From positions 1 through 36,922 of IMG/VR virus record IMGVR_UViG_3300047169_000100: a DNA stretch of 36,922 nt. One strand, written 5' to 3'. The position numbers and the translations under genes were made by a program. Numbering within the stretch: position 1 is the stretch's first letter; each line of letters starts with the position of its first letter. The stretch comes from a virus. The notes under the pieces are model-generated. The model saw nothing but the letters and a program-made list of their open reading frames with translations. It did no database searches and was not told the origin of the DNA. This document shows, one piece after another, positions 1 to 36,922 of the stretch.

Positions 1-786
1 ATGAGCATCACGCATTCCGTGAGCCTGATCCCGCTTGACCGCATCCTGATCGAGGACCGGCTGCGCCGGATCAACGAGACGAAGGCGGCAAGCATGGCCA
101 GCTCGCTCGCCGACACGGGACAGATCACCCCCATCAAGGTCGCGCCTCCAAACGCCGACGGCATGTATCGCCTGGTGGCGGGCGCGCATCGGGTGCGCGC
201 GGCGCAGATCGCCAAATGGACGGAGATCCGCGCGGAAATCTTCGACGGCTCCGCCGAGCAGGCTCGCCTGCAGGAGATCGACGAGAACCTCTACCGCTCC
301 GAGCTTTCCGCCCTGGAGGAGGCCGCGTTCCTTTCGGAGCGGCGCGCCATCTACGAGACGATCCACGGCAAAATCACCCGCAAGCGTCACATGGGGCAAA
401 TTGCCCCATCATCTTTTTACGAGGACGTCGCGGAGCGGTTCGGCCTCTCGCGCGACGCGGTGAAGCGCGCGCTGCAGCGCAGCCAGAACATCTGCGACGA
501 GGCGTGGATGCTGCTCGACGGGACGCCATGGGCGGAGAAGGGCGTCGTGCTGGACGCGCTGATCAAACTCGGCCCGCAGCAGCAGATCGCGGTGATGGGG
601 AAGCTGCGCGACGGCGCGGCGAAGAACGTTGCCGGCGCGCTCAAGGCGCTGGATGGCACCGCGGTGGAAGAGGACCCCGCCGAGCAGCTGCTCGCCCGAC
701 TTCTGGCGCTCTGGGCGAAGGCGGACACGGACGTCAAGGCGCGGTTCCGGCTGGCGATCAGCGAGAAAAAAGGGAGGAAGGCATGA
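1..786 (+). CDS. ParB/Spo0J-like DNA-binding protein of the phage early region
   Basis: A 261-residue protein whose first ~110 residues match the ParB/Srx N-terminal fold: GAHRVRAA (61-68) fits the conserved arginine box and ENLYRSELSALEEA (95-108) fits the box that follows it. Residues about 140-160 (EDVAERFGLSRDAVKRALQ) form a helix-turn-helix. The C-terminal third is Ala/Leu-rich and unassigned. In chromosomal ParB these parts bind CTP and parS; here the gene heads the early operon just before the transposase, so a role in early regulation, transposition or target choice is more likely than partition (inference). Translation starts on the first base of the window, so upstream signals cannot be seen. 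It ends in an ATGA overlap with the next gene. Confidence 0.8.
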   Translation: MSITHSVSLIPLDRILIEDRLRRINETKAASMASSLADTGQITPIKVAPPNADGMYRLVAGAHRVRAAQIAKWTEIRAEIFDGSAEQARLQEIDENLYRSELSALEEAAFLSERRAIYETIHGKITRKRHMGQIAPSSFYEDVAERFGLSRDAVKRALQRSQNICDEAWMLLDGTPWAEKGVVLDALIKLGPQQQIAVMGKLRDGAAKNVAGALKALDGTAVEEDPAEQLLARLLALWAKADTDVKARFRLAISEKKGRKA

Positions 787-1001
787 ACGTGCAGCATGAG
801 CTGGCGCGCGTGGCGATGGAACTGCGTGTGACGGCCGAGGCCATTGCAAATGGTTATGCGATTCCGCGCATGGCGGCCACGAAACTTGTCCAACAGGCCG
901 ACCGCCTCGGCGACATTGCCGAAGCGATGCGGCCCGAGCGCAAGGCGCTGAGAGGACTGCGGCGCTGGTGGTTCCTGGCCACGCGCCGGGGGATCGCCTG
1001 A
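783..1001 (+). CDS. Small early protein of unknown function
   Basis: A 72-residue protein starting at an ATG that overlaps the stop of the ParB-like gene, with AGGAAGG directly upstream as ribosome binding site. It is mostly helical in appearance, with an Arg-rich C-terminal end (RKALRGLRRWWFLATRRG). I do not recognise a family. The overlap shows it is co-translated with the ParB-like gene and belongs to the early operon. Confidence 0.6.
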   Translation: MNVQHELARVAMELRVTAEAIANGYAIPRMAATKLVQQADRLGDIAEAMRPERKALRGLRRWWFLATRRGIA

Positions 1002-1004
1002 GCC

Positions 1005-1475
1005 ATGCCGACGACGCGCACATCGGCGCAGGCTGACCTGCTGGACTGGACACCGCCGGAGGTGACGCAGGCGTTCCGGCCGGAGCGCGTGCGCGGGGCG
1101 ACGCTAGAGGCGCGGATCAAGAGGGCGATCAGCGAGACGCTGCGGGACGCTGACAGCCGCAACCTGCACCGCGAGGAAATCGCCCGGCGGATGAGCGATT
1201 ACCTCGGCGAGCGCGTGAGCGTGAACATGCTCAACGCCTATGCCTCGGTAGCGCGGACGGAGCATTCGATCGGGCTGCCGCGCGCGCTGGCGCTCGTCGC
1301 CGTCACGGAGGATCGGCGGCTGCTGGAGATGCTCGCCGCCGAGTGCGGCTGGGCGGTGATCGAGCGCAGGCACCTGCCGCTGATCGAGCTGGCAGCCGTG
1401 TCCGAAGCCGAGGAACGGCTGGCGAAACACAAGCGCAGCCTGCGGCGCCAGGCGCGGTCCGGAGGGGCGTTTTGA
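1005..1475 (+). CDS. Early-region protein upstream of the transposase, possible DNA-binding accessory
   Basis: A 156-residue, strongly charged protein starting 4 bases after the previous stop. Residues ~30-95 contain helical segments (LEARIKRAISETLRDAD, REEIARRMSDYLGERVSV) that could form a winged-helix or HTH unit; the C-terminus is basic (KHKRSLRRQARSG). Proteins of this size and place occur in other alphaproteobacterial Mu-like phages between regulator genes and the transposase, but I cannot name a family with confidence. Its stop overlaps the TTG start of the transposase, so the two are probably translationally coupled. Confidence 0.6.
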   Translation: MPTTRTSAQADLLDWTPPEVTQAFRPERVRGATLEARIKRAISETLRDADSRNLHREEIARRMSDYLGERVSVNMLNAYASVARTEHSIGLPRALALVAVTEDRRLLEMLAAECGWAVIERRHLPLIELAAVSEAEERLAKHKRSLRRQARSGGAF

Positions 1476-3421
1476 GCGCCGAAGCCAAACGCTGGTTTTC
1501 GCCCGCCGAGCTGGCCGACCTGAACCTGTCGGGCCTCCCCAGCACAAAGGCGGGGATGCACAAGCGGATCGCCGCTGAGGACTGGCAGCGCCCGGCCTGG
1601 GAAGGCCAGCGCTGGCGGGCGCGGGCGGATCGCGGCGGCGGGGTGGAATACCACCTCTCCGTCCTGCCGATGATGCTGCAGGCGCAGGTGCTGGCGCGGT
1701 ATCCCGAGGCGGCGCCGGATGACGCCGCGGTCGCCGAGATGGACAAGACGCTGGAAGCCCGCTGGCAGCAGGCCGGCGAGGCGCACCGCGAAGAGGCCGG
1801 GCGGCGCCTGGCCGTGCTGCTGGACTGGCGGGATCTGCAGCAGCGCAAGCCGCGCGTGGTCGCCGCCTACGCCGTGATGCAGGCGCACGCCATCAAATCG
1901 ATCCAGACCCTCTACGCCTGGGAACGGATGGTGGACGGCGTGCCGGAAGCGATGTGGCGCAAGGCGCTGCTGCCGCTGTCGAAGGCCTCGGCCCAGCCGA
2001 AGGAGATCGAGCCGGCGGCGTGGGACATGCTGCGCGCCGACTGGCTGCGCCCCGAACGGCCATCCTTCGAGGCGTGTTTCCGGCGCCTGCAGGCGGCAGC
2101 CGCGGCGAACGGCTGGATGCTGCCCTCGCCGCGCACGCTGCGGCGCCGGCTGGATGGGATCAAACGCACCACACGCGTTCTCGCCCGCGAGGGGCGCGAA
2201 GCGTTGATGGCCATGCTGCCCCCTCAGCAGCGCGATCGCGGCGTGTTCCATGCGCTGGAGGCGGTCAATGCGGACGGACACAAATGGGATGTGTTCGTCA
2301 AATGGCCGGGGGTGGAGAAGCCTGTCCGGCCGGTGATGATCGCCTTCCAGGATCTCTACTCCGGCAAAATCCTCAGCTGGCGGTTCGATCGGTCGGAGAA
2401 CCGGCACGCGGTGCGCCTGGCGTTCGCTGACCTGGTGGAAACCTACGGCATCCCGTCGGCCTGCTGGCTCGACAACGGCCGCAATTTCGCGAGCAAGTGG
2501 CTGACCGGCGGCACGCCGACGCGCTACCGCTTCAAGGTCCGCGACGATGAGCCGCAGGGCATCCTGCCGCTGCTTGGCGTGCGCGTGCACTGGACGACGC
2601 CCTATTCCGGCCAGTCAAAGCCGATCGAGCGGGCGTTCCGCGACATGGCGGGAGACGTCGCCAAGCACCCCGCCTTCGCCGGCGCCTACACCGGCAACAA
2701 GCCGGATGCGAAGCCGGAAAACTACATGTCCACCGCGGTGCCGCTGGACGTGTTCATCGCCACCGTCGACGCCGAGATCGCCGCCCACAACGCCCGCGTG
2801 GGCCGGCGCAGCACGGTCTGTCATGGCCGCTCTTTCGATGAGGCTTTCGCCGCCAGCTACGCCACCGCGCCGATCCGCAAGGCCCGCCGGTCGGACATCA
2901 ACCTGCTGCTGCTCGCCGCCGAGCAGATCAAGACGCGGGCGGACAACGCCATCCACTTCATGGGCAACCGTTTCTTCGCGGACTTCCTGCTGGAGCATCG
3001 CGGCCGGCCGCTGACCGTCCGCTTCGACCCGGACGATCTGCATGACGGCGGGCTGCACGTGTATCGCGCCGATGGCCCCTATCTCGGCCACGCGCCCTGC
3101 ATCGCCGCCGTTGGGTTCAACGACACCGAGGCCGGGCGGGATCTCGCGCGCCGCAAAAAGACGTTCCTGCGGGCGCAGCGCGAGCAGCTCGACGCCGAGC
3201 GCGCGCTGTCGCTCAAGCAGTTCGTGGAGATGCTGCCGAAGACCGAGGCCGCCACCCCGCCCGAGGCGCGCGTGGTCCGGCCGATGTTCGGCGGCGCGGC
3301 GGCGGCACTGAAGCCGATGCAGGAAGAGCAAACCCAAACCGAGATCGAGGTGATGGCCGCGATCCGGCGGATGACCGCCGGGCGGCTGCATGTCGTCCAG
3401 CCCGAGGGCAGCGACGACTGA
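1472..3421 (+). CDS. MuA-type DDE transposase
   Basis: Catalyses strand transfer in replicative transposition. From the chosen TTG start the protein has 649 residues, close to MuA (663). Residues ~5-35 (WFSPAELADLNLSGLPSTKA) match the MuA N-terminal winged helix that binds the internal enhancer. The catalytic triad is visible and spaced as in MuA: D268 in NADGHKWD, D334 in CWLDNGRNFASKW, E386 in GQSKPIERAFRD. The C-terminal ~100 residues are charged and would carry the MuB/ClpX contacts. Start choice: TTG at 1472 overlaps the previous TGA and has GGAGGGG at 1461-1467; the frame is open further upstream, but an earlier start would run far into the previous gene. Confidence 0.93.
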   Translation: MSAEAKRWFSPAELADLNLSGLPSTKAGMHKRIAAEDWQRPAWEGQRWRARADRGGGVEYHLSVLPMMLQAQVLARYPEAAPDDAAVAEMDKTLEARWQQAGEAHREEAGRRLAVLLDWRDLQQRKPRVVAAYAVMQAHAIKSIQTLYAWERMVDGVPEAMWRKALLPLSKASAQPKEIEPAAWDMLRADWLRPERPSFEACFRRLQAAAAANGWMLPSPRTLRRRLDGIKRTTRVLAREGREALMAMLPPQQRDRGVFHALEAVNADGHKWDVFVKWPGVEKPVRPVMIAFQDLYSGKILSWRFDRSENRHAVRLAFADLVETYGIPSACWLDNGRNFASKWLTGGTPTRYRFKVRDDEPQGILPLLGVRVHWTTPYSGQSKPIERAFRDMAGDVAKHPAFAGAYTGNKPDAKPENYMSTAVPLDVFIATVDAEIAAHNARVGRRSTVCHGRSFDEAFAASYATAPIRKARRSDINLLLLAAEQIKTRADNAIHFMGNRFFADFLLEHRGRPLTVRFDPDDLHDGGLHVYRADGPYLGHAPCIAAVGFNDTEAGRDLARRKKTFLRAQREQLDAERALSLKQFVEMLPKTEAATPPEARVVRPMFGGAAAALKPMQEEQTQTEIEVMAAIRRMTAGRLHVVQPEGSDD

Positions 3422-3425
3422 AGGA

Positions 3426-3455
3426 GGCGGCGGGGCGCTGGAACGCCCCACCGCC
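3426..3455 (+). other. Stem-loop between transposase and ATPase genes
   Basis: GGCGGCGGGGCG (3426-3437) pairs with CGCCCCACCGCC (3444-3455) with one mismatch around a CTGGAA loop. It sits in the only sizeable gap of the early operon and no T-run follows, so it is not a classic terminator. It may act as an attenuator or an RNA-processing or stability element setting the transposase:ATPase ratio (inference). Confidence 0.5.
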
Positions 3456-3488
3456 GGAAGGCACTTCACGCAACAACACGAGGATATC

Positions 3489-4442
3489 ATGAGCGAGCAA
3501 ATCGAACAGCTACCTGATGCGGGGGAGATCAGTCCGCTTCGCCTGCAGGTGCAGGAGCTGGTGAGGAAGGGCGTCAAGCAGACGGAGATCGCGCTCGGCG
3601 CCGGCCTCGCCTACGGCACCTTTACCTTGTGGTTTTCCGGCAAATACACCGGCAACAACGCGCGGATCGAGGACGCGGTTGAGCGCTATCTCGCCAGCCG
3701 CGCCGCGCGGGCGGCGTCGCAGCAGCTGCGGCCGGCGGCGCCTGGCTACTTCTCCACCCCGACTGCCGAAGCAATCATCGGCGTGCTGGAGCACGGGCAG
3801 GTGGCCGCGGATATCGTCGCGATCACCGCCGTGCCCGGCGTCGGCAAGACGGAGACGGTGAAGCACTACAGGGCGACGCGTCCAAATGTGTGGGTGGTCA
3901 CCGCGCAGCCGTTGACCAGCTCGCCGGGCAAGGCGGTGCGGGCGCTGGCCACCGCGATGGGGATCACCGAAAGCGGTGCTGCCGAGCGGGCCGCGGCGAT
4001 CATCGAGCGCGCCCGTGGCTCCGGCGGGCTGATCATCGTGGACGAGGCGCAGCACCTGCTGCCGACGGCGATCGACCAGCTGCGCTCGATGCACGACGCG
4101 GCGGGGATCGGGTTGGCGCTGGTGGGCAGCCCGTTGGTGCGGGAGCGGCTGGGCGGGACGAACCCCAACCTGGCGCAGCTCTACTCGCGCGTCGGCATGC
4201 GGCTGCGGCGGGACCGCCCGCTGGCCGGCGACGTCGCGGCGCTGATCGCAGCATGGGGGATCGAGGGCGACGCGGAGCGCAAGCTGGTGACCGCGATCGC
4301 CCGCAAGCCGGGCGCGCTGCGCGGGGCGACGAAGGTGCTGCAGATGGCCGGCATGCTGGCGCAGGGCGGGCCGATCGCCGCCGAGCACATCACCACGGCC
4401 TGGTCGCAGATCTCCGAACAGCCGATCGGGGAGGGCGCGTGA
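3489..4442 (+). CDS. MuB-type AAA+ ATPase (target-DNA selection)
   Basis: A 317-residue protein, near the 312 of MuB. MuB is an ATP-dependent DNA-binding protein that captures target DNA, activates the transposase and gives target immunity. The N-terminal ~70 residues hold an HTH-like unit (VKQTEIALGAGLAYGTFTLW). The Walker A motif VPGVGKTET lies at about 115-123 (K120), and Walker B LIIVDEAQHL has D185/E186. A sensor-1 type stretch (IGLALVGSPL) follows. The ATG is preceded by CACGAGG, giving a fair ribosome binding site. The stop overlaps the next start by one base (TGATG). Confidence 0.9.
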   Translation: MSEQIEQLPDAGEISPLRLQVQELVRKGVKQTEIALGAGLAYGTFTLWFSGKYTGNNARIEDAVERYLASRAARAASQQLRPAAPGYFSTPTAEAIIGVLEHGQVAADIVAITAVPGVGKTETVKHYRATRPNVWVVTAQPLTSSPGKAVRALATAMGITESGAAERAAAIIERARGSGGLIIVDEAQHLLPTAIDQLRSMHDAAGIGLALVGSPLVRERLGGTNPNLAQLYSRVGMRLRRDRPLAGDVAALIAAWGIEGDAERKLVTAIARKPGALRGATKVLQMAGMLAQGGPIAAEHITTAWSQISEQPIGEGA

Positions 4443-4699
4443 TGCCCAAGCTGTTCGCCTATGTGCAGGCCGACGGGTGCATCTTCTTCTCGGACGCCGA
4501 GGTCGCGGGCCTGGATCTGCTGGGCGCCTCGGAGCGGTTTTCGGACCTGTTCGACGCGCTGATCGCCGCCAGCGCCGAGGCGCGGGGCGGCTCGTTTCAT
4601 GTGCCCGGCATTGCCGGCGTGGCGGACGCGGAGGCGGTGATGGACGCCGTCGAGCGGTTCCAGGACGCCGTGGCGCGCGCCCTCGAAGGAGGCGTGTGA
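4442..4699 (+). CDS. Small early protein of unknown function
   Basis: An 85-residue acidic protein whose ATG shares a base with the stop of the ATPase gene (TGATG); its own stop has the same TGATG overlap with the next gene. The first half has alternating hydrophobic residues (KLFAYVQADGCIFF), the rest is helical. No family recognised. The tight overlaps place it in the early operon. Confidence 0.6.
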   Translation: MPKLFAYVQADGCIFFSDAEVAGLDLLGASERFSDLFDALIAASAEARGGSFHVPGIAGVADAEAVMDAVERFQDAVARALEGGV

Positions 4700-4986
4700 T
4701 GCAGCAGGACATCGAGATCATCGCTGGCCGGCTGCAGCGGTTTGTCGACCGGTTCAAGCCGTTCATGGCCGAGGGCGGCCTGCTCTCGGCCATGGAGGCC
4801 CGCCGCCTGGTGGATGAGCTGGACCGCTCCGCGGTGGAGCTACGGAATGCCGGGCGGCGCGTCGGCGAGCTGATGCGGCTGGTCATGGAGGCGGGCGCCG
4901 ATGCTCCGCCGCCGATCCCGCGGGCGCCGCTGCGGGTGGTGGAGGGCGGCGCAGCGGACCGCCCGCCAGGGCCGGAGGCCGCGTGA
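4699..4986 (+). CDS. Small helical early protein of unknown function
   Basis: A 95-residue protein starting in a TGATG overlap and preceded by GAAGGAGG, a strong ribosome binding site. Residues 1-70 look like amphipathic helices (IIAGRLQRFVDRFKPF, ARRLVDELDRSAVELRNAG); the last 25 are Pro/Ala-rich. No family assigned. It ends in a GTGA overlap with the following gene. Confidence 0.6.
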   Translation: MQQDIEIIAGRLQRFVDRFKPFMAEGGLLSAMEARRLVDELDRSAVELRNAGRRVGELMRLVMEAGADAPPPIPRAPLRVVEGGAADRPPGPEAA

Positions 4987-5273
4987 CGTGCCCGGAATGC
5001 CTGGGCAGCGGCGTCGTGCCGGCAAGGGGGGCGGGCTGGGATGCCTGCTCCCGCTGCGCGCTGCTGGCGCGGGCACTCTACGCGCAATTCGAAATGGAAC
5101 TGAGCAAGCAGCGCCGCGCCGCGGCGCAGTGGGAGATTGAGCATGGCCAAGAAGAACGGGAAGACACGCGCGAAGGCAGCGACGGCGGACGTGCCGGTGC
5201 CGCAGAGCCGCGAGGACGTGGCGCGGGATATCGCCGCGATCGGGGAGCGCATCCGCGCTCGCGCGCTGCTTGA
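4983..5273 (+). CDS. Small cysteine-pair protein (possible zinc knuckle), overlapping gam
   Basis: A 96-residue frame beginning at a GTG that overlaps the previous stop (GTGA). The first 30 residues carry two cysteine pairs, CPECLGSG and CSRC, like half a DnaJ-type zinc-binding repeat. A helical stretch follows. The last ~43 residues are Arg/Gly/Glu-rich and overlap the Gam gene by 131 bases in another frame, so the C-terminus may be a by-product of that overlap. The cysteine pairs and the coupled start support a real gene; the C-terminal part is uncertain. Confidence 0.5.
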   Translation: MTCPECLGSGVVPARGAGWDACSRCALLARALYAQFEMELSKQRRAAAQWEIEHGQEEREDTREGSDGGRAGAAEPRGRGAGYRRDRGAHPRSRAA

Positions 5274-5721
5274 GACGGGGATGGCGGCCGAGATCGCAGC
5301 CGTGCGGGAACGGTTCGAGGCTGAGGCGCAGCCGATCGGCGCCGAGATCGTGGCGCTGAGCAAGGGCGTCGAGATCTGGTGCTCCGTCCACCGGCAGGCG
5401 ATCACCGAGGGCGGCAAGCGCAAGACGGTGGCGTTTTCGACGGGCGAGGTGCGCTGGCGGATGACCCCGGCGAGCGTCTCGGTGAGGAACGTCGAGGCCG
5501 TGCTGGAGACCTTGCGCGCGCTGCAGCTGACGCGACTTATCCGCGTCAAGGAGGAGGTGAACAAGGAGGCGATCCTCGCCGAGCCGGATGCCGTGCGCGG
5601 CGTCGCTTGGATCACGATCAGCCAGCGCGAGGAGTTCGAGGTGCTGCCTCATGCCGATGAGCTGGCGCCCGTCTCTCACGGTGCAAGCGCACCGCTGCCG
5701 ACGCAGGGGGTGGTGCCATGA
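5143..5721 (+). CDS. Gam-like host-nuclease inhibitor / DNA-end protecting protein
   Basis: A 192-residue protein like Mu Gam (174 residues), a Ku-like dimer that binds double-strand ends and blocks RecBCD-type exonucleases. After a lysine-rich start (MAKKNGKTRAK) comes the Gam pattern: long helices (IAAIGERIRAR, IAAVRERFEAEA), then FSTGEVRWRMTPASVSV and VEAVLETLRALQLTRLIRVKEEVNKEAIL, with a closing ISQREEFEVLPHA segment. ATG 5143 is chosen because GGGAG lies 7 bases upstream; an in-frame TTG at 5137 is the alternative. Its stop overlaps the gemA start (ATGA). Confidence 0.85.
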   Translation: MAKKNGKTRAKAATADVPVPQSREDVARDIAAIGERIRARALLETGMAAEIAAVRERFEAEAQPIGAEIVALSKGVEIWCSVHRQAITEGGKRKTVAFSTGEVRWRMTPASVSVRNVEAVLETLRALQLTRLIRVKEEVNKEAILAEPDAVRGVAWITISQREEFEVLPHADELAPVSHGASAPLPTQGVVP

Positions 5722-6164
5722 TGAGCGGGGCCGCGCGGGCGCGGCGGCGGGGCGGCGGGGATAGCGGGATGCGGACGGCGCTGATCGCGCGCATCCATGT
5801 GGCGAAGAAGGAGCTGGCGCTGGTCGACGACAGCTACCGGGCGATCCTGCTGCGGGTCACCGGGCGGGACAGCTGTACGCTTATGGACTTCCCGCAGCTG
5901 CGCGCGGTGATCCAGGAGTTCGAGCGGCTCGGCGTGAAGCCGCTGTTCAAGCCCTCCGGCAAGCCGCATGTGCGCAAGGTGTTCAAGCTGTGGGCGGAGT
6001 TGAAACCCTATCTGCGCACCCCCTCGCGCGAGGCGCTCACGGCCTTTGTGAAGCGGCAGACCGGCGTCGACAATCCGGAGTGGCTGACTGCAGAGCAGGC
6101 CAACACCGTCACCGAGGCGCTCAAGGCGTGGAAGGCGCGCGAGGAGGCCCGTCATGCGGGTTGA
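5718..6164 (+). CDS. gemA: GemA / gp16-family regulatory protein (DUF1018)
   Basis: A 148-residue protein of the Mu gp16 (GemA) family. After an Arg/Gly-rich leader come the recognisable family segments: LIARIHVAKKELALVDDSYRAIL, then LMDFPQLRAVIQEFERLG, KVFKLWAEL and WLTAEQANTVTEALKAW. In Mu the gem region modulates host gene expression and DNA supercoiling during development; the precise biochemical role is not settled. The first of two adjacent ATGs overlaps the gam stop; a later internal ATG at residue 18 (MRTALIARIH) is an alternative start nearer the usual family N-terminus. Confidence 0.85.
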   Translation: MMSGAARARRRGGGDSGMRTALIARIHVAKKELALVDDSYRAILLRVTGRDSCTLMDFPQLRAVIQEFERLGVKPLFKPSGKPHVRKVFKLWAELKPYLRTPSREALTAFVKRQTGVDNPEWLTAEQANTVTEALKAWKAREEARHAG

Positions 6165-6369
6165 GGCGCAGGCGATCGTGGCGGTCCATGGCGGGGCGGC
6201 GCATGTGCATGCGCTCGCCTTGCAGATGGGCTGCATCCTGGCGCCGTTGGCGAAGGGCTGGTTCCTGGACGGCGGGCGCATCCGCGTGCGCCTGGTGTGG
6301 CGCAACCGGCCCGCGCAGATCTCGCACGTGCTGACCGTGACGGTGCGGGCGCAGGACGCCGCCGCCTGA
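6154..6369 (+). CDS. Small middle-region protein of unknown function
   Basis: A 71-residue protein starting inside the end of gemA (11-base overlap), with GAGGAGG at 6141-6147 as a strong ribosome binding site. The sequence alternates hydrophobic and basic residues (ILAPLAKGWFLDGGRIRVRLVW), suggesting a small beta-rich fold. No family recognised. The next gene starts on the base right after its stop. Confidence 0.6.
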   Translation: MRVEAQAIVAVHGGAAHVHALALQMGCILAPLAKGWFLDGGRIRVRLVWRNRPAQISHVLTVTVRAQDAAA

Positions 6370-6771
6370 ATGCCCCAGGCGGTGGACAGGCCCTGGCTGC
6401 CGAACCTGCTGCGCGAGATGGCCGATGCGTTCGGCCTGGATGTGGCGCTTGCCTTCGCGCGGCGGTTCGGCGGCCGGTATCTGCACCTGCCGAAGGCGGC
6501 GCGGGCGGATCACCCGGTGGCCTCCGCCGTGGGGGTTGAGGTGCTGGCCTGGCTGATCGCGCGGCATGACCAGCTGGAGCGGATCGTGGTGCCGAAGGGG
6601 CCGAACGCCGTCCGCGCGCAGCGGGTGGCGGCGGTGCGGGAGATGACGGCCGCCGGGCGCTCGGCGGAGGCGATCGCGGCGGCGGTGGGGATGCATGTGC
6701 GGGATGTGCATCGGGCGCGGGCGAAGGTGCGCGAGGCCGAGGCGGCGCGGCAGGGGCGGTTTGTGTTCTAG
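6370..6771 (+). CDS. Mor/C-family transcription activator
   Basis: A 133-residue protein with the layout of Mu Mor (129 residues): an N-terminal dimerisation region whose FARRFGGRYLHLPK (about 33-46) matches the conserved GG...Y/IP segment of Mor and C, and a C-terminal helix-turn-helix (about 93-125: AVREMTAAGRSAEAIAAAVG then MHVRDVHRARAKV). Mor and C are dimers that bind imperfect inverted repeats just upstream of -35-less promoters. It is the last gene of the early/middle operon, the expected place for the late-gene switch, and it is the best candidate to bind the three GGCTGACA/TGTCAGCC palindromes downstream (inference). No second Mor/C-like gene is seen, so it may do both jobs. Confidence 0.8.
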   Translation: MPQAVDRPWLPNLLREMADAFGLDVALAFARRFGGRYLHLPKAARADHPVASAVGVEVLAWLIARHDQLERIVVPKGPNAVRAQRVAAVREMTAAGRSAEAIAAAVGMHVRDVHRARAKVREAEAARQGRFVF

Positions 6772-7517
6772 CGATGGGAACCGAGAAGCTTCGCCACCAG
6801 CAGAATCACGCCCAAGGCCACAAGAATGGCCACGGCGCAACCTGTGTTGCTCTTCTTGTCCTCGGGAGGGATGGAAGCGGCGACCGGCGGTCCCTTTTCG
6901 ATACGTCTCGGCGGCACGTTGAAGGGCCGTCCGGCCGGAAAGCTCGGGGCTGGTGCGAAGGCATATTCACCGGGCGGAGGGCGTGTGTAGCTGCACCGGC
7001 AATGATCCGCGTCGCACGCCGCCAAAGGGAAATTCGGCATGATTTGGTTCGGAAAGGTCCGCCTCGCAAACTGAGCAGCTGCGGCGCAATCCTTGGCCCC
7101 ACCCCGGATCATGATGCGGGCAGGCGACCCCTCGGAGATGATGAGCCGACGTTGGAATTCCCGGCTGAGGGAGGTCGAGAACTCGGATGCCAAGGTCGCC
7201 GCCGGGTAGTCAATCGCCTGCCTGCCGCGCTCCGTCAGCGCGTCGATATAGGTCCTTCCGAAGTTTTTGCGGCCCTTGAAGCCCAGATCAGCGCGTTCCT
7301 GGGGCGTTATAAGAGGTCCGATCTCCCGGAATTGGCGGGCTATCTCGCTGAGCTTGTTGGGAATGCTGTTGGTCAGAAGCGTCGAGACGAGATGTTCGAC
7401 CAGACTGACGTCGAGCAGCTTCGTGCGCCGACACCAGGCAGAGAAGATCGGCGTGACCCACGCACGGAACTCGTCCTGCGACATCACCAGCTCGGGGAGG
7501 TCCTCCGGGTTCTCCAT
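6768..7517 (-). CDS. Minus-strand accessory protein with C-terminal membrane anchor
   Basis: The only long gene against the phage direction. From ATG 7517 it has 249 residues; a frame open to 7718 offers TTG or GTG starts, so the start is uncertain and no clear ribosome binding site was seen. The soluble part has helical stretches (LVEHLVSTLLTNSIPNKLSE) and ends in a C-x4-C-x-C-x-Y motif (CDADHCRCSY), possibly metal-binding. A Pro-rich linker (PPPGEYAFAPAPSF) follows, then one membrane helix close to the C-terminus (CAVAILVALGVILLVAKLL) with a short basic tail, so the body would face the cytoplasm as a tail-anchored protein. Its stop overlaps the mor-like stop (CTAG). GC content looks lower than the neighbours, suggesting an acquired lysogenic (moron) gene, perhaps for exclusion; function unknown. 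Confidence 0.65.
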   Translation of the reverse strand: MENPEDLPELVMSQDEFRAWVTPIFSAWCRRTKLLDVSLVEHLVSTLLTNSIPNKLSEIARQFREIGPLITPQERADLGFKGRKNFGRTYIDALTERGRQAIDYPAATLASEFSTSLSREFQRRLIISEGSPARIMIRGGAKDCAAAAQFARRTFPNQIMPNFPLAACDADHCRCSYTRPPPGEYAFAPAPSFPAGRPFNVPPRRIEKGPPVAASIPPEDKKSNTGCAVAILVALGVILLVAKLLGSHR

Positions 7518-7704
7518 CCATGGAGCTTGACCGAAACCCCACGCCTGGCGCAACGTCCTGCGTGCGACAGACGCGGCGTCGAAACCGTCTCTGGCGTGGT
7601 TGTGAACAGGCGCCAGCCCCTGCGAAGCGGGGTCCCCATCTTCCGGGTGGCGCACGTGAATGTCCAAGGAGGGGCGCAAGCCCAGCCCAAAGACGTGCGC
7701 GGTT

Positions 7705-7763
7705 GCTCCTGTTCGCAACTTTCGAACACCCGGAACCCCATCGCGGGGTTCCCGAACAGGAGC
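7705..7763. promoter_or_regulatory. Nested inverted repeats upstream of the antirepressor-like gene
   Basis: Outer arms GCTCCTGTTCG (7705-7715) and CGAACAGGAGC (7753-7763) are perfect complements. Inside lie the hairpin GGAACCCC (7732-7739) / GGGGTTCC (7745-7752) with a 5-base loop and a TTCGAA palindrome (7722-7727). The right outer arm contains the AGGAG ribosome binding site of the gene at 7769. The block lies between the minus-strand gene and the antirepressor-like gene; an operator or a translation-control structure is plausible. Confidence 0.5.
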
Positions 7764-7768
7764 CTGAC

Positions 7769-8416
7769 ATGACCATTACAACGACGACTTTGACCTTCAA
7801 TTCGCACCCGCTTGAGGCGCTCCAGATGGGCGGGCAGATGTGGTTAAGGGGGGATCAACTTGATCATCCCCTTGGCTATCAGAATGAGCGCAATATCCAT
7901 CTCCTCTACACGCGGAACGCCGACGAGTTCACCGCGGATGAGATGCGGATTGTGACCCTTCCGACCGCCGGCGGCATGCAGGAAACCCGCGTATTTTCTC
8001 TTCGAGGCGCGCGGTTGCTTGCCCTCCTCGCCCGCACACCGGAAGCGAAGGCATTCCGGCGCTGGGTTCTCGACCTGATCGAAGGCCGCGTGGTGCGGCG
8101 TCCGTCACAAGGGCGTCTCGCTCTACCTGGGACCTATCCGCTGCCACTGGAGACGGTGCGGTTGCTTGATGAGATGGCGTCGCTTCTGGAGGCAGGCCAT
8201 CCGGCTCGCGATGCCGTTGAGCAGTTCCGGACCGGCGCCCGTTCGCTCTCGGCTGATCCGTCACTCGACCATCTGGCGGACCGTTTCGATGGACTGCGCC
8301 AGACGCAAGGCGAGGTGAACCGAGGATATCGCGATCTCGCCCGCGATGCCCGGAGGATCGGCTATTCGTGGGAGGCGGTGAAGCTGCACGCGCGCGGACG
8401 GCCGCACCATGCCTGA
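7769..8416 (+). CDS. Antirepressor-like protein with BRO/P22-AR N-terminal domain
   Basis: A 215-residue protein. The N-terminal ~110 residues follow the BRO-N/P22_AR_N pattern: a beta start (TLTFNSHPLEAL), MWLRGDQLDHPLGYQNERNI, an acidic strand region, then ETRVFSLRGARLLALLARTPEA and FRRWVLDLIEG. The C-terminal half is helical and charged, without a recognised effector domain. In other phages this domain sits on antirepressors or DNA-binding regulators. Start: ATG 7769 with AGGAG at 7758-7762. It is separated from the early operon by the minus-strand gene and is followed by one small gene and a terminator, so it forms its own short unit. Confidence 0.75.
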   Translation: MTITTTTLTFNSHPLEALQMGGQMWLRGDQLDHPLGYQNERNIHLLYTRNADEFTADEMRIVTLPTAGGMQETRVFSLRGARLLALLARTPEAKAFRRWVLDLIEGRVVRRPSQGRLALPGTYPLPLETVRLLDEMASLLEAGHPARDAVEQFRTGARSLSADPSLDHLADRFDGLRQTQGEVNRGYRDLARDARRIGYSWEAVKLHARGRPHHA

Positions 8417-8600
8417 CGCGGTCTCGCGGTTGCTGGACGCGGCGGCGGGCATGGAGGCTTTGGCCGTCATGCTGGACCGGCTGGACGACAAGGATATCGC
8501 GCTGGTGCCGCCAAACGGGCTGGCGACGATCCTGGAACTGCTCGGCGGCACGGTGCAGGCCGTCGCCGAGGAATTGATGGACGTGAAGTTCGCGGCCTGA
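8409..8600 (+). CDS. Small protein of unknown function following the antirepressor-like gene
   Basis: A 63-residue acidic, helical protein that starts 8 bases before the end of the previous gene. It has leucine-rich helices (AAAGMEALAVMLDRLDD, TILELLGGTVQAVAEEL) suggesting a small helical bundle or dimer. No family recognised. It is the last gene before the terminator at 8625. Confidence 0.55.
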   Translation: MPDAVSRLLDAAAGMEALAVMLDRLDDKDIALVPPNGLATILELLGGTVQAVAEELMDVKFAA

Positions 8601-8624
8601 TCGGCGGCGAAACTGGCCGGAACG

Positions 8625-8658
8625 GGGGCGGGGCAGCGATGCTCCGCCCCTTTCGTTT
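8625..8658 (+). terminator. Intrinsic terminator
   Basis: GGGGCGGGGCA (8625-8635) pairs with TGCTCCGCCCC (8640-8650) through 11 pairs including one G-U, around a GCGA loop, followed by TTTCGTTT (8651-8658). This is the best intrinsic terminator in the window. It closes the antirepressor unit directly upstream of the first late palindrome. Confidence 0.8.
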
Positions 8659-8665
8659 GGGCGGG

Positions 8666-8683
8666 GGCTGACACCTGTCAGCC
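8666..8683. promoter_or_regulatory. Late-promoter palindrome, site 1 (lysis/packaging block)
   Basis: GGCTGACA-CC-TGTCAGCC, a perfect 8+8 inverted repeat with a 2-base spacer, followed by TGC. It lies in the 163-base gap between the terminator and the endolysin. A GAC trinucleotide starts 24 bases beyond the palindrome, where the other two copies have TACG, which could be the -10 region. If spaced like Mor/C sites (centred near -43), transcription would start near 8718, ahead of ATG 8764. Confidence 0.75.
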
Positions 8684-8763
8684 TGCCCCTTCAGGGGGCT
8701 GCATCGGACATTCCGAGCATGGCGCCCGCGGATCGTCGCGGCAAGCCCCGTGCTGGAGCGACG

Positions 8764-9345
8764 ATGAAATACGATCAGTGCCTCGCCTTCACCCTCGCCG
8801 AGGAAGGCGGGATGAGCCTGAACCCGCACGACAAGGGCAACTGGCTGGGTGGCAAGTTGGTGGGATCGAACATGGGCATCTCGGCGCCCACGCTGGCGCT
8901 GTGGCTGCGCGATGCCGGCCTGCCCTCCACGCCGACGGCGGTGGCGCAGGCCATGCAGCGGATGGATATCCCGACGGCATCGGCGATCTATCGCGCCCGG
9001 TATTGGAACACGATCCTGGGTGACCGGCTGCCGGCCGGGGTGGACCTGATGGTGTTCGACCATGGGGTGAACGCGGGTATCTCCGCCTCAGTCCGGCTGC
9101 TGCAAGGCCTGTTGGATACGGCGCTGGACGGCGTCATTGGTCCCCACACGCTCGCCGCCGTGGGCACGGCCTGGCCGGGCGAGCTGATCCAGCAACTGCA
9201 TACCGCACAGCTGCGCGCCTACGAGGGCACGCAGGGCTTCGCGGTGTTCGGGACCGTTTGGACGGGGCGCGCCGCGCGCCGCCTGGTCCGCGCCCAGGAG
9301 TTCGACAAAGCCTTCAAAACCCTCATCACCGGAGAAGTCGCGTGA
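8764..9345 (+). CDS. GH108-family endolysin (N-acetylmuramidase-like)
   Basis: A 193-residue lysozyme of glycoside hydrolase family 108, which cleaves the peptidoglycan sugar backbone at the end of the lytic cycle. The N-terminal EEGG (E14 as catalytic glutamate) with NPHDKGNWLGGK and NMGIS is the family signature; YRARYWNTILGDRLPAGVDLMVFDHGVNAG follows as conserved core; the GVIGPHTLAAV region is the peptidoglycan-binding half. No signal peptide is visible, so export would need a holin. Start ATG 8764 has GGAG at 8755-8758; an upstream in-frame extension lacks support. First gene after late site 1, as lys is in Mu. Confidence 0.88.
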   Translation: MKYDQCLAFTLAEEGGMSLNPHDKGNWLGGKLVGSNMGISAPTLALWLRDAGLPSTPTAVAQAMQRMDIPTASAIYRARYWNTILGDRLPAGVDLMVFDHGVNAGISASVRLLQGLLDTALDGVIGPHTLAAVGTAWPGELIQQLHTAQLRAYEGTQGFAVFGTVWTGRAARRLVRAQEFDKAFKTLITGEVA

Positions 9346-9911
9346 ACCACATCTGGACCAGATTGGCCCTTCGTTGCCTGGCGTTCGCTTTGATTTTCAC
9401 AGGCGCGCTCGCCTGGTTTCCGGCACATGCCGACACAGTCGTCGCCGCCACGCTGGCGCCGGTGGCGAACGTGACCCTCGGCGACCTGATGCCGTATTTC
9501 GCGGCGGCGGTGACGATCGCGACCGTGATCATGCGGGCGCTGCCGGCGCCGACGGCCGCCAGCTCGCAAGCCTATGTTTTCGTCTACAGCGTGCTGCACC
9601 TGGTCGCGCATCTGCGGGCGCCGACGACGGTGGACGGCGTGGTCTCCGCCTCGCCTTCGGCCGGGCCGTCGCCGGGGGTGACCGCCTCCGCGTTGCTCGC
9701 TCTGGTGCTGGCGGCCGGCCTGCTGTCCGCCTGCACGGCGGACCAGGTGGCCAAAGCATGTGAGGCCGATCGACGGCTGCAACCGGTGGCCGTCGTGCTG
9801 GCGCCCGCGGCGGGTGCCACAGGCGCGCAGTTGGCGGAGGAGGACATCACCGTCCTGCATCCCGCCGTCTCCGCGCTGTGCGGCGATCCCGCGCCCGCCC
9901 CCGCGAAGTGA
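9342..9911 (+). CDS. Lysis-cassette membrane protein with internal lipoprotein signal
   Basis: A 189-residue protein starting at a GTG overlapping the endolysin stop (GTGA), with GGAGAAG upstream. Residues 1-30 look like a cleavable signal (LAFALIFTGALAWFPAHA). Further hydrophobic stretches (LMPYFAAAVTIATVIMRAL; YVFVYSVLHLVAHL) follow. From about residue 113 comes a second signal-like segment with a lipobox, ALLALVLAAGLLSAC, then a short Ala-rich periplasmic tail. An in-frame GTG at 9678 would give a free 77-residue lipoprotein with Cys19 as the lipidated residue, like an outer spanin. The upstream part could serve as holin. Role by position: between endolysin and DUF2730, where Mu has its spanin-type genes. 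Confidence 0.6.
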   Translation: MNHIWTRLALRCLAFALIFTGALAWFPAHADTVVAATLAPVANVTLGDLMPYFAAAVTIATVIMRALPAPTAASSQAYVFVYSVLHLVAHLRAPTTVDGVVSASPSAGPSPGVTASALLALVLAAGLLSACTADQVAKACEADRRLQPVAVVLAPAAGATGAQLAEEDITVLHPAVSALCGDPAPAPAK

Positions 9912-10294
9912 ACGACCCGGAGCCGCATGCAGTGACGTTGACGTTCGGATGGGAAACGCTGGCCGCCGCCGTCGCCGTGCTCGGCGCGGCCGGCGCGGTG
10001 ATCATGCAGCTGATCCGCGGCGCGCTGCGGCGCGAGTTCGTCACCGTGGCGGCGCACGAGGAATTGAGCGTGGGGCACGGCAAGCTGGATGCGCGGGTGT
10101 CCGACGTTGAACGGAGGATCGAGGCCATGCCGACGCGGCAGGACGTGAAGGACCTGACCAACCGGCTGTCGGCGGTGGAGGCCGGGATCTCCGGTGTTTC
10201 CGCCTCGGTGCGGGGGATCGACAGCAACCTCACCCAGCTTGCGCATGACGTTCGCCTGCTGATCGAGAACGGGCTGCGGGAGGCGAAGCCGTGA
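9908..10294 (+). CDS. DUF2730-family phage membrane protein (Mu gp25-like)
   Basis: A 128-residue protein from a GTG overlapping the previous stop. One membrane helix near the N-terminus (TLAAAVAVLGAAGAVIMQLI, about 15-35) is followed by a coiled-coil region (KLDARVSDVERRIEAMPTRQ, DLTNRLSAVEAGISGV) and a second helical segment at the end. This is the layout of DUF2730, common in Mu-like phages between lysis and packaging genes. Its function is not known; an inner-membrane role in lysis is the usual guess. Confidence 0.75.
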   Translation: MNDPEPHAVTLTFGWETLAAAVAVLGAAGAVIMQLIRGALRREFVTVAAHEELSVGHGKLDARVSDVERRIEAMPTRQDVKDLTNRLSAVEAGISGVSASVRGIDSNLTQLAHDVRLLIENGLREAKP

Positions 10295-10596
10295 GCCTGC
10301 AGGACATACTTCGCGAGGATCAGCGCCTCGCCGTGCTGCGCACGCTGGGCGAAGCGGACGGCTACCGGCTCAATGAGAGCGTGCTGAAAGCGGCCCTGAC
10401 CACGATGGCGTTAACCGTGGGGCAGGACGATGTGCGCGCGCATCTGACCTGGCTGGAGCGTCAAGGGCTGGTGCGCGTGGAACGGCTGCCGATGCCCACC
10501 ACGGGGGAGCTGTGGGTGGCGGTGCTGACCCCGGCCGGCGACGATGTGCGGCGCGGGCGCAGCTTTCCGGGTGTGAAGCGCGCGGAGCCTCTCTGA
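10291..10596 (+). CDS. Winged-helix phage protein (Mu gp26-like, VpaChn25_0724 family)
   Basis: A 101-residue protein from a GTG overlapping the previous stop (GTGA). It opens with LQDILREDQRLAVLRTLGEA and continues NESVLKAAL, then VRAHLTWLERQGLVRVERL, a winged-helix pattern characteristic of this family, which is nearly always encoded between DUF2730 and DUF3486 genes. DNA binding linked to packaging or late regulation is assumed but not shown. Confidence 0.75.
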   Translation: MSLQDILREDQRLAVLRTLGEADGYRLNESVLKAALTTMALTVGQDDVRAHLTWLERQGLVRVERLPMPTTGELWVAVLTPAGDDVRRGRSFPGVKRAEPL

Positions 10597-10632
10597 TGCT
10601 CTCGCCACATCACAGCGCGATGGGCTGCCGCG

Positions 10633-10652
10633 GCCGAACCAAGGGGTTCGGC
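10633..10652 (+). other. Stem-loop at the ribosome binding site of the small-terminase gene
   Basis: GCCGAACC (10633-10640) and GGTTCGGC (10645-10652) are perfect complements around an AAGG loop; the structure ends 4 bases before ATG 10657. The loop and adjoining stem base hold AAGGGG, the only ribosome-binding-like sequence in reach. It may control translation of the next gene. Confidence 0.5.
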
Positions 10653-10656
10653 TGAA

Positions 10657-11214
10657 ATGCCGACCCCCAGCACCATCGACACGCTGCCCGAGGAAATCCG
10701 CTCCGAGATCGACCGGCTGCTGATCCAGAAGGTGAGCCTGGACCGTATCCTGGCGCATCTGCGCACGCTGTCGGGCGCCACGTCCGCCGAGCTGCCCAGC
10801 CGATCGGCGCTGGGGCGCTATGCCGCCAAGGGCGCGCGGCTGCGGGAGCGGCTGACACGGTCCCGCGAGATGGCGGTGGCGGTGGCGAAGGAGTTGGGCG
10901 ACGCGCCGGGCAGCCAGCAGATGATGGTGCTCACCGAGCTGCTGCAGACGCACATCTTCGATTTGATGATGCCCGACGACGGCGAGGAGGCCGAGCTGTC
11001 GCCGAAGAGCGTCGGCGAGCTGGCCAAGGGGCTGAAGGACATCACGACGGCCGCGCGCGGCAACATCGAATTCATGAAGGCGGCCGAGGCCAAGGCGGCT
11101 GAGGCCGCGAAGGGGGCTGCGGCGCGCGAGGTGGAACGCGTCGGCCGCGAACGCGGGATCTCCGCGGACACGCTGCAGGCGATCAAGGCCGGGATTTTCG
11201 GGGTGAAGGCATGA
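10657..11214 (+). CDS. DUF3486 protein, likely terminase small subunit (Mu gp27-like)
   Basis: A 185-residue protein of the DUF3486 family, which in Mu-like phages precedes the large terminase and is taken as the small, DNA-recognising subunit. Residues 1-60 contain the HTH-like start (LPEEIRSEIDRLLIQ, SLDRILAHLRTL, PSRSALGRYAAKGARLRE); the middle has the family stretch LTELLQTHIFDLMM; the C-terminus is a long Ala/Glu/Lys helix ending in GISADTLQAIKAGIFGV. It ends in an ATGA overlap. Confidence 0.8.
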   Translation: MPTPSTIDTLPEEIRSEIDRLLIQKVSLDRILAHLRTLSGATSAELPSRSALGRYAAKGARLRERLTRSREMAVAVAKELGDAPGSQQMMVLTELLQTHIFDLMMPDDGEEAELSPKSVGELAKGLKDITTAARGNIEFMKAAEAKAAEAAKGAAAREVERVGRERGISADTLQAIKAGIFGVKA

Positions 11215-11591
11215 CGCCTCACCAGCACAAGGGCAGCAGCATGAGCATTGAGCAATCCGACCGCGAAGCCGCAGCCGTCGCCGTCGCGCCGCGCGTCACC
11301 CTCCAAGACCTGAAAGCCAGCGTCGCCTTTGAGTATGGCTTCACCGCGGACAAGGCCGTTCTCGCGATGGGGGATCACTGCCCCCCGGAGCTAAAGGTCC
11401 TCTCGGTGTGCATCCTGGTGTTGCGCAACGGCTTCGTCGTGATTGGCAAGAGCGCTCCCGCCTCGCCGGAGAATTTCGACGCCGCGTTGGGCGAGAGATT
11501 CGCCTACGAGGACGCAATCCGACAGCTCTGGCCGTTGGCAGGGTATGCGCTACGTGACCGCCTCCTGGCCGAGCGCAGGGCAGATGAATAG
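11211..11591 (+). CDS. Gp49-like phage protein
   Basis: A 126-residue protein with the Gp49/gp66 family core: VTLQDLKASVAFEYGFTADK, then LSVCILVLRNGFVVIGKSA, SPENFDAALGERFAYEDAI and LWPLAGYALRDRLL. It is a widespread phage family of unknown function. The ATG at 11211 overlaps the previous stop; a second ATG at 11241 (MSIEQSD) is an equally possible start. Confidence 0.8.
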   Translation: MTPHQHKGSSMSIEQSDREAAAVAVAPRVTLQDLKASVAFEYGFTADKAVLAMGDHCPPELKVLSVCILVLRNGFVVIGKSAPASPENFDAALGERFAYEDAIRQLWPLAGYALRDRLLAERRADE

Positions 11592-11688
11592 CCGCTGGGA
11601 CTGGCTGATTGCTGCAGGGCTGATCGGCGCCGGCGTCGCGATCTGGACCATCGGCTTTTGCCTGGTGCTGGTGGTGACGCATGGCTGA
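11584..11688 (+). CDS. Very small single-span membrane protein
   Basis: A 34-residue protein starting 8 bases before the end of the previous gene. It consists of a short polar start (MNSRWDW) and one long hydrophobic helix (LIAAGLIGAGVAIWTIGFCL then VLVV). No family recognised. Overlap on both sides (its stop lies inside the next gene) supports a real translated frame in the late operon; a small holin-like or regulatory membrane peptide is possible. Confidence 0.55.
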   Translation: MNSRWDWLIAAGLIGAGVAIWTIGFCLVLVVTHG

Positions 11689-11899
11689 GCGCCCACTGAG
11701 GCCTCGCAAGCTCGTCCTCAGAATGAGCATGGAGCAGGCAGTATATGCGCGGGGGGCCATTCTGCGCACGGCCGACGCTCACGCGCATTGGCTGGGAGTT
11801 GCCCGCACGGATTTGAGTGCCGAAGAGATCGCGCGGTCGCAAGGTTACATCGCCCGGCTACGTGAGGTGGTGGCCGTTTTCGACCGAGCACTGCCATGA
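11681..11899 (+). CDS. Small late-operon protein of unknown function
   Basis: A 72-residue basic protein overlapping its neighbours at both ends (8 bases upstream, ATGA with the terminase). Helical content is likely (SMEQAVYARGAILRTADAHA; AEEIARSQGYIARLREVV). No family recognised. Confidence 0.55.
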   Translation: MAERPLRPRKLVLRMSMEQAVYARGAILRTADAHAHWLGVARTDLSAEEIARSQGYIARLREVVAVFDRALP

Positions 11900-13389
11900 C
11901 CGCGCTCCCCGACGTCTTCTTGCTCTACCAGCAGCGCTTCGCGCGCGCCTGTTTCACCGAGCAAGTCGTGGTGGAAGAGAAATCGCGCCGCACCGGCTTC
12001 TCCTGGGCGGCGGCGGGCGTGGCGGCGATGGTTGCGGCGGCGGCGAAGTCGGCCGGCGGAGATGACGTGCTTTACATGGGCTACAACCTGGAAATGGCCC
12101 GCGAGTTCATCGACTACGTGGCCGAGTGGGCGCGCCAGATCGAGCCGGCCGCGGCCGAGGTTGCGGAGTATCTGTTCACCGATCCTGAGCATCCCGAGCG
12201 CGATATCCGCGCCTTCCGCATCTCCTTCGCGTCCGGCTTCAAGGTGCTGGCGCTGCCCTCCGTGCCGCGCGCCCTGCGCGGCATGCAGGGCCTGGTGATC
12301 ATCGATGAGGCGGCCTTCCACGACGATCTGGCAGCGCTGCTCACCGCTGCCTTCGCCCTGCTGATCTGGGGCGGGCGCGTGGTGGTGATTTCCACGCATG
12401 ACGGCGACACCAACCCGTTCAACATCCTGGTGCAGGACATCCGCGCCGGGCGGAAACCCTATTGCCTTGGCCGCACGACGTTCGACGACGCGCTGGCGGA
12501 TGGGCTCTACCAGCGGATTTGCCTCACCCAGGGCAAGACCTGGTCGCCCGACGCCGAGGCCGCATGGCGTGCGGAGATCATCGCGATCTATGGCGACAAG
12601 GCCGACGAGGAACTGTTCGTCATCCCCTCGGCGTCGACCGGCTCCTACATCCCGGCGCCGCTGATCGAGGCGCGGATGCAGGACGATATCCCGGTGCTGC
12701 GCTGGGCGTGCGCGCCGAGTTTTACGGAGTGGCCGGACCATCTGCGCCGCGCCGAGGCGTTGGGCTGGTGCGAGGCGCACCTGGCGCCCGTGCTGGCCAC
12801 GCTCAATCCAGGCGATCGGCATTGCTTCGGCGAGGATTTCGGCCGCTCCGGCGACCTGACGGTGATCTGGCCGCTGGCGCTCGGGCGGGACCTGGTGCGC
12901 CGCACGCCCTTCGTGGTGGAGCTGCGCGGCGTGCCGTTTGAGCAGCAGCGGCAGATCCTGTTCTACATCGCCGATCGCTCGCCGCTGCTCTTCGCCGGCG
13001 CGCTGGATGCGACCGGCAACGGCGCCTATCTCGCCGAGGTGACCGCCCAGCGGTTCGGCAACCGGATCCTGCAGGTGAAGATTTCCGAGGCCTGGTATCG
13101 GGATGCCATGCCGCCGTTCAAGGCGGCGTTTGAGGATGGCACGATCGCCATCCCGCGCGATCGCGAGATCCTCACCGACATTCGCGCACTGTCGTTGGTG
13201 CGCGGCGTGGCGCGCATTCCGCAGCGGCTGGGGACGGGCACGGAGTTGCAGCGCCATGGCGACGCGGCGATCGCGGCATGCCTGGCCTACGCCGCCAGCC
13301 GCAGCAACATCGTGCCGATCGAATTCGAGATCGTCGGCACCGGCCGCGCGACGGCGGATATGGGCGATTACATGGGCGGGCTGCGATGA
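11896..13389 (+). CDS. Terminase large subunit (Mu gp28-like)
   Basis: A 497-residue DNA-packaging motor. The ATPase half has a deviant Walker A (EEKSRRTGFSW, 27-37), Walker B LVIIDEAAF (D137/E138) and a coupling motif VVVISTHDGD. The nuclease half has CFGEDFGRSGDLTVIW (first acidic residue), FAGALDATGNGAYLAE and a final HGDAAIAACLAYA with the last acidic residue, as in RNase-H-fold terminases. It would cut concatemer-free, host-linked phage DNA headful-wise, as in Mu. It starts and ends in ATGA overlaps with small genes. Confidence 0.9.
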   Translation: MTALPDVFLLYQQRFARACFTEQVVVEEKSRRTGFSWAAAGVAAMVAAAAKSAGGDDVLYMGYNLEMAREFIDYVAEWARQIEPAAAEVAEYLFTDPEHPERDIRAFRISFASGFKVLALPSVPRALRGMQGLVIIDEAAFHDDLAALLTAAFALLIWGGRVVVISTHDGDTNPFNILVQDIRAGRKPYCLGRTTFDDALADGLYQRICLTQGKTWSPDAEAAWRAEIIAIYGDKADEELFVIPSASTGSYIPAPLIEARMQDDIPVLRWACAPSFTEWPDHLRRAEALGWCEAHLAPVLATLNPGDRHCFGEDFGRSGDLTVIWPLALGRDLVRRTPFVVELRGVPFEQQRQILFYIADRSPLLFAGALDATGNGAYLAEVTAQRFGNRILQVKISEAWYRDAMPPFKAAFEDGTIAIPRDREILTDIRALSLVRGVARIPQRLGTGTELQRHGDAAIAACLAYAASRSNIVPIEFEIVGTGRATADMGDYMGGLR

Positions 13390-13742
13390 GCCTGCATGTG
13401 TTCCACATGGACGTGCCGGACAGCGCCGAGGACGACGCCGCGCGCGTCCAGGCGGCGATCGACGCGTCGTTGGCGGTGACGGTGCGGGCTCTGGCCGCGA
13501 TCGGCCGGCTCCGGAGCCTGTCGCACCGGCTGTTCGTGCTGGGGATGGAGGAGCGTATCGCAGGCGGCTTCGCCTTCACGGATCGCCACCGCCAGCACAT
13601 CGTGCGCCTGGCTTGGAGGTATCGCGAGCAGATGCCGGCGCACCTGCGGCCACCGACCAACCCGGACGATCCGCTCAGCCCGCACCGCCTGGTGCCGCCC
13701 GGCGACCGGCCCCCCTCACACCGGGAGAGATTGCATGGCTGA
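13386..13742 (+). CDS. Small protein between terminase and portal, unknown function
   Basis: A 118-residue protein whose ATG overlaps the terminase stop. Acidic N-terminus (DVPDSAEDDAARVQAAIDAS), then a helical basic region (LRSLSHRLFVLGMEERIAGG; DRHRQHIVRLAWRYREQMPA) and a Pro-rich tail. No family recognised; position suggests a packaging or portal-associated accessory. Confidence 0.6.
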   Translation: MSLHVFHMDVPDSAEDDAARVQAAIDASLAVTVRALAAIGRLRSLSHRLFVLGMEERIAGGFAFTDRHRQHIVRLAWRYREQMPAHLRPPTNPDDPLSPHRLVPPGDRPPSHRERLHG

Positions 13743-15318
13743 AGAAGTCCCGGCCGAGATCAAAGCCGAAGTCGCGATCGCGCAGACCGATCCGTTCCAG
13801 TGGCTCTATGGCGACCGCGTCCTCACCCAGGATGAGATCATCCGCACGCGCGGCGCCGGCAAAGGCCTGGCGCTGTATGACGAGCTGCTGCGAGACCCGC
13901 AGGTGGCCACCTGCCTGGACAAGCGCGTCTCCGCGCTGGCCGGGCGGGAATGGAAGGTCGAGGCCGGCGTGGAAGGAAACGCCCTGGCGCAGCAGGCGGC
14001 GGACCTGGCGGCCGCGGCGTTCAACGGCATGCGTTTCACGCAAGGCACACGCAAGATGCTGCGGGCGCTGCTCAGCGGCGTGTCGGTCGGCGAGGTGATG
14101 TGGGTGATCCGCGGAAACACCCTGATGCCCCGCGTGCTGCTGAGCCGTAACCCGCGCAGGTTCACCTTCACCGTGGTGAAGACGCCGGATGAACAGGGGC
14201 AGGAGGAGAGCGGCGGCACGTCCCTGGATCTGCGGATGTTGACCCGCACGTCGCCGATTGACGGCATCCCCATCCCCGACCGAAAATTCGTGGTGCACCG
14301 GTTCGGCGACAGCTACGAGAACCCGTGGGGGCTGGGCCTGGGGCATCGGCTGTTCTGGCCGGTGTTCTTCAAGCGCCAGGGCATTGGCTTCTGGATGTCC
14401 GGCTTGGACAAATTCAGCCAGCCGACGGCGCTGGGGCACTATCCGGTGGGCACGACGGAGGATCAGCAGCGCCTGCTGGTGGAGGCGCTCACCGCGATCA
14501 GCCGCGAGGCGGGTGTGGCGATCCCCGAGGGCATGGCGATCGAGCTGCTGGAGGCCAAGCGCAGCGGCACGTTCGACGCCTATGAGAGCCTCGCCATGTA
14601 TATGGACGGGGAGATCACCAAGGCGATCCTTGGCGAGACACTGACCACCCAGGGCGGCAGCTCTGGCGGCAACCGGGCGCTCGGCCAGGTGCACAACGAG
14701 GTGCGGCTGGAGCTGACCAAGGCGGACGCGGACGATCTCTCCGACACGCTCAACAGCAGCCTGGTGCGCTGGATCGTCGATCTCAACCTACCGGGCTACG
14801 AGGCTTCCGGCCTGCCTTACCCCGCGATCATGTGGGATGTCGCTGTGCCGGACGATCTGCTGACCCGCGCGCAGCGGGACGTGCAGATCGTCGCACTCGG
14901 CTACAAGCCGACGCCGGAATACATCGCCGCCACCTACGGCGAGGGCTGGGTGCCGGCGACGCCGGCGCCGGCCGCGCCGCCGAGCCAGGATGCGCTGGAG
15001 GCGCTGTTCGCCGAGGCTGGCAAGGCTGCGCGCAAGGCGCCGGCGGTGCCGGCAAGCCCGAACGATGCGGCGGATGATCTGACGGCGCAGGCCGGGCCGC
15101 TCTCGGCGCATCCGGTGGGCGCCTGGATCGACCAGCTCGGCGCGCTGGTCGAGCATGCCGAGAGCATGCAGGACATCGCGAATGGGCTGCTGGCGCTGTA
15201 TCCGAAACTGACCACGCAGGATCTCGCGGGGCTGATCGGCCAGGCGCTGGCGGTGGGCGATCTCACCGGGCGGCTGGATCTGCAGAACAGGATTGTGCCG
15301 CCGGGCGGCGATGTCTGA
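13735..15318 (+). CDS. DUF935 portal protein (Mu gp29-like)
   Basis: A 527-residue portal of the DUF935 family, forming the dodecameric ring through which DNA enters and leaves the head. Family segments: DKRVSALAGREWKVEAGVEG near the start, VLLSRNPRRFTF, FVVHRFGDSYENPWGLGLGH, RLFWPVFFKRQGIGFW, KFSQPTALG, EITKAILGETLTTQGGSSGG (about 298-317), and RWIVDLNLPGYE. The C-terminal ~100 residues are Ala/Pro-rich and then helical. Length is close to Mu gp29. Its last bases overlap the MuF gene start by 8. Confidence 0.9.
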   Translation: MAEEVPAEIKAEVAIAQTDPFQWLYGDRVLTQDEIIRTRGAGKGLALYDELLRDPQVATCLDKRVSALAGREWKVEAGVEGNALAQQAADLAAAAFNGMRFTQGTRKMLRALLSGVSVGEVMWVIRGNTLMPRVLLSRNPRRFTFTVVKTPDEQGQEESGGTSLDLRMLTRTSPIDGIPIPDRKFVVHRFGDSYENPWGLGLGHRLFWPVFFKRQGIGFWMSGLDKFSQPTALGHYPVGTTEDQQRLLVEALTAISREAGVAIPEGMAIELLEAKRSGTFDAYESLAMYMDGEITKAILGETLTTQGGSSGGNRALGQVHNEVRLELTKADADDLSDTLNSSLVRWIVDLNLPGYEASGLPYPAIMWDVAVPDDLLTRAQRDVQIVALGYKPTPEYIAATYGEGWVPATPAPAAPPSQDALEALFAEAGKAARKAPAVPASPNDAADDLTAQAGPLSAHPVGAWIDQLGALVEHAESMQDIANGLLALYPKLTTQDLAGLIGQALAVGDLTGRLDLQNRIVPPGGDV

Positions 15319-16642
15319 CGCACCTGCCCCGGTTTCCGGTACCAGCCTTCCCTTCACCGAGGCGATAGACTTCCTGCGCGCCAAGCTCGGCACGCAGCTG
15401 CCGAGCACGACGTGGACGGACACGTATGGCCGGGTGAACAGCGTCGGCTTCGCAGTCGCCGGCGCGTGGAAGGATGCGCTGCTGTCGGATCTCGGGGCGG
15501 CGGTTCTGGACCATCTGGAAAACGGCAAGACGGTGCAGCAGTTCCAGCCGGTGTTCGAGGCAATCGCGGCGAAGCACCAGTGGGCCTACAAGGGCAAGCC
15601 GGCCTGGCGCGCGGCCATCATCCTCAACACCAACATCCGCAGCGCCTACGCCGCCGGGAAGTGGCAGCAGATCCAGCGGGTGAAGCAAGACCGCCCATAT
15701 ATCCGCTACGTCGCTGTGCTCGATGCTCGCACCCGCCCGGCGCACCGGGCATGGAACGGGACCATCCTGCCGGTGGAGGACAAATGGTGGCAGACGCATT
15801 TCCCGCCGAATGGCTGGAACTGCCGCTGCACGGTGATGAGCCTCTCGGATCGCGACCTGGTGCGGAAGGGCTGGAAAGTCGACGCCTCGCCGGCCGGGCC
15901 TGGGCTGGTGCCGACGGTGGTCAACGACCGCACTGGCGAGGGGCTGAAGGCGGTGCCCTACGGGATCGACCCGAGCTTCGAGCACAACCCCGGCGCGGTG
16001 CTGGAGGCGCCCTTCGTGCCGCAGCTCGCCGACGATCTCGCGCAGGGCTTCGTGGCGCCGATCGCGCAGGATGCCGCGGCGCGGTTCCTTGCCGCGCGCC
16101 AGAGCCTAGCGCCGCCGATCGCGCCCGAGGATCTGCCGCCGCTGCCCGCCCCCCGCGCGTTCGATCCTGCGCGGATGCTACCAGCCGATGTTTCGGACAC
16201 CGATGCGGTCAACGCCTTCCTCGCCGAATTCGGCGTGGCGCCGGGTGGCGCTGCCATACATATCGATCAAGCCGGCGGCGCACTGGGGATCAGCGGCGAC
16301 CTGTTCCGCGACGCCTCCGGCTTCCTCAAGCTGGATAAGGGCGGGCGCAAACCCTATCTCCGCGTGCTGGCCGACGTGCTGAAGGACCCGGACGAAATTT
16401 GGGTGTCGCTGGAGGTGCTGAAGGACGGAACGGTGGTGGTCCGCCGCCGCGCGCTGGGGCTTTTCACGCTGGACGGCCAGCCGGCAGGCGGGCTGGCGGC
16501 GTTCGAGTGGGGCAGTGACAAGACGTGGGGTGGGCTGACCATCTTCCCGCCTGCTGCGACCGCGGCGAAGCCCAACCCCGCCGACTATCTCGATCTGCGG
16601 GGCCGCTTCGGGGTGAGGCTGTATGCGCGAGGGGAAGGGTAA
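15311..16642 (+). CDS. MuF-like head morphogenesis protein fused to a PBECR2-type nuclease domain
   Basis: A 443-residue protein. The MuF domain (about 60-185) shows LNTNIRSAYAAGKWQQ, YVAVLDARTRPAH (133-145), the W-rich segment ending THFPPNGWNCRCTVMSLSDRD with C171-x-C173. After a Pro/Ala linker (about 235-275) comes a second domain (about 285-443) with RVLADVLKDPDEIWVSLE and a VVVRRRAL strand, resembling PBECR2, one of the BECR-fold nuclease domains found at the C-termini of MuF proteins and thought to act as toxins injected with the phage DNA. The domain assignment rests on pattern memory. The start overlaps the portal stop. Confidence 0.8.
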   Translation: MSDAPAPVSGTSLPFTEAIDFLRAKLGTQLPSTTWTDTYGRVNSVGFAVAGAWKDALLSDLGAAVLDHLENGKTVQQFQPVFEAIAAKHQWAYKGKPAWRAAIILNTNIRSAYAAGKWQQIQRVKQDRPYIRYVAVLDARTRPAHRAWNGTILPVEDKWWQTHFPPNGWNCRCTVMSLSDRDLVRKGWKVDASPAGPGLVPTVVNDRTGEGLKAVPYGIDPSFEHNPGAVLEAPFVPQLADDLAQGFVAPIAQDAAARFLAARQSLAPPIAPEDLPPLPAPRAFDPARMLPADVSDTDAVNAFLAEFGVAPGGAAIHIDQAGGALGISGDLFRDASGFLKLDKGGRKPYLRVLADVLKDPDEIWVSLEVLKDGTVVVRRRALGLFTLDGQPAGGLAAFEWGSDKTWGGLTIFPPAATAAKPNPADYLDLRGRFGVRLYARGEG

Positions 16643-16845
16643 GGGGCAGGTCCAGGTGATCCGTCCACCAGACCCGCACCGCCGCGTAGTGATCAGGACG
16701 GCCCTTGCCGGCGGTGACTGCCCCGAAGGCAGGATAGCGCAGACGGGGTGAAAATTCCACCGGAGCCTCGCTGAGAATTCGATTGCGAGATCGCTGCGCC
16801 GGCGATTAGACTCCTCATGCGGGTTGAAAGCCGCTTGGAGTTCCT
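16643..16845. other. Non-coding gap after the MuF gene
   Basis: This 203-base stretch has no gene I can support. It ends in the first copy of the repeated start region (16824-16840). No intrinsic terminator with a T-run or promoter palindrome was seen, so the operon may read through. Confidence 0.4.
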
Positions 16846-16992
16846 ATGACGCAACACACCAGATCGCATTGGCCGGGGGCCGGTGTCGCATGTCCAGGGC
16901 GCAAGCCTAAAGGGCATCGGACCCGTTCTCCACGGGCTTTCAACCCCCGGCTGCGCGCGATCAAACAAACGCGGTTTGAAAGCCGCCTGGAG
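16824..16992 (+). repeat. Duplicated translation-initiation region with a complementary arm between
   Basis: TTGAAAGCCGCTTGGAG (16824-16840) and TTGAAAGCCGCCTGGAG (16976-16992) differ at one base. Each ends in GGAG placed 5-6 bases before an ATG (16846; 16999), both in the same reading frame. Between them GGCTTTCAACCC (16935-16946) is the perfect complement of 16821-16832 and a 11/12 complement of 16973-16984, so it could pair with either copy. Confidence 0.65.
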
Positions 16993-17202
16993 ATGAAAAT
17001 GCGTGCAGCAAACGACAACGCCCCCGGCCACCGGCTGGTGATCAACGATATCCTGACGAAGGCGCTCGGCCCCGACCGGACGGGCTCCTCTGCTCATGAT
17101 CTCATTGCGACGATCATGTTCTTCGCCGCGAACTACAATCTACGCGACAAACCCGCCATGGAGCTTCTGCGGGATCTCGCGCGGGTCGAGCCACAGGCGT
17201 GA
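16846..17202 (+). CDS. Accessory protein with two possible in-frame starts (118 or 67 residues)
   Basis: From ATG 16846 the product has 118 residues; from ATG 16999 it has 67. The long form adds a basic, low-complexity leader (HTRSHWPGAGV, RAFNPRLRAIKQTRFESRLE). The shared part (MRAANDNAPGHRLVINDILT, then SSAHDLIATIMFFAANYNL and AMELLRDLARVEP) looks like an ordinary small helical protein and is the more credible product. No family recognised. It is joined by a GTGA overlap to the HTH-zinc-ribbon gene, so the two form a cassette inserted between the MuF and protease genes. Confidence 0.55.
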   Translation: MTQHTRSHWPGAGVACPGRKPKGHRTRSPRAFNPRLRAIKQTRFESRLEMKMRAANDNAPGHRLVINDILTKALGPDRTGSSAHDLIATIMFFAANYNLRDKPAMELLRDLARVEPQA

Positions 17203-17630
17203 AGCCACTCGGTCAAAAAGGGATGCAGGTTGCCGGACGCATCAAGGTTCTTCGGCTCCGGCGGGATTTCTCACAGCAGCAGGTAGCCGACTTTCTTGGC
17301 TTCTCGAAGATGCTCGTGTCGAAGTGGGAGCGCGGTTCGCTGCGCCCCACACCCCTCGCACTTGAACGGCTAGCGACGGCGTTCTGCATCCCCGAAGCTG
17401 CTTGGGGATGGCAGGATGAACGGTGGGATCAGGTAGTCGTATCCGTGAAGCCGACGATACGACCCGGCTCAGCTGAGCCGTTGCCGGAAGAGCCACCTGC
17501 GCTGAAGCCTGCGCCACCCGCGAAGGCCGGCCGCGTGGTCTTCCAGAAGTGCATGGGCTGCCGCAGGGAGTTCACGCCCACTATGTGGCCGAGGACGAAA
17601 TACTGCCCGAAATGCATGGAAGAGGCCTGA
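17199..17630 (+). CDS. XRE-type HTH regulator with C-terminal zinc ribbon
   Basis: A 143-residue protein from a GTG overlapping the previous stop; ATG 17223 is an alternative. Residues 12-65 form a Cro/CI-type helix-turn-helix (IKVLRLRRDFSQQQVADFLG, MLVSKWERGSLRPTPLALER). A Pro-rich linker (about 85-110) leads to a C-terminal zinc ribbon with CMGC (118-121) and CPKC (136-139). The domain pair suggests a DNA-binding regulator, possibly of this cassette, of the MuF toxin region or of a host or phage promoter nearby (inference). Such a gene in the middle of a late structural region is unusual. Confidence 0.75.
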   Translation: MKPLGQKGMQVAGRIKVLRLRRDFSQQQVADFLGFSKMLVSKWERGSLRPTPLALERLATAFCIPEAAWGWQDERWDQVVVSVKPTIRPGSAEPLPEEPPALKPAPPAKAGRVVFQKCMGCRREFTPTMWPRTKYCPKCMEEA

Positions 17631-17740
17631 CGGCAGCCGGTTAAAGGGACCCCACCCTTGGATTTGCCTTTAAGAGCGCGGGTAGGGCCATAAGAGCGGC
17701 CTGTAAACCAATGCGCCAATAAGCCCCCATCGGCCGCGTG

Positions 17741-17769
17741 GCGCCCGACAGCGGCGTTCTGTCGGGCGC
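17741..17769. terminator. Strong stem-loop, possible terminator of the packaging block
   Basis: GCGCCCGACAG (17741-17751) pairs perfectly with CTGTCGGGCGC (17759-17769) around a 7-base loop. No T-run follows on either strand, so it is an incomplete intrinsic terminator. It lies in the 249-base gap 17631-17879, between the HTH gene and late site 2, where transcription of the upstream block would be expected to end. The rest of the gap holds no gene I can support. Confidence 0.5.
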
Positions 17770-17801
17770 GTCTGATGAAGGGGGGTATTGGCTCCCGAGG
17801 A

Positions 17802-17819
17802 GGCTGACAGTTGTCAGCC
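17802..17819. promoter_or_regulatory. Late-promoter palindrome, site 2 (head block)
   Basis: GGCTGACA-GT-TGTCAGCC, a perfect inverted repeat, followed by TGCGACC. TACG starts 24 bases beyond its end (17843-17846) as a possible -10. It lies 60 bases before the protease/scaffold start. The equivalent place in Mu is the C-dependent promoter PI, upstream of gene I. Confidence 0.8.
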
Positions 17820-17879
17820 TGCGACCCGTTCGACCACCTCAATACGGTGCCCCCTCGCGATATCAAGCGCAAGGGCAGC

Positions 17880-19001
17880 ATGAAGCCGATCGAAATTTTC
17901 CGGCCGGGCACGCACACCGCGATGTCGGGCCAGACCATCGCCTTCACCGAGGCCGATCTGTCGGCCACGGCGTCGGCCTATGACGTGGCGCTGCATGAGG
18001 CGCCCATCGTCGTCGGCCATCCGAAGGACAACGCGCCGGCCTATGGCTGGGTGACCGGCCTCGCGCTCGCCGGCACCAGCCTCGCCGCCACGCCCGGCCA
18101 GGTGGACCCGGCATTCGCCGAGATGGTCCGCAAGGGGCGGTTCAAAAAAGTGTCCGCGTCCTTCTACGCGCCGGATGCGCCGGGCAATCCGAAGCCGGGG
18201 GTCTACTACCTCCGCCATGTCGGCTTCCTCGGCGCGCAGCCGCCGGCGGTGAAGGGGCTCAAGCCGATCGCCTTCGCGGCGTCGGACGAGGGCATCATCA
18301 GCTTCGACGAAGACGACGCAATGACGATCGGCACCATCGCCAGCCTGTTCCGCGGCCTGCGCGACTGGATGATCTCCCAGGTTGGCCAGGAGAAGGCCGA
18401 CACCGTGCTGCCCAGCTATTCGATCGACAACCTGGTCGCCTCCGCCGCCCAGGAAGCGCTGGAGCCTGACGACGATCCAGCTGTTCTGCCGAGCTACCGC
18501 GAACCTCCCCCAAAACCAAAGGATACCACCATGGTCGAGAATACGGCCGCCCCTTCGGCGGCCCAGGCCGCCGAGCTGGCGGCGCGTGAGGCGGCGCTTC
18601 TCGCACGCGAGACTGCGTTCGCCGAGCGCGACGCCGCAGCCCGCGCCGCGGACGATGCCGCCTTCCTGGATGCGCAGATCACCGCCGGGCGGTTCCTGCC
18701 GGCGCTGCGGCCCGCGACGCTCGCCTTCATGGCGCGGCTGGATGCGGCCGAGGTGGTGGAATTCGCCGAGGGCGCGAAGGGCACCGAGCGCGATCAGTTC
18801 CGCGCCCTGCTCGGCGCCTGGCCGAAGGTGGTCGAGTTCCGCGAAGTGGCGGGCGACATCGCCCCGCTGCCCGAGGACGCCGACGGCGTGGCGATCGCCG
18901 CCGCCGCCACCGCCTATCAGGAGCGCCAGTCCAAGCTGGGCTTCACCGTCAGCAACATCGACGCCGTCAGGGCCGTCACCGGAAAAGGAGCCTCCGCTTG
19001 A
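17880..19001 (+). CDS. Phage protease fused to scaffold (Mu I-like)
   Basis: A 373-residue protein combining a prohead protease and scaffold. The first ~130 residues carry the Mu gpI pattern: GTHTAMSGQTIAFTEADL, EAPIVVGHPKDNAPAYGWV (His as likely catalytic residue), FKKVSASFYAP (Ser) and YYLRHVGFLGAQPPAVKGL. A linker follows, then from about residue 218 an Ala/Glu-rich coiled-coil scaffold (AAELAAREAALLARETAFAE) and a conserved-looking tail. Start ATG 17880 has AAGGG at 17871-17875; the frame continues upstream to 17811 but that runs into late site 2. Its stop overlaps the TTG start of the next gene. Confidence 0.88.
   Translation: MKPIEIFRPGTHTAMSGQTIAFTEADLSATASAYDVALHEAPIVVGHPKDNAPAYGWVTGLALAGTSLAATPGQVDPAFAEMVRKGRFKKVSASFYAPDAPGNPKPGVYYLRHVGFLGAQPPAVKGLKPIAFAASDEGIISFDEDDAMTIGTIASLFRGLRDWMISQVGQEKADTVLPSYSIDNLVASAAQEALEPDDDPAVLPSYREPPPKPKDTTMVENTAAPSAAQAAELAAREAALLARETAFAERDAAARAADDAAFLDAQITAGRFLPALRPATLAFMARLDAAEVVEFAEGAKGTERDQFRALLGAWPKVVEFREVAGDIAPLPEDADGVAIAAAATAYQERQSKLGFTVSNIDAVRAVTGKGASA
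18531..19001 (+). CDS. Candidate internal scaffold product (Mu Z-like)
   Basis: ATG 18531 lies in frame inside the protease gene (residue 218), with AAAGGA at 18518-18523 and a 7-base spacer. It would give a 156-residue scaffold without the protease part. In Mu the scaffold Z is likewise made from an internal start within I. The start falls exactly after the acidic/Pro-rich linker and before the coiled coil, which supports the idea; it has not been shown here. Confidence 0.6.
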   Translation: MVENTAAPSAAQAAELAAREAALLARETAFAERDAAARAADDAAFLDAQITAGRFLPALRPATLAFMARLDAAEVVEFAEGAKGTERDQFRALLGAWPKVVEFREVAGDIAPLPEDADGVAIAAAATAYQERQSKLGFTVSNIDAVRAVTGKGASA

Positions 19002-19372
19002 ACCCCATCCTCATCAAGACGGTCGTAGCCGGCGGCACCGTGCCGCAATGGGCGATCGTCAAGCCCGACACGACTGCCGGGCAATACGTCGCCGCCGCCG
19101 CCGCCACCGACAAGCTGATCGGCGTCAACATGCAGCCCGGCGGTTGCGTCTCCGGCGACCGGATGGACGTCTGCTTCGGCGGGCTGGTGGACACCACCGC
19201 CGGCGGCACCATCGCGGCCGGCGATCTGCTCACGTCGGATGCATCCGGCAACGCGGTGACCGCGGCGCCGGCCGCTGGCGTGAACAACCGCATCATCGGT
19301 GTCGCCTTCGAGGCCGCGGTCTCCGGCGACATCTTCCGCGTCATCGTCGCGCCCGCCTCGACGCAGGGCTGA
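18998..19372 (+). CDS. Capsid decoration / cement protein (DUF2190-like)
   Basis: A 124-residue protein starting at a TTG that overlaps the previous stop (TTGA), with AAAAGGAG upstream. It has the small beta-barrel pattern of DUF2190/cement proteins: GGTVPQWAIVKPDTTAGQYV, KLIGVNMQPG, DRMDVCFGGLVDTTAGGTIA, GDLLTSDASGNAVTA and IIGVAFEAAVSGDIFRVIV. Such proteins stabilise the expanded head. It lies directly before the major capsid gene, the usual place. Confidence 0.8.
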   Translation: MNPILIKTVVAGGTVPQWAIVKPDTTAGQYVAAAAATDKLIGVNMQPGGCVSGDRMDVCFGGLVDTTAGGTIAAGDLLTSDASGNAVTAAPAAGVNNRIIGVAFEAAVSGDIFRVIVAPASTQG

Positions 19373-19385
19373 GGAACCACCGCAC

Positions 19386-20318
19386 ATGAGCCAAGCACCG
19401 TTTCCCGTTAATCCGGAACTGACCGCGGTTGCGGTCAAATACCGGAACACGCGGTTCATCGCCGACATGGTGAGCCCGCGCCTGCCCGTCGGCGTGCAGT
19501 CCTTCAAATACTGGACGCATAAGATGGAGGAGGCGTTCAACATCCGCGACACGCGGGTGGGTCGGCGCTCCAAGCCGAACGAAGTGGAATTCACCGCCAC
19601 CGAGACCACCGCCTCCACCGTGGATTACGGCCTGGACGATCCGATCCCGCAGAACGACATCGACAACGCGCCCGCCGGCCATGATCCGGTGCTGCGCGCC
19701 GTCGAGGGCGTGACCGACCTGATCATGCTGGACCGCGAGCGCCGCGTGGCGAGCCTCCTGTTCGCCAGCGGCACCTACGCCTCGGGCAACCAGACCACGC
19801 TCTCCGGCACCAGCCAGTGGAGCGACTACGTCAACTCCGACCCGATCGGCGCGATCGCCGGCGCGATCGACACGCCGGTGATGCGCCCGAACGTCGGCGT
19901 CATCGGCCGCGCTGCCTACACCAAGCTGCGCGGGCATCCAAAGATCGTGAAGGCGGTGCTGGGCAACGCCGGCGATGCCGGCCTGGTCAGCGCGGCGGCG
20001 ATCGCGGCGCTGTTCGAACTGGACGACCTGCTGGTGGGCGAGGGCTTCTTCAACTCCGCCAAGCGCGGCCAGACGGCCAGCATGTCCCGCGTGTGGGGCA
20101 AGCACATGGCGCTGATCTACCGGGACCCGAACATGGACCCGGCAGGCAACCGCGCCAGCTTCTGCTGGACGGCGCAGTGGCGCGACCGCATCGCCGGCGC
20201 CCTGCCGGACAGCAACATCAGCATGCGCGGCGGGCAGCGTGTGCGCGTGGGCGAGAGCGTGAAGGAAATCGTCTCCGCGCCCGACCTCGGCTTCTTCCTC
20301 CAGAACGTGGTGGCCTAA
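19386..20318 (+). CDS. Major capsid protein
   Basis: A 310-residue protein, the right size for an HK97-fold capsid subunit. N-terminal segment NPELTAVAVKYRNTRFIADM and SPRLPVGVQSFKYWTHKMEE, then YGLDDPIPQNDIDNA, a long helix around VTDLIMLDRERRVASLLFAS, and a C-terminal domain with LIYRDPNMDPAGNRASFCWT. The order protease/scaffold, decoration, capsid supports the call. It resembles capsids of non-Mu siphophage modules more than Mu gpT, in line with the mosaic tail. ATG 19386 is chosen because it is the first Met that avoids overlap with the previous gene. Confidence 0.85.
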   Translation: MSQAPFPVNPELTAVAVKYRNTRFIADMVSPRLPVGVQSFKYWTHKMEEAFNIRDTRVGRRSKPNEVEFTATETTASTVDYGLDDPIPQNDIDNAPAGHDPVLRAVEGVTDLIMLDRERRVASLLFASGTYASGNQTTLSGTSQWSDYVNSDPIGAIAGAIDTPVMRPNVGVIGRAAYTKLRGHPKIVKAVLGNAGDAGLVSAAAIAALFELDDLLVGEGFFNSAKRGQTASMSRVWGKHMALIYRDPNMDPAGNRASFCWTAQWRDRIAGALPDSNISMRGGQRVRVGESVKEIVSAPDLGFFLQNVVA

Positions 20319-20321
20319 ACC

Positions 20322-20501
20322 ATGAAACTCACCCTCAAAACCAACGTCCAGCATGACAACCGCGACTACGTGCCGGGCGACGTGATCGACGTCGCTGACG
20401 ACGCGGCGCAGCAGCTGCTGGACGTCGAAGCCGCCGAGGTGGCGCCCGACGACGCCGTCGTCACGCCCGTGGCCAAGGCCGCCAAGAAGAAGCCGGCCTG
20501 A
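20322..20501 (+). CDS. Small head-region protein (DUF7210-like)
   Basis: A 59-residue protein beginning three bases after the capsid stop and ending in a TGATG overlap. Its first half (MKLTLKTNVQHDNRDYVPGD) followed by VIDVADDAAQQLLDVEAAEV matches the pattern of the small DUF7210 proteins found beside capsid genes; the end is Lys-rich (KAAKKKPA). Function unknown. Confidence 0.65.
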   Translation: MKLTLKTNVQHDNRDYVPGDVIDVADDAAQQLLDVEAAEVAPDDAVVTPVAKAAKKKPA

Positions 20502-20938
20502 TGGCTTACGCCACCCAGTCCGACCTTATCGCGCGCTTCGGGATCGATGAGCTGCTGCAGCTCACCGATCGCGAGGGCACGGGCGCGGTCGACGGCGCGG
20601 TGGTGGGCGCACGCCTCGCTGATGCGGCGAGCCTGATCGACGGGTATCTGGCCGGGCGCTACGCAGTGCCGGTGTCTCCGCCGCCGGCGCTGCTGGTGAC
20701 CATGCAGGCCGACATCACGCGGTATCAGCTGCACGGCAACGCGGCGACGCCGGAGATCCGGCAAGCCTATGTCGACGCGCTCAACGTGCTGAAGGACATC
20801 TCGGCAGGGCGCGCGGTGCTGATTGGCGCCGCGCCGGTGAACGCCAGCGACGTGCCGGCCGCGGCCCCGCCGCAGGTGCGCGTGTTGGCGCCGCCGCGGA
20901 TCATGGATGGCTGCCGGCTTGCGGACTATCTCGGATGA
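20501..20938 (+). CDS. DUF1320 head-tail connector protein (Mu gp36-like)
   Basis: A 145-residue protein with the DUF1320 pattern: YATQSDLIARFGIDELLQLT, then LADAASLIDGYLAGRYAVPV and LVTMQADITRYQLHG. These proteins are related to head-completion adaptors that seat under the portal. Coupled by one-base and four-base overlaps to both neighbours. Confidence 0.85.
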   Translation: MAYATQSDLIARFGIDELLQLTDREGTGAVDGAVVGARLADAASLIDGYLAGRYAVPVSPPPALLVTMQADITRYQLHGNAATPEIRQAYVDALNVLKDISAGRAVLIGAAPVNASDVPAAAPPQVRVLAPPRIMDGCRLADYLG

Positions 20939-21459
20939 GTGGCGCCAGCGTCACCATCGACGCCACGTTCCAGGACGCGGCGGTGCAGGACATGCTGGGG
21001 CAGCTCGCCGCCGCGGCGGATGATCTGACCTATGTGATGGACCTGATCGGCGCGCATCTCCAGCAGACGGTCGCCGAGCGGTTTGACGAGGGGCACGGCC
21101 CCGCCGGTGTGCCGTGGAAGCCGAGTGGCCGGGCGAAATTCGCCGGCGGAAAAACGATGGTCGACAGCGGCCGGCTCATGGGCAGCATCACGCGCCAGGC
21201 CGACGCAAACAGCGTCACCGTCGGCACCAACGTCATCTATGGCCGCATCCACCAGTTCGGTGGCGTGATCAGCGCCAAGACGGCGAAGGGCCTCTCCTTC
21301 AATGGCTGGTCGGCGAACGGAACGCCGGGTCATTTCCTGCGGAAATCCGTCACCATCCCGGCCCGCCCGTTCCTTGGGGTGGACGCCGAAGACGAAACCG
21401 AGATCCTCGCCATCGTCACCGGCAAGCTCGCCGAGATCACCGGCGGAGCGCCGGCATGA
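20935..21459 (+). CDS. Virion morphogenesis / tail completion protein (Mu gpG-like)
   Basis: A 174-residue protein of the phage virion morphogenesis family. Recognisable: IGAHLQQTVAERFDEGHGP, GVPWKPSGRAKFAGGKTMVD, SGRLMGSITRQADANSVTVG, and NVIYGRIHQFGGVI near the C-terminal third, with RPFLGVDAEDETEIL at the end. It is thought to help join head and tail. In Mu the equivalent gene lies next to F; here it has moved behind DUF1320. Confidence 0.85.
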   Translation: MSGASVTIDATFQDAAVQDMLGQLAAAADDLTYVMDLIGAHLQQTVAERFDEGHGPAGVPWKPSGRAKFAGGKTMVDSGRLMGSITRQADANSVTVGTNVIYGRIHQFGGVISAKTAKGLSFNGWSANGTPGHFLRKSVTIPARPFLGVDAEDETEILAIVTGKLAEITGGAPA

Positions 21460-21893
21460 TCGAGCTGGCGATCGCGCACCTCAAAGACCAGGTCCCGGCG
21501 CTGCGCCTGGTGGAGGGTGCTGCCAAGTATGCGGCTCTCAAGGCGCCGCCGCCGGTGGCCAGCCAGCCGGCCGCATACGTCATGGTGCTGCGCGAGGCCG
21601 CAGGGCCGAACCGCGTGCTCGGCACCGTGCGCCAGCGCCTGGCCGTGACCTACGGCGTGGTGCTGATCACCACCAACGTCGCCGACGCCAAGGGCGCGCA
21701 GGCCTCGGCGGAGATCGACGCGCTCAAGCAGCTTGTCCGCGCTGCCCTGATCGGCTGGCAGCCGACGCGCGATTGGGAGCCGACGACGCTCGCCTCCGGC
21801 GCGCTGCTGGATCTCACGGGCGGCACGATCGCCTGGATGGAAACCTACACCACGGCCGTGCAGCTGCACGCCGCACCGGGAGCAATCGCATGA
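21456..21893 (+). CDS. Tail terminator-like protein (gp37/DUF1834-like position)
   Basis: A 145-residue protein from an ATGA overlap. Pattern: IELAIAHLKDQVPALRLVEG, AAYVMVLREAAGPNRVLGTV, RQRLAVTYGVVLITTNVADA, then SAEIDALKQLVRAALIGWQP, typical of tail terminator proteins that cap the tail tube. The order (connector, completion protein, terminator, tube) fits. Confidence 0.7.
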   Translation: MIELAIAHLKDQVPALRLVEGAAKYAALKAPPPVASQPAAYVMVLREAAGPNRVLGTVRQRLAVTYGVVLITTNVADAKGAQASAEIDALKQLVRAALIGWQPTRDWEPTTLASGALLDLTGGTIAWMETYTTAVQLHAAPGAIA

Positions 21894-22069
21894 CCAAAAA
21901 AGGAGGCTCCTACCGCGTGGGGCCGGACGGCACCGAAGTGCTGGAGGAGGCCACCGCGCCGTGGACACCGCCTGCCGCGCCGGCCGCTGCCATCCCGGCC
22001 GATCCGGCCGTAGCCACGCCGGCGCCCCTGCCGCCGCCGGCACCTGAACCCGAGGAGGAGCACGCCTGA
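21890..22069 (+). CDS. Small Pro/Ala-rich protein before the tail tube gene
   Basis: A 59-residue protein, start overlapping the previous stop and stop overlapping the next start (TGATG). After MTKKGGSYRVGPDGTEVLEE it is almost entirely Pro/Ala with an acidic end. Small proteins of this type are common at this place in phage tail operons; no function is known. Confidence 0.55.
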   Translation: MTKKGGSYRVGPDGTEVLEEATAPWTPPAAPAAAIPADPAVATPAPLPPPAPEPEEEHA

Positions 22070-23001
22070 TGACCGTCTATGCGCATAACGTGGTGATGCT
22101 CGCGAAGACCGAGGCGGCCTACAACGATTTCGTCACGGTGCCGACATCGAACATCCTGCTGGCCAGCAGCTTCACCTACCTGCCGCTGGAGGCCAACACC
22201 GCCAACCGCAAGCTGCTGCGTCAGTTCATGGGCAACGAGGATCACGCCCTGGCCGTGCCGCGCTCGCGCATGCAGGCGGAGCTGGTGATGGCGGGCTCCG
22301 GCACCAAGGATCAGCCGCCGAGATGGCGCCATCTCATGCGCGCCTGCGGCATGAGGGAGACCATCAACGCCGGCACATCAGTGACCTACGCGCCGGTGTC
22401 CACCGGCTTCGAGAGCCTCGCCACGGCCTACTACCTCGACAACATCCTGCACCTGATGGGCGGCGCGCGCGGCACATGGTCGGTCGATTTCAAGGCGGGC
22501 GAAATGCCGATGCTCAAGACGGACATCCAGGGCCTGCGGCACAACTCGACGATCGATACGCACAACTTCACCCCGGACTATTCCGGCTGGGGCGACCTCG
22601 CGCCGTTCAACTCGGTGTTCACCTCCGCGCTGACCTTCTTCGGCGTCACCCCCGCGTTCTCGGCGTTCAACTACACGCACAACAACACCATCGCCGTACG
22701 CGACATCCCCAACCACAAGGAGGTGATGATCACCGGGCGGGCGCCGACGGCGAGCATCACCCTGGAACTGCCGTCCACGCTCACGATGGATTTCGTCGAC
22801 GCCGCGATGCGCGGCTTGAAGGGATCGCTGAGTTTTCAGCAGGGCCAATTCGATGGCAACGAAATCGTCGTCTACCTGCCGAACGTCCAGCTGATGCCGG
22901 ACCCGAAATATTCGGTCGAGGATGACGTCGCCATGGTGACGTTCAACCTCAAGCCGCTGCCCACGGTGGGCGACGACGAAATCCTGATCACGGTTCGCTG
23001 A
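22069..23001 (+). CDS. Tail tube protein
   Basis: A 310-residue protein of the siphovirus tail-tube type. Segments such as VVMLAKTEAAYNDFVTVPTS and ANTANRKLLRQFMGNEDHAL match the opening of these proteins, and the later part is beta-rich with EVMITGRAPTASITLELPST. It polymerises around the tape measure to form the tail. No sheath gene is present anywhere in the window, so the tail is non-contractile, unlike Mu. Confidence 0.8.
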   Translation: MTVYAHNVVMLAKTEAAYNDFVTVPTSNILLASSFTYLPLEANTANRKLLRQFMGNEDHALAVPRSRMQAELVMAGSGTKDQPPRWRHLMRACGMRETINAGTSVTYAPVSTGFESLATAYYLDNILHLMGGARGTWSVDFKAGEMPMLKTDIQGLRHNSTIDTHNFTPDYSGWGDLAPFNSVFTSALTFFGVTPAFSAFNYTHNNTIAVRDIPNHKEVMITGRAPTASITLELPSTLTMDFVDAAMRGLKGSLSFQQGQFDGNEIVVYLPNVQLMPDPKYSVEDDVAMVTFNLKPLPTVGDDEILITVR

Positions 23002-23016
23002 GAGGAATTTCAGAGC

Positions 23017-23328
23017 ATGCTCAAGATGGCCAAAGACATGTCGTGGATCTGGCCCGTGCCGGTCCGCTACCCCACAGATGACGGCTTCAAGGACGGCGCG
23101 TTTCGCGCCCGCTTCAAGCTGCTGCCCAAGGAGCGCCGTGAGGCGTTGGAGGCGGAGCCGAACCCGGTGCAAGCCATCCTGGCCGAGGCGGTGGTGGAGC
23201 TGTTCGACCTGGTCCAGGACGATGATGTGCCAATGCCGCTGGCAACCGCGCTGGGCATTCCGTTCCTCAGCCTGGCGCTGTGGTCGGCCTATATCGGCAG
23301 CACCACGGTCGCCCCCCTAAAAAACTGA
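23017..23328 (+). CDS. Tail assembly chaperone, short (unshifted) form
   Basis: A 103-residue product in the position of lambda gpG, with AGAGGAA ahead of the ATG. It opens with a beta-like segment (WPVPVRYPTDDGFKDGAFRA) and continues with helices (LLPKERREALEAEP; AEAVVELFDLV). The frame ends in CTA AAA AAC TGA, placing a slippery heptamer right before the stop. A fraction of ribosomes should shift to -1 there and make the longer protein. Confidence 0.8.
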   Translation: MLKMAKDMSWIWPVPVRYPTDDGFKDGAFRARFKLLPKERREALEAEPNPVQAILAEAVVELFDLVQDDDVPMPLATALGIPFLSLALWSAYIGSTTVAPLKN

Positions 23329-23372
23329 GAGCCGCCGCGCAGGCATGGGTGCGGGGCGGTGCGCGCGGCGGC
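23319..23372 (+). promoter_or_regulatory. Programmed -1 ribosomal frameshift signal
   Basis: A AAA AAC (23319-23325) stands in the right phase for a -1 slip, directly before the 0-frame TGA. Five bases later GCCGCCGCGC (23331-23340) pairs perfectly with GCGCGGCGGC (23363-23372) around a 22-base loop. Slippery site, 5-base spacer and stem are all as in proven -1 sites. Confidence 0.85.
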
Positions 23373-23687
23373 GATGACGGGATCGACACGCAGGTCAAAG
23401 CCCTGGGCCTGCCGCCGGAAATCGCGGCCAGGCTGCGCGCCGAGGCCCGCGGCGCGGCGCCGGAGGATGTCGAAGTGCTGCCCGACAACTGGCCGGCTGT
23501 GCGGCTGTTCTGCGCCATGGGCACGCAATGGCGCAGGGCCGGAATGAGTGGCACCGCCACAGGCTTTGACTACGGCGCGTTGCCGATCGTCGCCGGCGCG
23601 TTGGGGCTGGGCCTGGACGAGGATCTGCTGGGCCGGCTCCAGGTGATGGAAGGCGAGGCCCTGAAACTCATGGCGGCGAAGAGGTAG
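23325..23687 (+). CDS. Tail assembly chaperone, -1 frameshift extension (DUF1799-like)
   Basis: The -1 frame, read from CTG at 23325, continues the chaperone for 120 residues to a stop at 23687, giving a fusion of 223 residues in all (23017-23325 joined to 23325-23687). The extension contains DTQVKALGLPPEIAARLRAE and VEVLPDNWPAVRLFCAMGTQ, the W-rich pattern of DUF1799 proteins, known as the T part of G/GT chaperones in other siphophages. It has no good ribosome binding site of its own near 23280, which also argues for frameshifting. Confidence 0.8.
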   Translation: MRAAAQAWVRGGARGGDDGIDTQVKALGLPPEIAARLRAEARGAAPEDVEVLPDNWPAVRLFCAMGTQWRRAGMSGTATGFDYGALPIVAGALGLGLDEDLLGRLQVMEGEALKLMAAKR

Positions 23688-23688
23688 A

Positions 23689-26619
23689 ATGTCCGATACG
23701 ATCAACCTCGGCCTGAAAATCACCGCCGAGGCCGGCCAGATGAAGGCCACGGTGGTTGGCGCGCAGAATGACCTGCGCGGGCTTGGCACGGCGGCGCAGG
23801 CCGGCGCCGGCCAGGCGACGACGGCGTTGCAGGGCGTGGCCAACGCGCAGACCGCGGTGAGCACCGGCGCCGCCACGGCGAGCAAGGCGACGAAGGTTGC
23901 GGCCGACACGCACAAGGAGATGGCGGCCTCGGCGGGCAACACGGCGTTCGCCATGCGCCAGCTCAACGTGCAGTTCACCCAGGCCGCTGCCGGCATCCTG
24001 AGCGGCCAGCCGGTGTGGATGACGCTGATCCAGCAGGGCCACCAGGTGGCCGACGTGGCCGAGAGCACCGGCATCGGCCTCGGCGTCGTGGACCTCGCGG
24101 CGCAGAAGGTGAAGACGGCCTTTGCGGCGCTGCTCTCGCCGATCGGGCTGGAGATCGCGGGCTTTGCGGCGTTGGGTGTGGCCGCCTATGCGGTGACGGC
24201 GCGGGTCATTGAGCTGGAAGCTGGGCAGCGCGCATTCGGCGTCGCGCTCACCGGCACCAACCGCAGCTCGGTCGCCTCTGGTCAGCAGCTGCAGGACTAT
24301 GCGCGCAGCCTGCAGCGCGTCGGGTTGGATGCGGCGGACGCGCAAGCTGAGATCCTCGCCCTGGCGCGGTCGCAGGGGCTGAGCGGCGTTGACCTTCAAA
24401 ACACCATCAAGCTTGCCGGCGATCTGGCCTCGGCGCTGGGCATCGATGTGCCCACCGCCCTTGGCAAGCTGAAGGAGGCATTCACTGGCGGCTACGACGG
24501 CGCCCGAAAGCTCGACGACGTCGTGAACGTGCTGAGCGCCTCCGAGCGCGATCAGGTCCGCGCCATGAAGGAGAGCGGCGACCAGGTCGGCGCCAACAAG
24601 CTCATCTTCGAGGCGCTGCAACGGCAGATCACCGGGCTGAACGATCAGTCGCTGACGCAGATGAGCCGGGCTTTGCGGGATCTGGCGGCCGATTGGAATG
24701 GGTTTATGGACGCGGTGGCCAAGAGCGGCGCCGTGATCGCGGCCGTGCAGACCTTGCAGCTGGCCGTGAAGGCGCTCGCTGCCCTGGTGCCTTCGGGCGG
24801 CGGCTCTGGCACGGTGGTCGGTCAGCTGAACGCCCAGATCGCGCGGCTTGAGGCTCAGCTTGCGGATCGGGACAGCTACGGTCAGCCAACTGTGAGTGGC
24901 GCGGCAGCGGCGGCGTTGCAGCAGCAGATCGCCAACCTGAAGGCGCAGGCCATGCTGGCGGGCGGCGCTATCACCGGCGATGCCGCGAATGCGCCTGCCA
25001 CACCCACAACGTCCACGACGGGTGCGGCGGCCGCGTCGACCGCCGAGCAGCAACGCCAGGCCAAGGTGGTCTCCGACGCCACGAAGGCATGGGATGATCA
25101 GCGCCGCATCCTGGCGGCCTCGCTGCCGGATCGCGCGCGTGTTCGCGCCGAGATCGAGGCGGAGAACGCCATCTCCGGCCTGAATGTCGACGCCAAGGCG
25201 GCCGAGGAGATCAAGCGCCGCGCCGTCACCACGGCGATCGCCACTGAGGCCGATGCCCGCGCGCAGGAGCTGCTGGGGATCGACCTTGAGATCACCGCGG
25301 CGAAGGACCTGGTGGCCGCGACCACCGGCGGGCGCGTGGCGATGCTGCAAGCCACCGCCGCGGCACAGGCGCACGCGGAGGCCGCCACGAAAGCAGGGGT
25401 CAGTGAAGAGGCGCTGATGCATGCCCTGCTGAACCGTGCGGCGGCACAGGCGGCGAGCCAGGCGGCGAGCCAGGTGATCGACCTGGAAGAGGCGGCACTC
25501 GCGGCGAAGGATTTGGCGGACGCGACGGCGAAGGGCTTCGAGGCGGAGCACGCGGCCGAGCTGGTGGAGAAGGTGCGCCAGCTCACCGTCGGCCTCCGCG
25601 CGGCGGCGGCGGCGGCGACCGACCCTGCGCTGAAGGCGCTGATCAATGGCGAGGTGGATCGCATCTCGGATGCGGTCAATGCCGGCGATGCCGCGCAGCA
25701 GCACCGCGCCGTCGCCCAGCTCGGCAACCAGCAAGGCCAGGATCTCGACACGCTGCGGCTGCGCCAGCAGCTGCTCGGCGCGAACGCGCAGACGGTTGCG
25801 ACCGAGACCGCGGATCTGCGGGCGCGGCAGACGCTGGAACGCCAGGGCATCTCGACGACGACCGAGCAGTCGCTGGCCTATCGCGACCAGGCCAAGCAGA
25901 TCGCGCTCACCACCCAGCAGGTGCAGCAGCAGGAGGACTCCTGGGCGGCGGTGGGGCAGGCAGGCAGCCAGGCGTTCCAGCAGGTCGGGCAGCAGATCGC
26001 GCAGGACATCGCGCAGGGGCAGCTGGGCTTCCAGACGCTGGAGAAGGTCGGCACCTCCGTCGCGCAGACGCTGATCCAAAAATTTGCCGAGCTGGCGATC
26101 GTCAATCCGCTGCTCAATTCGCTCGGGCTCTCCGGCGCCAATCTGCTGCCGTCACTGGGTAGCCTGATCTCCGGCGGTGGTGGTGGGGTCTCGGCGGCGG
26201 TGCCGTCGTCGCAAGGCGCGTTGACCAGCGCGATCTGGCACACCGGCGGGGTGATCGGCGCGCCGAGCGCCACCCGCGATGTCCCGATGTCCATCTTCGA
26301 GGGCGCCCCGCGGTTTCACACCGGCGGGCTGATCGGCTCGGACGAAGTGCCGATCATCGCGCGCAAGGGCGAGGGCGTGTTCACGCCGGAACAGATGTCG
26401 GCGATGGGGCCGTCTGGGGGCATCGTTATCAACGCCAATTTCAACGGCAATGTCGGCTCGGCCAATGATCGCGCGTTGATGGCAGCACAGCTGCATGCGG
26501 TGGTGGACGACGCCGTCAACCGCCGCACGCCTGGCATCGCGGCGCTGGCGCAGGCCGGCGTGATCGCCCAGGCCGGCCGGGGCGGGAAATACGCGCAGGC
26601 CGTCGGGAGGCGTTCATGA
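23689..26619 (+). CDS. Tail length tape measure protein
   Basis: A 976-residue protein, the longest in the window, starting after GAGG. The N-terminus (INLGLKITAEAGQMKATVVG) and AMRQLNVQFTQAAAGILSGQ then PVWMTLIQQGHQVADVAEST match the lambda-type tape measure family. The centre is Ala/Gln-rich coiled coil with a hydrophobic segment near 145-170. The end carries the family hallmark, two HTGG repeats (HTGGVIGAPSATRDVPMSIF; FHTGGLIGSDEVPIIARKGE). It sets tail length and is expelled with the DNA. At about 0.15 nm per residue the tail would be near 145 nm (inference). Confidence 0.92.
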   Translation: MSDTINLGLKITAEAGQMKATVVGAQNDLRGLGTAAQAGAGQATTALQGVANAQTAVSTGAATASKATKVAADTHKEMAASAGNTAFAMRQLNVQFTQAAAGILSGQPVWMTLIQQGHQVADVAESTGIGLGVVDLAAQKVKTAFAALLSPIGLEIAGFAALGVAAYAVTARVIELEAGQRAFGVALTGTNRSSVASGQQLQDYARSLQRVGLDAADAQAEILALARSQGLSGVDLQNTIKLAGDLASALGIDVPTALGKLKEAFTGGYDGARKLDDVVNVLSASERDQVRAMKESGDQVGANKLIFEALQRQITGLNDQSLTQMSRALRDLAADWNGFMDAVAKSGAVIAAVQTLQLAVKALAALVPSGGGSGTVVGQLNAQIARLEAQLADRDSYGQPTVSGAAAAALQQQIANLKAQAMLAGGAITGDAANAPATPTTSTTGAAAASTAEQQRQAKVVSDATKAWDDQRRILAASLPDRARVRAEIEAENAISGLNVDAKAAEEIKRRAVTTAIATEADARAQELLGIDLEITAAKDLVAATTGGRVAMLQATAAAQAHAEAATKAGVSEEALMHALLNRAAAQAASQAASQVIDLEEAALAAKDLADATAKGFEAEHAAELVEKVRQLTVGLRAAAAAATDPALKALINGEVDRISDAVNAGDAAQQHRAVAQLGNQQGQDLDTLRLRQQLLGANAQTVATETADLRARQTLERQGISTTTEQSLAYRDQAKQIALTTQQVQQQEDSWAAVGQAGSQAFQQVGQQIAQDIAQGQLGFQTLEKVGTSVAQTLIQKFAELAIVNPLLNSLGLSGANLLPSLGSLISGGGGGVSAAVPSSQGALTSAIWHTGGVIGAPSATRDVPMSIFEGAPRFHTGGLIGSDEVPIIARKGEGVFTPEQMSAMGPSGGIVINANFNGNVGSANDRALMAAQLHAVVDDAVNRRTPGIAALAQAGVIAQAGRGGKYAQAVGRRS

Positions 26620-27224
26620 CCGTGCTCAGCTTCCCCTCCGACGTGCTGGCGCCGAGCAGCCTCACGCTGGACATCGTCGCCAACACGCAATCCGGCGGGA
26701 AGTCGCCGTTCGACGGCACCGAGCAGACGCTGGAGATGCCTGGCGCCGCCTGGATGGCGAAGGTGACGTTCGAGAATTTGCAGAACGCCGAGTGGCGCTC
26801 CTTGCTTTCCTTCCTGGTCGATCTCGGCGGCAAGGCGGGGCGGTTCACCTGGGCGCCGCCGTTCACGCGGCAGGGCACCGCGACGGGCGGCCACATCAAC
26901 GGGGCCGGGCAGACCGGCAAATCCCTGGTGACGGCCGGCTGGGGCGGCACAGGCTACGCCGCGCGCAACGGCGACCTGATCGGCTGGACGGACCCGACCG
27001 GGCGGCCGGCACTGCATATCGTCACGGCCGATGCCACGCCGTCGGGCGGCGCCTGCACGCTGGCGATCGCGCCGGCGATCCGTCGGCCGCCGGCGGATGC
27101 GACCGCGCTGGCACTGACCGCGCCCGTCGCGCTGTGGCGGCTGGCCGACGACACCAACGGCATGGACTGGATGACCGGGGATTTCGGGAATTTCCAGAAC
27201 ACCTTCGTGGAGGCGATTTTCTGA
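26616..27224 (+). CDS. Distal/minor tail protein
   Basis: A 202-residue protein from an ATGA overlap with the tape measure gene. Beta-rich with conserved-looking W/G segments (MPGAAWMAKVTFENLQNAEW; GRFTWAPPFTRQGTA) and a C-terminal VALWRLADDTNGMDWMTGDF. By position, the first gene after the tape measure, it should be a distal tail component. The exact family is not clear to me. Confidence 0.65.
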   Translation: MTVLSFPSDVLAPSSLTLDIVANTQSGGKSPFDGTEQTLEMPGAAWMAKVTFENLQNAEWRSLLSFLVDLGGKAGRFTWAPPFTRQGTATGGHINGAGQTGKSLVTAGWGGTGYAARNGDLIGWTDPTGRPALHIVTADATPSGGACTLAIAPAIRRPPADATALALTAPVALWRLADDTNGMDWMTGDFGNFQNTFVEAIF

Positions 27225-27796
27225 TGTCCCGCGATCTCTCCGACGCGGCGATCGACGCCTCTTCCGCCGAAGTCGTCCTGCGCACCGTGGCGGCCGAGCT
27301 GGATTTCTCCTCCGGCGTGGTGCGCGTCAACGGCTCGCCGGCGAGCGTCATTATCGGCGGACAGGAGTTCTTTGGCGTCGGCGGGCTCGGTTCGATCTCG
27401 CAGGTGGATGAGAGCACCGAGCTGAAAGCCTACGGCCTGACCATGACGCTGTCCGGCGTCCCGCGGGACATGATCGGCACGGCTGTGGCCGAGAACTATC
27501 AGGGCCGCCGGGCGACGCTGTGGGAGGTGATCCTCGACCGCGAAACCTGGGCGGTGATCGCCGATCCGATCGTCTTCTTCCGTGGGCGCATGAGCCAGAT
27601 GAACGTGGATCTCGGCACGACGGCCACCGTCGAGCTGGTGGTGGAGAACCGGCTGGCGCGGTGGGAGACCCCGAAGATCCGCCGCTACACGGACGAGGAT
27701 CAGCAGCGCGCGCACCCCGGCGACAAGGGCTTGGCCTTCGTGGCGTCCACCACCGAGAAGACGCTGATCTGGCCGGCGCGGAGTTTCCGGGGATGA
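27224..27796 (+). CDS. Minor tail protein (baseplate hub-like)
   Basis: A 190-residue protein starting in a TGATG overlap. Pattern: VLRTVAAELDFSSGVVRVNG, GGLGSISQVDESTELKAYGL, TMTLSGVPRDMIGTAVAENY and later FFRGRMSQMNVDLGTTATVE. This type occurs between distal tail and cysteine peptidase genes in alpha- and gammaproteobacterial siphophages. A role at the tail tip is inferred from order. Confidence 0.65.
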   Translation: MSRDLSDAAIDASSAEVVLRTVAAELDFSSGVVRVNGSPASVIIGGQEFFGVGGLGSISQVDESTELKAYGLTMTLSGVPRDMIGTAVAENYQGRRATLWEVILDRETWAVIADPIVFFRGRMSQMNVDLGTTATVELVVENRLARWETPKIRRYTDEDQQRAHPGDKGLAFVASTTEKTLIWPARSFRG

Positions 27797-28209
27797 GGCG
27801 CACGCGCAGCCCGAACTGGCCGGAGAAGCTGGCGGCCTTCGTGAGCGCGCGCCGGGAGCATCCGTTCGTGTGGGGCGCGCAGGATTGCTGCACCTTCGCG
27901 GCCGATGCCGTGATCGCGATGACGGGGCGGGACCCGTTGGCGGATTTCCGGGGCCGCTACAGCACCGAGGACGAGGCGGACGCGGTGATCGGGCCGGACG
28001 GGCTGGAGGCCATGCTGGCGCAGCACCTGGCGGCGTTCGGCGCCACCGAGATCCCGCCGTTGCAGGCGCAGCGCGGGGATCTGGCGCTGGTGCGCGTGGC
28101 CAACCACACCCTGCTGGGTGTGGTGATCGGGCCGACGGTGGCAGCGCCGGGGCTTGAACGCCTCGCCTTCGTGCGCGCGTCCACCGCCCTGCGCGCCTGG
28201 GCGGTCTGA
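27793..28209 (+). CDS. NlpC/P60-like cysteine peptidase, DUF6950 type
   Basis: A 138-residue protein whose FVWGAQDCCTFAADAV (25-40) is the DUF6950 active-site motif, with a cysteine of DCC as nucleophile and a later LVRVANHTLLGVVIGP holding the likely histidine. In siphophage tails such proteins (compare lambda gpK) help cut peptidoglycan during DNA entry or process the tail tip. It overlaps the previous gene by 4 bases and is followed by the tip protein, as expected. Confidence 0.8.
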   Translation: MRRTRSPNWPEKLAAFVSARREHPFVWGAQDCCTFAADAVIAMTGRDPLADFRGRYSTEDEADAVIGPDGLEAMLAQHLAAFGATEIPPLQAQRGDLALVRVANHTLLGVVIGPTVAAPGLERLAFVRASTALRAWAV

Positions 28210-28212
28210 GCC

Positions 28213-30573
28213 ATGCCCCCGGTTCTCGCCGCCGTCGTCGGGCTTGGCGTTGGAACGGTGGCCAGCGGGTTGCTGGGCACCGGCCTCACCTTGTTCGGCA
28301 CCTCGGTGTTCACCGGTTTCGGTATTCTCGGCGCCACGGGTGCCTCCATCGTCGGCGGGCTGATCGGGCTGGCGGTCACCACCGGGCTTGGCGCGTTGCT
28401 CGGCACGAAGCCTAAATCCGCAGCGCTCAGCCCCACCGATCGGCAGCAAATTCTGCGCACCACGATCGGCGTGCGCACGCTGGTCTACGGGCAAGCCAAG
28501 GTCTCCGGCCCGGAGATCTACTCCGCCTCGTCCGGCGCGGATCAGCGGTATCTGCACCTGGTGATCCCGCTGGCCAGCCACCCGATCCAGTCGATCGACG
28601 CGCTCTGGATCAATGACACCCGCATCCCCGCCGTCTACATCGATGGCGGCGGCATGGTGACCGATGGCGATCTGGCCGGCCTCGTCCGCGTCAAGCGCTA
28701 CCTCGGCACACAGACCACGGCGGATGCGGACCTGATCTCCGAAAGCCCGGACGGCTGGAGCAGCGACCACAAGCTGCTGGGGATCGCCTACATCTATGTT
28801 CGCCTGGAATTCAACCAGGACAAGTTCGCCACCGGCCTCAACAACGTCGCCGCCGAGATCCACGGCAAGAGCGACATCCTCGATCCGCGCACCGGCACCA
28901 CGGGCTACAGCGACAACTGGGCGCTGTGCGTTCTCGACTATCTGCGCTCGCCCTATGGGCTGGAGTGCGCGGATGACGAGATCGACACCGACAGCTTCAT
29001 CGCCGCCGCCAATGTGAGCGATGAAGAGGTCCAGCTCGATGCGGGCGCCACGGTGTTCCAGCCCCGCTATCAGATGCACGGCGTCGTCGCGCTGGACCGC
29101 AAGCCGATCGACATCATGACGGATATGGAGACCGCCGGCGGCGCGGGCGCGCTGGTCTATGTGCAGGGCGCGTATCGCCTCTATGCCGGCGCCTATTCCG
29201 CGCCGACGGACACGCTGGAGGTGTCCGACCTCGCCGGCTCCATCAAGCTGGTGACCAAGGCGCCGATCGCCGACATCTTCAATGCGGTGAAGGGCACCTA
29301 CGTCAATCCATCCGACAGCTGGCAGGAGGCCGAGTATCCCGCGGTGATCGACACCGCGGCGGCGGCCGAGGACGGCGAGACGATCTGGGCCGCGGATCTC
29401 GCGCTGCCGTTCACCATCGACGCCACGATGGCGCAGCGCCTGGCGACCATCTATCTGCGCCGCGCGCGCGCCGCCCAGGCGATCCAGGTGCCCGTCCGCT
29501 ATGCCGGCATCCGCTGGACGGCGAAGCAGATGCTGGCCGTCACGCTGGATGATTTCGGGTTTGCGGACCGGGCGTTCTCGATCGAGAAATTCACCTTCGA
29601 TCCGCCGACGGGGGCGATCACCCTGTCGCTGATGGAGCAGAGCGCGGACATCTACGCTTGGACCTACGACCTGGCCACGGCGCCGCTGACCCGGCAGAGC
29701 ACGACACTGATCAACCCGCTCTCCATCCCCGCGCCGACGGCCGCCGAGGTTGACACCGGCACGGTCATCGCCGGCGACGGCACGGCGGCGCTCTCGCTGC
29801 TGGTGACCTGGACGCCGGCCGCGCATGCTTTCGTCACGGGCACCGAGGTGCAATGGCAGCTGGACGGCGCGGCGAGCTGGAACTCGGCGGTGATCCCGGT
29901 GCCGACGGGGCGGTTCGTCATCGCGCCGGTGAAGGACGGGGACGAATACCATGTGCGCCTGCGCGCCGTGGCCGGGCTGGTGCGCAGCGCCTGGACCACG
30001 GCGGTGACCGCCACCGGGGCGGCTGATGCAACGGCGCCTGGTGTGCCGACAGGGCTGGCGGGCGTGGGCGTGGCGCGCGGCGCGGCGCTGCACTGGACCA
30101 ATCCTGGCGATGACGATCTCGCGGGGGTGGAGGTGTGGGAGCTGGCGGAGACCACGGGCGCGGTGTGGACCCGTGTGGTCGATACGCTGGCCGAGGGCTA
30201 CACGCGGTTCGGCCTGGCGCCGGCGGAGGCGCGGCAGTTCAAGCTGCGCGCCTACGACCGCACGGGGAACCTCAGCGCGTTCTGCACCGCGATCGAGGTC
30301 ACCGCCTCGCTGCTGGCGACGGATGATGTGGGCGCCGGGCAGATCTCCGCCGACACGCTGGGCAGCATCTCCGCCTCGATCAGCGTCAACCGCGATGATG
30401 CGCCGAGCGGCGGCTACACGCATGGGGTGCTGGGCGGTGTGGATGTGACGGTGGAGCGCGACGGGCGGCTGCTGGTGGTGGTGCAGGTGCGCGGTGCGAC
30501 GGCCACCAGCGCGGGCAGCTCGGGCGAGACGGTCAACGGCAGCGAGACGGGCGGCGGCGGAGGCGGCGGCTGA
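28213..30573 (+). CDS. Tail tip / host-specificity protein (J-like) with fibronectin-type domains
   Basis: A 786-residue protein. The N-terminal ~65 residues are Gly-rich and hydrophobic (VVGLGVGTVASGLLGTGLTL), as in gpI/J-type tip proteins; then comes the tip core with RTTIGVRTLVYGQAKVSGPE and LGIAYIYVRLEFNQDKFATG, and YSDNWALCVLDYLRSPYGLE. Residues ~500-700 form two fibronectin-III-like domains (LLVTWTPAAHAFVTGTEVQW; ALHWTNPGDDDLAGVEVWEL). The end is poly-Gly. It would bind the host receptor or hold the fibres. It is the last long gene of the tail block. Confidence 0.85.
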   Translation: MPPVLAAVVGLGVGTVASGLLGTGLTLFGTSVFTGFGILGATGASIVGGLIGLAVTTGLGALLGTKPKSAALSPTDRQQILRTTIGVRTLVYGQAKVSGPEIYSASSGADQRYLHLVIPLASHPIQSIDALWINDTRIPAVYIDGGGMVTDGDLAGLVRVKRYLGTQTTADADLISESPDGWSSDHKLLGIAYIYVRLEFNQDKFATGLNNVAAEIHGKSDILDPRTGTTGYSDNWALCVLDYLRSPYGLECADDEIDTDSFIAAANVSDEEVQLDAGATVFQPRYQMHGVVALDRKPIDIMTDMETAGGAGALVYVQGAYRLYAGAYSAPTDTLEVSDLAGSIKLVTKAPIADIFNAVKGTYVNPSDSWQEAEYPAVIDTAAAAEDGETIWAADLALPFTIDATMAQRLATIYLRRARAAQAIQVPVRYAGIRWTAKQMLAVTLDDFGFADRAFSIEKFTFDPPTGAITLSLMEQSADIYAWTYDLATAPLTRQSTTLINPLSIPAPTAAEVDTGTVIAGDGTAALSLLVTWTPAAHAFVTGTEVQWQLDGAASWNSAVIPVPTGRFVIAPVKDGDEYHVRLRAVAGLVRSAWTTAVTATGAADATAPGVPTGLAGVGVARGAALHWTNPGDDDLAGVEVWELAETTGAVWTRVVDTLAEGYTRFGLAPAEARQFKLRAYDRTGNLSAFCTAIEVTASLLATDDVGAGQISADTLGSISASISVNRDDAPSGGYTHGVLGGVDVTVERDGRLLVVVQVRGATATSAGSSGETVNGSETGGGGGGG

Positions 30574-30812
30574 TGGCGATCCCCAGCACATTCCACACCG
30601 CGCACGGCATCGCCCTGATGCGGCAGGACCCCGGCGGCGAGTGGTTCTTCGTGTCCTGGGTGACTGGCTCCAACGCCACGGCGCTTGAAGTCCTGGACGC
30701 GGGGACGTATCGCTACGAGCTGTGGTGGGTGATCGGCGCGGACCAGAGCGAGGTTCTGACTGCCACCTATTCCGGCCCCGCCCGCCTCGCGATGCTGCAC
30801 CTCAAGGTGTAG
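30573..30812 (+). CDS. Small protein after the tail tip gene
   Basis: A 79-residue protein whose ATG shares a base with the tip protein stop. Aromatic and beta-rich (EWFFVSWVTGSNATALEVLD; YRYELWWVIGADQSEVLTAT). No family recognised. Its stop codon directly abuts the palindrome of late site 3, so it ends the tail operon. Confidence 0.6.
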   Translation: MAIPSTFHTAHGIALMRQDPGGEWFFVSWVTGSNATALEVLDAGTYRYELWWVIGADQSEVLTATYSGPARLAMLHLKV

Positions 30813-30830
30813 GGCTGACGGTTGTCAGCC
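30813..30830. promoter_or_regulatory. Late-promoter palindrome, site 3 (fibre block)
   Basis: GGCTGACG-GT-TGTCAGCC: the same inverted repeat with one substitution in the left arm, followed by TGCGA as at site 2. TACG starts 24 bases beyond its end (30854-30857), exactly as at site 2. It begins on the base after the previous stop codon. Confidence 0.75.
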
Positions 30831-30884
30831 TGCGATTTCATCCCCCTGATGGCTACGCCTCGGCTCCTCAGCACGGAGTGCCGG

Positions 30885-31184
30885 GTGGCCAGTCTCACGA
30901 TCAAAGCCGGCGCGACCTTCGCGCAGCAATTTAGTCTGGTGGAGGACGATGGGGTCACGCCCGTTGCCGCCTCGGCGATCCGCGGGCAGATCCGGGATCG
31001 CCAGGACATGCTGGTCTGGGAGATGGCGTTTACCCAGGTCGGCACCGGGCAATACACGGTCACGCATGACACGTCGGGCTGGCCGGTTGGCAATTTGCGC
31101 TTCGATCTGCTGCTGACCCTGCCCTCCGGCGCCGTCAACACCGAGACGGTTGACCTGGTCGTGCAAGGCCCGGTGACCCGATGA
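30885..31184 (+). CDS. Fibre-block protein, first gene after late site 3
   Basis: A 99-residue beta-rich protein (ASLTIKAGATFAQQFSLVED; IRDRQDMLVWEMAFTQVG; GNLRFDLLLTLPSGAVNTET), probably a fibre-associated or Ig-like virion protein. GTG 30885 is chosen as start: GGAG lies at 30875-30878, and a transcript from a promoter governed by site 3 would begin after the in-frame ATG at 30849, leaving that ATG out. If the promoter idea is wrong, 30849 is the alternative. It ends in an ATGA overlap with the fibre gene. Confidence 0.65.
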   Translation: MASLTIKAGATFAQQFSLVEDDGVTPVAASAIRGQIRDRQDMLVWEMAFTQVGTGQYTVTHDTSGWPVGNLRFDLLLTLPSGAVNTETVDLVVQGPVTR

Positions 31185-32590
31185 AAGTCCTCATCACGCC
31201 GCAGGACGGCAGCCCCCAGCTCGTCATCTCGCCGATCCCCTTGGCGCCCTCGATCCCCACCGCCTCGCCGACGGTCCAGGGCACCGTGAAAGTCGGCACC
31301 GGCCTGGCGATCGCTGGTGGTGTGCTGAACGCGAATGTGACGAGCGTCGCTGGCCGGATTGGCGCCATCACCCTCTCCGCCGCCGATATTGGCGGGCTCG
31401 GCACGATGGCGACGCAGAGTGCGGGGGCTGTCGCGATCACCGGCGGCACGATCCTCGGCGTTTCTAAGCTGGTGCTCACCGAAACATCCCCTTTTCCGCA
31501 GAGCGGAGGCGTGGCGTTCGACAGCACGACGCTGACCTACACGATCGGCAACACGCTGCCCACCGGCGCCGGCGTGGCCAGCTACGACATCGCGCAGACG
31601 GATAACGGCCCCTATTCCACCGGACCTGGCGCTCATATCGTGGGCCGGCAGATCGCAGCCTATCACAACGGCGTGGCCGCCCCCGGCGATCCGACATCGG
31701 CGACGATCGACCTGCTGGTGGCCGGCGAATTCATCGCGAGCGTCCCGAGTGCAACTGGCAGAGTAAACCGGCTCACGATGATGCTCCCGAAGTTGGGCAA
31801 TCACGATGGCTGGGCCGGCGATGTGCTGTGGATCGACCCGCTCTGGACGGGAACGACGGGGCGGATCGACGGCACATTCGCCATCTACTACGCGCCGGGG
31901 GACGCGCTGCCGCCGGGCAACTATTCTGGCGGCAAATGGCTGATGATGAGCCCCAATCCCGCGCTCGATGTGCGGATCGCGGGCAAGTATTTCAGCGGGG
32001 TCAACCAGCAGCTGGCGCCGGCGCCGACGGCGGGCAGCGCGCATCTGAATTGGCGCGTTGGCCTGGCGCCCACGACGCCGACGGGCAAGGTCTCCGGTCT
32101 GCGCACAGCGACGGCGGTGGTGCCGCTGTATCTGCCGAACGATGAGCCAATCAGCACTGTCGCCATCAACATCATCGATCCGGTGAGCGGTGGCACGGTC
32201 AACGTGCAGCTGTATCGGCTCTACAATCGCGGCCTCTACGGGCTTGGCGGCGACGCGACGTTTCCCGCCACCGGGATCAGCTTCAACGCCTCGGCCGCCG
32301 GCGAACAGATCGCGTTCCGGCCGACGACGTCCTACCCCGCCGGCGCCTACGCGATCTGCATCACCGCGTCGGATGACGCGATCGGCATCCTCGCGCACAC
32401 CGAGGCGAGCATCCTCGGATATTTCGGCGTAGACGGGATCAACAACCTCACCGCGGGCGCGATCGCCATGGAGCAGTTCGTCTGCGGCACCCCTTTTTCC
32501 GGCACGATCGGGACCACCGCATGGCCGGGCAGCAACACCATCGTTCAAGTCGCCGGCGCCCTTTCGGGGACCGTAGGAGTGCAATTCTGA
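31181..32590 (+). CDS. Tail fibre protein
   Basis: A 469-residue, Gly/Ala/Thr-rich, beta-structured protein. The N-terminal part has fibre phrases such as VKVGTGLAIAGGVLNANVTS and GRIGAITLSAADIGGLGTMA, seen where fibres join the tail. The rest lacks a known receptor-binding domain and is likely the variable tip. Coupled to the next gene by a TGATG overlap. Confidence 0.75.
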   Translation: MKVLITPQDGSPQLVISPIPLAPSIPTASPTVQGTVKVGTGLAIAGGVLNANVTSVAGRIGAITLSAADIGGLGTMATQSAGAVAITGGTILGVSKLVLTETSPFPQSGGVAFDSTTLTYTIGNTLPTGAGVASYDIAQTDNGPYSTGPGAHIVGRQIAAYHNGVAAPGDPTSATIDLLVAGEFIASVPSATGRVNRLTMMLPKLGNHDGWAGDVLWIDPLWTGTTGRIDGTFAIYYAPGDALPPGNYSGGKWLMMSPNPALDVRIAGKYFSGVNQQLAPAPTAGSAHLNWRVGLAPTTPTGKVSGLRTATAVVPLYLPNDEPISTVAINIIDPVSGGTVNVQLYRLYNRGLYGLGGDATFPATGISFNASAAGEQIAFRPTTSYPAGAYAICITASDDAIGILAHTEASILGYFGVDGINNLTAGAIAMEQFVCGTPFSGTIGTTAWPGSNTIVQVAGALSGTVGVQF

Positions 32591-32811
32591 TGACCACGAA
32601 ACCCAAGCCCGTTCCCGCCGCCGCTGAGCCGCCGCGACCGGCCGGCGTGCCGGTCTATCTGCCGGCCGAAACCTGGAACCTGGTCGCCGCGATGCTGGCC
32701 GGCTCGTTTTATCCGGCAACGCTGGTCCAGCAGCTGACCGCTGCGATCGTCGGCCAGGTCAACGCCCCGCCGGCGCCTTCTGTGCCGCAGGAGCCACCAG
32801 TCTCCAAATGA
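32590..32811 (+). CDS. Small fibre-block protein of unknown function
   Basis: A 73-residue protein with Pro-rich ends and a central helical, hydrophobic segment (TWNLVAAMLAGSFYPATLVQ), possibly a fibre chaperone or accessory. It shares its stop region with the next start (ATGA). No family recognised. Confidence 0.55.
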   Translation: MTTKPKPVPAAAEPPRPAGVPVYLPAETWNLVAAMLAGSFYPATLVQQLTAAIVGQVNAPPAPSVPQEPPVSK

Positions 32812-33341
32812 GGAAATCCACCATGCTTCGTGTTCTGCCCTGGGTGCTGCTGGCGATCGCCACGGCCAGCTCGTTCGCTCAGGCCTTGCCGACGTTTGGC
32901 GGGACCTATGCGGCGATCATGATCCTCAAGGCGGACCTCTCCCAATACGTGCCCTGGCAGGTCGGCGGTTCCGACGCGCCGCCGGTGACGATCGCGAACA
33001 CGCCCAATGTCACAGCAGCGCCAGCAGCGATTGCGGCCCTGCCGTCGTCGGCGGCCGAGGCATCGCACGTGTTCAAGGCCTCTGCAGGCTCGCTTTACAG
33101 CCTCACGGTGACGCCAGGGATTGTGAGCGGTTACCTGTTGGTGTTCGACGCGGCGAGCGTGCCGGCGGATGGCGCCGTGTCGCCGAAATACTGTTTCACG
33201 GTGCCCTCTTCCGCGTCCTACCCGGTGGCGTGGCTGGCTCCGGTCGCTATGGCTACGGGTATCTCGGTGGCGTTCTCGACCACGGGCTGCACGACGAAGA
33301 CGACATCTCCACTCGTCTTTTTCACGGCGCAGGTGCTCTGA
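32808..33341 (+). CDS. Exported protein of the fibre block, unknown function
   Basis: A 177-residue protein with a clear Sec signal peptide (MLRVLPWVLLAIATASSFAQ, from the second ATG at 32823, or five residues later in the long form), cut after AQA. The mature part is Ser/Thr/Ala-rich and beta-like, with two cysteines (YCFTV; TTGCTTK) that could form a disulfide in the periplasm. A signal peptide on a virion component is unusual, so it may instead act in the host envelope. Either ATG is possible; GAGGA at 32811-32815 supports 32823. Confidence 0.6.
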   Translation: MRKSTMLRVLPWVLLAIATASSFAQALPTFGGTYAAIMILKADLSQYVPWQVGGSDAPPVTIANTPNVTAAPAAIAALPSSAAEASHVFKASAGSLYSLTVTPGIVSGYLLVFDAASVPADGAVSPKYCFTVPSSASYPVAWLAPVAMATGISVAFSTTGCTTKTTSPLVFFTAQVL

Positions 33342-34903
33342 TGATGCGTCGCCGTGATCTCTTCGGCTCCGCCGCCGCTGCGGCGCTGTTCTGCCGTTCG
33401 GCATGGGCGCAGCTCGCCAATCAACCGCTGTCGCGGGCGCAACTCGCCGAGCGGCAAATCTGGAAAACCGTTCCGGTCACCCGCACGCGCTCGCTGGCGG
33501 ACGGCCTGAATTACGTCACCTCTGGCTCCGGCCAGAACACGCAAAATACACGGCAATCCTGCTGGTCGCCGCGCGATGTGGCGATCACCGATATCGTGCT
33601 GGAGGTGCCTGGGTTTTACGAGGCAGTCCCCGAGGCGAATTTCACCACGAGTTTTACCGTCACCGCTTCGGTGGAATACCCCGTGGGAACGTTCACCGTC
33701 GTCCGCTTTGCAGGTTCGACGACGGGCACCGTCACGGCCGGCTATACCGCGCTGCAATCCGATCCGACGCCGATCTACATCCCGGCCAACACTCAGTTTT
33801 TCGTCAAGATGTTCCTGTCCTGGACCGGCGGCGTCGTCAATTTCCCTTGGCTAAGCTACGGCAATGACAGCGTGGTCGGCGAATGGACACAAGCCGGCAT
33901 CGGGCTTTCCGATCAAACGCAGACGACGACTGTGCTGGGATCGGTTGCCAATTTCCCCACCAGCCAGATTGGATTTGCGTGCGGCGTCAAGGGACGGCTC
34001 GCCTCCCCGCTGCCGATCATCGGCATCATCGGCGACAGCATCTCGCAGGGCACCGGCGACGCGCCTGATCCGGTCTATGGCGGCGTTTCGATTGAGCGGG
34101 CGTTCCGCAACGTCCTGCCCGTCTACAACATGGCCCGGCAGAGCGAAACGTTCGCGAACTATCTCTCGCGGCCGAGCGGCCGATCGCTGCTGACGCGTGA
34201 CGCCTGCACGCACCTGTTCGTGAACTACGGCCGAAACGACATCACCGCCGCCGTCGCCGCTGCGACGATCGAGGCGAACCTGCAATCGGCGATCCAGCCG
34301 TTCCTCGCGCGGGGCATCAAGGTCTACACCGCGACGATTACGCCGCTCACGACCTCCTCCGACAACTGGGCGACGACGGGCAATCAGTCACTGCCCGGCA
34401 ACGCGAATAATTCGATCCGCGCCACCTACAACGCATGGCTCCGCGCGAACTGGCAGGCCATCGGCCTGTCAGGCCTGTTCGATTTTGGCGCGATCGTCGA
34501 CCCGGGCGACACCGGGAAGTGGAGCGTAGACGGCACCGCGGGGTATCACGGCGTCGGCGTTGCGACGCTCTCGGCCAACGCCATCGCGAGCGTCGCGCTG
34601 CCGACCTACAACGGTGGCAGCTACGGCGGCGCGGGATACCCGGTCAGCCAGTCCGCGCTCTCCTGCGTGGTCTATCCCTACCCTGACGATCCGATCCAGT
34701 CCGGCGGCGGCGTGGTGACCTGCGCCACGAATTCCAGCGGCGTGCCGACCTCCTATTCCAAGGTGTCGGGCGGCAGCTACACGATCCCGCCGCTGATCTC
34801 CCCGGCCGGGCAATGGACCTACGACGGCACACACCCATCGCGGCGCGGCTACAACGAGATGATCTACCGGTCTGGCTTATCCTCCAGCTTGATGACTTTC
34901 TAG
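33341..34903 (+). CDS. SGNH-family hydrolase (acetylesterase-like) with twin-arginine-type signal
   Basis: A 520-residue protein. It starts MMRRRDLFGSAAAAALFCRS with cleavage likely after AWA, a twin-arginine (Tat) signal pattern. Residues ~45-210 form a beta-rich unit. The catalytic domain follows: GDSISQG with S233 as nucleophile, N299 in YGRND (block III), and D495/H498 in DGTHPS (block V). A glycine for block II lies between. SGNH enzymes remove acyl groups, often O-acetyl from polysaccharides. In this position it could trim the host surface polysaccharide, either on the virion or, given the export signal, from inside the lysogen to block superinfection (inference). Confidence 0.75.
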   Translation: MMRRRDLFGSAAAAALFCRSAWAQLANQPLSRAQLAERQIWKTVPVTRTRSLADGLNYVTSGSGQNTQNTRQSCWSPRDVAITDIVLEVPGFYEAVPEANFTTSFTVTASVEYPVGTFTVVRFAGSTTGTVTAGYTALQSDPTPIYIPANTQFFVKMFLSWTGGVVNFPWLSYGNDSVVGEWTQAGIGLSDQTQTTTVLGSVANFPTSQIGFACGVKGRLASPLPIIGIIGDSISQGTGDAPDPVYGGVSIERAFRNVLPVYNMARQSETFANYLSRPSGRSLLTRDACTHLFVNYGRNDITAAVAAATIEANLQSAIQPFLARGIKVYTATITPLTTSSDNWATTGNQSLPGNANNSIRATYNAWLRANWQAIGLSGLFDFGAIVDPGDTGKWSVDGTAGYHGVGVATLSANAIASVALPTYNGGSYGGAGYPVSQSALSCVVYPYPDDPIQSGGGVVTCATNSSGVPTSYSKVSGGSYTIPPLISPAGQWTYDGTHPSRRGYNEMIYRSGLSSSLMTF

Positions 34904-34935
34904 CGACGGGGGCTGGCCGCTCGCGCGGCGCAACC

Positions 34936-34951
34936 GGGCGTTGGAGCGCCC
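34936..34951. other. Stem-loop between the esterase and methyltransferase genes
   Basis: GGGCG-TTGGAG-CGCCC, 5 pairs, no T-run. The core resembles the hairpin after the transposase gene (GGGCG-CTGGAA-CGCCC at 3433-3448), so the same element may occur twice in the phage. It lies in the 111-base gap 34904-35014, in which no late palindrome was found. Confidence 0.4.
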
Positions 34952-35014
34952 ACCTTTCGGCCCCGCCTACCCTCAGACTGGCATCCGAGGGCGGCGGCAG
35001 GATGACCAACAGAG

Positions 35015-35833
35015 ATGACCAAAACGTTGACGCCGATCGCGCCGGTGTTCCCCGTCGCCCCCTATCTCGGGGGCAAGAAGCGCCTGGCAGCGCGCATCAT
35101 CGCCCGCCTGCAGTTGACGCCGCATGAGTGCTATGTCGAGCCTTTTGTGGGGATGGGCGGGATATTCCTACGCAGGCCCTTCCGGGCCTATTCGGAAGTG
35201 ATCAACGACGCCAGCGGCGACGTGGCCAACTTCTTCAGGGTGCTGCAATGGCACTACGAGGCTTTCCTGGACATGTTGCGCTGGCAGCTGACATCCAGAG
35301 AGCAATTTGACCTGCTGAAGGCGGCGCAACCCGAAACGCTGACCGATCTCCAGCGCGCCGCGCGCTTCCTGTATCTCCAGCGCACTGCCTATGGCGGTAA
35401 GGTCGAGGCGCGGAGCTTTGGCGTCTCGACGGCCATGCCGGCCCGGTTCGACGTGGGGAAACTGGCGCCGCAGCTGCTCGCCGTGCATGACCGGCTCGCC
35501 AGCGTGGTGATCGAGCGCCTTCCGTGGCACGACCTGCTGCCCCGATACGACCGGCCGGGCACGCTGTTCTACTGCGACCCGCCCTATTACCTCAGCGAGG
35601 CAGACTACGGCCGCCGCCTGTTCACCCGCGACGATTTCGCCCGCCTCGCCGAGGCTCTGGCCAGCCTCAAGGGCGCATTCCTGCTCAGTCTGAACGATCA
35701 CCCAGACATGCGCCGGTGCTTCAGCGCCTTCGACATCCAACCCATCGCCACCACCTACTCGATCGCCGGGGCTGGTAGGACGGGACGGGTTGTTGAATTG
35801 TTGATCTCCAAGGGGGTCAAAAGAGGCCCTTGA
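35015..35833 (+). CDS. DNA adenine N6-methyltransferase (D12/Dam class)
   Basis: A 272-residue enzyme that methylates adenine with S-adenosylmethionine. Visible motifs: PYLGGKKRLAARI (16-28) with the D12-type GGK, EPFVGMGG (42-49, the FxGxG SAM-binding loop), and YCDPPYYLSE (186-195, DPPY catalytic motif). Length is typical for Dam-like enzymes. It is the last gene before the right end, the place of the DNA-modification gene mom in Mu, and would similarly protect phage DNA from restriction (inference). It starts 111 bases after the esterase; a competing ATG at 35002 is in another frame. Confidence 0.9.
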   Translation: MTKTLTPIAPVFPVAPYLGGKKRLAARIIARLQLTPHECYVEPFVGMGGIFLRRPFRAYSEVINDASGDVANFFRVLQWHYEAFLDMLRWQLTSREQFDLLKAAQPETLTDLQRAARFLYLQRTAYGGKVEARSFGVSTAMPARFDVGKLAPQLLAVHDRLASVVIERLPWHDLLPRYDRPGTLFYCDPPYYLSEADYGRRLFTRDDFARLAEALASLKGAFLLSLNDHPDMRRCFSAFDIQPIATTYSIAGAGRTGRVVELLISKGVKRGP

Positions 35834-35865
35834 GACCCCTCTTACGGACCTCTCGCGGTGTCAAA

Positions 35866-35905
35866 AACCGATGTCAGAATTTCCAGCAACCGATGGCCCG
35901 CTACA
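35866..35905. other. Candidate right end of the phage with transposase-binding repeats
   Basis: AACCGATG occurs at 35866-35873 and 35888-35895, exactly 22 bases apart, the spacing of the R1 and R2 transposase sites in Mu. Ten bases further the sequence reads CTACA (35901-35905), i.e. TGTAG when read inward; Mu also starts TGTA, and this phage class ends in 5'-TG...CA-3'. The GC-rich coding style stops here and AT-rich DNA begins. The left end is not in the window, so the target duplication cannot be checked. Confidence 0.6.
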
Positions 35906-35929
35906 GCAGGAAGGCAAGCAGTTATTTTT

Positions 35930-35956
35930 TGAAAAAAAAGAACCAAAAAAACTTTT
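35930..35956 (+). repeat. Host A/T-tract repeat, copy 1
   Basis: A 27-base element of the form T-G-A8-GAACC-A7-C-T4. An inverted copy with one A fewer lies at 36780-36805. Repeats of this type flank genes on both sides here and look like a dispersed host element, perhaps acting as a bidirectional terminator. Confidence 0.6.
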
Positions 35957-36020
35957 TCCCATCTGCTGCAATACCCCGCTCAGGGCTTCCTTCCTTCGTG
36001 CGCCGCGGATGCCCAAGTAC

Positions 36021-36115
36021 GAAATTTTTACCACAGAGACACAGAGACACGGAGAAGAAAGTAAGAAAAACAATATCTTCCGCTTTCTTCTCCGTGTCTC
36101 TGTGGTAAAAATTTC
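36021..36115. repeat. Large host inverted repeat with internal 8-bp duplication
   Basis: The left arm 36021-36061 and right arm 36083-36115 are complementary over 33 bases (core TTACCACAGAGACAC...). The left arm has 8 extra bases because AGAGACAC is doubled. The spacer is 21 bases. Elements of this kind are common in bacterial intergenic regions and are known for giving false protein predictions; no function is known. Confidence 0.75.
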
Positions 36116-36779
36116 TTTCTTGCTTTCCCGCCGCAAAAACGGCTTTGAGCTAACGCCACCGCGCATAACAGCGCTGCAAAAATAGGAATATTAAAAGAGA
36201 ACAAAAAGGGGGAACTACAGCGCCTTCACCTCCAAAAACCAGGAAAGGCCAACCCCGTGTCCCGCACGCAACCCCCAAAAGCAGAAACGAACGACCCGCT
36301 CGTCCGTAGCATGCGGGAGACGTGCGCCCATTTCACGGACGCGGCCGACGATGCCAACTTCCTGGCCCGCCCCTTCCTCGTCCTCCTCGCCGAGCTGATC
36401 TGCCGCATCTTCGGCAAGATCGAGGATATCGTCCTGCTCTGGCGCGCGGGCCTCATCCCGCCGCCCGCCCCGAAGCCGACAGGCACGCCGCGTGCCCGGA
36501 CATCCAGGAACCGCCGAACCGCACGCAAAGCCCGCGCCAGCCGCCGCACGCCCGGACTCCGTCCGATCAACGGCCAGCGTCGGCAGGTCCGCGCCCGCAC
36601 CTACCCGATCACGATTGAGGGAACCCGCATCCAGGCCGGCAAACCCGTCCCAGCCCGCCGCATCGACCGCTATCCCAAGCCCAAAACCGCTCAAACCACC
36701 GCAAACCCAGTCCGCATCGGCACGCCTATTTTATTACGTTATCATAACGAATACCCAAAACCCACTCACCCAAGGCAGC

Positions 36780-36805
36780 AAAAGTTTTTTTGGTTCTTTT
36801 TTTCA
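36780..36805 (-). repeat. Host A/T-tract repeat, copy 2 (inverted)
   Basis: Inverted copy of 35930-35956 with seven A instead of eight in the first tract. It ends exactly at the IS boundary: copy 1 continues into TTTTTT beyond this point whereas here GGGCCTG follows, so the IS appears to have inserted within the repeat. Confidence 0.6.
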
Positions 36806-36922
36806 GGGCCTGTTTGGAATTGTTCATCGGGAATTGATGAAGGCTGCGGCGAGGTAGATCAAGGCGGTGAAGGATCGATCTGTTTTTTCGCCGCGCATGG
36901 CAATCTTTTTAAATTCCTTGAG
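36806..36922 (-). mobile_element. IS5-family insertion sequence, one end, cut by the window
   Basis: The element starts at GGGCCTGTTTGGAATTG (probable terminal inverted repeat) and encodes a transposase end on the minus strand. The preceding TCA fits the TNA target type of some IS5 subgroups. The other end is outside the window. Confidence 0.7.
36824..36922 (-). CDS. IS5-family transposase, C-terminal end (partial)
   Basis: The last 32 residues of a DDE transposase, reading LKEFKKIAMRGEKTDRSF and then TALIYLAAAFINSR before TGA. The RIA/KIAMRGEKTD...AAAFINSR ending is typical of IS5-family (IS427/IS1031-like) transposases. The catalytic part lies beyond the window. It stops 18 bases inside the element end. 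Confidence 0.75.
   Translation of the reverse strand, partial: LKEFKKIAMRGEKTDRSFTALIYLAAAFINSR

Follow-up and report, generated by a model that had tools for sequence, protein, structure and literature searches.

Organization of the locus

The window, by which we mean the whole stretch of 36,922 nucleotides analysed here, derives from a Mu-like transposable phage. It encodes a MuA transposase (1343-3421), MuB (3390-4442), a Mu portal protein (13735-15318) and a homologue of the Mu F protein (15293-16642), and combines these genes with a long-tail module of the non-contractile type that includes a tape measure protein of the TMP_2 family. The Mu F-like protein carries at its C terminus a PBECR2 (Barnase/EndoU/ColicinE5-like nuclease) domain (PF18810, E 7e-21). 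Near the right end of the window lies a gene for a D12-class adenine DNA methyltransferase (35015-35833), and the region beside it (~35900-36922) differs from the remainder of this GC-rich window in having several A/T runs.

The locus under study is located on the plus strand of the tail module. The gene directly upstream (22069-23001, 310 aa) matches phrog_290, termed 'minor tail protein' (E 8e-19); based on its position between the tail terminator and the chaperone we read it as the major tail tube protein. It is followed by a short frame of 103 codons (23017-23328), hereafter G, that ends in ...PLKN-TGA and is assigned as a tail assembly chaperone from its phrog_569 match, the families of its relatives and its predicted fold. 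The -1 frame overlaps the end of G and contains no stop between 23226 and 23684. Its putative translated segment (T part, 23319-23687) holds a DUF1799 domain at 23463-23669, which is recognized by PF08809 (E 5e-16; 59.1 bits, above the Pfam gathering cutoff of 26), phrog_680 (E 1e-23) and phrog_17368. The last of these is a 213-aa profile to which G parts align, as do T parts at the end of the profile; a profile spanning both is as expected for a family of GT fusions. One base past the stop of the -1 frame begins the tape measure protein gene (23689-26619, 976 aa; PF06791 TMP_2, E 5e-26). The first-pass annotation was right in that the -1 frame leads into a DUF1799-like frame and in that the two frames sit between tube and tape measure in the order known from lambda G/GT.

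Slippery heptamer, stop codon and hairpin

The ORF 23017-23328 terminates with CTA AAA AAC TGA. Direct reading thus places the slippery heptamer A_AAA_AAC (23319-23325) in the X_XXY_YYZ phase that tandem slippage requires, with the 0-frame stop TGA (23326-23328) adjoining it. On synonymous codon resampling, 0.05% of trials placed a strong in-phase heptamer right where G ends, and 0.13% placed one at any position of the 100-nt overlap. The motif AAAAAAC occurs four times in the window compared with 0.54 expected occurrences, and the copy at 23319-23325 is the sole one within the tail genes.

After a spacer of 5 nt follows a putative stimulatory hairpin (23331-23372, plus strand). Its GC stem comprises 10 perfect base pairs between GCCGCCGCGC (23331-23340) and GCGCGGCGGC (23363-23372), and the loop of 22 nt holds a further helix of 4 bp (23343-23346/23359-23362). 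Of all window positions, 0.1% have a perfect 10-bp stem at a spacer of 4-9. Folding of 42 nt at the site yields -29.8 kcal/mol, a value that 0.08% of positions match or surpass in stability. Heptamer, stop and stem at a spacer of 5 nt are together far beyond chance in the window, and these elements are those that the first-pass annotation had described. The hairpin stands out from shuffled sequences, with z -2.4 for 75 nt counted from the stop and z -3.0 for 55 nt; over longer windows of 81 or 125 nt, the stability of the local RNA does not exceed that of its shuffles (z ~0). As these wider windows are not unusually structured, the structural signal is the hairpin alone. A match to the ribosomal frameshift site family RF01076 of Rfam, at 23319-23396 and thus starting exactly at the heptamer, was discarded as probably due to chance, as it is sub-threshold (18.2 bits versus 70; E 0.91).

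The stem was also analysed in relatives, as had been recommended, using 34 representatives less than 70% identical in the second frame. The hairpin signal has its maximum directly behind the heptamer, where the 50 nt give a mean folding z of -1.75 (p 2e-6), compared with 0 to -0.7 at other offsets. Helices of at least 8 bp at spacers of 3-9 are present in 56% of these representatives versus 6% of background positions. Some relatives (L035, L156 and L118) show no strong simple hairpin.

Conservation of the site in relatives

Scanning IMG/VR, GTDB genomes and GenBank phages yielded 162 domain-bearing sequences, with much redundancy. In part of the second scan the search pattern contained the KK residues encoded by the heptamer, and the relatives so found were counted separately; the unbiased set consists of 85 distinct relatives identified without heptamer-coded residues. 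An in-phase A_AAA_AAC or G_GGA_AAC is retained in 81 of these 85. All 25 relatives found only via the KK-containing pattern keep the heptamer as well, a figure that counts less. Counting redundant loci, 155 sequences have a site, and in 143 of them the 0-frame stop directly follows the heptamer (+0). The group with G_GGA_AAC encodes the heptamer glycine by GGA in 74 of 74 cases, versus 24 of 407 glycine codons upstream. The first-pass view that the signal is unusually complete for a GC-rich genome proved overstated: the complete signal is the norm in the family at any GC content.

Loss of the heptamer in relatives that keep both frames had been named as evidence that would refute frameshifting, a test that the relatives withstand. 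The exceptions in the unbiased set are three relatives with five As instead of six (L023, L024 and L033) and one without a heptamer at the usual place (L022). Compared with its 96%-identical relative, L033 displays many single-base indels, mostly in homopolymers, throughout its 9 kb, and L024 contains a second frame-breaking indel just upstream of the site; because of these other indels, the shortened runs in L033 and L024 are most likely sequencing errors, and that in L023 is likely one too. In L022, a T_TTT_TTG in phase 24 nt upstream of the 0-frame stop (L022:4824-4857) suggests, on sequence grounds, that the slip site has been relocated.

In HK639, S-CBS1 and VarioGold, the site reads AAAAAAC and the stop follows at +0. 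Database records give the half added by frameshifting as a gene of its own in S-CBS1 (L034), VarioGold (L037), Silvergun (L165) and CUB19 (L166), and omit it in HK639 (L036). In L026-L030, open frames of 428-506 codons gave the impression that tube and G are fused. This turned out to be an artefact of open frames in GC-rich DNA; the tube gene ends in another frame, as checked for L027.

Junction and possible dual coding

Slippage of both tRNAs after decoding of AAC would resume translation at 23325 with CTG (Leu), giving the predicted fusion junction ...PLKN-LRAAAQAW... and adding 120 residues to a predicted GT fusion of 223 aa. Trypsin would leave only NLR across this junction, whereas chymotrypsin is predicted to release spanning peptides such as IGSTTVAPLKNLRAAAQAW. 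The first -1-frame residue after the slip is Leu in 33 of the 34 representatives, also where the stop lies farther away (L026 and L057). The residues right after the slip, L..AA.AW, are conserved, and conservation of the second frame begins at the first post-slip codon.

A CTN codon in the -1 frame demands a C as the last base of the heptamer, and where this codon is CTG or CTA and the next base is A, the 0 frame reads TGA or TAA. The uniform AAC-stop pattern may consequently reflect, in large part, dual coding imposed by the invariant Leu codon CTN. We also considered that heptamers always ending in AAC, with a stop almost always touching them, represent a stop-coupled subclass in its own right, whose GT:G ratio would be kept low by slow termination at the adjacent stop while AAC occupies the A site; this idea appears rather doubtful to us, and the plainer cause, the invariant CTN of the -1 frame, fits the evidence for the pattern too. 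The dual-coding reading of AAC is of some interest, since in E. coli shifting is weaker at A_AAA_AAC than at A_AAA_AAG (PMC5009743).

Alternative explanations

The DUF1799 frame could instead be a separate gene that starts internally and is translationally coupled to the stop of G, as several GenBank records have it. T genes are annotated as separate in S-CBS1, PseuP_222, VarioGold, CUB19 and Silvergun, the window's second frame has GTG codons at 23280 and 23349, and a start with a Shine-Dalgarno (SD) sequence exists in some relatives (L031, L034 and L144). However, these two GTG codons are the only ones upstream of the domain in the window and neither has an SD match, while the conserved L..AA.AW block precedes the candidate start at 23349. 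Across diverse relatives, the position of candidate second-frame starts is not conserved, most are devoid of an SD sequence, and two representatives lack any start ahead of the domain. The independent start that the first-pass annotation had regarded as contrary evidence is thus not a conserved feature. In addition, a separate gene provides no reason for the conserved in-phase heptamer or for the exclusive use of GGA in its glycine-encoding variant, and we consider this arrangement very improbable.

Both remaining alternatives concern the run of six As itself. RNA polymerase might slip on it, so that the fusion would be translated from an edited mRNA. A-runs can be prone to polymerase slippage, yet six As are short for such slippage, and many relatives carry GGGAAAC, with only three As, where it is unexpected; moreover, the hairpin is conserved at ribosomal spacing. 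Transcriptional slippage is therefore exceedingly unlikely. We assign an equally negligible probability to the idea that one real fused ORF was split when the A-run was misread or misassembled. The window consists of one viral contig, and relatives such as L033 do show homopolymer errors, but the two-frame layout with its stop right after the heptamer recurs in more than 100 distinct loci, including those of isolate phages.

Probable identity of G as a tail assembly chaperone

The window's G matches no Pfam chaperone family above cutoff, and Phage_TAC_4 (PF08748) gives no direct match. Used alone as a single-sequence query, the G frame retrieved no confirmed relatives in IMG/VR and, among phages, S-CBS1 weakly. 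Aligned G relatives belong to phrog_569 in 24 of 24 cases, to the tail assembly chaperone family phrog_313 in 10 of 24 and to Phage_TAC_4 in 8 of 24, and profile comparison between the subgroup of the window's G and the TAC_4-type subgroup returned a probability of 91.8%. In the predicted fold of G (AlphaFold, pLDDT 92), the chaperones YqbN and HK97 2OB9 rank first and second among 983 chains, albeit at low Z, and matches of G to predicted structures include viral 'tape measure chaperones'. Sequence searches of the PDB with the G and T profiles gave nothing meaningful, and Foldseek found no significant match in the PDB for either model. From family membership we infer that the G family comprises tail assembly chaperones, with binding of the tape measure protein suggested by homology only.

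Model of G and GT synthesis

From the signals observed in the sequence and their conservation, together with the domains and gene order, we conclude that the site almost certainly directs programmed -1 ribosomal frameshifting as in the lambda G/GT system of tail assembly chaperones. The slip itself and its rate are inferred. Most ribosomes would read 23017-23325 and halt at TGA, releasing the 103-aa chaperone G. The hairpin 5 nt downstream would make a minority pause on the heptamer, whereupon both tRNAs may slip back by one base, from AAA-AAC to AAA-AAA. Translation would then continue from 23325 with Leu and generate the predicted 223-aa GT fusion carrying DUF1799. By analogy with lambda, the chaperone function in this phage would consist in G coating the tape measure protein while the T domain recruits tube subunits; again as in lambda, the low GT:G ratio would matter and neither G nor GT would remain in the virion.

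A classic recoding signal is hereby confirmed in a Mu-like phage with a tail module of the non-contractile type, the mechanism itself being long known. Throughout the family, DUF1799 emerges as the half of a tail chaperone that frameshifting adds, and not as an independent gene. As the second frame appears in many records as a hypothetical gene or a tape measure gene in its own right, or is absent from them, the practical value of this result is better annotation.

Comparison with known systems

Frameshifting between G and T has been described as widely conserved (PMC5009743), and a rate of 6-7% was measured for an HK97-like chaperone cluster (PMC3711429). With lambda G/GT (Levin 1993; Xu, Hendrix and Duda 2004, cited in PMC5009743), the window shares the order tube, G, GT and tape measure, an in-phase heptamer near the end of G, a short and an extended chaperone, and the -1 direction. 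The lambda heptamer is G_GGA_AAG in contrast to A_AAA_AAC, and in the window no base separates the heptamer from the stop. Here the T part belongs to the DUF1799 family, and no match to the Pfam models of lambda's own gpG/gpT chaperone families was obtained. The tail assembly chaperone of HK97 (PDB 2OB9) and the prophage protein YqbN (PDB 3KLU) are the top two of 983 chains for the G model, although their Z values of 3.6 and 4.2 are low and there is no significant sequence match.

The Acinetobacter phage vB_AbaS_Loki has AAAAAAC directly beside the stop of gp12, and a gp12/gp13 tail chaperone fusion was proposed (PMC5313236). The motif at the stop is thus the same, whereas phage type and host differ; in the parts of the Loki report available to us, no hairpin analysis was found. 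A parallel is also offered by CPT_Stevie15/16 of the T1/TLS-like Citrobacter phage Stevie (KM236241). Stevie is a low-GC member of the Drexlerviridae, and its proteins have diverged from those of the window (~35% identity in the second frame), but it combines the same heptamer with a stop at +0 and a DUF1799-like second frame, and its GenBank record gives a joined CDS, 'tape measure chaperone', at such a site.
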